From Macrosoma leucophasiata (Eukaryota > Arthropoda > Insecta > Lepidoptera > Hedylidae), in NCBI GenBank assembly GCA_036365455.1, contig JAWQUS010000016.1, forward strand, positions 13,539,001 through 13,603,000: 64,000 bases of DNA, read 5' to 3'. Under the pieces are notes generated by a model, which ran no database searches, was not told the origin of the DNA, and saw nothing but the letters and a program-made list of their open reading frames with translations. A program made the translations under genes and the position numbers. Within the stretch, counting starts at the first letter, position 1, and each line of letters starts with the position of its first letter. Of this stretch, positions 1 through 64,000 are shown one piece after another.

Positions 1-1780
1 TAAAAACACTATTTTACCTTTATTCCGGCACGGTTGCCGAAACGTCGGAATAAAGGTAATATTTCGATAAATAATGTTTTAATCGAAATATCTATATCGC
101 GTCACAACCGGGTTCGTAAAATCAGTGTAATGATCATTTCCTTTATTTTCGAACGAACATAATGAATTATATATTTATACGATTATCAGACAAACGATCG
201 ACGCGATTTGGGTATGATCTTACGTAATGAAATGCAAACGAATCCCACCCACAGCGGTTCGCATTCATCTTCTGTAGCTTACTTTTTCTGCGGTCGCTAC
301 AATTTGTACACAGATTTGTCATGATTTCGGTTTTTCCTTGTTTACCCGTTTGGTCTGTACGAGGAGCGGTATTATGCGTTATACCCACTAATATTGAATC
401 ATTTGGGGGAATTTATTTGGTGTCTATTCTCTGAGCAAACGATTTTTCTGCTGTGAAGCAATAACGAATGTTTATCATACAAACACCGCACGCAAATTAA
501 ATAAGATAGCATCTGTGTAGGAACAACACAAAAACGATGCGGGTCGTATTTAATTTCATAAATCCTGTAATTTGTTTAGAAGACGAAACTGGGAAGATAT
601 ATGCTCGATGCTAAGACAAGGAGGCGTGTTTCGAAAAAAGGTTTTATGTTCGCGTTATTTATTGTCTCTATATAAAAGAAAATGAAATTAATGACTAGCT
701 ATCCGCCCCCGGCGTTTCCTGCAGTTTCGGATATGAAATTCCTGCGTGTTCCCGATATTTATCAGTGCATGAACTCTGCTCACTGCTGGATCCTATTATT
801 CCACCATGTTTATTATGCTACGTTTACAATGAATGTAAAATGGGCATACACTAACGACAAAAATACCCTTTGTTATTTTTATCATGAGCCGACCGGATGG
901 CATGTTCACTGTTTTCATTTTAAAGTTCTTTAAAAATACTGACGCTGTTCGTATTAACACAGGGAATTAATTAATGAAATTTCTCATATTCCTGAAATGT
1001 TGCCCAAATTACCAGTGACGAATATACAAGTAGTTATTTTTCTCCGATAAGTCGCGAATACCACAATTGGAAAATTATGTTTAACTTCGCCATAAGTCGT
1101 TTTGTATTCTAGCAAAAAAAAAAGAAAGCGCGTGATGAGGGGTGCGCTAGAGGTATACAATGTTGACGTGACGTGTCCAGGTTGTTTAAATAGTCACCAA
1201 AGGTAAATCTCCAAATTTAAACGATTACAAAAATGTTGGGTTATCTATTCAAGGGGAACTATACTTATATATCCTACTGTCAATAGCACCAAGCGTGGGA
1301 CCTTGATTTATTCGCTAAGAATCTCGCTATCCTCTTAAATACCTTCGAATCGTTTAGTTCTCTCAAATCTCTGCCCTTTTCCCAACGAGTCGATAAAACA
1401 GAGGGATTTACACATCTTTAAAAAGTTTTCGCGCACGTTAAAGGATATAAGGCATTCATTCACCATGTATGTTGTCGACTTGGTAATCTTGGGATGTTTA
1501 TGTTTCCGGGTGTTTTCTAAAGTTGAAACTGTGGAGATGTGAAGATATTATGGAGATGTAAATGTTCTTTTAGGATAGCCTTATATTTTGATTATATGGG
1601 TCTTTTAAATTACTCTATGAAAACAGTCAGGTACCTACATTTAAGTTTTGTAAAAACATTTTTTCTGATGACAATAATATGATGATTGTATTATTAAATG
1701 GAAAATTCATTAGGCGATGCGATGCGGCCATCGAGTTTTATTAACAAGTAAAACTTTAAGCGGAAGTTATTTTCAAGTTA
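1..1780. other. No gene seen; AT-rich unique DNA
   Basis: I see no coding region with family similarity here. The only open frame of note (682-933, 83 codons) has no recognisable motif and looks like chance. The stretch holds small inverted repeats, for example 14-26 pairing with 46-59. Confidence 0.5.
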
Positions 1781-1786
1781 CATCAT

Positions 1787-2660
1787 ACTAATATTATAAA
1801 CGCGAAAGTTTGTAAGTATGGATGGATGTTACTCTTTCACGTAAAAACTACTGAATGGATTTTAATGAAACTACAACAATATCTGGGGGCACGGTAGTGC
1901 CCGCGCCACGACGAGCCAAGCGAAGCGCAGGGCACTACCTTTTCTCAAAACGTTTCGTCCTATTTTTGAACCCTCGTAACTTTGGTTTGGATAATGCTAG
2001 ATACTTAAAATTTTCAAGATATAATACCATTAGTACCTATAATAATTAAACATGCAAAGTTTGAATATCGTAGCTATAATACTCTTGATTTTGTAGATGT
2101 CCAAAAACCCATAATTTGGTCACTGACTCACTGACTGATTCACTCACTGATTCACTGATCATCAAAATTCTTAGGGTACTTCCTGAAGTCTTAGAAAGCT
2201 GAAATTTGGTATGTAAGCTAATATTAGTACATAGACCACAAAATAATAATCGTTATTCTAGAAAAAATATAACTAATGCCTATGAAATTTAAGTGTCGGT
2301 AGCAAAACGGCCAAGCCACACGTTTTAACTAGAATGTAGAGTATGTGAAGTTAGGTCTAGTAAAGTTAGGTCGCATATATGTAGATTAAGAGCGTGTAGT
2401 CTTTGGAGCTTGGCTTTATACGATATCTGATAACTTTTTCACAGGATAAGCAAACTAGACTCGTCTTGGCAACATTTTTACATGAAAATGTTTTTGGTGG
2501 GATAGCTCATACATCAGAATATGACATAGGCTACATTCTATAAAGATACTGTGTGATTGCAGATGAAGTCGCTGGCACCAGCTCGTATATTATAAAAGTA
2601 CTTTTTGTACTAGTATGTTCCATTAAATATGCCTACATCCCATGTACCTAAATTTACCCT
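1787..2660 (+). mobile_element. Helitron-like head and associated degenerate repeat
   Basis: The start (TACTAATATTATAAACGCG, then 'aaaactactgaatggatttt') matches the head seen in the other Helitron-like copies of this window. A CACTGACTGA-type short repeat follows at about 2120-2160. No CTAG terminus directly closes this piece; it runs into other repeat sequence. The short ORF at 1855 lies wholly within this noncoding repeat. Confidence 0.5.
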
Positions 2661-2870
2661 GTCTGTAAGGGTAACACGCCGGTTGCGCTGCACATGTAAT
2701 TTTATTTTTTGCTCCTATAACACAACCCTAATTGGATAGGGTTTACGTTTACGTAGGGTTTTGCAGTCTTTGCGTTATTTAGTCTGTGGCGGTCTTTACA
2801 CATTTTTCCTAGAACTTATTTGTACTCACTGGATTTAGCGGATACTTAGTTTTACAACATGGTTGTAAAT
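2660..2870 (+). repeat. Two-copy dispersed repeat D, copy 1
   Basis: This stretch shares extended similarity with 5024-5215, including 'ctaattggatagggttta', 'tctgtggcggt' and 'gtagtggatat'-like blocks in the same order. The function is unknown. It is probably an unclassified transposable-element remnant. Confidence 0.55.
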
Positions 2871-2909
2871 ATTTATATTTATTAATTTATTTCGATGGTT
2901 ATAATATAT

Positions 2910-3187
2910 TCTCTATTTATATAAAATTCTCGTGTCACAGTGTTTGTGACAATATTCCTCCGAAACGGCTGGACCGATCATTATGAAATATTGAGTGTCA
3001 CCGATTCTCATACCTAGCAATGTATTCACTGTGTATATTTGCGTGTGTGTATATGAGAATCGGATGTAGTCTATTTTTTATAACCTTAAAAAGTAAAGGC
3101 CTCGCAAAATATTTTTTTTTTAGTTTTTTGGACATTTATTTTTTGTACCTACCTCTAAGGCGATACGAAGTTCGTCGGGGCAGCTAG
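2910..3187 (+). mobile_element. Non-autonomous Helitron
   Basis: It begins with TC at a TATA-rich head, followed by 'ctcgtgtcacagtgtttg' and 'aacggctggaccgat'. It ends 'gggcagctag' before a T. The TC...CTAG layout with insertion next to T, and the internal aacggctggaccgat block, is shared with other copies in this window. There is no coding capacity. Confidence 0.7.
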
Positions 3188-3374
3188 TATTAGTAGATAA
3201 TTTAAGCCCTTAACGTGACTAAGAACTTAATCGCTTTGGAGACATAAAAATATTTCCTTATTCTTTTGTCGCTGAAAAACAAATCTTGACAAATAGAATA
3301 GAATAAAACGAAAGTACTTAGTACTTACCTAATATATGTGCGCGAGTATTGAATGACGGATAACTTCGCAGAAC

Positions 3375-3601
3375 CTGTTTTTTTGTGAAAAAAAAACAAA
3401 AGATTGATTTATCACTGGGTTGAAAGAATGATAAAATTGAACGACGAGATTTCTCAATTTTTAATCTACTTTTGTTGGGTGACAGATTGTTTTTTTGTGA
3501 AAAAAAAAAAACAAAAGATTGATTTATCACTGGGTTGAAAGAATGATAAAATTGAACGACGAGATTTCTCAATTTTTAATCTACTTTTGTTGGGTGACAG
3601 A
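3375..3601. repeat. Tandem duplication, period about 114 bp
   Basis: Two adjacent copies (about 3376-3487 and 3488-3601) are nearly identical. Each begins with 'tgtttttttgtg' plus an A run and ends 'gttgggtgacaga'. The visible difference is the length of the A run. The minus-strand ORF here simply repeats the same peptide twice and is not evidence for a gene. Confidence 0.9.
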
Positions 3602-3837
3602 CTTGAATACATTCGAAGTTTTTTCAGAAAAGAGAGTTAAGAAACGAAACTGAGGTATGGAAATATTTGTAACAATTGTTATTATGAAAAATAAAACGGA
3701 ATGAGGTTAACTTTAAAGAAAAAATTTACTACAGAAGTATATTTTATACGTTGTGAAGATATCTATAGGCTGCAGTCATCATTTAACATCCACGGTTACC
3801 ACCAGTAAAGATTGAATAATTATTTAAAACTTTAATA

Positions 3838-4053
3838 CACCAGGTGCCGCTAAATGGTAGTGTTCAGCACTATCGTGTTCCGGTCAGGTGGTGATGTACG
3901 GCTCGGTAATTCCCGGCACAGAGGCATAACAACTTGACACACCAGGAGTGGTAACCTTAGTCTTTGTGTAGGTGTCTATAGGCTGCAGTCATCACTTAAC
4001 ATCAATTTGAACTGCATGCATGTTTGCCACTTCCAGAACATAACAAAAAAAAG
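3838..4053 (+). mobile_element. LINE-tailed SINE, family A, 5'-truncated copy
   Basis: It carries the family-A core in order: 'gccgctaaatgg', 'tcgtgttccggtcaggtgg', 'ggcacagaggcataac', 'ggctgcagtcatcactta' and 'tttgccacttcc', then an A-rich end. The 3' third resembles the tail of the CR1-like LINE fragment on the minus strand at 37.8-38.3 kb, which suggests LINE-driven movement. Confidence 0.7.
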
Positions 4054-4085
4054 GTGCATTAGAAATAAAAATAGTTTATTTTTTG

Positions 4086-4150
4086 ACACACACACACACA
4101 CACTAAATAAACAAATGATAATAATAATAAAAAAAAAAACAATAATAAAA
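4086..4150. repeat. CA microsatellite and adjoining A/T-rich simple sequence
   Basis: A (CA)n run at 4086-4102 is followed by 'ataataataataa' and a long A run. The overlapping minus-strand ORF, rich in Leu and Phe, is a by-product of this low-complexity sequence. Confidence 0.85.
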
Positions 4151-4418
4151 ACAGAAACAACTTAACACAACTACCGGCATGATGTTTGTGTGAGACCAAA
4201 AAAATGGTACCCATCAGCTGATTGCTGTAGTTGGCACTACAGCGCTGGTGTTCTGATAGGACCACCGTAAGTGGCTTTGCGAACTACAAGCCGCCCAACT
4301 ACATAAAACTTCCATGCATACTAATGTTATATTTATATACAAAGTTACGTAATATTACATAAATATAGATAAATAAATAAATTATTAGAACAAATAAATT
4401 AAATACATGATAAAATTA

Positions 4419-4478
4419 CACACTCTCTGCCTGCCCCGTTAGGGACCTGGCGCGAAGATACATATATACATACAATAA
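4419..4478 (+). mobile_element. RTE-like LINE 3' end, severely truncated
   Basis: It carries the tail motif 'ctctgcctgccccgttag', 'ggacctggcgcgaagatac' and an (ATAC)n-type microsatellite end. The same tail ends the larger RTE-like fragment at 9.42-10.42 kb. Confidence 0.7.
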
Positions 4479-4704
4479 TTAATCCAAAATATTTTATGGC
4501 GTGGTATCAAACATGTTTGATGATACAATAAAAACAAAACATGCTGTCATCTGTCACTATGACAAGTGACAAGTGACAGGTTCCAGAAAACTTATGACAT
4601 GACAAAACAGAAAATAGTTAAAATAGAAATGTGTATTTTAATAAGATATCACAATAAATAATTGCAATAATTGCATAAACCGGCATTAGACATTCTAATA
4701 GTAG

Positions 4705-4921
4705 TTACACACGACCGGATTCGGTACGGCTGACTATGCGCCGACCAAATACGCGCGAGCGGACCGCATCGGTCTTGATTAATAATAATTATGTCCGCCA
4801 GACTCCTCTACACAGGCACAGTAAATAGTTTACAATCTATTTACTGTGACACAGGGCCATATTTGGTTCGGAGCGTAACGAATCCACTGTCTGCTCCGTG
4901 CCAAATCCGGACGTGTGTTAC
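4705..4921. mobile_element. MITE with GTCCGGATTTGG-type terminal inverted repeats, copy 1
   Basis: The ends are 'gttacacacgaccggattc' and the inverse of it ('ccaaatccggacgtgtgt'). A second copy lies at 41111-41277. The interior holds a hairpin at 4815-4846 with 12-bp arms. There is no coding capacity. The superfamily is not assigned. Confidence 0.65.
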
Positions 4922-5023
4922 TAAGTACTATAAGAGTGAATGAAATGGAATGAATATGTGCAACATACCTACTGTATGCTGGACACTATAACATGGTGTA
5001 GGTCTGTGAGAGCATGAACGTCG

Positions 5024-5215
5024 ATTGCACTGCAAGGGTAATTTTATTTGCCGCTCCTATAATACAACCTAATTGGATAGGGTTTACGTACTTACGCTCG
5101 GAACGCGTTATACAGTCTTCTTGTGTTCATTGTTTATTCTGTGGCGGTTTTTGCATGTTGTTCCTGGCACTATGTAAGTTGGGTTTAGTGGATATTACGT
5201 TCTACACTGTCCTGA
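5024..5215 (+). repeat. Two-copy dispersed repeat D, copy 2
   Basis: It aligns by eye with 2660-2870. The plus-strand ORF at 5014-5271 lies across it and is not supported as a gene, because the other copy does not keep the frame. Confidence 0.5.
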
Positions 5216-5516
5216 TATTAAGAATGGATGATTTAATACTCGCATGCGAGGAGTTTATAAAAAAAAAATAATGAGACATGGAAAAAAGTTGTCATCTACG
5301 ATTTTTTAACAAAGAGTGGAGGAAATCTTTGCTATTGGAGGGTCAATATACCTCCTAATCGATAAAAAGTTTTTTGATACTATTTACCTTACCTGTGTAA
5401 TAATGAAGATAATGTCAAATACTTCTAGATACTGATGTTAAACGTTGCCTTTTTTACATGAAGTGGAAAATAAGAGTGTATTAATACTTATATCCAGACA
5501 TTTTTTATAAACATAA

Positions 5517-5703
5517 AGGTCAAAGACCAGAGGTCAAAATGCAGATGCGTTGCCACTCCTGAAACCTTAATTATTATGTCTCTGTGATTACCATCTAACC
5601 GGTCGATAAAATCTACCATCTACGATAGTGCTCAACACTATCAAATTAGGTAATGCGGTGGTGCTTACGCACTCGAGCTCCTACACTGGAACTCTACCAC
5701 CAG
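5517..5703 (-). mobile_element. SINE family A, truncated minus-strand copy
   Basis: Reading plus, it runs 'gaccagaggtcaaaatgca', then a degenerate middle with 'gatagtgctcaacactatc', then 'ggtaatgcggtggtgc' and 'actctaccaccagt'. That is the family-A order reversed. Confidence 0.65.
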
Positions 5704-6054
5704 TGCTAATGAAAAAACACTTATTTAAACACGCATCGCTTATTTCCAAGTTTAAATCATCCGCATGTCTCAAATTGTGGTTAAAGTCTCCACACTTACC
5801 ACAATAATGTAGCACCAATGACTTGCATCTTGCTGCGCATACTAGGTAATGCAGTTTGTGGTCCAAACGAACATGAGCTCCGCTATTAGATCTTGAAATT
5901 CACTGAGGATGCTGTTATGTTTCTATTAAAATGTAAAGTTATTTTAGTTAATTAGGTACAATACACGTACAGACACCATCATTATTAGTCAGTAGAACGT
6001 TGCAACTTATTTTGAATAGTAGTAATTTTAGTTATATACAATGTTGCCTGTTTT

Positions 6055-6256
6055 TAGCTATATTGATTTTCTCCAATAACACATGCGAGTGAATTTTTTA
6101 CTGCCACTAAGGCAATGCAATAAATGTGATGGAAGAATTCGACAATCAGGTGTGGACTTCAGTAGCTCAGTTGGGAGAGCGGCTGGACTAGAAATCCCAG
6201 TAGTCGCGGGTTCAAGCCCCGCTTGAAGTCAATTTTTTCTTTTCTTTATTCTTAAA
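6055..6256 (+). mobile_element. tRNA-carrying element family T, old single-unit copy (T1)
   Basis: The order is a 5' block (aataacacatgcgagtgaa), a spacer with 'caatgcaataaatgtgatgg', a tRNA-like sequence, and a T-rich then A-rich 3' end. The same order occurs in the younger member at 53.5 kb. The flanks near 6040-6054 and 6249-6263 agree at about 12 of 15 positions, so a decayed target duplication is possible but not secure. Confidence 0.65.
6155..6230 (+). tRNA. tRNA-like gene (pseudo-tRNA), isotype not assignable
   Basis: This 76-nt cloverleaf has a perfect 7-bp acceptor stem (GACTTCA/TGAAGTC), a 4-bp D stem (GCTC/GAGC) and a 5-bp T stem (GCGGG/CCCGC) around TTCAAGC. The A-box (TAGCTCAGTTGG) and B-box (GGGTTCAAGCC) are intact. 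The anticodon arm is abnormal: CTGG pairs with CCAG around a 10-nt loop (ACTAGAAATC) instead of 7. A run of six T lies directly downstream. It is probably a tRNA-derived mobile sequence rather than a decoding tRNA. Confidence 0.6.
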
Positions 6257-7440
6257 AAAAAACAATTCTGGCTGTTAAACCGTTCAACTGTTGAGTCATG
6301 ATAAAACCATTTTTTCTGTATTAAAAAAAATCTGCTAAAAATAGATATGACAGCTAATTACCGTGAGTTTTCATAAAAAAGGAATATATCCCGATGAAAC
6401 AATGTCTTTGTCCTCAAAAGGTCAATGCCAAGCTTTTTCACGACGTGATTTCTCCCAGAATCGCACAATCAAAAGTTGAAATCTCCACGGTGGCTTAGAA
6501 CAAAGGGCGGAAAAGTTAAATGGGGGCTATTTTATCTGTGGACGGGGGTGGTTGTAAGGGCAACAAATTGAATAATTATTCCGCGGTATTGTCCTCTCGG
6601 TGTGTCGATAATCGCACAGTTGACCCGGTTCCTTTGTTAGGAGGCAGTTCTACAAAATAGCCCATAAGCTGAGCCGCTACTTCGGCCATATCCAGTGACC
6701 CTTGACAGAATTGAGCGGTTGATACTATCGGATGTTAAAAAGAAGGGTCTTAATGTAATTGTGTTTCGATTCACGAGTCACATACGCTTGTGTAGTAGAT
6801 GTATGATTCGTACGGAGCGAAGGACAAAACATATACAATCCGAATGTTGATGGTTGCAAAAGCCCAAGAAGACTATAGGCGCACTTTAATGTCTTTGCCT
6901 TCGGCGGCGTCGTGTGACGGGTTGCTCACTTCCCTTCAAAATGGTCGAGGAGAGCAATGGCTGCCACATGCGTCATACTCGTGAACGGGTGCTGATTGTG
7001 GGGACTGGTCTGTTGTGATTTGCGGGTGTTATATTCTATCACGATATTAAGCTGTTGATGGGTATTTGCGTATGTGTTTATATGCAAATATTTATATGCC
7101 ACGGACGTTCACATTATCTTTATTCTATGTAATAATATTTGTATTAAATGTAAGGTTTTGACAAAAGATCAACACGCTGAGTTTGTTGGATAGCGGAGTT
7201 CTTCTCAGTTGTGCCTGCACGTGAATGACTATGATTATGACGAACAGATTTTTCTTTTTCTTCTATGAAGGGATTGAAAAATTTGATGATTCACGTATCG
7301 GTTAAATATTATTATTAAATTGGTATTTATTAATACCTATTGGATTATTATTAATAAGTCATTCTCTCTAGGTAGCTTACAACCCGACAATGCAAAAGTA
7401 TCCTTGTAGACCAATTTGAAATAAATGATTTGAATTTTGA
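6257..7440. other. No gene seen; unique-looking DNA
   Basis: There is no recognisable coding or repeat family. The short ORF at 6799-6984 shows no motif. The stretch around 6590-6720 is more GC-rich than its surroundings but gives no interpretable signal. Confidence 0.4.
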
Positions 7441-7744
7441 ATTTTTGACTTTCATAGACCGCACTACGACTATACTTTTGTTAAAAGTCGAAATTTCAAT
7501 GTTTTCTTTTGTTTCATAGACGAGTCAAACTCTAATTTTACTTAACTTTACAATTTTTTTACTAAGTGATGAACTTTCCGAAGTAAAACAAGAGTGTTGA
7601 CGAGTGACTTTGAAAGTTCGACTCTAGGGCAAAGTAAATTCGTAGTGACTGTAAGTACCTACATTCGTAGACTGACCTAACTTTATCGAAATAAGTTAAG
7701 TACAGTCCGCAAGTGGTTGCATGCAAGAAGAGAGTAAGGAATAT

Positions 7745-7812
7745 AGAAGAGGTCTTTGACGCTCTATGCTGTCTGCCAACCTCGTGGATTTGGTGTGAAG
7801 GTACATACATTA
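7745..7812 (+). mobile_element. Possible diverged RTE-like LINE 3' tail
   Basis: The sequence 'gtctttgacgctctatgct', then 'ggatttggtgtgaaggtac' and 'atacat', resembles the RTE tail order (ggcgctctacactctctgc ... ggtgtgaagatacatacata). The similarity is weak. Confidence 0.3.
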
Positions 7813-8039
7813 TGCGAATACATTTCCCGATGCTAGAATTTGTGACCCAAAAATAATATCACGTCATTCACTTGGATGATAAATTGACACGCATATCCTC
7901 GAGAAAGGGTGCGAGCGTCTTACACAGTCACGTTTTGGTGTAAATTCAATCTCAACGATTATTGAGCAAATGTTTTATTAATGTCTCATATAAGTGCCTT
8001 ATAAAATCGTAAGTGCACATTTTCCAAGCTAAAAACATA

Positions 8040-8185
8040 CCCCCTTATTCATGAACGTATTTTAGCTAAAGTGTTGCTAATCTCTCCTTCGTCTTTTTCT
8101 ATCCTGCATATTTGACAATGCAACTGACAAAGACAAAGCATTCTATAGCTAAAACATATCTAATGAACGTTTATGAATAAGGGGG
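8040..8185. mobile_element. Palindromic MITE family P, copy 1 (Harbinger-like)
   Basis: The terminal inverted repeats are CCCCCTTATTCATGAACGT and its reverse complement. The interior has 'gctaatctctccttcgtc' and 'caatgcaactgacaaagac', shared with copies at 25552 and 59285. The other copies have 3-bp TAA or TTA duplications, which is typical of PIF/Harbinger elements. The flanks of this copy no longer match. Confidence 0.8.
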
Positions 8186-8254
8186 TTTATACTACTTATA
8201 CTCGTGATTATGTCATTATACAAAGTAACAAGTAGGTATATTATTTTTTCAAGT

Positions 8255-8505
8255 TGCTCAACGGTGGGGTTTTCACGTTCGTTTTTGCCCAGAACGTGTA
8301 AATTGTGGAGCGAACTTCCCTCTAAGGTGCGTTCCCTCAGTGCTACAATATGAGGATCTTCAAAAATGGCGTCGAAAGAGTCCTTCAGAGCTGACAAAGC
8401 GTTGCCAACTCCTGGTGCCTGGTCCTGGTGTTGCAAATGTTCATAGACGATGGTGATCATTTGGCCCGTCTGCTTGTGTGTCAACGAAACATAAAATAAG
8501 AAATA
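8255..8505 (+). mobile_element. CR1-like LINE 3' end fragment, plus strand
   Basis: Plus-strand translation gives the end of a reverse transcriptase ORF: SFLPRTCKLW, then FPQCYNMRIFKNGVERVLQ, with the reading frame broken. It is followed by the 'tgttgcaaatgttcata' 3' UTR. The same region occurs at 37.8-38.3 kb (minus) and 56.45-56.61 kb (plus). The 151-codon minus-strand ORF over this stretch is only the complement of the fragment. Confidence 0.65.
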
Positions 8506-9114
8506 GGTAGGTATATACGACGACATTTTTTTTTGTACATAATAGATATCTATTAAACTCTGATATTCGATAATCTCACGTAAGATCAAGGGCACTTGTG
8601 TCAAAAACGATAGAGAACATACTTTGGCATAATAAGAGAAAGAGGTAGAATTAATAATGCGGTAGTACCTACTTTCACCCTCGATACTGGAGCTTATTCA
8701 CGTAAATAATGTAGATAAGTATTATAACTTAGTTTTATTGCTTTCTTTTTATTACAAATCCTCATATTTTGATAAAGTTATAATTGAAGAAACAGGTTCC
8801 ACTTGTTGTTTTAAAAGACCACGCGGACGAAATCACAAGAAAAAGGTGCGTATATTATTTTGCATGGCGACAGTTCACTTCAGCCATAAAACGTTACATA
8901 ATTCATTCAATACATTTACCTTTTCACTTCGGCGTTCGCTATGAATAATGTTATTTGCGCTTTTTGCGCTTGATGATATTTTACTGCCGTTTATCGATTT
9001 ATAATGATGTATAAAAGACTAAAAGGTAAATCTTCAAGTTTTTTATTACTGACTTAATATTCAGAGTCGTTTTGAAACAATCCTTCATTATTTCAACCGA
9101 AAAACGTTTAAGTA

Positions 9115-9222
9115 CTGCTGGACCCGTGAGGGTGATATGCCATAATCGCCATGCTTGGTATGCGGATTGGCGATCCCAGTGGCGTTAGTTTTATTGCAGG
9201 ACACTGCTGGCCATCTTGCGAA
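9115..9222 (+). repeat. Dispersed repeat family Q (GATTGGCGAT type)
   Basis: It contains 'cgccatgcttggtatgcgg', 'attggcgatcccagtggcg' and 'agttttattgcagg', in common with copies at 26.5, 31.9 and 54.9 kb. The family often begins with a 'tcatcat...gccgaaagacg' block. Class unknown. Confidence 0.55.
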
Positions 9223-9421
9223 TCTTTTTTTTATGTAATAAAAGTGGCAAACAAGCATGCAGTTCACATTGATGTTAAGTGATGACTGCAGCCTATAGAC
9301 ACCCACACACTCCTGAGGTCTAATGTGTAATGCTTCTGTGCCGGAAATTACAGGGCCGTACATTACCACCTGACCGGAACACGATAGTGCTGAACACTAC
9401 CATTTAGCGGCAAGTATATTC
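9223..9421 (-). mobile_element. SINE family A, 3' part, split by an RTE insertion
   Basis: The reversed family-A order starts at the A-tail side (tttttatgtaat, gtggcaaacaagcatgc) and runs to 'gcggcaagtatatt'. It is interrupted at about 9422 by the LINE fragment and resumes at 10422 with 'aggtaatgcggtggtgcc'. The short sequence on both sides of the LINE looks like an imperfect target duplication (atatt.ggta). Confidence 0.75.
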
Positions 9422-10416
9422 GGTATGGCAACATGTCACTCTGGTTTGATGTTAACATCGGTGTCAGACAGGGTTGCGTGCTTTCGTCTAGGCTGTTTAT
9501 CATATATCTGGACAAATGCCTCCAAAGGGTGAAGTTGATGGATGTGGGAGTGCGTATGGTCGACTTAGTGGTGAACTGTCTACTTTACGCAGATGATGCG
9601 GTAATTGTTAGCTCTACACCATCTGGGCTACAAGCACTAGTCACAGTCATGAAAGAGGATTGAATGTGGATAAAACTAAAGTATTAGTATTTGAAAGAGA
9701 TGAACAGAGAACAAATGCAAGGGTAGTATAGTAGATGATGCAGTGTTAGAACAGGTGGATGAAATTGTATATCTTGGATGTGCTTTTAGCAAGGATGGTA
9801 GGTACACCACTGACATAGAAAGAAGATTGCTTGCTGGGAATTGCGTGAATGGAGCGTTGGGTAAGCTGCTAGAATCTAAACATTTCAGCCAGCGGGCTCG
9901 ACTAGCTGTACATAATGCTGTACTTACTCCAACGCTTTTATATGGAAGCGATAGCTGGGTATGCAGGAAAGAGCATGAAAGTATGTTGAACGCGGTCGAG
10001 ATGAGATCATTGCGCAAGATCTGCGGTGTATCACTCACCGATCGCATTCGTAATGAAGATGTAAGAAAGAGGCTTTGTGTGAATGATACTATCGGTGTAA
10101 GAATGAAAAAAGGCATGCTCCGATGATTCGGACATATAGAAAGAATGTCGAATGAGCGAATGACTAAACAGATATACAATGCGAATGTGGATGGTTGATG
10201 GGTGTCCAAGAAGACCAAGACTGACCTACCATGACCAAATAGGTCGAGTTCTGTCTGACGCTGGGATCAAAAGTCTTAGGAATCGGCGTGCATGTATGAA
10301 GAGAATGATGAAGGTAGACGAGGCACGAGAGGTTTGTCAGAACCGGGATATCTGGCGCTCTACACTCTCTGCCTACCCCGTTAGGGACCTGGTGTGAAGA
10401 TACATACATACATATA
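9422..10416 (+). mobile_element. RTE-like non-LTR retrotransposon, 5'-truncated copy
   Basis: It covers the C-terminal half of a reverse transcriptase ORF plus the 3' end. It ends with the 'ctctgcctaccccgttag' motif and a CATA/ATAC microsatellite tail, and is inserted in a family-A SINE. The same 3' end recurs, truncated, near 4.4, 34.2, 36.4, 52.3, 56.6 and 60.4 kb, so this was a productive family in this genome. Confidence 0.85.
9433..10397 (+). pseudogene. Reverse transcriptase C-terminal region, RTE-like, frameshifted
   Basis: Three open segments in different frames (9433-9663, 9743-10126, 10179-10397) read as one diverged protein. The first holds GVRQGCVLS and the catalytic LLYADDAVIVSS motif of the RT palm. 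A stretch reading LNVDKTKVLVFERDEQR in another frame bridges to the second. The second has YLGCAFSKDG, LLYGSDSWVC and LRKICGVSLTDRIRNEDV, the thumb and C-terminal region typical of RTE/BovB-like LINEs. The third ends RACMKRMMKVDEAREVCQNR. The endonuclease domain and most of the RT are absent. At least two frameshifts make this copy dead. The RTE assignment comes from my knowledge of the family; Proto-like relatives are possible. Confidence 0.8.
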
Positions 10417-10421
10417 ATATA

Positions 10422-10482
10422 TAAGGTAATGCGGTGGTGCCTACGCCCGCGAGCACCGTCACTGGAGCTCTACCACCAGTAG
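10422..10482 (-). mobile_element. SINE family A, 5' part of the copy split by RTE
   Basis: It continues the copy interrupted at 9421: 'ggtaatgcggtggtgccta', 'cgcccgcgagcaccgtcac', 'tggagctctaccaccagt'. Confidence 0.7.
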
Positions 10483-10530
10483 ATCTAATCTAATAATCAA
10501 AATAAACATATTTTACCATATCATAGTTTA

Positions 10531-10814
10531 CTGGTAGACTTCCAGCGCAGGAGCTGGACAACCGCATTACCTAATTTATCTGCCGCTAAATGGTAGCAGA
10601 GAATACGTAATAATACATGGTAGTATTCAGCACGGTCGTGTTCAGCACGGTCGTGTTCCGGTCAGATGGTAATGTATGGCTCTGTAATAACTATTACAGA
10701 GACATAAGAACTTAGGTCTCAGGGATGGCAACACATCTGCATTTTGACTTCTGGTTTTTGTGTCGATGTCTTTAGGCTGCATTCATCTTTTATGAACATC
10801 AATGTGAGCTGCAT
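10531..10814 (+). mobile_element. SINE family A, split by a 5S-derived SINE
   Basis: The family-A core runs in plus orientation (gccgctaaatggtag, 'tgttccggtcagatggtaa', 'acatctgcattttgact', 'gaacatcaatgtgagctgc'). A 20-bp local duplication (ttcagcacggtcgtg twice) sits at about 10625-10660. The copy is cut after TGAGCTGCAT at 10805-10814 and resumes at 11173. Confidence 0.75.
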
Positions 10815-11172
10815 AATAATGGCAACCCATTATACGTCCCACTGCTGGGCACGAGACTCTCCCCTTTTTTGGGGGGAAGCCTGGAGCTTACTCCACCACG
10901 CTGCGCCAATGCGGATTGGTGCAGGTGGGTGGGTTTTAGTGGCTAATCCGCTGTCGAATGTTTTCAAACCGCCCAAAAGGGCTCCGATAAGATTTAACGA
11001 CTGCTATTTTCGATAGCAACCGGGACCGACGGCTTAACATGCTCTCCGAAGCACGGAAACGCGCATTTTAATTTTCCACTAGCAGTCACCCATTACACTA
11101 CCCGACCGCGCCCGTGGTGCTTAACCGAGTAGATCGCTTACGATCTACACCAGCCGCCGGGCCACACGCGCT
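10815..11172 (-). mobile_element. 5S rRNA-derived SINE, full-length copy 1
   Basis: Read on the minus strand, the 5' part contains 'ggttaagcaccacgggcg' and 'ggtcgggtagtgtaatggg' then 'tgactgc'. This matches the internal promoter half of insect 5S rRNA (TTAAGC...GGGCGGTTAGTAC...GATGGG.GACCGC). The body continues with 'cgtttccgtgcttcggag' and ends 'gggacgtataatgggttgcc' with an (ATT)n tail. A perfect 10-bp target duplication, TGAGCTGCAT, flanks it (10805-10814 and 11173-11182). Other copies: 44787 and 63563. Confidence 0.85.
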
Positions 11173-11190
11173 TGAGCTGCATGCTTGAAG

Positions 11191-13060
11191 TTAATTCTGA
11201 TTTCTGATTATAGTCAGTTATTTAATCAAAAGATCTGCTGTTTCTATTTCATATTAGATTACCTAGTTTCGAATTTAGTTGCAAATATCGTACGGTGTTC
11301 ACATATCGTTATAAAATTTTAAATTGCATGTCATAAACGTCGTCATGATATGTCTACTGCCAAATAGAAGCGACGTTAACAAACAAATATGTGATTAAAA
11401 TGTGCTCATGTCGCACGGAAAATTGCATGCTAATTCAACTGGCGATATCATGCAGTCACATACAGAATTCACGTGGTCGTTTCATTCTGCTAATCTCGTT
11501 GGGATATCTAGTTGGCTTTGGGAAATAGCCATCGTAAAAGATAAGTCCCAGGTAATATCCGGTGGAACGCACGAGTTGACGTCGAATTCAGATCACATGA
11601 CTATAAAACCGCATGTGACAGGACTGCTCGACAGACCGATTTCTACCCGTTTCAATAGATTTTTGAAAGCGATGTGGTTAGGGATGTTGACTAGGTATTG
11701 AAGTGATTACTTTTTATCTCATATCGAAATTAAAATGCAAATGATTATAAAGTCAAACATTATGAAAATTGGAGTAGGATCACAAGAGAAAAAGTAGTGA
11801 AACTTGAATGATTATGAAATTCACTTTCAGAGTCTTTCAACAATTCTTAACAAAGTTTTGGCATATCTACTTTGCATAAAAAAGTATAATAGATATTGAC
11901 AATTATATTTTATACCGTCTTGAATTCACCATAGTCTTCACAGGTGATTTTTCATCCTGTGACGTCATAATGTCCTGAAATTTTATATGAGTCGTTTTAT
12001 TGCAACGCTGTATATTGTTATGTCTTAATAAATTTTAATTTTTGTCAATGTTGCCACTCGTAGATCTTGCCTGAACTGTTTGGAATAAAAATTAATACAG
12101 AGTTAACTTAAATCCTCTTCTGTACGCGATGCATAGATTTAATACTTTCGTTTTTAACATGAGCTTATTTGACATGATTTCTTAACATAAGCCACACTTA
12201 TGACAATATATTTGCAAACTTAAAAAAAATTAAATTGTTCTTCAAAAATGTTAACTAAATTAAATAACTAAACTGCTTAATTACCTACGTAACATAGTTT
12301 ACGAAACTGCTAACTGAAAAAAGTTCCTCAAACCGTAAATCATACTAAACACGTCTTTATGAAACGCACCTGTGTACCTGATCATAAAATAATAGGAAGG
12401 TGGTATTATGCATTAACTACAAAATGTCTTTGCTCTAAATTCAAACAGGTAGGTAAATAGTGAAAGCAATACATTTTCATTTTGATGTGCACCTGTCCGA
12501 CGGAGCCGCTTCCATTAGTGGCCATAGCGGTTCCATTTAAAGTAGTGGACGAGATGCCTTCGTAAAAACTAGGTGAAAATTTAGTAGAGCTTTTTGTGTT
12601 CAGGCATTGGAGTTAATAGAAATTGGTGTTTTTATCAGTTCCAGCGGTAGGAAATATTTTTTCTAAGAATACGCGCATAGAAATGCTAAATTAGGTACAT
12701 TGCACGTCATAGTTCACGAGTAAAAATGATCTGTATAAAAAATACCTTTAATTAATAGTGTTGCTGCACCAAATTTTGCATTACCTACGTGATTTTGGTA
12801 AATAAGCTACAGTTTCGTGGGGGGTGGGGGTGTGAGGCCATATCAATTTTTGTCGGTTGATCTCAAATGTTTGATGAGCTATTATGTAAAAAATGAAATA
12901 ACAAAATTTTGTGTCAATAGAATTTATATATAAATTACAAGAATTATTAGAGGTTGCAGTTAATCATTTGCAAGATCGTCTATGTAACGACGATTACAAA
13001 ATGAATTTTTTTTATTGTTGATAATGACGATAATGATTTTTGTGTACCCATAGCATGAAC
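11191..13060. other. No gene seen; unique-looking DNA
   Basis: It contains a 99-codon ORF at 11402-11701 with no recognisable motif. The rest is AT-rich. I saw no known repeat. Confidence 0.4.
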
Positions 13061-13063
13061 ATA

Positions 13064-13145
13064 AAAATCATCATCATAATTTCGGCTGAAAGGCATCCAT
13101 TGCTGGACAAAAGCCTCCCACCAAAGATTAGTTACATCGAAAGGT
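13064..13145 (+). repeat. Family Q repeat, 5' fragment
   Basis: It contains 'tcatcatcataatttcggc', 'tgaaaggcatccattgctg' and 'gacaaaagcctccc', the usual head of this family also seen at 29.04 and 54.87 kb. Confidence 0.55.
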
Positions 13146-13149
13146 TCTG

Positions 13150-16100
13150 TACAAAAATGGTATTACACTTTATATGTATCACTATACATCAGCTGTTTTA
13201 CACTATCTTCCGTCGAAACGACCGACTGGTCACCGTTCATAATTCGGGTATCGGTGTAAATGATCCTATTTATACGCAGAGCTCGTATCGGTCAGTCAGG
13301 GTGCATCGTTGTCGCATAATATACACTGTGATGCGAGGATTCCTGGTGACTATTAATTTAAAAGGTCGCTGTGTGTCATGAGCCTGAAAGTGATAGGGTT
13401 GTACAAAGTAATTTAGAATTTGGTTGACACGATGGTTCCTGTAATTTGTTTTTTAAAGAAGTTAAAATGATTTGTCATGAAATTATTGGATTACTCATGT
13501 TTCTTCTCGTCAATCGCATACTTGAACTAGAATTAAAAATAAACGCGTAGAAATAGTAACCTCTACAGAGAAGATGACAGGGAACCCTATAGATTATTCT
13601 TTTAGATATTATTATTTCGATAATCATTTTCGAACAACAATAAGACTTCGTTTAATAATAATGTTATGTACCTAACTGATAATTATCATATCATATTAGA
13701 TAAGGGTTATTATTACATTCTCCATGGTGTTACGGTGTATGGTTCTATGTACCTATATACATATTATCTATGCTCTTTTTCCAGTCCCATGCAAGCCAAA
13801 ACTGTTTATGTTTATTTTTGGAATACGACCGTGACCGGATAACATGTATCGAAAGAGACCAGTTCTTAAGAAAAACAAAATGTAGCTCATATAATACGCA
13901 ATAATCCTTCACAAACAAACCTATCTGTTTCCAGTCATCAACACTGAACAATGGTTCTAAATTAATGAAACCGTATACGAAATATTGTTTGGTAGCCCTA
14001 CGAGGGGATAATATGGGGTGCAACGCCGACGCGGGCGGAATGACAATAAACCAGTGATCGACGCCGCATGTTGGGTACACATAGCTGATTTATATGCGGA
14101 AGTAATACTTGTAATATTAAAGTGAAAAATTGTCTCGGCGTTTGAAATTCAGCAAGCTTTCGTCAGCAGTGGTTTAGAATAAATTTGGTAGTTTAGACAC
14201 TTTTAGAAAGATACAGTATAAGTGGTTTCGGTGAAGTTTGTTTGAAACTTTAAGGTGCAGCTAGATACTGATTGGCTTCTTTACGAGTATATCATTTTTG
14301 GATTTAAAGTGATATCAGATCTGATTTTGGTTCTCCGCAATTAAAATTCCAAACTGAATTCCGATTTCCTTTTCCCTTTTCTCTTCGGTCCGCTCGTTAA
14401 ACATAAACACGAACTCAACTCTTTGTTATCAGTTTATAAAATGGGAAATAAGACATTCTACTCATCCCTCAAGAATATCATTGAGAACGTATACGGTATA
14501 TATATATTGTAAACAGACAAGACATGTGTAATGTCATGTCTGTTTACGTGGCTAAAGAAGTTTTTACTTCAAAAATAAAAAGAAGCGGTAATATTTTTCA
14601 TATTCATCTGCTTAACAGTTTGTTCTATAATTCGGTAACGAAAAGCATTCGTAAGGTGAGAGATTAAATATGATATCGGTGTATTTAATTGCATTCCGCA
14701 CTTGTTTATTCATTCGAGCGTCCTTGAGGAGAGAAATCTGCGTCTTTTTAAAATGGGGCTTTCGTTGTGTTGTGACATGGTTATGCTTGAACGTGAAAAC
14801 GGGTTAACACAGGGATGCAACATTTGGACTCGATAAAATCGGTTGTTTGTTTTTATGATTTCATATGTCTCCTGTATTGCGCTTATGGTATCATTTTCAT
14901 ACGCTTCGGATAAAAATCAGATTGTTATATGTTAGCATTGTGATGTTAATGTGGAATATCATTAGTTTCGGTTACGTTGAATGTTTGTGTACCAATATTG
15001 AACAATGATTAATATTTCATGCAATTTTTAGTTACTAGATGTATTTTTAGGACTAGAATTAAAAAAATCGCACTTAGTAAAAGAGGTAAAAAATATTATT
15101 GAAGTTTTGTTAATTGTTGTGAAAAAAAAAGTTTCACCGGTTTCGGTCACGTTGGAAATTTGTCTACATAGCAATTTGATCGTATTGTACTACGATTAAC
15201 ATTTCATGTAAATATTGTATACTTGCTGTACATATTTTAGATTTTAAGGCTTGTAAACTGTTATAATTTTTGCATCAAAGTGATATAAATTGAAGATTAA
15301 AAAGTTTCACAGCTAATCTATATCGTGGACTATAATCAATCAGGATTTTTGTGGTAAAAAGTGCAGTGTTGGATTTAGTTTATTCATTCGTGCGTTGTTG
15401 GCATTAAAGATCGGCGTACTTTTTTTCTGTTTCTACCTTGATTTGAGAGTGAGCTTGTACGAGTATGTGAGTGGGTGATGGACTTCTATAAGTATTCGTA
15501 TAGTGAGTGTATTGGTACGAGTATTATATTGAATTAAAACTAATTTTTAGTGTTATTAGAATTGTGTCGGAAGTAGATATTAAAGATACTGTAGATATAG
15601 TAGTGTAACGAAGTTTTTTAAGTGCTTTAGTTTTAATTCGGGTTGTCGGTTTTTTTTAAATCAAAATTTATTTGGAGGCTTTTGTCCACTGAAGGATATG
15701 ATAACAAGTGGACCGGATTGAATAAGAATTAAAACAATTTTCAAAATCGATAGAGAAACGTCGTGGTTGGAACGGAAACTGACATAAAGAAAAAACACAA
15801 CCTTCGTTTGTTTTTAACCGAGTTCAAAAAACGAGAAGGTTCTCAATTCGGGTGGTATACTTTTTTTTATGTATGTACGAATGTGTTTTTGAAAAATATA
15901 AATACGCTAAAAACGCGAGTCTTAAAATAAATCAAACCCACAATTTATCATATTACTTTTATACACAATTATTTATAAATATGTGCAATGCATATCTATC
16001 TATGTAATTTAGGAGTTGGGAATGGTGCTATTAGTTATAAAAAGGTAATCTCAAAAAGATAACGAGGACATAAGCACTCATATCTCTAACTTTACTCATT

Positions 16101-16240
16101 TTAACTCAAGCTTTTATAGTAACGTCTAAATCAAAGTAGTATAGAAATCCGATCGAAAACACGTGTATCCGAGATACAGTGTAGTCGAATTTGAGGGCCA
16201 CATATCACATTATCGGGACTACGAGTACATTGGAGTGTTT
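13150..16240. other. No gene identified; long, mostly unique DNA
   Basis: This is the longest stretch without a recognised repeat. A 111-codon minus-strand ORF (13745-14080) has no motif I recognise. A hairpin lies at 14509-14547, with arms GTAAACAGACA and its complement. The part from about 14700 to 16240 is rich in T and TTTAG-like words and could be untranslated or intronic sequence, but nothing proves it. Confidence 0.35.
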
Positions 16241-16245
16241 GCGGG

Positions 16246-16276
16246 AGAGCATGGTGGCTCCGCTGATTAAAAGGTA
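16246..16276 (+). other. Possible short first coding exon (speculative)
   Basis: An ATG at about 16251 opens a short frame reading MVAPLIK, ending at AAAAG before GTACTAG, which resembles a splice donor. The upstream 1.5 kb is free of recognised repeats. There is no protein similarity to support it, and such a match is easily produced by chance. Confidence 0.12.
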
Positions 16277-16629
16277 CTAGAAGTGAAAACTTTATTCAAC
16301 ATATTTGTTCATACTACATTATTAGGTCAAAAGTGCTTTTCTTCTTTTTATTGTCTTCCAAAATAAAGATATTTACAGTACGTTCATATCCCTGCGAGGA
16401 AGGCTTTTGGTGTAGAACATAGACAGAGAATATGTAATAATACTACGTAACGAATGGACGTCCCGAGCGATTTGCTCGCATCACTCAACCCCTTCCCCTC
16501 TTATGGGCGACGGTTGGTATTTTGTACGTGTTACGCACACAGGTGCGCGTGTAAATACATGTCACTGATTGATGTCTGTGTAAGAGAAACCAAATTAAGC
16601 GTTTGTATGGAATTTTGGCGGAGTGTCCA

Positions 16630-16905
16630 CCCAGTCGCGTGTGGCCCACCGGTCGCGGCGGACCGGAAGGGAGTAGCCATAGCGTGTATTACCGATGCAA
16701 AACAGTCTGTCAATTTTTTGCGGGGGGAAATTTTTTGCGGGGGCGTGCGACACACACTTGACTTTAACAAAATACAGAAACAATTTGACGCACACATTTA
16801 AACATCTAAGCGACAGGTATAGGGCCATTTGGGCTTGTACTTTGGCAGAGGGGAAAGCCTGCATATGGTTACTCCCCTCCGGTGTTGCTCTATGGTGTAG
16901 AAGCT
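16630..16905 (+). repeat. Dispersed repeat family V, copy 1
   Basis: Shared with 33768-33985 and, inverted, with 57695-57850: 'gagtagccatagcgt', 'accgatgcaaaacagtctg', 'tttttgcggggggaaat', 'aacaaaatacagaaacaat', 'cacacatttaaac'. The end 'ccggtgttgctctatgg' resembles the complement of the 33.77-kb start 'ccatagagcaacacgggc', so the family may have inverted termini. The overlapping short ORFs on both strands do not agree between copies. Confidence 0.6.
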
Positions 16906-17059
16906 ACACGTGATGAGGAATTTCAGCAGAAGTTCGTTTTCAACAGGTTAACTTTGAAACTCTCTTTTTTCTCTAATATGTAGCCGTCGCAAACGACACC
17001 AAGACGGGTATTACGCAGCCAATTTTAATGGCAATTTAACTTCTCCGAAAAACTAAAAA

Positions 17060-17290
17060 AAAATACTCACTTCAGCCGAAACAAGTCCATTGCTATACAA
17101 AGCCTTATGCGTGCATCATTGAGGGAGAAGATGCATTGATTGCTACGCTTGGCAGGCGGATGTCGGCAGTTTTAGCGCTAGACGCTACTGCCCAACCCAA
17201 GTCATTATATTTACTACTGCCGTATTCAAATGGATTGACCGCCTTTGTGTGGTTGAATACCTGCACTAGCGGAAGAATTGTCCGCCTAAT
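17060..17290 (+). repeat. Family Q repeat, diverged copy
   Basis: It contains 'cttcagccgaaacaagtcc', 'attgctatacaaagcctta', 'gcttggcaggcggatgtc' and 'ctagcggaagaattgtcc', in the family-Q order, matching parts of 31.92-32.06 kb. Confidence 0.5.
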
Positions 17291-17346
17291 TTTTCAGCAA
17301 TATTGTGCTCCGGTTAGATGGTAATGTATGGCCCGTAATAAATAAA

Positions 17347-17545
17347 TCTTAATATATATAAATCTCGTGTCACAATGTTTGTCCTCAATGGACTCCTAAA
17401 CCACTTAACCGATTATAATAAAATTCGCACACCATGTGCAGTTCGATCCAACTTGAGAGATAGGATACTTTAAATCTCAATTCATAGTCGTAATATTATG
17501 TAAGTACCTACATTGCAACCGTGCGAAGCCGGTACGGGCCGCTAG
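17347..17545 (+). mobile_element. Non-autonomous Helitron nested in SINE A
   Basis: It starts TCTTAATATA, continues 'aaatctcgtgtcacaatg' and 'aaccacttaaccgattat', and ends 'gccggtacgggccgctag' followed by T. It sits between two parts of one SINE copy and is therefore younger than it. Confidence 0.75.
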
Positions 17546-17666
17546 TATATTTATAATTTATATTTTAAATTTTAGTGGGTGGGTGGCAACGCTGGGGGTA
17601 GCAACGCTGTGGGTGGGAACGCATCTGCAGTTTTGATCTCTGGTTTTTGTGCAGATAGATATCTAT

Positions 17667-17889
17667 AGCACAGTACAAATATGAACAGTATGGAAACTAC
17701 GTACAAAAGGTTCGAAACGGCACACTAACACAAACAATGCTCGATGTAGCGAGTGACTCAGTACTGCAGCAGCCGAGAACCTCAGTACCCCGAGAACCGC
17801 TTAGAGGCCTCGTCGATGCGCATGTTTGTGTGAGTGTGACGTTTCATGGTTTTGTACAAAGTTTCCACACTGTTCATATTTGTACTTGC
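17667..17889. mobile_element. MITE with about 64-bp terminal inverted repeats
   Basis: The left end (agtacaaatatgaacagt ... 'ctaacacaaaca') and the right end are imperfect reverse complements over about 64 bp. The middle has 'actcagtactgcagcagcc'. It splits the family-A SINE at 'tctatag|gctgc'. The 67-codon ORF spanning it is not meaningful. Confidence 0.75.
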
Positions 17890-18005
17890 TGCAAACATCA
17901 CATGCGAGCTGCATGCTTGTTTGCCACCTTCACACATTAAAAAAAATTAGATACTGACCTTATGTTACTTCACTCTCTACACTGATAATAGCTAGTCACT
18001 TATTA

Positions 18006-18252
18006 CTACTGACCCGGCAAACTTCGTATTGCCTCACAATGACATAATGTGTCAAAGATTTGATAGATACAAACTGTTTGTATGAAAAATAAAATTGTGG
18101 TTTTTACTATTTCTCTTCAATTTCTTCATATTTTCTTACCTTTTAAACCTTCCCTGGACTTCCAAAAATCATTTAAAACCAAAATTAGCCAAACCGGTCC
18201 CACCGTTCTCGAATTTAGCGAGACTAACGAACAGTAATTTATTTTTATATAT
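18006..18252 (-). mobile_element. Non-autonomous Helitron, minus strand
   Basis: It is the reverse of the copy at 47351-47598: 'cggcaaacttcgtattgcc', 'tttgatagatacaaactg', 'ccttccctggacttcc' and 'gccaaaccggtcccaccg' all match in reversed order. The expected terminal CTAG is mutated here. Confidence 0.7.
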
Positions 18253-18261
18253 ATATAGATA

Positions 18262-18362
18262 CTAGCCGGCAAACTTCGTATTGCCTCACAATGAAATAAT
18301 GTCTCAAAGGTTTGATAGATACGGACTATTTGTATGGGAAAATGAAATTGTGGTTTTTGCTA
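18262..18362 (-). mobile_element. Truncated Helitron of the same family
   Basis: It begins CTAGCCGGCAAACTTCG and follows the previous copy in the same orientation for about 100 bp, then stops. The two adjacent ends suggest tandem insertion or a partial duplication. Confidence 0.65.
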
Positions 18363-19304
18363 AGATAAGATAAGATTTCAACAGGTAAAAAAACGTCAAG
18401 TCTCTTCCAGCAAGTTTTAAACCTACGTCATAGATCGTGATCCAAGCACAGCTGCCGGCTGCCGTCTGCTCTCCCAATCGCTATCTGTTTTGTTTACGAG
18501 TACTCGATCTTTTACTTTGCGACTTTACCTAAGAGATTCCAGGTGGAACGGAGTCCCGTCATAATGAAATTTGGTTTATGTAGTTTTACATCAGCTAGCG
18601 AAGTTGATCATTGTAGTTGCTTCAATTTATTCATGATTTATGGTTATAAATTAAGGCAATGTAGCTAGATATTAATATTTCGTATAACCAGTAGGCTATG
18701 CCACGATCTGGCCATTTTTTTTTTAAATGTTCGTTGAATTTCAAGGATGGTATTTACGGCGAGAAAAATTCTAATAATTGCTGGAAAAACCCTAAAACAG
18801 CCTTTTTTTTTCCATACAAACGTTTTCTAACTTAAACGAAGAGTCAATTTGAGCTTTATTGCTATTATCTAAAGTTCATATTTAATTACAAGCACTCACT
18901 GTTGTCTAATCAATGTAGGTGTGTTCCTAACGTCAAAGAGTCAATTTGCACTTTATTACCGCTATCCAAAGATCATACTAAAGAAAACAAGGTAAAGGGT
19001 TCTTAAGATTTTACTTTTTTTGGAAATGTGCGCTCAACCCCCTAATAAGGGAGGAGGTGATAGTTTGTACGGGTATCTTTGTTAGTTTTGAATGCCTGAA
19101 AATTGGTTTACAGATTATTTTGGTGCATCAATATTTTTTTTAATCTTCCCCCAAACCCCTAAAATTGGGTAGAGAAATTGTTATGGGTAACATAATGGTG
19201 TGTCGTCAATTATCGTTTTAAAAAGATGAATAGGTAGAAATTGACGATTGAGAATAGCACCAAATTAACATCCGCATCCGCACAAAACCGGGGTTGGTCG
19301 CTAG
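18363..19304 (+). mobile_element. Helitron-like composite with 3' CTAG end
   Basis: It ends 'ccggggttggtcgctag' next to T. Inside, two diverged copies of a roughly 106-bp block lie in tandem (18840 'gagtcaatttgagctttat' and 18946 'gagtcaatttgcactttat'). A 'ccccctaataagggagg' type block also occurs in the Helitron at 30.7 kb. The 5' end is not clear. Confidence 0.45.
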
Positions 19305-19324
19305 TTAATAATTTTGAATTTTAT

Positions 19325-20300
19325 TTAAAAAACATTCAATATGAAATCCAATCAATTAACAGCGACCAAATGTTACTCCATCCTTCAGATAATGCGCTGA
19401 TTGACAAAGCTCTCGGTTAGGTGCGATCAGTATCGGTCCTTTATTCATAAGCAGATAGCGGTCTCGGTGTCGTCTCCAGTGAATAATCCTATCTATTTCA
19501 AATGCATCACCTTCACACGTAAAGTGCCTGTACGATACTTCTTCACGATTCCTTGATTTATACCAATGTCGTAGTAGGTCCGAGTCTGTTGGAATTTCAC
19601 ACTTCTATCAGCTTCTATGATTGTCCTTATAGCAGCAATGCTAACTTTAGTAGTTGCCATAGAAGGTCGGTCTTCTAGTGATTCATTAATGCATTCTTTA
19701 ACAAAGCTTTCGGTTCGGTGCAATGAGTAGCAATCCTTAATTCATAAGCAAATAGCAGTTTCGGTATCGTCTCAGGTGAATATCCTATCTATTTCAAATT
19801 CATCACCTTCGTACGTGAAGTCCCTATACGACATACGACACTTCTTCACGATTCTTTGATTTATACTTATGTCGTAGTTTGCCCGAGTCTGTTGGAATTT
19901 CACTCTTCTATCAGCTTCTATCATTATTTACACAGCAGCAATGTTAACTTTAGTAGTTGCCGTAGAAGGTCGTTCTTCTATGGCCACTACTAATTGACAA
20001 CGCTTTAGGTGCTGATTGCACTTAACCGAGAGCGTTGTCAAACAATCAGCAGTAGTAGCAATCTTTTATTCATAAGCATATAGCGGTCTCGGTGTCATCT
20101 CGAGTGAATATCCTATCTATCGCAAAATCTTGCTCACACATAAAAATATCTTGTCATCACACATATATATTTCTTGAGGATTTCTGTTCTACGTGATTGC
20201 ATAGTTTTCTAGATGTATTTCGTGTTTCCAAAACAGCATTCGTTGAGCCAATGTTTTCCCAAATCTGCAGATTGTCACTCTTTTATCACATCAGGTACAT
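19325..20300 (-). pseudogene. Tandem array of mariner transposase N-terminal fragments
   Basis: Three copies of a roughly 300-330-bp unit are marked by 'agcggtctcggtgtcgtct' at about 19454 and its variants near 19750 and 20078. Minus-strand translation of the first gives EDRPSMATTKVSIAAIRTII, then EADRSVKFQQTRTYYDIGIN. The second gives ERPSTATTKVNIAAV with a stop. This resembles the linker and second helix-turn-helix region of mariner transposases (RPSTATTxxNIxAVRxxIEEDRRVTYQQI). No unit has the catalytic domain. A fourth copy is at 22030-22300. The mariner assignment is mine, from the motif. Confidence 0.5.
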
Positions 20301-20413
20301 GCCTCTTAGCACTCATATAATCTTCAATAATTACTACTCATCATTATAGAAGGACGTCTTTCTCACTTTCGTCTTCAACCTACAGTGAGTATGTTTCGAC
20401 CAGATTTAAATGG

Positions 20414-20467
20414 TAGCACGTGATTAGAATATAGGTATCATGAACGTGATTAGAATATAGGTATCAT
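20414..20467. repeat. Short tandem duplication
   Basis: The word 'cgtgattagaatatagg' with 'tatcatgaa' occurs twice in direct succession, at a period of about 24 bp. Confidence 0.85.
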
Positions 20468-20828
20468 GAAATACTGCTTATTCTATTTTTTATGGGGAAT
20501 GTTTAATTGCACCTCTATTTTAAATTTAAGCAAACAACAATTATCCACTAATAATGTACCAGCATATCAAATAAATGACTGTTTATCAAATTAAATAATT
20601 GTGTAACTAAATGTGTAGTATAAGAAAATTTCTAAAATATATCAAAGTTAGCATCTTTATTTATCTAATTTTACTACGAAAATCTTGCTAAAACCACAGA
20701 TATAAGCATTCTAAAACAAAATTACTCGCCATATAACAAAAATACTGATTTGCACCCTAAATTATCCAATATTACCACCGAATTACTAAAATCCTTATCT
20801 AAAATTGCATAACAAAGAATGCATGTTT

Positions 20829-20852
20829 TAGGTTAGGTTAAATTAGGTTAGG
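20829..20852 (+). repeat. TTAGG-like short tract
   Basis: It reads TTAGGTTAGG, TTAAA, TTAGGTTAGG. TTAGG is the insect telomere repeat, but four units is far too short to show telomeric origin. GGTTAG words are common in moth DNA. Confidence 0.5.
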
Positions 20853-20869
20853 TTTGATATTTTTTTTTC

Positions 20870-22029
20870 TTCAAAATTTAATAGGTGACTTATTCCAAAT
20901 GTTTTATTATATATAAAAATATGTTTTATTTAATTGTAACAATAAAAATTGTGTACGTACATATTTGGGTAAAACAATGACACATTATAAGTTTTGTTGT
21001 CACGTGGGGGAGGGTACGCGCATTCCACAGACCGGCAAACTTAGAGCGAACGGGTTGTACAAGTATAAAATTGTTGGTGGGACGTGTAAATAGTCACACC
21101 AAGGTGGATTATAAATCCTGGGTAAAGTAAACTGATTACTCCCAAAACTTCGTCACCAAATCACCTATCCCCCCGGATCAAACACCCCAATAACAAATGT
21201 GCAAGCCACTCACCAAATTGAAGACTGTACCGAGGTACCGCAGATCTGGTTATTGTACTTGACGACGCACGTGGTCAGGTTTGGTGTTTACTTCTCGACG
21301 CCGGCGTCTTCTTCGACCATAAATTGATCTCCACCAGCTTATTCGGAGGGTCCGATCACTTCGGACTTAGGTTAAAGGCCACAAATCTCAGTGCAAATTC
21401 ACAGATTTTTAATAATTATAAAATCGTGTGTTCACCGTTGATAAGGTAAGAGAGTAATAATAAAAAATCGTCATTTGTTTATTTTTCTTCGAATATCAAA
21501 TAAACTTTTTTTTTTTTAATATTCGGCCAGTCATGGTCGCGCTAATTCTCATTAGGCCAAGTAAAAACTCTTTGGACGCCCGGCAAATCGAATTTGTGCT
21601 AGCGATACACATCAGCCACTAGGCATGCAATCCAGAGGGGCAAAATAATGAAATACCAACATTGAGAGGCTTCACCAATTGTTGATACCAAACTAATGAG
21701 ATATTGTACCAGCTATTGTAACACATGTTTCTACAAATACAAATAAATAAATAACTAACGTTCATAGCGTTTTGTGCGGCCGCGGAGCGACCAGAGAGAG
21801 GTGTTTTGATTTATTTTTCTAAATTCTTGCGGAACCCCGACAGAGGTATCACGGAACCCTAGGGTTCCGCGGAACACACTTAGAGTATAGCTGCTGTAAA
21901 TCATACCATTAAGGCACTTTTAAATTATAACCAATTTGTAAAAACAAATGAACACAGTGATCCAGTTTCCTTATTCTAACTATTCATGAATTTTCGTCAT
22001 ACCTTGACGATTTACTAGAATTTAAATTG
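20870..22029. other. No gene seen
   Basis: The stretch from 20990 to 21400 is more GC-rich than its surroundings and might be an unrecognised repeat. 'gcggaaccccgac' and 'gaaccctagggttccgcgg' near 21830-21875 belong to a common moth repeat style. There is no coding evidence. Confidence 0.35.
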
Positions 22030-22300
22030 AAATTCAAGATCCAATCAATTAACAGCGGCCAAACGTTACTCCATCCATCAGCTAATACACTGTTTGACAA
22101 AGCCCTCGGTTAGGTGCAATCAGTAGCTATCCTTTATTCATAAGCGCATAGCGAGGACTGGTATCGATGTCGTCTCGAGTGAATATCCTATCTATCGCAA
22201 AATCTTGTTCACACATAAAATTGTATCTTCAGGATTTCTGTTCTACGTGATTGGATAGCTTTCTTTCTATTTCTTGTTTCGAATACATCACGTCTTTTGC
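22030..22300 (-). pseudogene. Fourth copy of the mariner-fragment unit
   Basis: It shares with the 20.0-20.3 kb unit 'gacaaagccctcggttagg', 'tctcgagtgaatatccta', 'tcgcaaaatcttgttcac' and 'aggatttctgttctacgtg'. It is separated from the triple array by about 1.7 kb. Confidence 0.55.
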
Positions 22301-22680
22301 CAATTACCACAATGTATATATACATGTGTATACAATGATAGATAGTACCTAATAAGAATCGGTTATATTGATCTAAGATCTGGCTTCCAATCACTGTGTT
22401 CATAGCGTTCCTAAATATATAATCAAAATCAAATTCTTATGCATAATTTTAAATGTAGAAAATGGAGTGACATTGCGGTCAGATCTCGTACCACATTTTC
22501 TACTAAGCTTCCTTTCTTTTTTACTATCTCTACGGAGCTTATTGAGGTCAATTTATGTATATAGATAGGCACCTTTTATCACCTTCACAAAAAGTCACTG
22601 TACGAGAAGTTATCACAGCACTACGAAAAGAAAGGCACATTGATTATATATATGCATTGGATTCCATAAAATAAGGGATG

Positions 22681-22733
22681 TGTCTATTAGGGCAACAGAA
22701 ATGGGACTCCATGTCTGTGTTTCCCTAATAGAC
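22681..22733. repeat. Hairpin
   Basis: 'gtctattaggg' with 'aacag' pairs with 'ctgtg', 'tttccctaatagac' across a short loop. It sits at the start of an 82-codon ORF that has no recognisable motif. Confidence 0.6.
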
Positions 22734-23259
22734 TCGTCAAACAATTTAGTTCAAATGACCATGGGCTTTACTCGCGTACAAAAATCAGCTGCTTTCAGAA
22801 TTGGGAAGTTCAATTGCCTTTGTCGTTTCAAGAAGAATGGTATATACGCCACCTCGATTACTGTTTCGCCACATGTTCCCATTGCGCATTGGTGGACGTC
22901 ATGTGCCTCCTATTTTTCATTCCGATAATATACCCTTACAATATTTTCCTTAACCGCTCACGTGTTCATAATATCGGTGCTTGCTTCTAAGAAACGTAAC
23001 GTCAAAACTCTGAAGCTAGTGACTATTTGGTGGCAGAATAAAATGTTATCGAATGGTGACATATTGAGGCGCATCTTGTAAATTGAGTCAATCAAGACTC
23101 CGATTCCTTGAAACCTTTTGCATGTTTACTCACAGAAGCGGATTTTTGTTGAGAAAATTTCAAGTGAGCCCTATTGTTACCGTCATATTATTTGTAATTC
23201 CACGATTGTAGGGGTAGGTAGGGGTAGATGCATGCATGCAAATACACATGTAATGTAAA

Positions 23260-23340
23260 CACCCACGATTCGCCAGCTATGTTTTGTCCCATGTAAAAGG
23301 TGGCGAGACTATGGAAATTGCCACTCGAAGTTTGATAACC
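23260..23340 (+). repeat. Family Y repeat, short diverged piece
   Basis: 'acccacgattc' then 'aaaggtggcgagactatgg' and 'aaattgccactcgaag' parallels 48785-48850. The overlapping 64-codon minus ORF is not supported. Confidence 0.35.
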
Positions 23341-23779
23341 TGTTAACATTATTAAAATCGGAGTGGCAGTGGAGCACTCCAAGCGTGAAACTTTCGAAAA
23401 TGGAACAAATACAATAGTATCTATCTAGGGACTGAACTCAGTGAGATTAAACGGAAACAAAGAAATGCTATTTATGATAATTAACTAATAAACTCTTGCT
23501 TTCATAATTAAATACGCATAAATTCTGAAAGTGGAAATACTAAGTACCTACTTATTACTTACTCTTTAATTCTCTTTGGTTAAGATCAGCTTAACTATAT
23601 TAATACGATATCAGATACGAATTGATTAAGTAATAACAATTTTTAAATTTACGCATCGAGGTCAGGTTACCAAGAAGCATGCCTATCTACTTAAATACCT
23701 GCATGCTAATGAATTTTTTCAAGATTTAAAATTAGATACAGTCAGTTCCTTTTGTCCATATGATTGGTATACCATTGAC

Positions 23780-23871
23780 GAATTTAATGCGAAATTTATG
23801 TTTTCAGTAAGTTCAATTAGTCTATAATATAATTAAATTTACTGAAAACATAAATTTCGCATTAAAATTCG
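23780..23871. repeat. Long near-perfect inverted repeat
   Basis: A roughly 30-bp arm (starting gaatttaatgcgaaattta) pairs with 23839-23871 with one indel, around a loop of 28 bp. It has no coding or TE signal of its own. Confidence 0.9.
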
Positions 23872-24050
23872 TTTATAAGAAAATTGGAACCTCCTACATT
23901 AGCGATAGATTCATTATTCACACTCTTATATCATAAGAAGGGTACACTAATAATCCTCAGAAACAAAAAAAAAACAATTAGAAGGTAGGTATGACTTACG
24001 CTTACACTTAATCTTATCCCGTGTTTAAGGTATATCGGAACGGTCTACTG

Positions 24051-24104
24051 AGATTTATTAGGCAGTCACAGAGTATAGGTACTCTGTGACTGCCTAATAA
24101 ATCT
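24051..24104. repeat. Perfect 25-bp-arm hairpin
   Basis: The left arm 24051-24075 (begins agatttattaggcagtc) and right arm 24080-24104 are exact reverse complements around the loop TAGG. It could be a foldback remnant of a TE, or the stem of a small-RNA precursor if transcribed. The sequence alone cannot decide. Confidence 0.95.
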
Positions 24105-25545
24105 ACCTCCATGCCTAACCTATCAACCTCCATTTTTTTATCAGTTTTAAATGTGGATTCATTACATGAAATTTAATCGACAGATTATAATCATTGCCCT
24201 ATCGGGTTTGATGGTTATTACTACAACAATATCCATTTCCATTAGTGCAATCACTTACGTCCGATTAAATATTATGTCCGACATTTTATTTATCCTGCTC
24301 TTTATTACTGAACACAAAATGACAATCGATATGATTTAACTACTCGATTTGCTGTTGTTATAAAAATATGAATTTATCTAAATGTATTTGTACTACCATA
24401 TATAAATTTAAGAGGAGATAAACATTTATGTAATCTTAAATGTATTTAAATGTACCATCCACAAAATTATGAAAAATGTTAGGTCTTTGATGTAATGTTA
24501 AAAAAGTGAAAAATACAAATTAGACGCTAGACTCCCAATTTGTGTCCGAATGCAGCTTTGGTGTGGTTTTATACTAGGTACGAAAAAAAAAAAACAATAA
24601 ATACAACAATAAACCAATCTCGACTATTCAAATCCACATATTTTTAAGACAGGCAAAAAGGCTGGGTATATAACATTATATCCTACATGTCAATAAATAG
24701 TCATACATTCAAATATATCATTAATATTTACAAACAATATGGCATGTCATTGTGGAAAACGATAATACAAAAAAAGTAAAGACTATAACACGATGAAAGA
24801 AATGAAAACATGAAAAAAGTGGCCGATTATTGAAGTGTATGTAAGAGATATTCTGTTTCCTCCTAATTATTTTGGGTCTAGTTTTGTGACTGTACAACGG
24901 CACCCACGACACACACAGGTTATATAGGTACCAAATTTTTACGTGAATGTAAGAGTATGATTCATTATTATTAATTTTTCTATGATTGATTGTATGGATC
25001 ATCTTAATCACAGATACTGACAGGCCGGGAATGTCTCTTCCATCGACGATAGAACCAAGCTGCGTTGTCTGGTCTCTTCGTAATTTTACAACAGAATCGG
25101 AAAAGAAATAGCGCGAGCAGCGACATTCACAGTCAAAGTCTTTCACCGGTGAACCCGTTAATATTTCATATTTCATTCAAGTACCTACTTCATAATTTAA
25201 ATGGGTATTCGCTAAAGATATCGCGTGTCAATAACACGTAACACATCTGAAAATCTTATGTTCAGTCACGTACAAATCCTGACATATTTTATGTGCGAAC
25301 AAGACAAGTTTGCAATGTAGATCGGTGTCAAGATGTAGTGCACTAGAAGACATCGAAACGGGCTATATTTTCGTTACATTGAACAAGCTTAATCGTGATT
25401 GAATGGATTTGCTTTCCTCTTTTAGCATAGCGTCTGCGCTTAAGTAAAAGTAAGAAGCCGCATCGACTTGTCTTGATATTAAACAAGTAGTTACGTTTGA
25501 CGTAGTTTGTTGATGTGACATCGCAGATCGTTTTTTGCAGCGAAA
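24105..25545. other. No gene identified
   Basis: A 151-codon minus-strand ORF (24721-25176) spans AT-rich DNA and has no recognisable motif. At 24885-24930 a short piece (caacggcacccacgacac) resembles family Z. Nothing else is recognised. Confidence 0.35.
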
Positions 25546-25551
25546 CACTAA

Positions 25552-25697
25552 CCCTCTTATTCATAAACGTTCATTAGATACGTTTTAGCTATAGAATGCT
25601 TTTTCTTTGTCAGTTGCATTGTCAAATGTGCAGGATAGAAAAAGACAAAGGAGAGATTAGCAACACTTTAGCTAAAATACGTTTATGAATAACGGGG
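25552..25697. mobile_element. Palindromic MITE family P, copy 2
   Basis: The ends are CCCTCTTATTCATAAACGT and the reverse complement. The interior matches copies at 8040 and 59285, in reverse orientation. A 3-bp TAA duplication flanks it (25549-25551 and 25698-25700). An inverted repeat (ttttacatcctt / aaggatgtaaaa, 25703-25753) lies just outside. Confidence 0.85.
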
Positions 25698-26068
25698 TAA
25701 GATTTTACATCCTTACTTTAACAAATTTGTTACATTTAAAGAAGGATGTAAAATTTTACATTAACTTTAACAAATAGGTATGTTTGTGCAACCGAACCTT
25801 AATAATTTGGCATTTTTGTCGGAGATCGTTTTATCCGCGCAACTAAATTCAGCCTTGTGAGCAGTCGGGCTGCAATTTAGTTTTGTTATTCGCATTATAT
25901 TGTACCTATTGGTATAGGTATAACATCAATCGAGTATTGTACATATATGGCTTGTGACCAAGTATATTTGATACAGGAGATTAGGTTATGTACGTAAGTA
26001 TGAAGCAAAAAAATACATTTTCGATATGATTACCTGATGAGAGAAACTTACGAAAGTTAAAATTTATC

Positions 26069-26256
26069 TTTTTTTATGTAATGGAAGTGGCAAACAAGGA
26101 TGTAGTTCACATTGATGTTAAGAGATGACTGCAGCCTGACACTTACACGAAGACCAAATGCAGATGCGTTACCACTCCTGAGGCCTGATAGTGCTGAACA
26201 CTACCATTTGCCTACGCCCGCGAGCTCAGTCACTGGAGCTCTAACCACCAGTAAAA
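26069..26256 (-). mobile_element. SINE family A with internal deletion
   Basis: It runs from 'ttttttatgtaatggaagt' through 'gatgactgcagcctgac', 'gttaccactcctgaggcct', then jumps to 'gatagtgctgaacactacc' and 'cgcccgcgagctcagtc'. The middle section present in other copies is missing. The 69-codon ORF at 26112 lies wholly inside it. Confidence 0.7.
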
Positions 26257-26504
26257 ACCATTATAATATTATATCACAACCACAGTATAAAAATAAATAC
26301 CTAGTTCCTATTAGTGCCTAAACTGTTGTAAAACTATGATAAATGATAAACTTACAGAAATTTACTGAATCTGTTTCGTTTACCTCAAATGGGGAATCAT
26401 GGCAAATAAAGATTAATGAATAAAAAACGATTATCCAGAATTGCAGGTGTTCTGCTTCCCTCGTATACACGAGAGGCCCTTACTATTTATTGCGCTTGAT
26501 TTTA

Positions 26505-26660
26505 AAACAGTTAATGCTTTTACACACAGCAGTGTCTTGGGATAAAACTATCGCCACTGCGATCGCCAATCCGCATGCCAAGCGTGGCGATTGGCATATC
26601 CCCTTATGAGGCTTTGGTCCAGCTGCGGGCGTGTTTCGGCTGACGTGATGATGATGGTTA
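26505..26660 (-). repeat. Family Q repeat, minus strand
   Basis: In the reverse direction it reads gtcagccgaaacacgccc, 'ccaatcgccacgcttggc', 'atgcggattggcgatcgc' and 'agtggcgatagttttatcc', the full family-Q order. Confidence 0.6.
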
Positions 26661-26807
26661 CATTTTACGTTATGTTCTATAATTAATGAATACTCAACAC
26701 TCAATTCACATTCATCGGAAGCATTACCAAATCGAAGTGGTGGATTGGACTCACATAGTGCCGTATAATCAATAAATTTCTTATGTAATCATAAAATACC
26801 ACAGACA

Positions 26808-26882
26808 TCGGTAGCTCAGTTGGGAGGACGCCTGGACTAGAGATCGCAGTGGTCGCGGGTTCAAATCTCTGAAGTATTTTTT
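26808..26882 (+). tRNA. Degenerate tRNA-like sequence of family T
   Basis: The A-box region (GGTAGCTCAGTTGGGAGGACG) and B-box (GGGTTCAAATC) are recognisable. 'cctggactagagatcgcag' matches the anticodon region of the family. The acceptor and T stems are broken, so it is a relic, not a gene. Confidence 0.5.
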
Positions 26883-26949
26883 TCACTCGATATAACTTCA
26901 ATAATAAATGGTGTTTTTTTTTTATGTAGTGAGATTGACAAATGTCATT

Positions 26950-27075
26950 AAATTTTTAGGGTTCCGTAGCCAACAAGGAAACTATAAATAGTTTCGCCAT
27001 GTCCGTCCGTCTGTCCGCAGTTGAGCGAAGACACTATTAGTAGGTTACTAGAAAGCTATAATTTGCCATGAATAT
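26950..27075 (+). repeat. GGTTCCGTA-type dispersed repeat
   Basis: 'tttttagggttccgtagcc' then 'gtccgtccgtctgtccgc' and 'tactagaaagctataattt' resembles 30355-30545, 35505-35650 and 37678-37800. Class not assigned. Confidence 0.5.
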
Positions 27076-27357
27076 ACATATTAATAGGTACACGTAAAGT
27101 TGGGATATTACTTTATCCTTACGAAACCCATAGTGTAAGGTGTTATAATATAGGTCTATGAAAAACATAGTGTTTGAGACAACCATTTCACGATCAAGGC
27201 AACCCTTTTTTAAACTATTAGATTTAAAAGTGTAATTTTTTGTTAGAGTCAAGTGTCTCCCCCTCTGCCAAACGGTGGCAGATATTTGAACTTCGTAAAA
27301 GACATGATAATATTATAGTTAACACGTTCGTTTTCTTTAGACTGTGATAATAGTATA

Positions 27358-27471
27358 TATTATTCGCAATAACACATGCGAGTGAAATATTTTTTAAAGA
27401 AATATGGTAAAAAAAATATCCCCCCTGAAGTCAATTAAATTCAAATTTTCTTTCCATTTTTCCTTAAAAAA
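27358..27471 (+). mobile_element. tRNA-carrying family T, internally deleted copy (T3)
   Basis: It begins with the family 5' block (attcgcaataacacatgcg, agtgaaat). It then shows a TTTTTTAAAGAAA block and jumps to the tRNA 3' end and 3' arm ('cctgaagtcaa', 'ttttctttccatttttcc', TTAAAAAA). A perfect 13-bp duplication TGATAATAGTATA flanks it at 27345-27357 and 27472-27484. Most of the tRNA is gone. It proves both family termini. Confidence 0.8.
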
Positions 27472-28499
27472 TGATAATAGTATAACGAAATTAAAAGGAA
27501 TAGTATCACAGCTAAATAGACTTCACAACTTTACGAGTAATATTCGATCAACTATCAAGTCGAACTACAAGAAAATTAACTTGAAAAAGCCGAATACGGT
27601 TTTTTTATACCTCTATAGAAATGATAGGAGCGCGAATGCCGATTGAAATTGTTGTCTTATTGTTATTGGTATCCGTTTTTCATGTCAATTTACAAAACAA
27701 GTTTCCTATAAGCTTCAAGATATTTTTGATCCGTAAGTAGGTATCTTGAAACGTGCCTCTTTTATATTTACTCGTATCAACGGCTAAGATTATGTTTCCA
27801 GGATGAAATACATGATAGAAAATTTAAATGAATTCGCTACAGACACGTATTTCCTCCCTCACGAGGTGTCCTCCTTATCGATATCATAAGATTGTGACGT
27901 GACAAAATTATGTGTCGAGTCAGCTCGATCACATTGAATTTTTTAATGTTTAAAGTGTTCATGGGTGATACAGCGTTTCATGGTAGGGGCTCGAGTCACA
28001 ACCTCGTTATAGTACCGAAGACAATTTTCTTCGTGCACCTCCCCCACAAATGTGATTACTCCGCTTACAGCTCTAAGACAAAACTTCTGTAATTGTGTTT
28101 TCAAGAAGTTTTTGGTTATGTAAATCTTAATTTACAATGTAATACTCGGACTTTCTCGAGCAATATAATCCTACTGAAAAATTTTCCTCTCATAAAATTT
28201 AATTTCAAACAATTCCGTTCCCTTATTAAATTTCCAAAAACATAATATAGGAAAGGACATGTCTTTTTTAATATAAAGCTCGATCCTGAGATTTGACCAA
28301 TACTCCTCGATTCGTTAATTGAAGGCAGGACCCTGGCGTAGCAGATGTGGCCTGCTATCGCTAGACCATCGAGGTAGTTGACCGTTGAACGTCTGTCTAC
28401 TCTCGAGGCTCTTATTGTTTCACCTTCTTTTAATATATAGGCCATTGTAATTATCTAACATGACATAAATCCTCCTCCTTAGTCGTTCACTCTTGACAG

Positions 28500-28690
28500 A
28501 GTGGCCGTGGCTGGCGATGATGCATTTTCTGCAGATGCTGCAGCTTTTGCGATGCGTCTCCATTTGTTGCGGTCTTCAGCGTCTCAGCTGTTTTGGACTA
28601 CCGATTTTTGCGTGCCATTTTTTATGGAGTCTATCCATCTCGTAGGCGATCGACCGCGCGACCGCTTTTCTTCTTTTTGTGTGCTATTTT
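28500..28690 (+). repeat. GC-richer block, possible unclassified repeat
   Basis: It reads 'ctgcagatgctgcagcttt', 'gcgtctccatttgttgcgg', 'tctatccatctcgtaggcg'. Base composition differs from its flanks. The 65-codon ORF shows no family motif. It may be a transposable-element piece, since similar wording is familiar from moth DNA, but there is no second copy in this window. Confidence 0.25.
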
Positions 28691-28739
28691 TGGCTTAAAT
28701 TGCCTTTAAGAAGGGAACTACTGACTATACTATCTCGTA

Positions 28740-28762
28740 AATCATCATCATCATCATCATTA
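28740..28762. repeat. (ATC)n microsatellite
   Basis: Six or more ATC/CAT units lie in a row. Confidence 0.9.
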
Positions 28763-29039
28763 GCCAAATTTCACTGATTTAATTAAAGTGTCACTACTAA
28801 CTACTAACTAGAAACTTACTTTTTTGTTTGCATTCTGTATAGGTACATATTTATATCCCTCTCCGTATTGATAAATGTCCCTTGAACACAAATTTCTATA
28901 CCATTTATTTATTTATTTACACGTCTATGTAATTTATACACAATAATTTAGCGGTTGACCCGTTATGTCAAAAAAGTATCACCAAAATACCCTTAAGACT
29001 ATATACAATAGGACACATGAATGTTTTTCGCAAAGTAAC

Positions 29040-29120
29040 AGCTTCATCATTTTAATTACAGCCGAAAGACGTCCGCTGCTCCTTAAAAGCTTTCCCGAAA
29101 GATGCAAAGCGTCGCGATTA
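29040..29120 (+). repeat. Family Q repeat, 5' fragment
   Basis: It contains 'gccgaaagacgtccgctgc' then 'ttaaaagctttcccgaaag', the family-Q head. Confidence 0.45.
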
Positions 29121-29916
29121 TGGCCTTACCCTCAGATGACGTACAACCCAACAAAGTAACTGCGTAGTTAAGTATTTATTCCAACAAATGTTTTTTCGAT
29201 ATCTCTATAAAATATACAAAAACTGCTACGGTTAGAATTTTGAGGCGAATATTGGATATCTTTTTCTATAATACGATAGACCTGAAACGGCTGATAGGTA
29301 TCGGTTAGGTTAGTTCGTGATATGCAAGACAATAAGCGACAAAGGCCTAAAAATGCCGTCGGTGTATGGCAATTTAATCAATACAATAGCAATCACACAT
29401 AAATAGCTTTCGTTCTATCAGCAAAACAATTTTTGTGTAGGCGCCCTTCCTTAGAAAAATGCTATTACGGTCCCTTTACCCGACAACGCTCCTCCAAGCC
29501 GACGTTTCAATCCAATTGGACGTGCTCTGACGCTATATACCTCGCTTTGAACTGTGGGACCCACAAAAGATACATTCCTTTTTTTAGGGTTCCATCAGAT
29601 CTATGAGTTATGCTTATCATTCTTTGCTATTATATTGTTTTTGATACATATATGTAAGCTTACTGAATTTCAATGTACATTTACGAAGAAAAATGGTTAA
29701 GTATTAATAACGGAATATGTTCCTCACGCTTACTTTTGTTAACGGAGTGCAAAGAGATTATTAAATCTCAAACGTCAAAGTCACGTCAAATTAAGTTCTA
29801 CACAGCTTTTTGTATATTTTTGAAATGATGACTTGTATACTGATTCGAAAAATGTTACAATCGTACATAATAAATAATAATAAAAGACGTCTGAAATTAC
29901 AATCGACTTACAATAT

Positions 29917-30412
29917 CTATACTTATAATAAAACTGTAGAAGTGTAAATTCTGTACATTGAAAATGTTGAAAAAATAAATACCAGGGGATGTCACTAGAT
30001 CGATACCGAACACAAATATGTGATTAGAAATTTTTTGTCTGTCTGTCTGTCTGTCTATCTGTTTGTTCAAGCATCACATAAAAACTACCGGTTCGATTAC
30101 AATGAAACTTGGTATGATTATATTTTAACCCTTGGCGCACAACACTGGGTACTTTTTATGCCGAAAAAATGTCTGTTTGTCTGTGTGTTTGTGCACGCTA
30201 ATTTCAGAAACGGCTTATCCGATTCGCGGTTTTCATTAATATATTGTAGTAAGTTTTACTTAACATTTAGTGTTTGTTTCATGTCAATCGGTTCAGAAAT
30301 AAAAAAAATATGTCAATTTTAAGAAATATCGAATATTAATTTAAATTTATCTTTTTTTGGGTTCCGTACCGAAAAGATAAAAACGGACCCTATTTCTAAT
30401 CCTCCGCTGTCT

Positions 30413-30443
<31 letters not shown>

Positions 30444-30545
30444 ACCAGGCTGTATCTCATAAACAATGATAGCTAGAAAGCTAAAATTTTCACAAATTAT
30501 GTATTTCTATTACCGCTATAACGACAAAATTAAATACTAAAAATA
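29917..30545 (+). mobile_element. Composite repeat (Helitron head, CTGT tracts, GGTTCCGTA block), copy 1
   Basis: The order is 'tctatacttataataaaac', 'aataccaggggatgtcact', a (TGTC)n tract, 'ggcgcacaacactgggtac', a second CTGT tract and 'ggttccgtaccgaaaagat'. The same order is kept at 35077-35690. The 100-codon ORF starting at 30020 is not preserved as such in the other copy. Confidence 0.7.
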
Positions 30546-30704
30546 AGAAAATGAAAGTATTAAGGAGTCCAAGAGGACATACAATAAACGTGTTTTTTTT
30601 CGTATATTTTCTGCTCGATATTAAAAACGGTACATAGCAAGTAGACGGTAAAAATTTTCACAGAATATGAAGTTGTATATTATCTTCCTTTATAAATCCA
30701 TACT

Positions 30705-31594
30705 GTCTATACTAAGATTATAAATGTGAAAGTGTGTTTGTTTGTCCGTCTTTCACGTCAAAACGGAGAAACGGATTTGTGTAATTTTCTATGTAGAGAT
30801 ACTTTAAAAGGTGGAGAGTGACATAGGCAACTTTTTGTCTTCTTATATTTCCCCACCCCCCTTAAATAGGAGGTGGCAATTTAAATGGAGCATTCCACAA
30901 TTTGCAAGGTACAAAGTTAAAACTTGGTACGCGAATTCTTTGAGCCTAACAAACAATACGTACATATTTTTTTTTAGAAATCTGCGCCCCATCCCCTTAT
31001 AAGAGGGAGTGAACATTGTATTGGGATATTCGCAGTGTTCCGCGGTGGAAAGTCAAAAATTGGTATGCAGACTCTTTGTTACTAAAAAAAACAGCATTTA
31101 CTTTTTTGGATATCCCTTAAATAGCGGGTGGAGGTTTGTAGGAGCATTCCACAACTTTCAAGGCAGAAAATTAAAACTTGGTATACTGGCTCTTTGAAAT
31201 GTAACGTAACTTCACGCCTGTAATCCCGAAAGGGTTGGCAGAAGTAAAGGCAATCATAATGCTTGCAAACACCGACTATTTGCCGGTTACGTTTGGGCCG
31301 GTCAACTTCGAGGTACTGAGAAATTTCCAGATAATGGAAAAATCCCAATAGAACCAGAGATAAAGTACTGCCAAAAATTGGTATGCAGACTATTTGTCGC
31401 TAAAAAAAACAAGATGAAGTTAAAATAGTTAATACAGAATTTTCTCATTTTTAGCCTATATGAAAATAGTTAGGTATACTTAAAGGTCTTGGATAACAAT
31501 TGGAACTTGATTGGGATATTGCCGCAGGATCGTAAAATTTGAATTATTTATAAAACGAAATCCATATAGGCGAAGCCGCGGGCAAAAGCTAGTC
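30705..31594 (+). mobile_element. Helitron-like element with internal tandem repeats
   Basis: The head is 'tctatactaagattataaat' with 'ttcacgtcaaaacggagaa'. The end is 'gcgaagccgcgggcaaaag' then CTAG. The interior holds at least three diverged blocks of about 120 bp ('cttaaataggaggtggcaa', 'cttataagagggagtgaac', 'cttaaatagcgggtggagg', each followed by a 'cttggtat'-type word). A family-Y piece interrupts it. ORFs inside are not conserved between blocks. Confidence 0.6.
31205..31365 (-). repeat. Family Y repeat inside the Helitron-like element
   Basis: It contains 'cgaggtactgagaaatttc', 'cagataatggaaaaatcc' and 'aatagaaccagagataaag', shared with 48785-49015. Confidence 0.5.
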
Positions 31595-31599
31595 TATAA

Positions 31600-31692
31600 T
31601 ATAAAAATAAGTCTTAAGGCTCCGTGAGATTTATAGCAAAGAAAATACAGGAAAAATTTCCACGCGGGCGAAGCCGCGGGCAACAGCTAGTT
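31600..31692 (+). mobile_element. Second Helitron-like 3' end
   Basis: It ends 'gcgaagccgcgggcaac' and AGCTAG before TT, about 100 bp downstream of the previous CTAG end. It is probably a truncated copy inserted next to the first. Confidence 0.5.
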
Positions 31693-31921
31693 ACATAATA
31701 ATGTTGTAAGTCGATTGATGTTATCGACTTGACATGAAGCTGATCTGGGCTCCCATTTGGATCAGCCGTGAGACTTAATCTCTTTTTCTTTTTTAATTCT
31801 TATTGTTTTTCTTTTTGTATAATTGTACCTGTGTACCTAATCGTCTGGAAATTTGTATCGTCATGTCTCTGTGCAGTCCAAATAAATGTTTTCTTTCAAT
31901 CTTTCTTTCAAAATGCAAATA

Positions 31922-32110
31922 ACCGTCACCATTGGCATGCGGGTTGGCGATCGCACTGGTGGTAGTTTTATCGCGGGATGTTGCTGCCTATCCCGCGTTA
32001 CTGCGGCTCTATGGAATGGTTCAATCGCCATTCTTCAGTTGACTGTCTGCGCTAGTGGGAGAATTTTCCTCCACTGGCGGTGGAGTCCTCACGTACTAAC
32101 GTCTTCTTTG
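31922..32110 (+). repeat. Family Q repeat
   Basis: It contains 'ggcatgcgggttggcgatc', 'gtagttttatcgcgggatg', 'ctgtctgcgctagtgggag' and 'ctccactggcggtggagtc'. The short ORFs on both strands are by-products. Confidence 0.55.
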
Positions 32111-32154
32111 ACGACCTGGTAAGTCCAGCGGTGTGAGATGAACGTCTGATTCGA

Positions 32155-32295
32155 AGGGTCGCGGGAGAAATATTTGTATGGCCTTCATATATTTGTTTCG
32201 GGTCTGGGTGTTTGTGTATGCGTTGTATGTGTACAACGGCACCCACGACACAGGTTTATACCTACTGTGGGGCTGTGAGTGTAAGCGTATTATTA
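32155..32295 (+). repeat. Family Z repeat, copy 1
   Basis: 'tttgtttcgggtctgggtg', 'acaacggcacccacgacac' and 'gtgagtgtaagcgtat' occur again at 34318-34440 and, inverted and diverged, at 58915-59070. Confidence 0.6.
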
Positions 32296-32867
32296 TTTTT
32301 TGCTTATTTTCATTTACTTGAAAAATCAGATTTTTTAAAAGTGTCGATGTATATTATTATTAGCGGCCATGTCATTGAAATAATGAACGATTAATTTGTA
32401 TTTATGACTACCATATTTGAAAAAGTCTTCAGTTTATCTCAAAGTTAAGATTTTCAAATATAAGTCTGCCAAGTGTTTCTTAGGTTCGAAATACAAAAAA
32501 ATGAAATTTCTGAAGCTACGTGAGTGACCCTTCACTTTCTCCAGCTATCGGCGCATTTGACCTTAATTATATTTGTCTGTGAAAAGGCCAATTCGACGAT
32601 AATATTTTCTCTGTTGAAAATTTTTCTTTTCTTCAAAGATTTCGTCTATGCGTAAAAGATTATAACTTGACTGTTAATCTTTTTATGACTTTAGAATAGA
32701 CGCATTTTGTTTTTTTGTCTATTATTTATAGAAAGTGTAGGCGTGTAGTAGTTTTAAGTTTAAACGTCTATAAGTTGGCTTGGGTAAAGAAAAAGGTAGA
32801 TATCATAAAACACAAGACACTAGTACCTAATTTCCAATTAATTTGTGTTTTATAGGCAAATATCTTT

Positions 32868-33055
32868 ACCTACTAATATTATAAAGCGCAAAAATTTAAA
32901 TTTGTGTTTTTGTATGTATGTTTGTAATGTTTTCACTCAAAAACTACTAGACCGATTTAAAAAATTCTTTCGCCATTAGAACGCTGTATTTTTACTGAGT
33001 GGTATAGGCTATAAATACACCTATTACATTAATTGCACCCGTGTGAGGCCGGGGC
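32868..33055 (+). mobile_element. Helitron-like 5' fragment
   Basis: 'ctactaatattataaagcg', 'ttttcactcaaaaactact' and 'agaccgatttaaaaaattc' match the head at 1787. No CTAG end is evident. Confidence 0.45.
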
Positions 33056-33589
33056 GTTATATTCTACAAAATCAGATCCAACTACGAATCCAGAATTATA
33101 GAAAAAATAATAATTATTTTGATAATAATATATATCTAATATTTTAATTTTACGCATAATTGATGAAAATATTCTAAGGTTGTTTAGTATCACGAACATT
33201 CATATTAACATTTTGTTTTCGTCCGCTTAGACGTTGAAACACATCTCACGAGTCAAGGAAACTTATATCGTTGACGAGTAGCAATCCATTTTTTTGTCCT
33301 ACATTAGGGAAATCCTCACAAGCCCTATTTAGGAAATTGCCTTCTTTATCGCCCTTGTGGCTAACACAGTTGGGCTCGACCTCGATCCCTGTGAAGCTTC
33401 TTTTGTTTTTAAGCGACAGTTTCGGTACGAGACCTTGTTAAAATTGTCTTAAATGATCACGGCGTTGTGTCGTCGATGGTTCTAATGTAACATGGTGTAC
33501 ACGTGCGTACTTACAGGTCGTAGACGTGTCAGAGCTAAAGGGTGTAGGCACTGATAAATTACCGTATCTACTTACCGTTCAATTATAGC

Positions 33590-33690
33590 GTTCAGCAGTA
33601 ACATGTTCTGGTCAGGTGATAATGTACTTTTTCCGTAATATCCGACACAGAGACAACAGTTTTGGCCTTAGGAGTGAAAACGGACGTTAG
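33590..33690 (+). mobile_element. SINE family A fragment
   Basis: 'gttctggtcaggtgataat', 'ccgacacagagacaacag' and 'ggccttaggagtg' are the family-A middle. Confidence 0.5.
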
Positions 33691-33767
33691 TTGTTGTGTG
33701 ACGAAGTTACATTACTATTATTATGTTTTTATGTTACAGTATCCACATACTATCTATGTGAACCATA

Positions 33768-33985
33768 GAGCAACACGGGCCACCGGCCGCGGTGGACTGG
33801 AGGGGAGTAGCTATAGCGTTTATTACCGATGCTAAAAAGTCTGTCATTTTTTGCGGGGGGAAATGCGTGCGACACACTCTCACTACAAAAATCGTCTATT
33901 ACTACGAAACTCACACGTTTACTTTAACAAAATACAGAAACAATTTCACGCACACATTTAAACACCTAGGCGACAATGCTCAAGG
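33768..33985 (+). repeat. Dispersed repeat family V, copy 2
   Basis: It starts 'ccatagagcaacacgggcc' and continues 'gagtagctatagcgtttat', 'accgatgctaaaaagtctg' and 'aaaatacagaaacaatttc'. It carries a roughly 45-bp insertion (ctcactacaaaaatcgtc and after) relative to copy 1. Confidence 0.65.
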
Positions 33986-34050
33986 GAAGCTTCTTTTGTT
34001 TTTAAGCGACAGTTTTATAAGTGTTTTATAAAATATATTTACAATTTTCG

Positions 34051-34115
34051 GTGGCAGAGCTCCTATGTCAGAGCTCGAGGGCATAGGTTCCATCGCGTTA
34101 TTAAAATCTTCTTGC
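34051..34115 (+). mobile_element. SINE family A 5' fragment
   Basis: 'ggtggcagagctcctatgtc', 'agagctcgagggcatagg' corresponds to the family-A 5' end. Confidence 0.45.
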
Positions 34116-34157
34116 TGCTTGGTTAATGCAGTGATCAGGTTCGGTTCAGTTGATAAA

Positions 34158-34207
34158 TGTACGTATGTATGTATGTATTTTTAGGCCAAGTTCCTTGCGG
34201 GGTAGGT
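34158..34207 (-). mobile_element. RTE-like LINE 3' tail, minus strand
   Basis: A (GTAT)n run then 'ggccaagttccttgcgggg' and 'taggtag' is the reversed RTE tail. Confidence 0.55.
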
Positions 34208-34216
34208 AGATAAATA

Positions 34217-34265
34217 AATATTTTTAAAGAAAGAACGCATGTGTTAATGCGAAATAATATAAAAC
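34217..34265 (-). mobile_element. tRNA-carrying family T, minimal copy (T4)
   Basis: On the minus strand it reads the family 5' terminus (gttttatattatttcgc, attaacacatgcg) joined directly to the 3' end (ttctttctttaaaaat). It is flanked by AGATAAATA at 34208-34216 and 34266-34274. The flank is AT-rich, so chance is possible. However, the element stops exactly where the 41-44 kb array stops. Confidence 0.6.
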
Positions 34266-34317
34266 AGATAAATATATCTCTGTGATTGCCAGGAATAGAG
34301 ACATATCTTAGTTTTCG

Positions 34318-34440
34318 ATTCAGATATTTGTTTCGGGTCTAGGTGTTTGTAAGTACATGCGTTGTGTGTGAGCTGTGCACAACGGCACTTACGACACAGG
34401 CTTATACCTAGAGTAAGGGTGTGAGTGTAAGCGTATTTAT
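34318..34440 (+). repeat. Family Z repeat, copy 2
   Basis: 'tttgtttcgggtctaggtg', 'cacaacggcacttacgaca' and 'gtgtgagtgtaagcgtat' parallel copy 1. Confidence 0.6.
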
Positions 34441-35076
34441 TTTATTATTTACTTCGTTGCAATATTAATTATTTATTCATTTTACTGCTACCTTTATATT
34501 TATGCACGAATGAAAAACATTTACCAATTGTAAGTTACATTTTCTGGTTTGAATTTAAACACCGACTCTGAAAACGTGAAATTTCGTACAAGTACGGATA
34601 ATGGATAGGCTCTCCGCCCAAATCGATACCTATCTTTCCTGTTATGCACACCATTTGCTTCATGGAGTAATGTTTTTCTATGTGCTTACGATATTTTCAT
34701 ATTTATGACGACATAAACCTCCGTAGGCGCCTTTTCTTTTCATTGAGAAGAGGGCAGTTGTTTCTATAAGAAATAAAAATATTAACATTTTCTTCCTTCA
34801 AAGTTATAAAATAAAACAGTAATAAACGAAATGTTTCCTTGTAGGCTGTAAAAGTGTTTTAGATGAATTTAAACAAGTTCGAATGGTTTGGGGCTTGGTG
34901 AAATGCGAATATGGTAATGTAATGAGTTTAGAGTTGTCTGAGGCTCGGTGTTAGGAGTATTTAATTGCTGACATGCATGCAGATTACACATGAGATGCAT
35001 TAAGTTGTATAAACTTGATGCAGTATTCATTAGTCAGTTGGGTAATACGTTTTTAAAACTAGTTATGTCATCGTTA

Positions 35077-35690
35077 TCTATACTTATAATAAAACTGTAG
35101 AAGTGTGAATTCTGTACATTAAAAATATTGAAAAAATAAATACCAGGGGATGTTACTAGAACAATACCGAACCCAAATATGTGATTAGAAGATTTTTTGT
35201 CTGTCTGTCTGTCTGTCTGTTTGTTCAAGCATCACAGAAAAACTTGGTATGATTTTACTTTAATCTTTGGCGCACAACACTGGGTACTTTTTATCCCGGA
35301 AAAATGTCTGTTTGTCTGTGTGTTTGTGCACGCTAATATCAGAAACGGCTTATTCGATTTGCGGTTTCACATATATATTGTGGTAAGTTTCACTTAACAT
35401 TTAGTGTTTGTTTCATGTAAATCGGTTCAGAAATAAAAAAAGTTATGTCAATTTAAAGAATCATATCGAATATTTTTAAGCTGTTCTGTATCATAGTTCT
35501 ATTTTTTAGGGTTATTTCGTACCTAAAAGGTAAAAACGGACTCTACGGATTACTAATCCTCCATTGTCTGTCTGTCTGTCCGTCCGTCCGTTTGTCTGTC
35601 ACCAGCCTGTATCTCATAAATCGTGATAGCTAGAAAGCCAACATTTTCACAAATTATGTATTTCCGATACCGCTATATCTCTACATCTAT
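35077..35690 (+). mobile_element. Composite repeat (Helitron head, CTGT tracts, GGTTCCGTA block), copy 2
   Basis: It shows the same block order as 29917-30545 in the same orientation, with a deletion of about 30 bp after 'caagcatcacagaaaaac'. Confidence 0.7.
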
Positions 35691-36208
35691 ACAAATAAAT
35701 AAAATTGGAGTGTCTGTTTGTAATATTAAAATAACCTATACCAAAACAACATTTTTTACAATTTTATGTCAGACTTTCGGTCTGTCTGTCTGTCTGTTTG
35801 GCGAGGCTAATCTTGGGAACGGCTGGACCGATTTTGACGGGTCTTTCACTGGCAGATAGCTGATGTGATAACTTAGGAGGAGTAACTTAGGCTACTTTTA
35901 TCTCCATACAATAAGTAGAATTGGAGTGTATCCGACTTTGACGGGACTTCCACGGGTAGAAAGATAATGTTATGAGGAGTAACTTAGGCTACTTTTATCT
36001 CCATACATCCATACATACGAACAAACCTACATACAAATAAGTAGAATAGGAGTGTATCCAACTTTGACGGGACTTCCACGGGTAGCTAGCTGATGTAATA
36101 AGGAGTAACATACGCTACTTTTATACTAGCTACGCCCACGACTTCGTCCGGGTATATACTGAACAATCATATTTTTTCTCACGTGGACGAAGTCGCGGCC
36201 ACAGCTAG
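35686..36208 (+). mobile_element. Helitron-like element with repeated interior
   Basis: It starts 'tctatacaaataaataaaa' and ends 'acgaagtcgcggccacagc' then CTAG. The block 'ggagtgtatccgactttg' / 'acgggacttccacgggtag' occurs twice in tandem (about 35935 and 36052). An opposing 'ctagctacgcccacgactt' occurs at 36126. It is related to 39792-40104. Confidence 0.6.
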
Positions 36209-36351
36209 TTATAAAATATGTCCATAAGGGTTGCGTTTCGTTATTAGATGGTAAGTTTAGGCAAAATAATATGTCAAATCGGTACTGAGGAGTCAATTTA
36301 GAGTTCGTTCTATAGAAAATGTTTTTATTTATCAATAGAAAAAAAACTAGA

Positions 36352-36530
36352 GAGAAGAGACCAAAACTGGCCTACCTTGACCAAATAGGTCGAGTACTGT
36401 CTGAGGGTGCGATCTCAAGTCTTAGGAATCGGCGTGCATGTATGAAGAGAATGATGAATGTAGAAGAAGTACGTCAGTGTCAAGACCGAGATATCTGGCG
36501 CTACACACTCTCTGCCCGCCCCAAAAGGTT
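36352..36530 (+). pseudogene. RTE-like LINE 3' coding remnant
   Basis: Plus-strand translation RPKLAYLDQIGRVLSEGAIS, then SLRNRRACMKRMMN, matches the end of the RTE-like ORF at 10.2-10.4 kb (RPRLTYHDQIGRVLSDAGIK). It ends at 'actctctgcccgcccc' without the microsatellite tail. Confidence 0.7.
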
Positions 36531-36559
36531 TCAATAAAGTCCCGTTCCCATACTCAAGA

Positions 36560-36650
36560 GGCCAAATCTATTATGTCTCTGTGCTGGAAATTACAGAGCC
36601 GTATGATGCTATCTGACCGGAACATTACCATTTGACGGCAAGTAGTAGGT
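36560..36650 (-). mobile_element. SINE family A fragment, minus strand
   Basis: 'tctctgtgctggaaattac', 'ctatctgaccggaacatta', 'ccatttgacggcaagtag' is reversed family A. It abuts a plus-strand copy. Confidence 0.6.
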
Positions 36651-36651
36651 A

Positions 36652-36945
36652 TATTTTACCGGTGGTAGAGCTCCAGTGACGGAGCTCGCGGGTGTAGGCA
36701 CCACCGCATTACCTAATATACTTGCCGCTAAATGGTAGTATTCAACACTATCGTGTTCCGGCCAGGTGGTAATGTACGGCCCTGTAATTTCCGGCACAGG
36801 GGCATAACACCTTAGGCCTCAGGAGTGGTAACGCATCTGTATTTAGAGCTTGGTCTTTGTGTGGGTGTCTATAGGCTGCAGTCATCACTTAACATCGATG
36901 TGAGCTGCATGCTTGTTTGCCACTTCCATTACATTAAAAAAGTAG
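36652..36945 (+). mobile_element. SINE family A, near full-length reference copy
   Basis: It is the best-preserved copy: 'ggtggtagagctccagtg' (5'), 'caccaccgcattacctaat', 'tatcgtgttccggccagg', 'ataggctgcagtcatcac' and 'tttgccacttccattacat' with an A-rich end (3'). The length is about 290 bp. No tRNA or 5S promoter is evident at the 5' end, so it may be a LINE-derived non-autonomous element. Confidence 0.75.
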
Positions 36946-37032
36946 ACTAGGTAACGTACCTGTGTGCCTGCCTGCGCCCAAGAGCTCCGTCACTTGCGCT
37001 CTACCCCCACTAGTTACTTGGAGTCTAAGGGC

Positions 37033-37162
37033 GAGATTCACAGACCGCACTACGACTTTACTTTCGAGCAAAGTACGCTTCGAACTGTCAAAACCCATAC
37101 ATTTCTGACAGTTCTAAGCATACTTTGCTCAAAGTAAAGTCGTAGTGCGGTCTGTGATTCTC
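37033..37162. mobile_element. Palindromic MITE
   Basis: The ends (gagattcacagaccgcact) and reverse complement pair over about 55 bp with few mismatches. The centre is 'acccatacatttctgacag'. A weaker, diverged relative may lie at about 7455-7645 (gaccgcactacgacta ... attcgtagtgactg). Confidence 0.85.
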
Positions 37163-37677
37163 ACCATAAGTCTCAAGCTACAACGTCAAAAGTTGAACTA
37201 ATAGTTTCGAAAAGATGTACAATGTACAGCGTTATTATGTAGTAGCCGTATGAAATGTTGATGTAATGTGAAAGTATTTTCCGCATAAACTTTCCGGAAA
37301 ATATGTGGCATGTTGACTTGTCTTCTGTTACTTGTAATATAAAGTAAGCAAACAATTTCATATTCATATATTCGTTTTTTTGCTTTTGCATATAATTTAT
37401 CTTGTTTCATAGTTTTTTCCTTTAGGCAAATCTCGGGCCATAACTTGTAACAGTATGGCGTTTGTCAGATATTTTACAATTAACAGTGCGTACTGTGCCC
37501 GATAATTCAATGAAATAATAATTATTGTGCATGCAAACGATGTTACAGTCGTAATTTATGGCTGTTGGTGCCCCTGTCGGCGAATTTTGTTTTCGCAATT
37601 TATTGTTAGCTTATTAGCTTTTAGCATTCTGAAAGTTTGTCTGAAGGATGGATGGTATAGATTAACAATCTTAGGTT

Positions 37678-37800
37678 TTTAGGGCTCCGTATTCCAAACG
37701 GAAAAACATTTAGAACCTTATAGAATGTGTTTGTGTGTCTGTCTGTCCCAGTAAATTTACTTGAAAACTACTGAACCAATAGATGAGGATCAATACCGCC
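37678..37800 (+). repeat. GGTTCCGTA-type dispersed repeat, diverged
   Basis: 'tttttagggctccgtattc', 'ggaaaaacatttagaacc' and 'gtctgtctgtccc' follow the order of the other copies. Confidence 0.4.
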
Positions 37801-37814
37801 ACTGTTCGAGGATT

Positions 37815-38330
37815 TATTTATAATTTTTTTATGTCAAAGGATTGACAGACAAGTAGATGGGCCACTTGATGGAAAGTAGTCACCGTCGCCTATGAACATT
37901 TGCAACACCAGGGGACTCGCCAACGCGCTGGCAGCCCTGAAGGACTCTTTTGACGCCATTTTTGAAGAACCCCATATTGTAGCACCTAGGGAACACCTCA
38001 GAGGGAAATTAATTCCACAATTTACACGTTCTGGGCAAAAACGAACAACGTTAGAACCGCACCGTTGAATACTGCCAGGTATCATCTTCAGCGGGTAGTA
38101 CGGTATAGTAAAAGAGACGGTGTCACCATGTCGAACAGTTCAGCAGAGCACTCGCCATTGTAGAGACGGTATAAAACAAACAGACTCCCAATGTCTCTGC
38201 GCAGGCGCAAAAGTTCGAGCCTGTCAGTAAGTCCTGGGTCGTTAACAATACGAACGGCGCATCTTTGTAAGGAATCAAGTGGACCAAGTTGGTATTTGGA
38301 GGCTCCCGCCCACAAATAAGAGCAGTGTGT
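37815..38330 (-). mobile_element. CR1-like LINE 3' end, minus strand
   Basis: It carries the end of the RT ORF and a 3' UTR, finishing (in its own sense) with 'tcctttgacataaaaaa'. The 3' UTR words 'gtgactactttccatcaag' and 'tacttgtctgtcaat' parallel the 3' third of SINE family A. Confidence 0.75.
37870..38318 (-). pseudogene. Reverse transcriptase C-terminus, CR1-like, broken
   Basis: Reading down from 38315: MWAGASKYQLGPLDSLQRCA, VRIVNDPGLTDRLELLRLRR, DIGSLFVLYRLYNGECSAEL. After a frameshift follows SFLPRTCKLW, FPRCYNMGFFKNGVKRVLQG. This is the thumb and connection region seen at the C-terminus of CR1/L2-like LINE reverse transcriptases in moths (WAGA-QYQL-PLDRVQRRAARIV type). No palm or endonuclease is present. 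The clade name is from family knowledge and not tested. Confidence 0.65.
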
Positions 38331-38867
38331 ATAAAAAAGTTATAAAAATAGTTCTTTACCTAAATATTACAGGAAAACATACGCAAAGTTTATAGTGAAA
38401 TAGTTTAAATACCACAGATAGCAGCAAGGTAACCTAGCAATTCTCAATTGTACGGAACCCTGTACATGTGAGTGCGACTCGCATTTGATTTGTGTATTCA
38501 GTCTTAAAAATCTTTACTTTTGTCTTGTAAATATTTATCTTGTTTCTTAAAACTACTCAAGTCTTGCGTCGATTGAGGTCCTTGTGTCGCTTCAGCAACG
38601 ATTACTCGAAAAACATTTGGATTTATCATGTGCGATTTGTCAATGTGGACATTTGAAAAGGGCCCAATTTGTTGGCGGGGCTTTCTCAGTATGTATTTGC
38701 TTTTTGTATTCGCTAGTGCATGACAAACAGGCATGTTTTTGCTTATCTTATTTCTTGTTAATTTGTTTAAGAGAAAATGAGATACTTTAACACTATAATC
38801 TAACATTTTTTATTTTATTAATAAAATTATTCGTTGACATAAGATCGATTGTCCAAACTATGATTGC

Positions 38868-39312
38868 TTAAAGGCTGATTCACACATATCTGGGAAGACA
38901 CTGTTCCGACATAGTACTTACCGTCAACGTGAAAGTATGGAACATTCTGTTGATACCTATTTTTATCATTAAGTATTTTTGGACTATAATTTATTTTATT
39001 TTGTTTACTTTGACATATTAATCAACGTATCAGTTGTTATTCGCTTTAATTTTATATTTGTGATTTGACCTATCACAAGCAAATTCTATTATTTCCAAGT
39101 GATTAAATCAATTTTTGAGTTTAAGTTTGAGTTTGATAATTATTATTTCTACATTTTCTATTAACGTCACTGACAACTAGTCAGAATACTGCGTCGTCAA
39201 TGACACTGACTGGTGTGGATACCGGCCTAGAAAATGTATGAAATAATAATTATCACAGTGACGATACTGCGCCGGAATTGTGACTTCACTGATATGTGTG
39301 AATCAGCATTAA
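38868..39312. mobile_element. TTAA-flanked MITE
   Basis: The terminal repeats are AGGCTGATTCACACATAT and its complement (one mismatch), with TTAA at both edges (38868-38871, 39309-39312). Inside is a second inverted pair (39135-39160 with 39230-39256, tgataattattatttc type). The overlapping ORFs near 38.5-38.8 kb lie outside and have no motif. Confidence 0.75.
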
Positions 39313-39334
39313 GAAAAAAAAAATAAAATAGTTC

Positions 39335-39420
39335 GGGCGTGACTTGACTTCGCGGTCACTGGGATTCCTAGTCCAGCCTCTCTCCCAACTTGTTTACCGA
39401 AGTTTACATCTAACCGACGA
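39335..39420 (-). tRNA. Degenerate tRNA-like sequence of family T (T5)
   Basis: On the minus strand 'ggtaaacaagttgggagag' leads into 'gctggactaggaatcccag' and 'gaccgcgaagtcaagtc'. The family's anticodon-arm core survives, but the A-box, T stem and acceptor stem are broken. The 10-nt loop (ACTAGGAATC) matches that of the 6.2-kb copy. Confidence 0.5.
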
Positions 39421-39539
39421 TTTTTTCCTTGACATTTTTCCTACATCAGATTTTTCGTATCGTTGAAAAATTATTACCGAAATTATTATAGGTTCATCTA
39501 ATTTACTTGCCACAGATAATCAAAAAGATCACTGATTAG

Positions 39540-39781
39540 ACCACCGCATTACCTAAAATACTTACCGCTAAATGGTAGTGTTTAGCACTATTGTGTTCCG
39601 TTCAGGTGGTAATGTACGGCCCTGTAATTTCCGGCACAGAGGCATAACACCTTAAGCCTCAGGAGTGGTAACACATCTGCATTTTGACCTTTGTCTTTGT
39701 GTGGGTTATACGCTGCACTCATCACTTAACATCAATGTAAACTGCATGCTTGTTTGCCACATACATTACATAAAAAAAAAA
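39540..39781 (+). mobile_element. SINE family A, 5'-truncated
   Basis: It runs from 'accaccgcattacctaaaa' to 'catacattacat' and an A10 tail. The middle words are intact. Confidence 0.75.
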
Positions 39782-39791
39782 TGTTGACCAA

Positions 39792-40104
39792 TCTATACAA
39801 ATAAATAAAATTGGAGTGTCTGTTCGTAATATAACAATAACCGCTTTTTACTAAATGCATATGTGTACTGTACACGGTACATATACTAAAACAACATATT
39901 TAAAAAATGTTGTCTGTCTATCTGTTTGTTTCCGCTAATCTCGGGAACGGCTTTACCGATTTTGACGGGACTTTCATTGGCCGATAGCTTATGTAATAAG
40001 GAATAACTTAGGCTACTTTTATACTAGCTGGGCCCACGACTTCGTCCGGGTAGATACTGAACAATCATAAATTGTCACGCGGACGAAGTCGCGGGCACAG
40101 CTAG
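39792..40104 (+). mobile_element. Non-autonomous Helitron
   Basis: It starts TCTATACAAATAAATAAAA, contains 'ctcgggaacggctttaccg' and 'ggcccacgacttcgtccgg', and ends 'acgaagtcgcgggcacagc' then CTAG before T. Confidence 0.7.
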
Positions 40105-40475
40105 TTTGAAATAAAATATTTGAATTTTGTTCTCTTAAAGGGATATAAAGCTGGAGTTACAGATTACATTAAACTATAATTGCTAAAGTTGAAGCTTTGC
40201 AGAAACGGATGACCGATGCGAACTTTTCTGAAATACTATCTCGCGCTTTGATATAGCAACCAACCGAATTATATTTCCCTTGTGTAATATGTAGGTATAT
40301 GAAGATTAACATCTGCATGCAAGTGGGGGAAAACGGAGTATTATTAACAACGTTCTTATTATTTGAACTTTAAATACCTAACATTACATTTAACGAAAAG
40401 ATATAAAGAATAACGGAAAGAATTATTTGAGTGGGGATCGAACTCCGTTATCTAATCTACTTATCGCTAAAAAGT

Positions 40476-40761
40476 ATTTTTTTTAATGTAATGGAAGTGG
40501 CAAACAAGTATGCAGTTCACGTTGATGTTAAGTGATGACTGCAGCCTATAGACACCCACACAAAGACCAAGGTTAAAATACAGATGCGTTACCACTCCTG
40601 AGGCCTAAGGCGTTATGCCTCTGTGCCGGAAATTACAGGGCCGTACATTACCACCTGACCGAAATACGATAGTGCTGAACACTGCCATTTATCGGCAAGT
40701 ATATTAGGTAATGCGGTGGTGCCCACGCCCGCGAGCTCTGTCACTGGAGCTCTACCACCAG
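40476..40761 (-). mobile_element. SINE family A with target duplication
   Basis: It is near full length in reverse, with the T-rich tail at the left and 'gctctaccaccag' at the right. TAAAAAGT flanks it on both sides (40468-40475, 40762-40769), consistent with target-primed insertion. Confidence 0.75.
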
Positions 40762-40841
40762 TAAAAAGTTCAGCGCCATTATGTTTCGGTTAGGTGATAA
40801 CGTACGATCCTGTAATTAAATAAAAATAATAATAATATAAC

Positions 40842-41095
40842 TGGTGGTAGAGCTCGAGTGACGGAGCACGTTGACGTAAGCGTCACCATTAAGTAATCTA
40901 CTTGCCGCTAAATGGAAACGGCCGAAACCCAATGATTCAGCGCTATCTTGTTCTGTTCAGGTGGTAATGTAAAGCCCTGTAATTTCCAACACAGAGACAG
41001 AACAACTAACATCGTATGAGTGGCAACGTTTCTATTTTCTACGTTTGCATCACTGGTTGAAGATGTTTGTAGACTACAGTATAATAGTAATAACA
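40842..41095 (+). mobile_element. SINE family A, diverged
   Basis: 'ggtggtagagctcgagtga', 'ctacttgccgctaaatgg', 'tcaggtggtaatgtaaagc' and 'gagtggcaacgtttc' are in family order. A 5' fragment of another copy (gttcagcgccattatg) sits at 40768-40818. Confidence 0.6.
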
Positions 41096-41110
41096 CTGTG
41101 TAGTGTAGTA

Positions 41111-41277
41111 GTAACACATGACCGGATTCGGTTTCGCGACCAAATCCGACTCCGCCTACCAAACGCGTGCTAGCGGACCGCATCGGACCAAATCCGCTGT
41201 CGCTACACACGGCCAGATTTGATTCGTAGCGTAGCGAATCCGCTGTCCGCCCCGTACCAAATCCGGACGTGTGTTAC
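41111..41277. mobile_element. MITE with GTCCGGATTTGG-type ends, copy 2
   Basis: The ends are 'gtaacacatgaccggattc' and 'caaatccggacgtgtgtta'. The interior has 'tagcggaccgcatcggacc', as in copy 1 at 4705. Confidence 0.7.
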
Positions 41278-41389
41278 GACTATTACTTACCACGAATGTG
41301 AAAATTTCGCTCGTTTTCCCCTTTATGACATAAAAATATTAAAATATCTATTAATCATTTTTATTTTTAAAGAAATGAAAGAAAAATTT

Positions 41390-41465
41390 GACTTCAGGCG
41401 AGGCTCGAACTCGCGACCTACTGGGAATCTAGTCCAGCCGCTCTTCCAATTGAGCTACTGAAGCC
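41390..41465 (-). tRNA. tRNA-like gene 1 of 10 (left arm)
   Basis: This 76-nt cloverleaf has acceptor stem GGCTTCA/TGAAGTC with one G-T pair, D stem GCTC/GAGC, and T stem GCGAG/CTCGC around TTCGAGC. The anticodon arm pairs CTGG with CCAG around a 9-nt loop ACTAGATTC, so no anticodon can be named with confidence. TTTTT follows three bases after the 3' end, a Pol III terminator. Confidence 0.65.
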
Positions 41466-41694
41466 CTGCCCGATTTGTCGAATTCTTCCTTCACATCTAT
41501 TGCATTGGTTTATGGTACCAGTAGCGCCATCTATTACCAACTATGCTAGTTAGGCAACCGATATAATAGACTTTTCAGTTTATTGAATATCGTAAAGAAG
41601 TCGCTTTTACCCTTAATAATTGTTTTATATTATTTCGCATTAACACATGCTTGTGAAATATATTTTTATTTTTAAAGAAATGAAAGAAAAATTT

Positions 41695-41770
41695 GACTTC
41701 AGGCGAGGCTCGAACTCGCGACCTACTGGGAATCTAGTCCAGCCGCTCTTCCAATTGAGCTACTGAAGCC
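41695..41770 (-). tRNA. tRNA-like gene 2 of 10 (left arm)
   Basis: Its sequence is identical by eye to gene 1, displaced by 305 bp. Confidence 0.65.
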
Positions 41771-41999
41771 CTGCCCGATTTGTCGAATTCTTCCTTCACA
41801 TCTATTGCATTGGTTTATGGTACCAGTAGCGCCATCTATTACCAACTATGCTAGTTAGGCAACCGATATAATAGACTTTTCAGTTTATTGAATATCGTAA
41901 AGAAGTCGCTTTTACCCTTAATAATTGTTTTATATTATTTCGCATTAACACATGCTTGTGAAATATATTTTTATTTTTAAAGAAATGAAAGAAAAATTT

Positions 42000-42075
42000 G
42001 ACTTCAGGCGAGGCTCGAACTCGCGACCTACTGGGAATCTAGTCCAGCCGCTCTTCCAATTGAGCTACTGAAGCC
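42000..42075 (-). tRNA. tRNA-like gene 3 of 10 (left arm)
   Basis: Same sequence and spacing as its neighbours; middle unit of the left arm. Confidence 0.65.
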
Positions 42076-42304
42076 CTGCCCGATTTGTCGAATTCTTCCT
42101 TCACATCTATTGCATTGGTTTATGGTACCAGTAGCGCCATCTATTACCAACTATGCTAGTTAGGCAACCGATATAATAGACTTTTCAGTTTATTGAATAT
42201 CGTAAAGAAGTCGCTTTTACCCTTAATAATTGTTTTATATTATTTCGCATTAACACATGCTTGTGAAATATATTTTTATTTTTAAAGAAATGAAAGAAAA
42301 ATTT

Positions 42305-42380
42305 GACTTCAGGCGAGGCTCGAACTCGCGACCTACTGGGAATCTAGTCCAGCCGCTCTTCCAATTGAGCTACTGAAGCC
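42305..42380 (-). tRNA. tRNA-like gene 4 of 10 (left arm)
   Basis: Same sequence and 305-bp spacing. Confidence 0.65.
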
Positions 42381-42609
42381 CTGCCCGATTTGTCGAATTC
42401 TTCCTTCACATCTATTGCATTGGTTTATGGTACCAGTAGCGCCATCTATTACCAACTATGCTAGTTAGGCAACCGATATAATAGACTTTTCAGTTTATTG
42501 AATATCGTAAAGAAGTCGCTTTTACCCTTAATAATTGTTTTATATTATTTCGCATTAACACATGCTTGTGAAATATATTTTTATTTTTAAAGAAATGAAA
42601 GAAAAATTT

Positions 42610-42685
42610 GACTTCAGGCGAGGCTCGAACTCGCGACCTACTGGGAATCTAGTCCAGCCGCTCTTCCAATTGAGCTACTGAAGCC
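42610..42685 (-). tRNA. tRNA-like gene 5 of 10 (left arm, innermost)
   Basis: This is the last minus-strand unit. Its upstream region runs complete to the loop at 42776-42841. Confidence 0.65.
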
Positions 42686-42931
42686 CTGCCCGATTTGTCG
42701 AATTCTTCCTTCACATCTATTGCATTGGTTTATGGTACCAGTAGCGCCATCTATTACCAACTATGCTAGTTAGGCAACCGATATAATAGACTTTTCAGTT
42801 TATTGAATATCGTAAAGAAGTCGCTTTTACCCTTAATAATTGCCTAACTAGCATAGTTGGTAATAGATGGCGCTACTGGTACCATAAACCAATGCAATAG
42901 ATGTGAAGGAAGAATTCGACAAATCGGGCAG

Positions 42932-43007
42932 GGCTTCAGTAGCTCAATTGGAAGAGCGGCTGGACTAGATTCCCAGTAGGTCGCGAGTTCGAGCCTCGCC
43001 TGAAGTC
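42932..43007 (+). tRNA. tRNA-like gene 6 of 10 (right arm, innermost)
   Basis: This is the first plus-strand unit. Its upstream region starts abruptly at 'gcctaactagcatag' (42842), lacking the outer 66 bp present in other units. Confidence 0.65.
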
Positions 43008-43236
43008 AAATTTTTCTTTCATTTCTTTAAAAATAAAAATATATTTCACAAGCATGTGTTAATGCGAAATAATATAAAACAATTATTAAGGGTAAAAGCG
43101 ACTTCTTTACGATATTCAATAAACTGAAAAGTCTATTATATCGGTTGCCTAACTAGCATAGTTGGTAATAGATGGCGCTACTGGTACCATAAACCAATGC
43201 AATAGATGTGAAGGAAGAATTCGACAAATCGGGCAG

Positions 43237-43312
43237 GGCTTCAGTAGCTCAATTGGAAGAGCGGCTGGACTAGATTCCCAGTAGGTCGCGAGTTCGAGCC
43301 TCGCCTGAAGTC
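43237..43312 (+). tRNA. tRNA-like gene 7 of 10 (right arm)
   Basis: Identical by eye to gene 6, displaced by 305 bp, with a complete upstream region. Confidence 0.65.
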
Positions 43313-43541
43313 AAATTTTTCTTTCATTTCTTTAAAAATAAAAATATATTTCACAAGCATGTGTTAATGCGAAATAATATAAAACAATTATTAAGGGTAA
43401 AAGCGACTTCTTTACGATATTCAATAAACTGAAAAGTCTATTATATCGGTTGCCTAACTAGCATAGTTGGTAATAGATGGCGCTACTGGTACCATAAACC
43501 AATGCAATAGATGTGAAGGAAGAATTCGACAAATCGGGCAG

Positions 43542-43617
43542 GGCTTCAGTAGCTCAATTGGAAGAGCGGCTGGACTAGATTCCCAGTAGGTCGCGAGTTC
43601 GAGCCTCGCCTGAAGTC
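43542..43617 (+). tRNA. tRNA-like gene 8 of 10 (right arm)
   Basis: Same sequence and spacing; middle unit of the right arm. Confidence 0.65.
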
Positions 43618-43846
43618 AAATTTTTCTTTCATTTCTTTAAAAATAAAAATATATTTCACAAGCATGTGTTAATGCGAAATAATATAAAACAATTATTAAG
43701 GGTAAAAGCGACTTCTTTACGATATTCAATAAACTGAAAAGTCTATTATATCGGTTGCCTAACTAGCATAGTTGGTAATAGATGGCGCTACTGGTACCAT
43801 AAACCAATGCAATAGATGTGAAGGAAGAATTCGACAAATCGGGCAG

Positions 43847-43922
43847 GGCTTCAGTAGCTCAATTGGAAGAGCGGCTGGACTAGATTCCCAGTAGGTCGCG
43901 AGTTCGAGCCTCGCCTGAAGTC
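43847..43922 (+). tRNA. tRNA-like gene 9 of 10 (right arm)
   Basis: Same sequence and spacing. Confidence 0.65.
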
Positions 43923-44151
43923 AAATTTTTCTTTCATTTCTTTAAAAATAAAAATATATTTCACAAGCATGTGTTAATGCGAAATAATATAAAACAATTA
44001 TTAAGGGTAAAAGCGACTTCTTTACGATATTCAATAAACTGAAAAGTCTATTATATCGGTTGCCTAACTAGCATAGTTGGTAATAGATGGCGCTACTGGT
44101 ACCATAAACCAATGCAATAGATGTGAAGGAAGAATTCGACAAATCGGGCAG

Positions 44152-44227
44152 GGCTTCAGTAGCTCAATTGGAAGAGCGGCTGGACTAGATTCCCAGTAGG
44201 TCGCGAGTTCGAGCCTCGCCTGAAGTC
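44152..44227 (+). tRNA. tRNA-like gene 10 of 10 (right arm, outermost)
   Basis: This is the last unit. Its downstream arm ends 'gcgaaataatataaaac' directly before the right target duplication. Confidence 0.65.
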
Positions 44228-44751
44228 AAATTTTTCTTTCATTTCTTTAAAAATAAAAATATATTTCACAAGCATGTGTTAATGCGAAATAATATAAAAC
44301 ATCTATTAATCATGATTATCGTCACACTTATATCGTGATTCCCGAGTTCTTCTATTACGTTAAGCCACGTGCTATTTAAGTTGATCGTTCCTGTATAGAG
44401 AGGAACAAGTGGGATGAAGCCATAAGCTTATTCAGAGGCAGCGATACTTTAGCCTCTTTCATATGGTCACCGAGCGCAGTGAAAAATGATATTTACTGGT
44501 AATGCTGCAGGTCTTTTGAAAACATTCGGTATTGTGTCCGAGCAAGGACAATTTTTATCGTGTATGGCTCGTATTACACTTCACGCTAGTGATGAATGAT
44601 GCCTTTTATTGCTGTGAACGGTGAATGGCTTCCTTTTTTTTGTGTTCCAAAACTTAAACCATCTATACTGTAGTCTTTGTGTCCGTCAGGAAAAGCCTGC
44701 TTTTTATGAAATTAGCATAGGTACCCAAAATGTTGTTCTTTTAAATAGGTC

Positions 44752-44786
44752 GTATTATGTTTGAGCAGTATGCTCAAACATAATAC
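44752..44786. repeat. Perfect hairpin at the SINE junction
   Basis: The 16-bp arms (gtattatgtttgagca and complement) surround GTA and lie directly against the 5'-truncated SINE at 44787. Confidence 0.9.
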
Positions 44787-44945
44787 AGTACCGGTTCAGC
44801 GGGTTGGCCACTAACCCGTATCTCCACCAACCCGCATTGGAGCAGCGAGGTGGAGAGTAAGCTTCAGGCCTCCCCAAAAAAGAGAGAGACTCGTGCCCAG
44901 CAGTGGTACGTATAATAAGTTGCCATTATTTATTTGTTATTATAC
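44787..44945 (+). mobile_element. 5S-derived SINE, 5'-truncated copy 2
   Basis: It keeps only the 3' half: 'cagcgggttggccactaac', 'caacccgcattggagcagc', 'gactcgtgcccagcagtgg' and 'cgtataataagttgccatt'. The 5S-like promoter part is missing. Confidence 0.75.
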
Positions 44946-45965
44946 TCCGGTTATGTACCTAAATAAGTCGTAAAAACAGATATATGTTTAATCAAATCTT
45001 TTGTTAAAGTTGTAGTCATGGATAAACTATATCAAGTAAATCTTCATTCGCAAATCCACATATTAAGCCAAAAGGTGCTCATCCCTGGTCACCTGAATAG
45101 AGGGAAATAGCAGGATGAAGCGATAAGCTTATTCTTCCCAGTAATACTTTGGCGCCTTTCATACGGTCACTGAGCGCCGTGAAAAATGATATTTACCCGT
45201 AATGCTGCAGGTCTATTGAAAAAAGCTCGTATTGTATCCGAGCAAAGGAAGTGCGGCTTCGTTCATGCATGAGCCGTATTACCCTTCACGCTAGTGATGA
45301 ATGATGGCTTATAATGCTGTGGACGGTGAATGGCTTATTGTTTGTTAGGTTCGCAAAATGCATGTGATGAAAAAAACTTACAATATTCCTGGTAGTTTCA
45401 CATCCATCTAATGTATAAACTCACGCATCTACAGTTTCACAATTGCTCGAAATTATGCCCGATTAAGGTTTGGTTTCGGTCGGTTTTGAATGGTAAAAAT
45501 AAATACATACATACCAACTAATAAAGTTGCGACGTCAATATCTTCATTCGCGTATCCGAACATTATGCCAAGACGCGCTATTTAAGTTGATCATCCTTGA
45601 ATAGAAGGGAACAAGCAGGATGAAATCATAAGCTTATTCAGAGCCAGCGATACTTTAGCCCCATTCATTCGGTCACCGAGCGCCGTGAAAAATGATATTT
45701 ACCGGTAACGCTGCAGGTCTATTGAAAATATTCCATATTGTGTCTGAGCAAGGGTAGAGCGGCTTCGGTCGTGTATGAGCCGTATTACCCTCCACGTTAG
45801 TGATGAATGATGCCTTGTAATGCTGTCGACGGTGAAAAGCATATTTTTTGTAGGATTTGCAAAGTACATATGAAATAAAGCTACATTTACAATATTTCTG
45901 GCAGCTTTGTATCCATCTGATGTTTAAACTCACGCATCTACGAGGTTCAGTTTAAGCATGCATAT

Positions 45966-47267
45966 AATAGGTTGGGGAAAAAGTCTTTTCGCATTATAGT
46001 ATGTATGAACTTGTAATAAAATCTCTTTGGCTGTAGTATTTGTATCTGGCTGGTTTTGGTATCATTGAAAGTTAAAATTTTAAAGAACATAATTCCAAAT
46101 TCAAATTAGGCAAATGTGTGATTTTCATTTGTTTTTCGTACTGTCAAGATGAGTGAATCTAATGAAGAAATTCGATACATTTTAAAATTTTACTACAAAA
46201 AAGGTAAAAATGCAACGCAAGTCGCGAAAAAAATTTGCGATGTTTATGGACCTAGTGCAGTGTCTGTGAGAGTAGCACAAATTTGGTTTAAGCGTTTTCA
46301 ATCCGGAAATTTTGATGTCAAAGATGCACCTCGCTCTGGTTGCCCTATTACGGATAAAATGGATGCCATTTTTGAAAAAGTGGAGCAAGATCGACATATC
46401 AGTAGTTACGACGTAGCTGAAGAACAGAGAATTGATCACAAAACAGTTTTGGCGCATTTGAGAAAAGCTGGGTACAAAAAAAAGCTCGATATTTGGGTAC
46501 CTCACGAGCTCACTGAAAGAAACCTAATGAACCGTGTACTCATTTGTGATTCTTTATTACGACGTAATGAAACCGAATCATTTTTGAAGAAGCTGATAAC
46601 TGGTGATGAAAAGTGGATCACGTACGACAAGAACGTGCGAAAAAGGTCGTGGTCAAAGGCCGGTCAGGCTTCACAGACTGTGGCGAAACCCGGGTTAACT
46701 CGCAATAAGGTGATGTTTTGTGTGTGGTGGGATTGGAAGGGCATTATTCATTATGAGCTATTACCACCAGGCAGGACTATCGATTCTAAATTCGACAACT
46801 CAACTGCGAACAACTGATGAGATTAAAGCAAGAAGTTGAAAGAAAGCGGCCGGAATTGATCAACAGAAGGGGTGTGTGGGTGGGGTGTTTCATCATGATA
46901 ACGCTAGACCTCACACATCTATAGCCACTCAGCAAAACTTAAAAGAGTTTGGCTGGGAGGTGTTAATGCATCCGCCGTATAATCCTGACTTTGCACCTTC
47001 AGATTTCCACCTTTTTCGGTCTCTTCAGAATTCTTTATGCAATGTTAGATTAACATCACGAGAGGACTGCCAAATCCACTTGTCGCGGTATTTTGATGAG
47101 AGGTCCCAAAATTTTTTAGCAATGGGATCATGTCCCTACCTACAAGATGGCAAAAGGTTATCGAACAAAATGGTACATACATACTTTAGTTAAATTTAAA
47201 TAAACTATATTAAAAAATGTTTTGAATTATCTTAAAAAATGCGAAGAAACTTTTTCCCCAACCTTAT
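45966..47267 (+). mobile_element. mariner element, copy 1
   Basis: The left end 'ataggttggggaaaaagtc' (45967) and right end 'gactttttccccaacc'-like (tttttccccaaccttat, 47251-47266) are inverted repeats, with TA at the borders. The length of about 1.3 kb is typical of mariner. It is inserted in the 506-bp tandem repeat. Confidence 0.9.
46149..47193 (+). pseudogene. mariner transposase, frameshifted
   Basis: The ORF opens MSESNEEIRYILKFYYKKGK and runs to 46817: two helix-turn-helix regions (about residues 1-110), then the catalytic start with ITGDEKWITYD (first Asp, about residue 153). An insertion of about 8 bp near 46790 and another of about 8 bp near 46872 shift the frame. Reading resumes at 46876 with FHHDNARPHTS and PDFAPSDFHLF. 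There are 34 residues between the second and third Asp, the D34D mark of mariner. A further 1-bp loss alters the C-terminus. The 61.2-kb copy lacks these lesions, which is how they are recognised. This copy makes no active enzyme. Confidence 0.9.
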
Positions 47268-47350
47268 ATAAAGTAAGTGTTTGGCTTCGATCGGTAATGA
47301 ATCATAAAAATAGATGAACATCAACAAACTTATTTTTACTAAGGTTGTAA

Positions 47351-47598
47351 TCTATATCTATCTATATGTATAAAAATCAATTGCCGTTCGTTAGTCTAGC
47401 TAAAACTCGAGAACGGCTGGACCGATTTGGCTAATTTTGAAAGTCCAGGAAAGGTTTAAAAGATAAGAAAACATGAAGAAATTGAAGGCAAATAGTAAAA
47501 ACCAAAATTTCATTTTCCCATACAAAAAGTCCGTATCTATCAAACCTTTGACACATTATTTCACTGTGAGGCAATACAAAGTTTGCCAGGTCAGCTAG
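47351..47598 (+). mobile_element. Non-autonomous Helitron
   Basis: The head is 'tctatatctatctatatg' with 'aattgccgttcgttagtct', then 'actcgagaacggctggacc'. The end is 'gtttgccaggtcagctag' before T. It is the plus-strand relative of 18006-18252 and is also inserted in the 506-bp tandem repeat. Confidence 0.8.
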
Positions 47599-47944
47599 TA
47601 ATAAATAAAGTTGTGACATGAAAATCTTTAATCACGTATACGAACATTAAGCCAAGAGGCGCTTATTAAGTTGATCATCCCTAAATAGAGGGCAAGAAGC
47701 AGGATGAAGCCATAGGCTTATTTAGAATTCACAGACAGCGATACTTTAGCCCCTTTCATATGGTCACCGAGCGCCGTGAAAAATGATATTTACCGTAAAT
47801 GCTGCAGGTCTATTGAAAATATTCCGTATTGTGCCCAAGTAAGGGTTGTGCGGCTTCGGTCGTGTATGAGCCGTATTACCCATCCCGCTAGTGATGAATA
47901 ATGGCTTGTAATTCTGTGGACAATGAATGCCATATTTTTATTTA

Positions 47945-48780
47945 GTTTCCTATTTACAGGTAATGAAAAACATTAAATTCATAGGATTACTGGTATTTTT
48001 AGGTTTGACAAATATTTCCTATGACGTCAGCAAAATTACCAAATGCAAAAATAATTCACCTGCACTTTACAACTCACCTCTTATCACCAGTTTAAATAAT
48101 GCTTAATGAATCAATATTGGAATCGAATTACAATAGGTGGTACACCCTGCTTTCTTTTCTGTCAAGAAAATGACATTCACAGTTAATCAAATTATGTATT
48201 AAACTGTAATAAAACTTAATTATCTTATGCTTGTGTATTATCCCCATAAATAAAGGATAGAAAAAATAATCTAAATGTACACCTGGTGTATAATTCCTAC
48301 GGGAAATGTCATTACGGAACCGTCTTGTCTTATCTGAGCCGCACTTGACCATTTTTTATTTTAACTGTCGTGCTTAATGCGTGAATGGAATATACTTAGG
48401 TTTGCTAAAGAGAAAATGTTCGGAATATTAAAAAATAATAGAAAATTCACTCTACTCCTAAAGGTCAAGATTTCAGAAGTGACTGCTTGTGTTTCGAGTG
48501 TTCCGTTTCGTACCATAAACGGTAAAAACGGAACTCTCTATTTTGTTATCAACTCTTTATTATCAGTTTGTAAAAGAGTAAAATGAGACATTCTCATTTA
48601 AATATTTTATTTTCAGTGACATCCTTGATCATAAATCTATTGGTTTAGTTTAACATAGTTATTAATTTCTGACATACCTATCATAAGTGATTCTTGAAAT
48701 CCCAAACGATAAATAATAGTTTCGACTTTGACTTTTACTTTGTGTGTATCTATCCGTCTTTTTGGTGATATCCAAATAAT
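47945..48780. other. No gene seen
   Basis: Two short ORFs (48128-48352 minus, 48377-48586 plus) lack motifs. A short GGTTCCGTA-like piece (gtaccataaacggtaaaaa) lies at about 48500-48540. Confidence 0.4.
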
Positions 48781-48784
48781 ACTA

Positions 48785-49015
48785 AAACCCACGATTCAGG
48801 TGTAACAGGTGGCGAGCCTGTTGACATCGCCGGGCACATTACCAAACTTTGAGTTACTGGGAAATATCTAGAAAATGGAAAAATCGCAATAGAACCAAAG
48901 ATAAAGGATTTTACACCATTCTCTCTGATAGCTCTCGACTCGGAAATCGAACCCAGGACCCCAGCGTAGTAGAAGTCGCCTCGTCGTAGGCTAGTGGTAG
49001 GCCACTAGTCTACTG
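48785..49015 (+). repeat. Family Y repeat, best copy
   Basis: 'cccacgattcaggtgtaac', 'aggtggcgagcctgttgac', 'aaatggaaaaatcgcaata', 'ggaaatcgaacccaggacc' and 'ccagcgtagtagaagtcgc' are present. The 'tcgaaccc' word resembles a B-box, so the family may be SINE-like. Related pieces lie at 23.26, 28.3 and 31.2 kb. Confidence 0.55.
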
Positions 49016-49310
49016 AGGCAGTTATGTGATATGATGTTGAATTATTTAAAGTTACACCTACTATAATTGAATTAATTAATTACATTACAAAAATGGTAAT
49101 AAAAATCTTTAAACTATCGGAGGCAAGTAAAATGGTCTTTGTGCTTGCCAAATTACATTCTTATCTATATTTTGAGACATTTTTTGAAACATCTTATACA
49201 AGTCGAGTCGTGTCTTCCAACAGTACTACTTAGTAAATTAGTTCAGTAGGCATGGACCATACCGAGTGATGTATTTTGCTTAAAGTTTAGATCATATATC
49301 CTCTTTTTCA

Positions 49311-49460
49311 TATAGCTCCTTTTCAATCAGGAAGCATGAAGACAGCTGACAAGAACGGATATTCGCGGATACCAATGTCGGCGACAGGTTTAAGTTAGAA
49401 TAAAAATTGTAATATTCGATTTTCAATGTGAATTCATAATGCGACGTTGTGAAATATTTT
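49311..49460 (+). repeat. Diverged repeat W, copy 1
   Basis: 'gctccttttcaatcagg', 'agctgacaagaacggata', 'ttcgcggataccaatgtcg' and 'aggtttaagttagaataaa' are shared with 49759-49905 and 50812-50950. Confidence 0.65.
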
Positions 49461-49758
49461 TTGTTGTATATGTTGCAATATTTACGGTTCATTAAATTTC
49501 ATTATAATGATACACGATATTGATTAGATGTTACCTTTAAAAAACTTTTTTTTTTCCACAAAAAGTAGAACCCAGGTGACTATACCCATAGTCTATTTGT
49601 TGCGAACTTAGATCCTAATCTATCTTTTGAGGCAAGTTTGTTAAAATTATTACGTGGCATATTTTATCAAATGTGATACTCGTAATATAAATATACATTT
49701 TTTTAAACTTTGTTATTTAGGTACAGTTCGCACTGTAAAGACTCATTTAATACTTTAG

Positions 49759-49905
49759 ACATAGCGCTCCTTTTCAATCAAAGAAAAGCGCTGACAATGG
49801 TTATTCGCGGATATCAATGTTGGCGTCGGGTTCAAGTTTGAATAAGAATCGTAGTCTCCGATTTTTTATGCGAATTCATTACGCTACCCTGAAAAATATT
49901 TTAAT
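49759..49905 (+). repeat. Diverged repeat W, copy 2
   Basis: 'gctccttttcaatcaaag', 'gcgctgacaatggttattc', 'gcggatatcaatgttggcg' and 'gggttcaagtttgaataag' occur in the same order, about 449 bp downstream of copy 1. The 92-codon ORF starting at 49817 is not matched in the other copies. Confidence 0.65.
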
Positions 49906-50472
49906 TTGTAGGTATACAACATGTAACGGGAATAATGCACACTATCTAACACCTCGATTAGAAAATCGATTTATAAACTTAATACATGAACTGAAATTAC
50001 ATGTTTATGTATTTAATATTTTTTATTTAAGCACACCCTATGCATACTTACCATACCTCTACCTATGGCCACACAAAAAAAGTGATGTAGTGTAACTTGC
50101 GTACCCTTATGTAACACTCGCTAGTAATAAGATTAATTTTTATTTTCCACTATTTTATTTTTTAAATTATTATTTATAATAAAAAGCAAGTCTCAACGAG
50201 TTCTAATAAACTTCTTGAGACTAGCATTTTATTTTGAATAGACGTTAGTCTCATTTTCGTTTGTATTGATGGTGACCATAATTTCCTTAATTTTAAATAT
50301 CTTGGGGACAAAAAATTTCCTATATCAAAAATGTCTGAAATCGATTCGGTTATCGATTCTGAACTAACTAGTTTTGGGTTGTACATTCAATCCTGTTACA
50401 CGTTGTATATTGAAAAATGTACGCTTAAATTTATTTCAATTAAAATGAAATACGATACAGCATTTGATGATA

Positions 50473-50695
50473 TCTATACTTAATATTATAAAGCTGAAGA
50501 GTTTGTTTGTTTGTTTGCTTGAACGCGCTAATCTCAGGAATTACTGGAATTTACCGATTTGAAAAGTTCTTTCAATGTTAGATAGCACATTTATCGAGGA
50601 AGGCTATAGACCGTATATCATCACGCATATATGGTCACGCATATATATACTAATAGGAGCGGAGCAGCGCGGGCGAAGCCGGGGCGGGCCGCTAG
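50473..50695 (+). mobile_element. Non-autonomous Helitron
   Basis: It starts TCTATACTTAATATTATAAA and ends 'gggcgaagccggggcgggc' then CGCTAG before T. It has the (GTTT)n head typical of the family. Confidence 0.75.
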
Positions 50696-50811
50696 TGTTA
50701 AATATAAGACATATAATGTAGGGTTTATCTCAGAAATACCTAAATAATTTAGTCCAATAGACACAGAATTGCGATGAATGATTTAATTTAAAGTTCCATA
50801 TCTGGAACTTC

Positions 50812-50950
50812 GACGCTTCTTTTCAATCAGAGTGAAAAAAGGGCGCTGACAAAAGCTCTTTGCGAATGCCAATGTCGGCGGCGGGTTGAAGTTTGAATAA
50901 AAATCATAATCTGTGACTTTTTATGCGTTTCGCGCGGTACAACGTTTTTA
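50812..50950 (+). repeat. Diverged repeat W, copy 3
   Basis: 'cttcttttcaatcagagtg', 'gggcgctgacaaaagctc' and 'gcgggttgaagtttgaata' parallel the other two. With the Helitron removed, the distance from copy 2 is about 830 bp, close to twice the 1-to-2 spacing. Confidence 0.6.
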
Positions 50951-50959
50951 ATAGTTTAT

Positions 50960-52280
50960 TTAGTTCATATGTGTGACCTAACTAAATTATTGTTTTGATA
51001 GGTGTTTTTTTCATGTAGCTTTCACAACCACTAATTTGTTACACCCTTTCCTGTTATTTGTTGACGGCATTACTGGGCAACCAGTCTAGTTAGATTTTTC
51101 CAACTTCGAGAAAGAGGTCAATCACCGGATCCAATTCTGTTGGACAGCATTCTAAAAGCTACATTACATCTAGACAATTTACCGCAGTGTCTCAAGACGA
51201 CGATCTCAGAGCAGTGTGTACTGTAACTACTGTATATTGCAAGTGATAACATATCGATCCAACGTGGTCACTTTCTATAAGACTGGTCGTAAAGTTTAAA
51301 GTCACTCAGAAGGCAATGGAGGGCTGTACTCAACGATTCCCGGGATTGAAGTGGTAGCACGACACTACTGCTACGGAGGAGATCCTTGTTGTTACTGGAA
51401 TTTCTCCATTTTTCGTTAGTTTCTCAGGTTCTTGCACACTCTTCGGTTATTTATTTATTTATTTATTTACTTATGAATCACCAACAAGATTATATGTTAA
51501 TACTTACATAACTAAGGCATTTTAAAGCTTATAAATACATATAATCTCACTTATAGGTAATTACAACATGCATAAAACTTAAAGAAAGAAAAACGATAAC
51601 AGTATATTTGTAGCTGGAAAAAGTTCTAGGTAAATAATATGGTAAATAGGAAGCGGGTAACAATTACTAACAACGGTTATGGTATGTGCACATGTTTGTT
51701 TTTTTTAACCACTGCAAATTCCGATAAAATCACAAAAGTATCTTCAGAAATTGCAATTAAAATCAATGATCACGAGAGAAATCACAATCGAATAATATCT
51801 GAAATACGTTCGCGCAAAAGTCGGATCACTACGAATTCCATAAAAAATGTGATGTAATGTGACCTACTCGTGATATAATTCGTGATTTTTAAAGAACATC
51901 TAGCTCTTTTGCCTAGCTCTGCTAATTTTCCCAACTTAATGTACCCATAATTTAATTTCAAACTATCGCTGTACAACTAGTGAACTAGTGTCTTCATATG
52001 ATTAGAGTCAATATTACTGACTAAGAAATCACTAAGGAGTATGAACTGAGAGAACATCGAAGTAACAGAGCGTACTTATCAATGATATGTGCTCCAAGTA
52101 CCTCACGAAAAGGGGCCGAGATAATTTATGATCATCATACATTTAAGATTTAAGGAAAAAATGTTAAAAAAAACCGAATCCCACCCGAAGTCTTTTTTGC
52201 AATCCTTTATAGCTTTCATTTATGTATATGCAAACAGCCACGATTCAGCTACATTTTTTGAGAGGACAGAAATCTAATTG
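50960..52280. other. No gene seen
   Basis: Unique-looking DNA with a short (TTTA)n run near 51450. The ORF at 51639-51857 has no motif. Confidence 0.4.
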
Positions 52281-52284
52281 TTTG

Positions 52285-52512
52285 TATGTATGTATCTTCA
52301 CGCCAGGTCCCTAACGGGGTAGGCAGAGAGTGTAGATATCCCGGTCCTGACATACCTCTTGGGCCTCGTCTACCTCCATCATTATCTTCATACATGCACG
52401 CCGATTCCTAAGACTTTTGACCCCACCATCAGACAGAACTCGACCTCGTCTTGATCTTCCTGGGCCTCTGCAATCATCCACATCCGCATTGTATATCTGT
52501 TTGTGGTCCATG
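52285..52512 (-). pseudogene. RTE-like LINE 3' end, minus strand
   Basis: In the minus sense it reads MDHKQIYNADVDDCRGPGRS, then GRVLSDGGVKSLRNRRACMK and IMMEVDEAQEVCQDRD. That matches the third segment of the 10-kb copy. It is followed by 'actctctgcctaccccgtt' and a (CATA)n tail at 52285. Confidence 0.75.
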
Positions 52513-52576
52513 TATTAAGGTGCGAGCCTGTTAATATTTTTTCGGGCCTATGAACATGCTACTAAGAATATTTTCT

Positions 52577-52757
52577 AGGTTTTTTTTATGTAATGAAGGT
52601 GGCAAACAAGCATGCAGTTCACATTGATGTTTAGTGATGACTGCAGCCTATAGACACTTACACAAAGACCAGAGGTCAAAATTCAGTTGCGTTGCCACCC
52701 CTCAGACCTAAGTTGTTATGTCTCTGTGATAGTTATTACGGGGCCATATTACAGGTA
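52577..52757 (-). mobile_element. SINE family A, 3' part, minus strand
   Basis: It runs from a T-rich tail and 'gtggcaaacaagcatgcag' to 'ctctgtgatagttattacg' and is 5'-truncated. Confidence 0.7.
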
Positions 52758-53201
52758 TGCCCAATGGGCCAATATCAGCTCTCGACCTAGATCGATTTTT
52801 TACGTGATAAAATTGTCCATATGGCAAATAAATATGCAATTCACGTTACTATGTTAGACAGTTATAGATTTTAGATGTTTAGGTACGTAAAACTTGCGAT
52901 TTAATTGTGTAAGCGTGAGCCACAATTACATCAAAAGTAAAAGCTTATTGGTCTCTTGAAATATTAAGTCGTTCTCGATCATGCAGGTTAAGTGTGGATT
53001 TGTGAAAATGGTGACCACTTCCAAAACTCTCTGTGGTTTAAGAGGGCTTAACTGATTTCAAGATTCGTACAATCGTTTCTGTTAGGTTTTCTGCAGCGGA
53101 TATCAACATTGCCGTATTTTGGGAATAACCTACGTCACAAAATGGTCATTAGACCGATCCTCAACCACATTCATCATGTTAAGATGTGAAATAATTTGGT
53201 T

Positions 53202-53500
53202 ACCTTTTTTTTATGTAATAAAATTGGCAAACAAGCATGCAGTTCACATTGATGTTAAGTGATGACTGCAGCCTATAGACAGCCACACAATGACCAGAGG
53301 TCAAAATGCGCTGCCACTCCTGAGGTATTAGGTGTTATGCCTCGGTGCCGGCAATTACAGGGCCGTACATTACCACCTGACCGGAACACGATAGTGCTGA
53401 ACACTACATGACATTTAGCGGCAAGTATATTAGGTAATGCGGTGGTGAAGCTCTGTCACTAAAGCTCTAAGTAAAACCACCAAGCCACCAGTAAAACCTA
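53202..53500 (-). mobile_element. SINE family A, near full-length, minus strand
   Basis: It contains all blocks from 'ttttttatgtaataaaatt' to 'ggtaatgcggtggtg', with a disturbed 5' end (ctctgtcactaaagctct). Confidence 0.7.
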
Positions 53501-53527
53501 CTACCAGAAAGACGGACAAACGGACAG

Positions 53528-53904
53528 TTGTTTTATATTATTTCGCATTAACACATGCTTGTGAAATATATTTTATTTTTAAAGAAAATATTTCACATAT
53601 ATTTCACAAGCATGTGTTAATGCGAAATAATATAAAACAATTATTAAGGGTAAAAGCGACTTCTTTACGATATTCAATAAACTGAAAAGTCTATTATATC
53701 GGTTGCCTAACTAGCATAGTTGGCAATAGATGGCGCTGCTGCTACCATAAAGCAATGCAATAGATGTGAAGGAAAGATTTGACAAATCGGGCAGGACTTC
53801 AGTAGCTCAATTGGAAGAGCGGCTGGACTAGATTCCCAGTAGGCTGCGAGTTCGAGTCTCGCCTGAAGTCAAATTTTCGTTCCATTTTTCTTTAAAAATA
53901 AAAT
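53528..53904 (+). mobile_element. tRNA-carrying family T, single-unit copy (T7)
   Basis: It begins with the 5' block (ttgttttatattatttcgc, attaacacatgcttgtg), then TATTTTTAAAGAAA, then an inverted copy of the 5' block (cacaagcatgtgttaatgc). The same upstream region as the 41-44 kb units follows, then one tRNA-like gene and the 3' end CTTTAAAAATAAAAT. A perfect 10-bp duplication AAACGGACAG flanks it (53518-53527, 53905-53914). A few base differences separate it from the array units. Confidence 0.85.
53795..53870 (+). tRNA. tRNA-like gene of the single-unit T copy
   Basis: The acceptor stem GACTTCA/TGAAGTC is perfect here, whereas the array copies have one G-T pair. The T stem GCGAG/CTCGC is intact around TTCGAGT. 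The anticodon arm has the same 9-nt loop ACTAGATTC. Confidence 0.6.
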
Positions 53905-54004
53905 AAACGGACAGTGTTTTAACCCAGGGGGCGGGCTCGCAAAAAAATAATAGAGTTAAACTGAAATCTAATTTTAAAAATCCACACACCAATTCACTTA
54001 TCAC

Positions 54005-54110
54005 CATTTCAATGGGTCTTTGGTAGTTTATAGTCATCCAAGAGGTCGGAGGTTCGAATTCCGTCAGATACCAAAATTTTCTTTCCATTTTTTCCATTCA
54101 CACACTTGTG
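54005..54110 (+). tRNA. Second, diverged tRNA-like relic
   Basis: 'tttggtagtttatagtcat', 'ccaagaggtcggaggttcg' and 'aattccgtcagatacc' keep a B-box (GGTTCGAATTCC) but a poor A-box. The 3' flank 'aaaattttctttccatttt' and 'acacacttgtgttacg' resemble those of family T, so it may be a sister tRNA element. Confidence 0.4.
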
Positions 54111-54119
54111 TTACGAGTA

Positions 54120-54860
54120 TAGCGAAAACTAATTGACAATTTAAAATAAAGTTTTAATTTATTGAATTGAATTGCACAGTTGGTTCGTTACAAATACAAA
54201 AATTGATAAATAGCAAAACTACAAATGAATCAAATCCGGAAAATAAACACAGCAAAGGCAAAACGCTCGTATGCGAATTTTTATGTAGTTTTTGTAACAA
54301 TTATATAGATGACCCGTGTCGCATGCAGAGCCCTTCTCGATAATTAATACCGGGCCGATAAAAACCGGGCCGCAGTGCACGTATGCCCTTTACGATCCTA
54401 TATTTATCATGACGTCACCTGCTCTATCTACGTGATCCGCATGCTGGAAAAATGTTCTACAATTAATTAGGCACTTTCAATGGATTCTGCGGGCCTTTGG
54501 TTATTGGTCGGAAAATAAACGTGGATACGATTGATTGTTATGGTATAGGTAAACGATTAGTTCGCCCGTCCGTTGCGGGTTTTTTATATAATCGCCTGTA
54601 TAGGGGATCAGATGATGTTACCGTAAGCCGTTTTTATGTGAACGTATTTATTAATAATTTTTTATAGGCTTCGGCTTAGTGATGGTAGGCCATGACTATT
54701 ATAATATATGTTGGGTTATGTTTGTAATTGAAAATATTGTTAGTAAGAGCTGTGAAGAATAATTTATGCATGAATGCATAAATTAGGAGTAAGTATTCGG
54801 TACGCCTGATACAATTTTGAACAAGTGAGCATAAGAAATAAAAGAATAAGTGAGCAGTGA
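54120..54860. other. No gene seen
   Basis: Unique-looking sequence, somewhat more GC-rich around 54300-54450. No motif is recognised. Confidence 0.4.
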
Positions 54861-54867
54861 TAACTTA

Positions 54868-55095
54868 TCATCATAATTCTTTCAGCTGAAAGACGTACAC
54901 TGCTGGACTAAAGCCTTTTCCAAAACCGCCAATGCCCACCACAGAGTTATGCATCATTAAAATGTCATTTATGCCATAAACGCAACGCTTGGCATGGTGA
55001 TTGGCGATTGCAATGGCGGTAGTTTTATCGCTAATGCTCTGATGGAATGTTTTGAGTCCCATTGTTTGGTTGGCTGACTGTACTTTTTTGACATT
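54868..55095 (+). repeat. Family Q repeat, long copy
   Basis: It contains 'tttcagctgaaagacgtac', 'actgctggactaaagcctt', 'cgcttggcatggtgattgg', 'cgattgcaatggcggtag' and 'gatggaatgttttgagtcc'. The minus ORF here is the complement of a noncoding repeat. Confidence 0.6.
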
Positions 55096-55099
55096 GACT

Positions 55100-56220
55100 G
55101 ATTTATTAGGGGGCCATCTAAACGAATGATAATAAAACATTTCGAGAAAAAAAAACAGTTATATTTAAAGTATACCTACAGTAAAAATGATAAAATATTA
55201 TTGTAGTGAGAACTTATTTAGCGGCGCCGATCGAAAATGCGTAAGACGGACACGTGACCAGAATTGCGTCTCCGCCTACATTTTGGGGACAATGATAGCT
55301 GCCATTGTGGTGATGGTGGTGATGGTGGCGGTCAAAAATACACAACGTTGATATTCAAGTTTTAACTTTTTTTTTTCGTAATCCCATATTTACTAAGGTC
55401 TTATATTTTATTATACAATTGTTAATCGCAATCGATACACATGACTTAAACATCACATTTATATTGTGTATTCTACTAATAATTACTTTAATTGATGCTA
55501 AGAATAAGAGCTAATATATTATTTAGTATAAATTCACCATCAAATTCAACATTGATCTAAAGTTATACCGAATTAATGCTTCGATTGTAAACTTTGATCC
55601 CCAAGTTTATTGAAGGGCACTCCAGTCCTTCAATCTGTACGAAACCCGCTAACACCTCCTAAAATTGTTCCTCCGAGAGTTTCCTTATCACGATAGTAAA
55701 TCGACCTCATAGTATTCTAGTTGACACGTAAATACTCCAGCAAAATCCTTGGTGCGGCGTAAGTCTATAAACGCGGAATAAATCGTATCGTAACGTTTCG
55801 TAATGGCACCAGGGGGTACAGCGAAAAACTTCTCGGCAGCTATTAACTTTATTTAAGGGCGTTATAAACCTTTTAAACGCTATCAGAACCCTGAGCCTAG
55901 TTGGGCCGGTATCCGTTACTAGGGATACCGGACCAAATGGTACGTTACTGTCTAATACGCCCAGCTAAACGGTAATAGCACATGCTATTCTGAAGGTATT
56001 CCTTAAGCCCTCACGTTGTAAGAGATATTTGTCTGTGGAGTTTAATGCCTTTGAATTGTAGAAAAGTAATTAGATAGACAATAGACACATTTAAGTAATA
56101 GATGACATCATAAAATCATGGTAACACAAAAACATTTGTTGGATTAATTACGCAAAGAAATTTTAACAACCTAAAATAGTTTAATTTCTATTTGCGTACT
56201 TAAGTTAGGTACTTGACTAT
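55100..56220. other. No gene seen; unique DNA with a GGTGAT tract
   Basis: A short (GGTGAT)n tract lies at about 55308-55335 and a small hairpin (ggtatccgttactagggatacc, split around TTAC) near 55908. There is no coding evidence. Confidence 0.45.
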
Positions 56221-56225
56221 TTCCC

Positions 56226-56440
56226 CCTAAGGGTTACCGCCTTGTCGTGGCGGGGGGCTTAGTAGTCGGTGGATTGAGCCACACCGGCGAAGCTAAGAGA
56301 AGCCCAGTGAGGGAGCGGCGTTTGGAGCCAAAGAGCTCAACTTATGGAGTGGATGGAGTCGCGGTGGAAGAGGCACGGAAGACGTGAAAGATTTGGTGCC
56401 ACCTTCTCTTTCCCTCAACCGCACTACCCGCCGAAGAGGT
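56226..56440 (+). mobile_element. LINE 5'-end-like segment
   Basis: 'ttaccgccttgtcgtggcg' and 'gggggcttagtagtcgg' resemble the 5' ends of several insect non-LTR elements. The segment is GC-rich against its flanks. It joins directly to a CR1-like 3' fragment at about 56440. Confidence 0.45.
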
Positions 56441-56612
56441 GATGTGTTCCCTTGGTGCTACAATATGGGGTTCTCCTAAAATAGCGTCAAAAGAGTCCTT
56501 GAGGGCTGGCAGCGAATTCCCTGGTGTTGCAAATGTTCATAGGCGACGGTGACCACTTTCCATCAGGTGGCCCATCAGCTTGTCTGTCAAACGAATGACA
56601 TAAAATAGATCG
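56440..56612 (+). mobile_element. CR1-like LINE 3' end fragment
   Basis: 'cttggtgctacaatatggg', 'gtcaaaagagtccttgagg', 'gtgttgcaaatgttcatag' and 'gtggcccatcagcttgtct' match the 8.3-kb and 38-kb copies, ending 'aatgacataaaa'. The coding frame (CYNMGF, NSVKRVLEGWQR) contains a stop. Confidence 0.7.
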
Positions 56613-56621
56613 ATGTAGATA

Positions 56622-56683
56622 TTTGGTGCTTTACGCTCTCTGCCTGCGGGAAAGGGACTTGGCGTGAAGATACATACATAAAT
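56622..56683 (+). mobile_element. RTE-like LINE 3' tail
   Basis: 'ttggtgctttacgctctct' then 'gacttggcgtgaagatac' and 'atacata' directly follow the CR1-like tail. Confidence 0.65.
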
Positions 56684-56689
56684 TGGTTC

Positions 56690-57690
56690 ATTTGATCACT
56701 TTAAGTTTTGCGCTTCGCTTCGCTCGTCTTGGTGGGGGCACTTATGTCCACAAATATAACTGTATAGAAATTCACAGTGTTATGTTATATTTACTAGGCA
56801 TCTTAAAATTCTCCAACAAAAAAAGGAAGTAGAATAAAACATCATCATCAGTCTCTTCAGACCTCAGAGGGCTCGTACAGTTTACCCTTAACAAACTACG
56901 CCCAACATAAGGCTCGCTCTATTTTTAGATTCGAATCAATACCAAAAGTAAAATTCCCGGTCAAGATTTCACGTAACGCACAAATAATTTGGTACAGCCG
57001 TCGTAAAACGTTCAAAGTTAGAACCGAAACACTATATTGTGATTAGGTACTCTTGCACAATACTCATGGAACTTAATAGAATAAAACTGGGGACAATCTT
57101 AATTCACTTTTGTCCCGAATGAAGTAGAAAGGCCGGACATCATACCCGGACACGGGTGTGCGATGGGACGTAGAAGAAAATTTAATGCCTAAAGCGAGGG
57201 TGACAACAACTGCAAGGAAATGAGGGACTTCCGACTAATGGCACCTCGATTCAATTTTCTTTGAAGCGTGAGAGACGCGAGGCCTTCATTATTGTTGTTT
57301 ATATGCCAGCGCTGGCTCTGGTATAATACCTAAAGTATTTCATACGTAAAATGTTACTCCCACTTGTGGATGTTATTTGTGATATAAGCAGATTTTAGGC
57401 AGCGAGCGCTCCCTGGGACCCCAGTCAATAATAACATCACCTGTAATAGCAATGTTGAAACGAGAATGAATAAATATTGTTTTAGGATAATATCGTAGCA
57501 ACAAGCGAATATAATTAATTGGTATATAATTTAAACCTCACAACCGTGTTTAATACGGTATCATAATATTTGTATTTTTGAGAGCACGCATTTATAAATA
57601 TTCTGGCTGACTATAGCAAGAAAATCGATTATTTTGCATGATTTTTAATTGATGAAATGATTTAATTTTTATTATCTGTTAATTCAAGGA
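56690..57690. other. No gene seen
   Basis: Mostly unique sequence. 'gcgcttcgcttcgctcgtc' near 56712 resembles the complement of part of the 1.9-kb Helitron-like head. Nothing else is interpretable. Confidence 0.4.
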
Positions 57691-57694
57691 TTTA

Positions 57695-57850
57695 TCCAAA
57701 TACACAGAGCAACACCAGAGCCATATGCAGGCTTTCCCCTCTGTCAAAGTACAAGTACAATTGGTAATATGCCTATCGCCGAGATGATTAAATGTGTGTG
57801 TGAAATTGTTTATGTACATATTTTGCAAAGATATAAGAGGAGTTAGATTG
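57695..57850 (-). repeat. Dispersed repeat family V, copy 3, minus strand
   Basis: 'cagagcaacaccagagcca', 'gcaggctttcccctctgtc' and 'gtgtgtgaaattgtttatg' are reversed family V. Confidence 0.55.
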
Positions 57851-57988
57851 CCAATACGCACCGGCCGCTGAGCGTTCGCTTAGACTCTCGGGCGGTCAGG
57901 TGACCGTTCCCGCTCACGCGTCAAGCATCATCCATTCATTTTGTATTCGCCCGCCGAGCGCAAATTTAGTGAGAAAAAACCGTTCAAA

Positions 57989-58070
57989 ATGCCAAATTGT
58001 TCAGTATTTTGGTATAAGAACCGACCAGTAAAGCAAACAAAACCACTCAGTAGCATTAATTATCACCGGT
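57989..58070 (+). pseudogene. THAP-domain-like N-terminus, degenerate
   Basis: An ATG at 57989 opens MPNCSVFWYKNRPVKQTKPL, then SSINYHR. This resembles the start of a THAP zinc finger (MPxCxVxGCxNR ... I.FHRFP). THAP domains are DNA-binding modules found in P-element-type transposases and derived host genes. The first Cys (residue 4) is kept, but the second position is Tyr instead of Cys, so zinc binding would fail. The frame meets GTGGGT right after CACCG, which could be a splice donor where THAP first exons often end. I see no downstream exon. It may be a dead gene, a TE remnant or a chance match. Confidence 0.35.
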
Positions 58071-58079
58071 GGGTCATAG

Positions 58080-58910
58080 ATTTGTTATTTTTTTAAGTTA
58101 AATATGTTATGATTAATATAGACCAAAAATTGCCTTTGAAAAAGTCTACAAAGAAATACCGACATAAAATTGAAACCGGTCTTCCATAAACTATTAAAAT
58201 GTTAAATCAAAGTACTTCTACAGACAACGTAATACCGAAGAAAGCTTTCTGACGAAAAATTTCCATTGTACACACAAATATTTGCACATACAGAGCTGTA
58301 CATCAACAGCTATGAATATTTAGTAACATGATCGCTCGATCGGCATGCGGCAATGAATCCTTCAAAACGCACGGATATTCTGTAAAAACAGATTTATTCG
58401 TCGGAAGTTTCGCAAATTGAGCACATAGATTGTATTGTACACGCAGTGGTAGGCCGGATAAAATGAATTAACCTGTGTTGGTTCTCGGTTTTAATGAGTG
58501 CTTAATGAAAGTTCTCGAGCTGTGAAATATGAGCTCTTTCGTGAGTTATGAGCTTGTCACGGTATGACCCCGCGCTTATCAATTAATGTATTCCGCGCAA
58601 AGCGTCGGCGATTATGTCGCCTCCTACAGCCTCCTGCTGCTTTGTTGTGTTAGAACAGGGATTAGCTGGCAAACGCTCATTTATTTGGCCGAGTTTTAGT
58701 ATTGTTATGATGTGCCGCTACCTACAGCATTAGTGTTGGTGTTTTTATGTTAATAACGCCGAATGCTATCATGAAGCATGGTAATACATTTAGCAATTGC
58801 TGATATGTATATATGGGTAGGTAAGTGAAGTTGCTTTCAAGTTTGCTTGTATTGGTGGTAGCTCCGTGTACCGTAGGACTCGACTTGTCCTAATGCTCGC
58901 GAGTAGGTAC
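58080..58910. other. No gene seen
   Basis: Unique-looking, moderately GC-rich from 58500 to 58700, with no repeat recognised. It could be conserved noncoding DNA, but this cannot be judged from one sequence. Confidence 0.35.
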
Positions 58911-58914
58911 TGTA

Positions 58915-59070
58915 TTTAAAATACGCTTACACTTACAGCCCCATAATAGTTTGCTTTTAATTTGTGTCGTGGATGCTGTAGTACATACACTACAAAACAG
59001 GTACAAACACCAAGACTCGGAACACATATCCGTAGGTCATAGAAATATTTGCTCCCTCGCGGATATCGGG
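58915..59070 (-). repeat. Family Z repeat, minus strand, diverged
   Basis: 'aatacgcttacacttacag' and 'ccccataatag' with 'tgtgtcgtggatgctgtag' mirror the 32.2-kb copy. Confidence 0.5.
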
Positions 59071-59121
59071 TATCAAAATGATCGGGTCAAGCGGTCGTGG
59101 CACACTGCTAAACCATATGGG

Positions 59122-59483
59122 TCAGCCGCTAAATGATAGAGTTGAGCGCTATCGTGTTCCGGTCACCTGGTAATGTTTGGTCACGTAATTTCTGGCACAA
59201 AGTCATAACAATTTTTAGGCTTCGGGAGTACTGTAGTCATCTTGTTTCTGGTTTTATGTAAACGTAGGCTGCAGTATTCACTTACCCCCTTATTCATAAA
59301 CGTATTTTAGGTAAAATGTTGCTAATCTCTCCTTCGTCTTTTTCTATCCTGTACATTTGACAATGCAACTGACAAAGATAAAGTATTCTATAGCCAAAAC
59401 GTATTTAATGTACGTTTATGAATAAGGGGGTTACTATCAAAATGAACTGTTAACTAATTTGCCACCTTGTGAAATAAAAAAGT
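59122..59483 (+). mobile_element. SINE family A split by MITE P
   Basis: The left part has 'gtcagccgctaaatgatag', 'tatcgtgttccggtcacct' and 'gtaggctgcagtattcac'. The right part (from 59434) has 'tcaaaatgaactgttaact' and 'aatttgccaccttgtgaa', then A-rich. Confidence 0.65.
59285..59430. mobile_element. Palindromic MITE family P, copy 3
   Basis: The ends are CCCCCTTATTCATAAACGT and its reverse complement. TTA duplications lie at 59282-59284 and 59431-59433. It sits inside a SINE, which shows precise insertion. Confidence 0.9.
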
Positions 59484-60335
59484 AGGTGATGCCGCATGCT
59501 TAAATTTATTGGCACAGTGTTTTAGATAGATGTCAAAAGACACATAGGAGATGTAGGAAGAAAGTTTATTTGAAATTGTCCTTATACATACCCACTTTAG
59601 AGAATAATCTCAATCCAATACTCAAATAAACATTATCATTTATAATAGACTTAAAACAAGAATCAGCCAGGAATTTTATTTTAATGCTGAACATGACCAC
59701 AAGTAAAACTGTTGTGAGTTAAAAAAGCGGTCTTCGCAGATTTTTTATGACAGATTCGAACGGCTTTAGACTTCAGGGGTTTCGCTAAGATAACACGTCA
59801 GCATGAACCATTAGACGCAACGCCTTTGAGTTAGGTCGGCGCCTACAGGTCCCAAGCTCAAAGGGCCACTCTCTTTATCGCCTTTTCATCTTACATTACA
59901 CGACATTACACAATTTAGCCACTCGCGCAACGGCTCGGGGATGATATGATAATAAGTATAACGCCTATTTCGTCCCGTTTTCGACGTGACGCCTCGTTTT
60001 TATTATATTTTATCTTCGAGTGTGTTTTTTGCGAATTTGTTTTATCATTCTTTCTCGAGATCAAATAATTTTCTGTGGGATATGAACACGTTCTTCTATT
60101 TATTTGCACCGTGTTTCAGGTAAATATCCATAGGCACATAGGATACCTGGACCAGGTTATTAAAATTCACTAAACGTATGAGCTTTTGGGAAACTTCTCC
60201 ACCTGACGCTTAGAATAAAGTTTTACATTTAGAAAACGCCTAAGTATTTGAAATAAGGTCTTGTAACCTTCACTATATTGTCGATTTCTATCTTAGGCAA
60301 TTGACAATGCAACTGAGAAAGACAAAAGCAAAATT

Positions 60336-60440
60336 GTGTATGTATGTATCTTTCAATATAATTTATGTTAGTATGTATCTTCACGCCACTCCCTTACGGA
60401 GTAGGCAGAGAGTGTGGAGCGCTGGATATCTCGCTCATTA
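60336..60440 (-). mobile_element. RTE-like LINE 3' tail, minus strand
   Basis: 'gtatgtatcttcacgccac', 'tcccttacggagtaggcag' and 'agagtgtggagcgctggat' are the reversed RTE tail. Confidence 0.65.
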
Positions 60441-60674
60441 GAGATTCATATTTTTTATGGCAGATTCGAACGGAAATGGCTAGAGTTGAAGGGTTTCGTT
60501 AAGACAACACGTCAGCATGAACTAGTAGACGCAACGCCTTTGAGTTGGGTCGGCACCTACAGCTCCAAAGTTCAAAGGGCCACTCTCTTTATCGTCTTTT
60601 CATTTTACATTACACGAAATTACACAATTTAGCCACTCGCGCAACAGCTCGGGGTTGATATGATAATAAGTCAC

Positions 60675-60715
60675 AAGCCTATTTCGTCACAATGAAAGCG
60701 GTACGAAATAGGCTT
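60675..60715. repeat. Hairpin inside the tandem duplication
   Basis: The 13-bp arms (aagcctatttcgt and complement) surround a 15-bp loop. The first tandem copy has only one arm-like sequence. Confidence 0.8.
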
Positions 60716-61155
60716 GGTTCGTTTTTATATTGTTGATGTCGTTTGTAACAACTATGTTTGTAAATTTGTTTTATCTTTTGTTTTTTAAGACTAAAATAAT
60801 TTTCTGCAATAGCAAAATGAACGTGTTCATCTGTCTAATTGCAACATGTATCAGAAAGAGGTCCAATGCTACATAGTTAGAAGAAAGTTTACTCAAAAAA
60901 CCAGCTAACACATACCAACCCACCACATACGAACTTTTGGGAATCTTCATAAGCACAAAGGAGTTATTCAAATTTACGTATTGAATTCAGCACGTACGTT
61001 TCGTTGAACGTACGTACTTTTGGGAACCACCTCCTTTCGATGTTAAGATTAAAATACTTTTAATGTTAAAAACACCTAAGAAACTATTAGACAATAAAAT
61101 AGAAATCTATACATATAATAAAACGGTAAAAGCCACGTGTCTTTACATTGTATAT

Positions 61156-62434
61156 ATAAGGTTGGGGAAAAAGTTTCTTCGCATTTTTTAAGATAATTCA
61201 AAACATTTTTTAATACAGTTTATTTAAATTTAACTAAAGTATGTATGTACCATTTTGTTCGATAACCTTTTGCCATATTGTAGGTAGGGACATGATCCTA
61301 TTGCTATAAAAATTTTGGGACTTCTCATCAAAATACCGCGACAAGTGGATTTGGCAGTCCTCTCGTGATGTTAACCTAATATTACATAAAGAATTCTGAA
61401 GAGACCGAAACAGGTGGAAATCTGAAGGTACAAGGTCAGGACTATACGGCAGATGCATTAACACCTCCCAGCCAAACTCTCTTATTTTTTGCTGAGTGGC
61501 TATAGATGTGTGAGGTCTAGCGTTATCATGATGAAACACCACACCCCTTCTGTTGATCAATTCCGGCCGCTTTCTCTCAACTTCTTGCTTTAATCTCATC
61601 AGTTGTTCGCAGTAGAGTTCAGAATCGATAGTCCTGCCTAGTGGTAATAGCTCATAATGAATAATGCCCTTCCAATCCCACCACACACACAACATCACCT
61701 TATTGCGAGTTAACCCGGGTTTCGCCACAGTCTGTGAAGCCTGACCGGCCTTTGACCACGACCTTTTTCGCACGTTCTTGTCGTACGTGATCCACTTTTC
61801 ATCACCAGTTATCAGCTTCTTCAAAAATGATTCGGTTTCATTACGTCGTAATAAAGAATCACAAATGAGTACACGGTTCATTAGGTTTCTTTCAGTGAGC
61901 TCGTGAGGTACCCAAATATCGAGCTTTTTTGTACCCAGCTTTTTTCAAATGCGCCAAAACTGTTTTGTGATCAATTCTCAGTTCTTCACGTCGTAACTAC
62001 TGATATGTCGATCTTGCTCCACTTTTTCAAAAATGGCATCCATTTTATCCGTAATAGGGCGACCAGAGCGAGGTGCATCTTTGACATCAAAATTTCCGGA
62101 TTGAAAACGCTTAAACCAAATTTGTGCTACTCTCACAGACACTGCACTAGGTCCAAACATCGCAAGTTTTTTTCGCGGCTTGCGTTGCATTTTTACCTTT
62201 ATGGTAGTAAAATTTTAAAATGTATCGAATTTCTTCATTAGATTCACTCATCTTGACAGTACGGAAAACAAATGAAAATCACCCATTTGCCTAATTTGAA
62301 TTTGGAATTATGTTCTTTAAAATTTTAACTTTCAATGATACCAAAACCAGCCAGATACAAATACTACAGCCAAAGAGATTTTATTACAAGTTCATACATA
62401 CTATAATGCGAAAAGACTTTTTCCCCAACCTATT
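61156..62434 (-). mobile_element. mariner element, copy 2
   Basis: The inverted ends 'ataaggttggggaaaaagt' (61157) and 'gactttttccccaacctat' (62415-62433) match copy 1 in reverse, with TA at the borders. The element is inserted in Helitron sequence. Confidence 0.9.
61234..62251 (-). pseudogene. mariner transposase, copy 2, broken in the N-terminal half
   Basis: The start codon lies at about 62249. The N-terminal part is broken by a 2-bp loss near 62155, a 4-bp loss near 61990 and a 2-bp loss near 61930, judged against copy 1. The C-terminal part is open for 215 codons: ITGDEKWITYD, then HHDNARPHTS and PYSPDLVPSDFHLF, with 34 residues between the second and third Asp. The catalytic region is therefore intact, while the DNA-binding region is not. 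The lesions differ from those of copy 1. Confidence 0.9.
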
Positions 62435-62671
62435 ATTTACGAAAAACTAATTGGGGGCGATGTTAAAATAGTATTAGTTAGAACACTTTTCAATGATTTT
62501 TAATTTTGTTGTCTGTCTGTTTGCCTGTTTGTCTGTTTGTCCCTTTGTCCAGGCTAATCTCCGAAGATACTGGACGGATTCGAATGAAACTTTTTGCGGT
62601 GTATATTTACTAAGCCTGGCCAACATTTAGGCTACTTTTTGTTACGGGAAAACCACTAATTCCCACGGGAA

Positions 62672-62987
62672 TCTCTACATTTAATAAAATCGTAGGAAAG
62701 TCAAAACTGTACATTGAATATTTTTTATAAGAATGCTTGGGACGTGATCTACAATAGAAATCGAAGCCAAAAATATAGTTTTCAGATTTTTTGTCTGTTT
62801 GTCTGTATGTATGTCCGGGCTGAACTAAAAAAGTAGCTACTAAATGGCACCTGTTAGTAATATTCATGCAAAATATTAATTTAATACTATTTTAAAAGTT
62901 GTTTGCTTATAATGCTAAAGCGACACTGGCATCAGTATGTTGGTGCTGTAGAGCCTTCACGCAGACGACGTTGCGGGCAGCTGCTAG
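62672..62987 (+). mobile_element. Non-autonomous Helitron
   Basis: It starts TCTCTACATTTAATAAAATC and ends 'cgacgttgcgggcagctg' then CTAG before T. It contains 'tttttgtctgtttgtctgt'. Confidence 0.65.
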
Positions 62988-62994
62988 TAATAAA

Positions 62995-63545
62995 TATAAT
63001 AGCTCTTTGCCCATAGATTACAGGAGAACCTATAAAAAGGCTGTACTTTTGAAGTAAAGAAAATCTAAACTTTTTACGGAACCCTTTAAACGTGAGTTCG
63101 ACAAGAACTTAACCGATCTAATGTGCCAATAAAATGTTCATTAGATCCGGGTCCTTATAACTTCCGAATTCTTAAATAATCCAGCTACGAACATGCGAGA
63201 AACTTCTACACTTGGAACTGAAGAAAGGCTTGAACGCTCCAAGGCAATGTTTTTACAGATAATGTAATGGCCCGCATCCTTTGTGCCACTAAGAAAATAT
63301 TCTTACCTGTATATTTCTACGGCCATTTTCCGTTCGAGACTTTTTCCCAGTAGAGCTAGATTTTAAATGTGAATGTCGATAAATATATTGAATGTTTAAT
63401 GTTTTGTTCAATAATATTCTCTTCTTTTTTTATCTGTGCTAAAGTTGTGGAAGAAAATGTTTTTATTAATTTCAGAAACTTATATTTTTATTCCTCTTTA
63501 GATTTTGCTAATCAGCATAATCTAAGAAAACTCTTCCGATTTATC
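62995..63545. other. No gene seen
   Basis: AT-rich sequence with a 63-codon ORF (63369-63560) lacking motifs. No repeat is recognised. Confidence 0.4.
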
Positions 63546-63562
63546 AGTATCTACTATTGACA

Positions 63563-63924
63563 TGCGAAGCGCGCATGGCCCCGCGGCTGGTGTAGATCAT
63601 AAGCGATCTACTCGTTAAGAACTACGGTCGCGGTCGGGTACTGTGATGGGTGACTGCAAATAAATTAAATACGCGTTTCCGTGCTTCGGAGGGCACGTTA
63701 AGCCGTCAGTCCCGGTTGCTATCGATAGATAGCAGTCGTTAAACCTTGTCGGAGGCCTTATGGGCGGTTTGAAAACATCCGACAGCGGGTTGGCCTCTAA
63801 CCCACCTCCACCAATCCGCATTGGAGCAGCGTGGTGGAGTAAGCTCCAGGCCTCCCCCCAAAAAGGAGAGAAACTCGTGCCCAGCAGTGGGACGTATAAT
63901 GGGTTGCCATTATTATTATTATAT
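63563..63924 (+). mobile_element. 5S rRNA-derived SINE, full-length copy 3
   Basis: The 5' part holds 'ggctggtgtagatcataag', 'gttaagaactacggtcgcg' and 'gtcgggtactgtgatggg', then 'tgactgc', the 5S-like internal promoter. The body is 'gtttccgtgcttcggaggg', and the end 'gggacgtataatgggttgcc' has an (ATT)n tail. An 11-bp duplication TACTATTGACA flanks it (63552-63562, 63925-63935). The minus ORF inside is the complement of the SINE. Confidence 0.9.
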
Positions 63925-64000
63925 TACTATTGACAAAGGAATATGTGTTAACTCATGAATAAATGACATTGAATAACATTATATACAGTATCCAACAAGA

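What the first reader, a model, noticed from the sequence alone, without database searches (positions are those of the whole stretch)
41346..44313. A 2.94-kb palindrome of ten tRNA-like genes inserted as one element
Seen: five 305-bp units in minus orientation and five in plus orientation around a 66-bp loop, all identical by eye, bracketed by a perfect 13-bp direct repeat (ATCTATTAATCAT). The outer ends are one copy of the family 3' end and one copy of the family 5' end, exactly as in a single-unit element. Inference: either a multimeric palindrome was inserted in one step, or a single inserted copy expanded internally by inverted template switching. Known tRNA clusters and SINE arrays do not normally have a single pair of element termini and one target duplication around an inverted decamer.
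Basis: partly seen in the sequence, partly recalled or inferred. Interest (0 to 1): 0.92.

Follow-up and report, generated by a model that had tools for sequence, protein, structure and literature searches.

The report
Two-ended palindromic tRNA-bearing retroelement arrays
A small jumping gene carrying a tRNA-like segment seems to be copied into the genome from both ends of each cut at once, sometimes going round its template many times, which leaves palindromes of up to sixteen near-identical units and may show in genomic DNA how a poorly understood class of retroelement inserts.

Summary
In detail: window 41359-44300 is a 2,942-bp insertion with five tRNA-like units in each orientation, no mismatch between units, inside one 13-bp target duplication. 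It is not a one-off. Of 43 loci of the family inspected in the same 616-Mb genome, 35 have an internal inversion (by eye) and 28 an exact target duplication of at least 11 bp (2% in a mismatched-locus control). The two outer ends are constant to within about 10 nt: end A in minus, end B in plus orientation, 42 nt apart in the unit. This resembles the published signature of Penelope-like elements (two reverse-transcription start sites flanking a 'tail', both target strands cut and extended). Seven more inverted multimers (5-16 units) were found. In the six young ones, full units within an array differ by at most one substitution, while arrays differ from each other, so each array was probably copied repeatedly from one monomer, perhaps a circular RNA. 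Best reading: a non-autonomous, Penelope-type, retrozyme-like element inserted by two-ended target-primed reverse transcription. Open or against: no hammerhead motif, no helper enzyme found, no RNA data, unequal arms in several arrays. New variant of a known kind.

The parts
41346..41358 (.). left copy of the 13-bp target site duplication ATCTATTAATCAT
44301..44313 (.). right copy of the target site duplication
41359..42842 (-). B-arm: minus-orientation arm, starts outside at end B (unit position 263) and runs 4.86 units inward to unit position 1/305; five tRNA-like genes
42840..44300 (+). A-arm: plus-orientation arm, starts outside at end A (unit position 305) and runs 4.79 units inward to unit position 65; five tRNA-like genes
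42840..42842 (.). TTG shared by both arms at their junction
42778..42839 (.). 62-bp loop of the palindrome: the inner part of the minus arm (about unit 1-64) that has no partner in the plus arm
   Evidence: derived
44259..44300 (+). terminal 42-nt tail (unit 264-305) between end B and end A; a small hairpin GCAU/AUGC is predicted but is not more stable than shuffled sequence (z -1.1 to -1.5)
43386..43690 (+). one complete 305-bp unit in the rotated numbering used here (position 1 = 43386)
43402..43485 (+). predicted three-way junction (unit 17-100): hairpin 1 = 43415-43448, hairpin 2 = 43449-43474; the B-arm inner-end cluster falls at the boundary 43448|43449 (unit 63|64)
41389..41465 (-). tRNA-like gene 1 (also 41694-41770, 41999-42075, 42304-42380, 42609-42685 on the minus strand)
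42932..43008 (+). tRNA-like gene 6 (also 43237-43313, 43542-43618, 43847-43923, 44152-44228 on the plus strand)
   Evidence: Rfam tRNA 49.4 bits on the four plus copies inside the stretch searched
53529..53904 (+). single-body copy with inverted A tail; target duplication AAACGGACAGT at 53518-53528 and 53905-53915
27358..27471 (+). minimal copy: A-arm joined to B-arm with almost no body; target duplication TGATAATAGTATA at 27345-27357 and 27472-27484
34217..34265 (-). 49-bp minimal copy consisting of little more than the two ends; 9-bp target duplication AGATAAATA at 34208-34216 and 34266-34274
6057..6265 (+). old degenerate copy: remnant of inverted A tail followed by body and tRNA-like domain; no exact target duplication found

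Best explanation
A non-autonomous retroelement of about 305 nt, carrying a tRNA-like domain, is inserted by a Penelope-type reverse transcriptase acting on both ends of one staggered target cut. One target 3' end primes cDNA at RNA site A, the other at site B, 42 nt upstream in the same unit (the counterpart of the Penelope 'tail'). Each cDNA runs towards the RNA 5' end; the two are joined head to head with little or no homology, and the stagger is filled to give duplications of about 9-16 bp. If the template is a linear RNA beginning near unit position 64, the result is a short inverted copy. If the template is a closed monomer (most likely a circular RNA, joined at or near 63|64), each reverse transcriptase can go round repeatedly and leaves homogeneous multi-unit arms such as the 5+5 decamer. 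Shown: constant ends A and B, inversion, target duplications, homogeneous arrays, inner-end cluster at 64-66. Inferred: Penelope-type enzyme, circular template, RNA 5' end at 64. My separate estimates: two-ended priming at fixed sites 0.85; Penelope-type enzyme 0.65; repeated copying of one monomer 0.7, of it as a circle 0.55.
For: (1) Ends: by eye 31 of 43 loci have A at one end and B at the other around an inversion. In the match table the outer end of the A-arm lies at unit 304 to 9 in 25 of the 26 two-armed copies with a listed A-arm (L035: 14), and the outer end of the B-arm at 254-274 in all 28 with a listed B-arm, at 261-265 in 17. An automatic end-typing gave 27 A/B of 46, 11 A plus unclear, 6 B plus unclear, 2 A/A, 0 B/B (L037 is a false A/B and L046 a false A/A there). 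(2) Exact target duplications of at least 11 bp at 28 of 43 loci against 8 of 400 mismatched-locus pairs; the site of L033 is seen unfilled in two diverged paralogues (70-73% identical), each with one copy of the duplicated stretch. (3) Frangieh et al. (PMC11167929, parts 1-2 of 4 of the text read) report that a Penelope-like protein cleaves and extends both strands and starts reverse transcription at two adjacent internal sites delimiting the 30-40 bp tail. (4) Eight inverted multimers: window 10 tRNA-like units, C22 10, C26 8, C4 16, C16:7.08 Mb 16, C13 11, C6 6, C9 5. In the six young ones substitutions between full units are 0 (window), 1 (C22), 0 (C26, outside the junction unit), 0 (C4, only A-run length changes), 0 (C16, one 1-base indel), 0 (C13). 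Consensus units of four arrays differ: C26 carries two and C4 one substitution not in the other three, and unit lengths differ. (5) B-arm inner ends: 7 of 29 hand-curated values fall at unit 64-66 (0 of 3000 random sets as high), the boundary of two predicted hairpins.
Against: No helper was found: GIY-YIG PF01541 gave one match in the genome; that profile may miss Penelope endonucleases (my inference). No hammerhead: Rfam, core-motif scan and a genome-wide pattern at chance level (15 matches against 19 in the reversed control). Eight of 43 loci are one-armed or unclear and one (L056) looks B/B by eye; L074 lacks end B and L075 a duplication. Arms are unequal in several multimers (B/A in units about 6.6/3.9, 0.65/5.0, 1.5/2.9; L033 2.09/0.31). 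A-arm inner ends do not cluster. Direct, non-inverted arrays of about 3 units exist too (L082), and two further loci (C28, C32) show matches in one orientation only (not fetched). A tandem source RNA from an already homogeneous array would also give homogeneous arms. The T5 run after the tRNA-like domain would stop Pol III before the tail (established knowledge), so the template RNA must be made otherwise.
Confidence: 0.6

Rival explanations
1. Same two-ended insertion, but the template is a linear multimeric RNA transcribed from a homogeneous tandem array; no RNA circle exists.
For: Penelope-like loci are tandem, and the published scenario has an mRNA of multiple copies (PMC11167929, part 2). 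Long arrays that could be transcribed exist, and direct arrays of about 3 units occur (L082; C28, not fetched). In the window the B-arm ends at unit 1/305 and the two arms are of similar length.
Against: C26 carries two and C4 one substitution in all full units that the other arrays lack, so a monomer-to-multimer step is needed after each variant anyway. Among the loci fetched the arrays longer than about 3 units are all inverted; the search lists are capped, so this is not a genome-wide statement.
Confidence: 0.22
2. A LINE reverse transcriptase with 5' inversion by twin priming, plus end-to-end template jumping between monomer RNAs.
For: Inverted insertions with target duplications and small junction homologies resemble twin-primed LINE copies (established knowledge); a paper on human retrotransposition uses the term often (PMC12016303, search listing only). 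Jumping on RNAs of one locus would also give identical units.
Against: Twin priming leaves a variable outer end of the inverted segment (established knowledge); here the outer A end lies at unit 304 to 9 in 25 of 26 listed copies. No extra or missing base is seen at the 63|64 seam in the full units aligned.
Confidence: 0.12
3. A single two-armed copy was inserted and each arm was later expanded in the DNA by unequal exchange or replication slippage.
For: Would also give homogeneous arrays with one pair of termini and one target duplication; homogenisation of tandem repeats is ordinary (established knowledge; no call bears on it).
Against: Both arms would have to expand separately. Seven of the eight multimers have at least 1.5 units in both arms, whereas none of the other 30 copies in the arm table has at least 1.0 unit in both arms. 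Substitutions between full units are 0-1 per young array.
Confidence: 0.08
4. Assembly artefact (collapsed or inverted reads).
For: Perfect palindromes are prone to misassembly (established knowledge), and no reads were available.
Against: Eight arrays with different target duplications, unit numbers and junctions; dozens of short inverted copies; paralogous unfilled sites for L033.
Confidence: 0.03

Closest known systems
Penelope-like elements (PLEs), e.g. Poseidon of Anolis carolinensis (PMC11167929, parts 1-2 of 4 read) and Pen2a of Adineta vaga (PMC3846280, passages)
   Same: Two adjacent reverse-transcription start sites delimiting a tail of 30-40 bp (42 here); both target strands extended; inverted partial copy at one end; tandem units; target duplications (8-10 bp in the passages read; some copies there have none); tail optional.
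   Different: No reading frame, no hammerhead motif, a tRNA-like domain in every unit, units of only about 305 bp and homogeneous inverted arrays of up to 16 units. No PLE partner was identified in this genome.
Metazoan non-LTR retrozymes (PMC7229834 and PMC7761336, passages)
   Same: Non-autonomous, G+C below 50%, 150-450 bp, tandem units, target duplications longer than 4 bp; the published model has a reverse transcriptase making cDNA longer than one unit from a circular RNA.
   Different: Defined by a type I hammerhead ribozyme, which was not found here; the model does not name the helper, and the passages seen do not describe two-ended palindromes.
tRNA-derived SINEs of Lepidoptera (PMC8010984, passages)
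   Same: Short, abundant, tRNA-like domain.
   Different: Here the tRNA-like part is internal, followed by a T run and then by the end sequences, and copies are inverted and two-ended.
Short nonautonomous Penelope elements of heliconiine butterflies (PMC6685494, passages)
   Same: Short nonautonomous Penelope-type elements reported in Lepidoptera.
   Different: No structure is described in the passages seen, so whether they are the same kind could not be checked.

Membership tests
Penelope-like element (mechanism) | two reverse-transcription start sites about 30-40 nt apart (tail) | tested here: met
   ends A (305) and B (263), 42 nt apart. Inferred from insertion ends, not from enzyme assays
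Penelope-like element (mechanism) | inverted partial copy at one end within one target duplication | tested here: met
   31 of 43 loci by eye with A and B ends; duplications
Penelope-like element (mechanism) | insertion into A+T-rich targets | tested here: inconclusive
   duplications look A+T-rich but were not compared with local composition
Penelope-like element (autonomous) | reading frame with reverse transcriptase and GIY-YIG endonuclease | tested here: not met
   units of about 305 bp; PF01541 gives one genomic match; helper not found
Penelope-like element | minimal hammerhead motif in the terminal repeat | tested here: not met
Metazoan retrozyme | tandem unit of 150-450 bp, non-coding, with target duplications over 4 bp | tested here: met
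Metazoan retrozyme | type I hammerhead ribozyme | tested here: not met
   (searched RF00008, there named Hammerhead_3, and its controls rang nowhere)
Metazoan retrozyme | circular RNA in cells | not testable with these tools
   no RNA data
tRNA-derived SINE | tRNA-like 5' head driving Pol III transcription | tested here: not met
   tRNA-like domain at unit about 162-236, internal, followed by TTTTT; transcription itself not testable
LINE twin priming | outer end of the inverted segment at variable positions | tested here: not met
   outer A end at unit 304 to 9 in 25 of 26 listed copies

The most novel reading that the evidence does not exclude
An animal retroelement without a hammerhead that propagates as a small circular RNA. 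Its conserved predicted three-way junction (unit about 17-100) is itself a new self-cleaving and ligating RNA, cut at 63|64 between two stacked hairpins. A Penelope-type enzyme copies the circle from both ends of one target cut by rolling-circle reverse transcription, leaving palindromic arrays.
Probability: 0.2. Interest if true: 0.93.

Novelty: new variant of a known kind. Interest (0 to 1): 0.78.

Why it matters
How Penelope-like elements insert, and which enzyme moves animal retrozymes, are open: a review states that the metazoan repeats show no motif that tells which retrotransposon machinery they use (PMC7761336, passages). Here the end structure points to a Penelope-type enzyme. The family is abundant: three copies in 50 kb sampled by coordinate, which by my arithmetic extrapolates to some tens of thousands (Poisson 95% range about 8,000-108,000). 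Two-armed copies record both priming sites, both arm lengths and the junction of an event, and the homogeneous arrays may record how often a reverse transcriptase went round its template. Simple RNA and in vitro tests can decide the main points.

Tried and rejected
Exact-pattern searches for the family in viral contigs and genome contigs, and blastn in plasmids, found nothing; these collections are of viruses, prokaryotes and plasmids. In phages (22 records, 20 listed) the query hit tRNA-like stretches only (tRNA-Phe annotated in the Streptomyces phages; no feature in the Aeromonas rows). A hammerhead was sought and not found (one search is weak because its controls rang nowhere). The whole-window Rfam scan at gathering scores listed only the tRNA-like stretches at 6156 and 53796, not the ten of the decamer, whereas a scan of 43120-44320 found four of them at 49.4 bits; I did not find out why. 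An unfilled site for the decamer was sought with its joined flanks: no listed match spans the insertion point (40 of 1,223 candidates scored). Besides L033, the flanks of L044 also match a paralogue across the insertion point, but in a simple repeat, so it was not counted. A covariance model was built (R1) but is not accepted for a search of this genome. Pfam PF26215, recalled as possibly Penelope-linked, is not in the library. I first thought that arms are always nearly equal (first four arrays); refuted it and the claim is withdrawn. Covariation of the three-way junction could not be judged: its pairs hardly vary among 15 sequences; only the small helix at unit 103-117 has pairs with changes on both sides, two of them. 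A snap-back copy of one arm was rejected because the outer ends differ by the 42-nt tail.

Rows dropped or adjusted before counts: the inner-end values (29 B, 28 A) were typed by hand. They leave out L034, L037, L041, L052, L056, L063, L067, L069 and W_6, and the unclear values of L039, W_27 and W_34. Values at shared bases were chosen by me: the window as 1 (B) and 65 (A), where one search prints 305 and 68; L032 A as 71, where one search prints 89. Arm rows of L039, L052 and L055 are mis-oriented or one-armed; L039 and L055 were read by eye, L052 from the matches. By-eye class counts: 31 two-armed A/B, 4 other inverted (L034, L056, L067, W_6), 8 one-armed or unclear (L037, L039, L041, L042, L053, L055, L060, L063). 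In L031, L038 and L050 the B end lies some 8-15 nt inside the usual place. Search lists are capped (40 candidates scored of 150, 3,064 and 728), so the eight multimers are a lower bound and biased to copies like the queries; C28, C32, C20 and others were not fetched.
Full report
OBSERVATION. The structure is as described. The insertion is 41359-44300 (2,942 bp) within a 13-bp target duplication. Units repeat with period 305 and no mismatch in either arm, and there are five tRNA-like genes per strand. In a rotated numbering (position 1 = window 43386), the outer left end is unit 263 (end B) and the outer right end is unit 305 (end A); unit 264-305 is a 42-nt tail. The minus arm runs from B inward over 4.86 units to position 1/305. 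The plus arm runs from A inward over 4.79 units to position 65. They share TTG at the junction.

FAMILY STRUCTURE. Other copies in the window have the same two ends and are themselves inverted: 53529-53904, 27358-27471 and 34217-34265, the last being little more than the two ends. A whole-genome search placed the window in a 616-Mb, 61-contig genome and returned 102 matches with 40 of 150 candidates scored. I fetched 38 loci and added five from the window. By eye, 31 of 43 have A at one end and B at the other around an inversion, 4 more are inverted with other ends, and 8 are one-armed or unclear. In the match table the outer A end lies at unit 304 to 9 in 25 of 26 listed copies, and the outer B end at 254-274 in 28 of 28 (261-265 in 17). 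A rough automatic typing of 46 loci gave 27 A/B and no B/B. Exact target duplications of at least 11 bp occur at 28 of 43 loci, against 8 of 400 mismatched pairs. To avoid search bias I took five 10-kb stretches by coordinate only: three copies, all inverted. One (L074) lacks end B, starting at unit 183 instead, but has a 12-bp duplication; for L075 none was found; L076 has an 11-bp one, seen by eye after the script had missed it. Two diverged paralogous repeats show the site of L033 unfilled, with one copy of the duplicated stretch. No such site was found for the decamer.

ENDS AND JUNCTIONS. In most rows end A varies over a few nucleotides (GTTTT to AATTGTTT). In L035 priming lies about 8 nt further out, where the target resembles the RNA; this may be priming by annealing. 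Junctions have 0-4 nt of homology or fillers of up to 61 nt. B-arm inner ends cluster at unit 64-66 (7 of 29; 0 of 3000 random sets reach this) and more loosely at 64-80 (13 of 29); A-arm ends do not cluster. Of the four B-arms, one ends at 65 (L085), one at 80 (L084), the others at 236 and 97. RNAalifold on 23 contiguous, very similar copies predicts a three-way junction in which hairpin 1 ends at 63 and hairpin 2 begins at 64. Positions 13-95 differ less between copies than the rest of the unit: mean pairwise mismatch 0.016-0.032 against 0.041-0.061. I read 64 as the 5' end of a linear template, and 63|64 as a possible cut and ligation point; this is inference. Pair counting on 15 sequences finds changes on both sides only in a small helix at unit 103-117, so the three-way junction itself is untested by covariation.

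MULTIMERS. Besides the window (10 tRNA-like units) there are inverted multimers at C22 (10), C26 (8), C4 (16), C16:7.08 Mb (16), C13 (11), C6 (6) and C9 (5). Target duplications: 13, 15, 13, 12, 13 and 16 bp exact for window, C22, C26, C4, C16 and C13, and 15 bp with one mismatch for C6 (a T-rich stretch) and C9. Substitutions between full units: window 0, C22 1, C26 0 outside the junction unit, C4 0 (A-run length varies, as slippage would give), C16 0 with one 1-base indel, C13 0; C6, apparently older, has 7 variable columns in 4 full units, and C9 one in 2. Consensus units of four arrays differ: unit lengths 305, 307, 309 and 310, two substitutions only in C26 and one only in C4. The simplest reading is that each array comes from a single monomer copied many times. 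An older inverted array (L081) has an extra AAT in the three tail copies read, and its units are 240 of 244 and 211 of 218 identical. Arm lengths in units, B/A: window 4.9/4.8, C22 4.7/4.9, C26 3.7/3.7, C4 8.1/7.6, C16 about 9.1/7.3, C13 6.6/3.9, C6 0.65/5.0, C9 1.5/2.9. They are similar in some arrays but not in all. Direct arrays of about 3 units also exist (L082), and C28 and C32 show one orientation only in the list; they were not fetched.

MECHANISM. In a Penelope-like element studied in vitro, the protein cleaves and extends both target strands and starts reverse transcription at two adjacent internal sites; the segment between them is the 30-40 bp tail of genomic copies (PMC11167929, parts 1-2 of 4 read). 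A typical Penelope copy in Adineta vaga has an inverted terminal repeat, a 31-bp tail and a 9-bp duplication (PMC3846280, passages). Our A and B ends, 42 nt apart and in opposite orientation at the two sides, are what two such cDNAs would leave if each remains in the product. A linear template starting near 64 explains the many short B-arms. Homogeneous arrays need a template that can be read repeatedly; a circular monomer is simplest. [quoted passage not shown] Against this reading stand the missing hammerhead, the missing helper and the absence of RNA data.

KNOWN OR NEW. It works like a Penelope-type element and, for the arrays, like a retrozyme, but fails a defining feature of each (hammerhead; reading frame), so it is filed as a new variant and not as a member. 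Literature searches used; none of the listed titles or abstract starts describes palindromic homogeneous multimers of a tRNA-bearing Penelope-type element. The library lacks most subscription papers, and most listed papers were not opened.

Noticed in passing
window 46149-46817 (+) and 61234-61881 (-): Two incomplete mariner-type transposase frames (Pfam Transposase_1 in both, HTH_48 in the first) with a shared near-identical protein stretch; probably two copies of one family.
   Followed up: partly
unit 103-117 (e.g. window 43488-43502): A 4-bp stem around the loop ACCAUAA reads UGCC/GGCA, UGCU/AGCA or UGGU/ACCA in different subfamilies, i.e. two pairs with changes on both sides, suggesting selection on RNA structure.
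   Followed up: partly
L069 units (C4 array), A-run before end A: The only variation between 13 full units is the length of an A run (unit lengths 309-312, one 330), as expected from polymerase slippage at each pass.
   Followed up: partly
L055 (C29:1512700-1514700): B-only copy ending at unit 66 whose other side carries a near-copy of the target sequence instead of an A-arm.
   Followed up: no
L031 junction (about 2380-2520): Junction filler of 61 nt made of several small back-and-forth copies of unit about 50-73, as if the enzyme switched strands repeatedly at the hairpins.
   Followed up: no
window 41359-44300: Whole-window Rfam scan at gathering scores missed the ten tRNA-like stretches of the decamer although four of them score 49.4 bits when a part is scanned alone.
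   Followed up: no
window 19404-19980: Tandem duplication of about 303 bp, 83% matches; the family profile gave no match there.
   Followed up: no
window 26804-26908, 39311-39437, 54032-54092: Old tRNA-like remnants matched by the family's body profile, suggesting a long history of activity.
   Followed up: no
G000 C18:13405300-13406700 (L082): Older direct array with a partial unit starting inside the tRNA-like domain; internal organisation not resolved.
   Followed up: no
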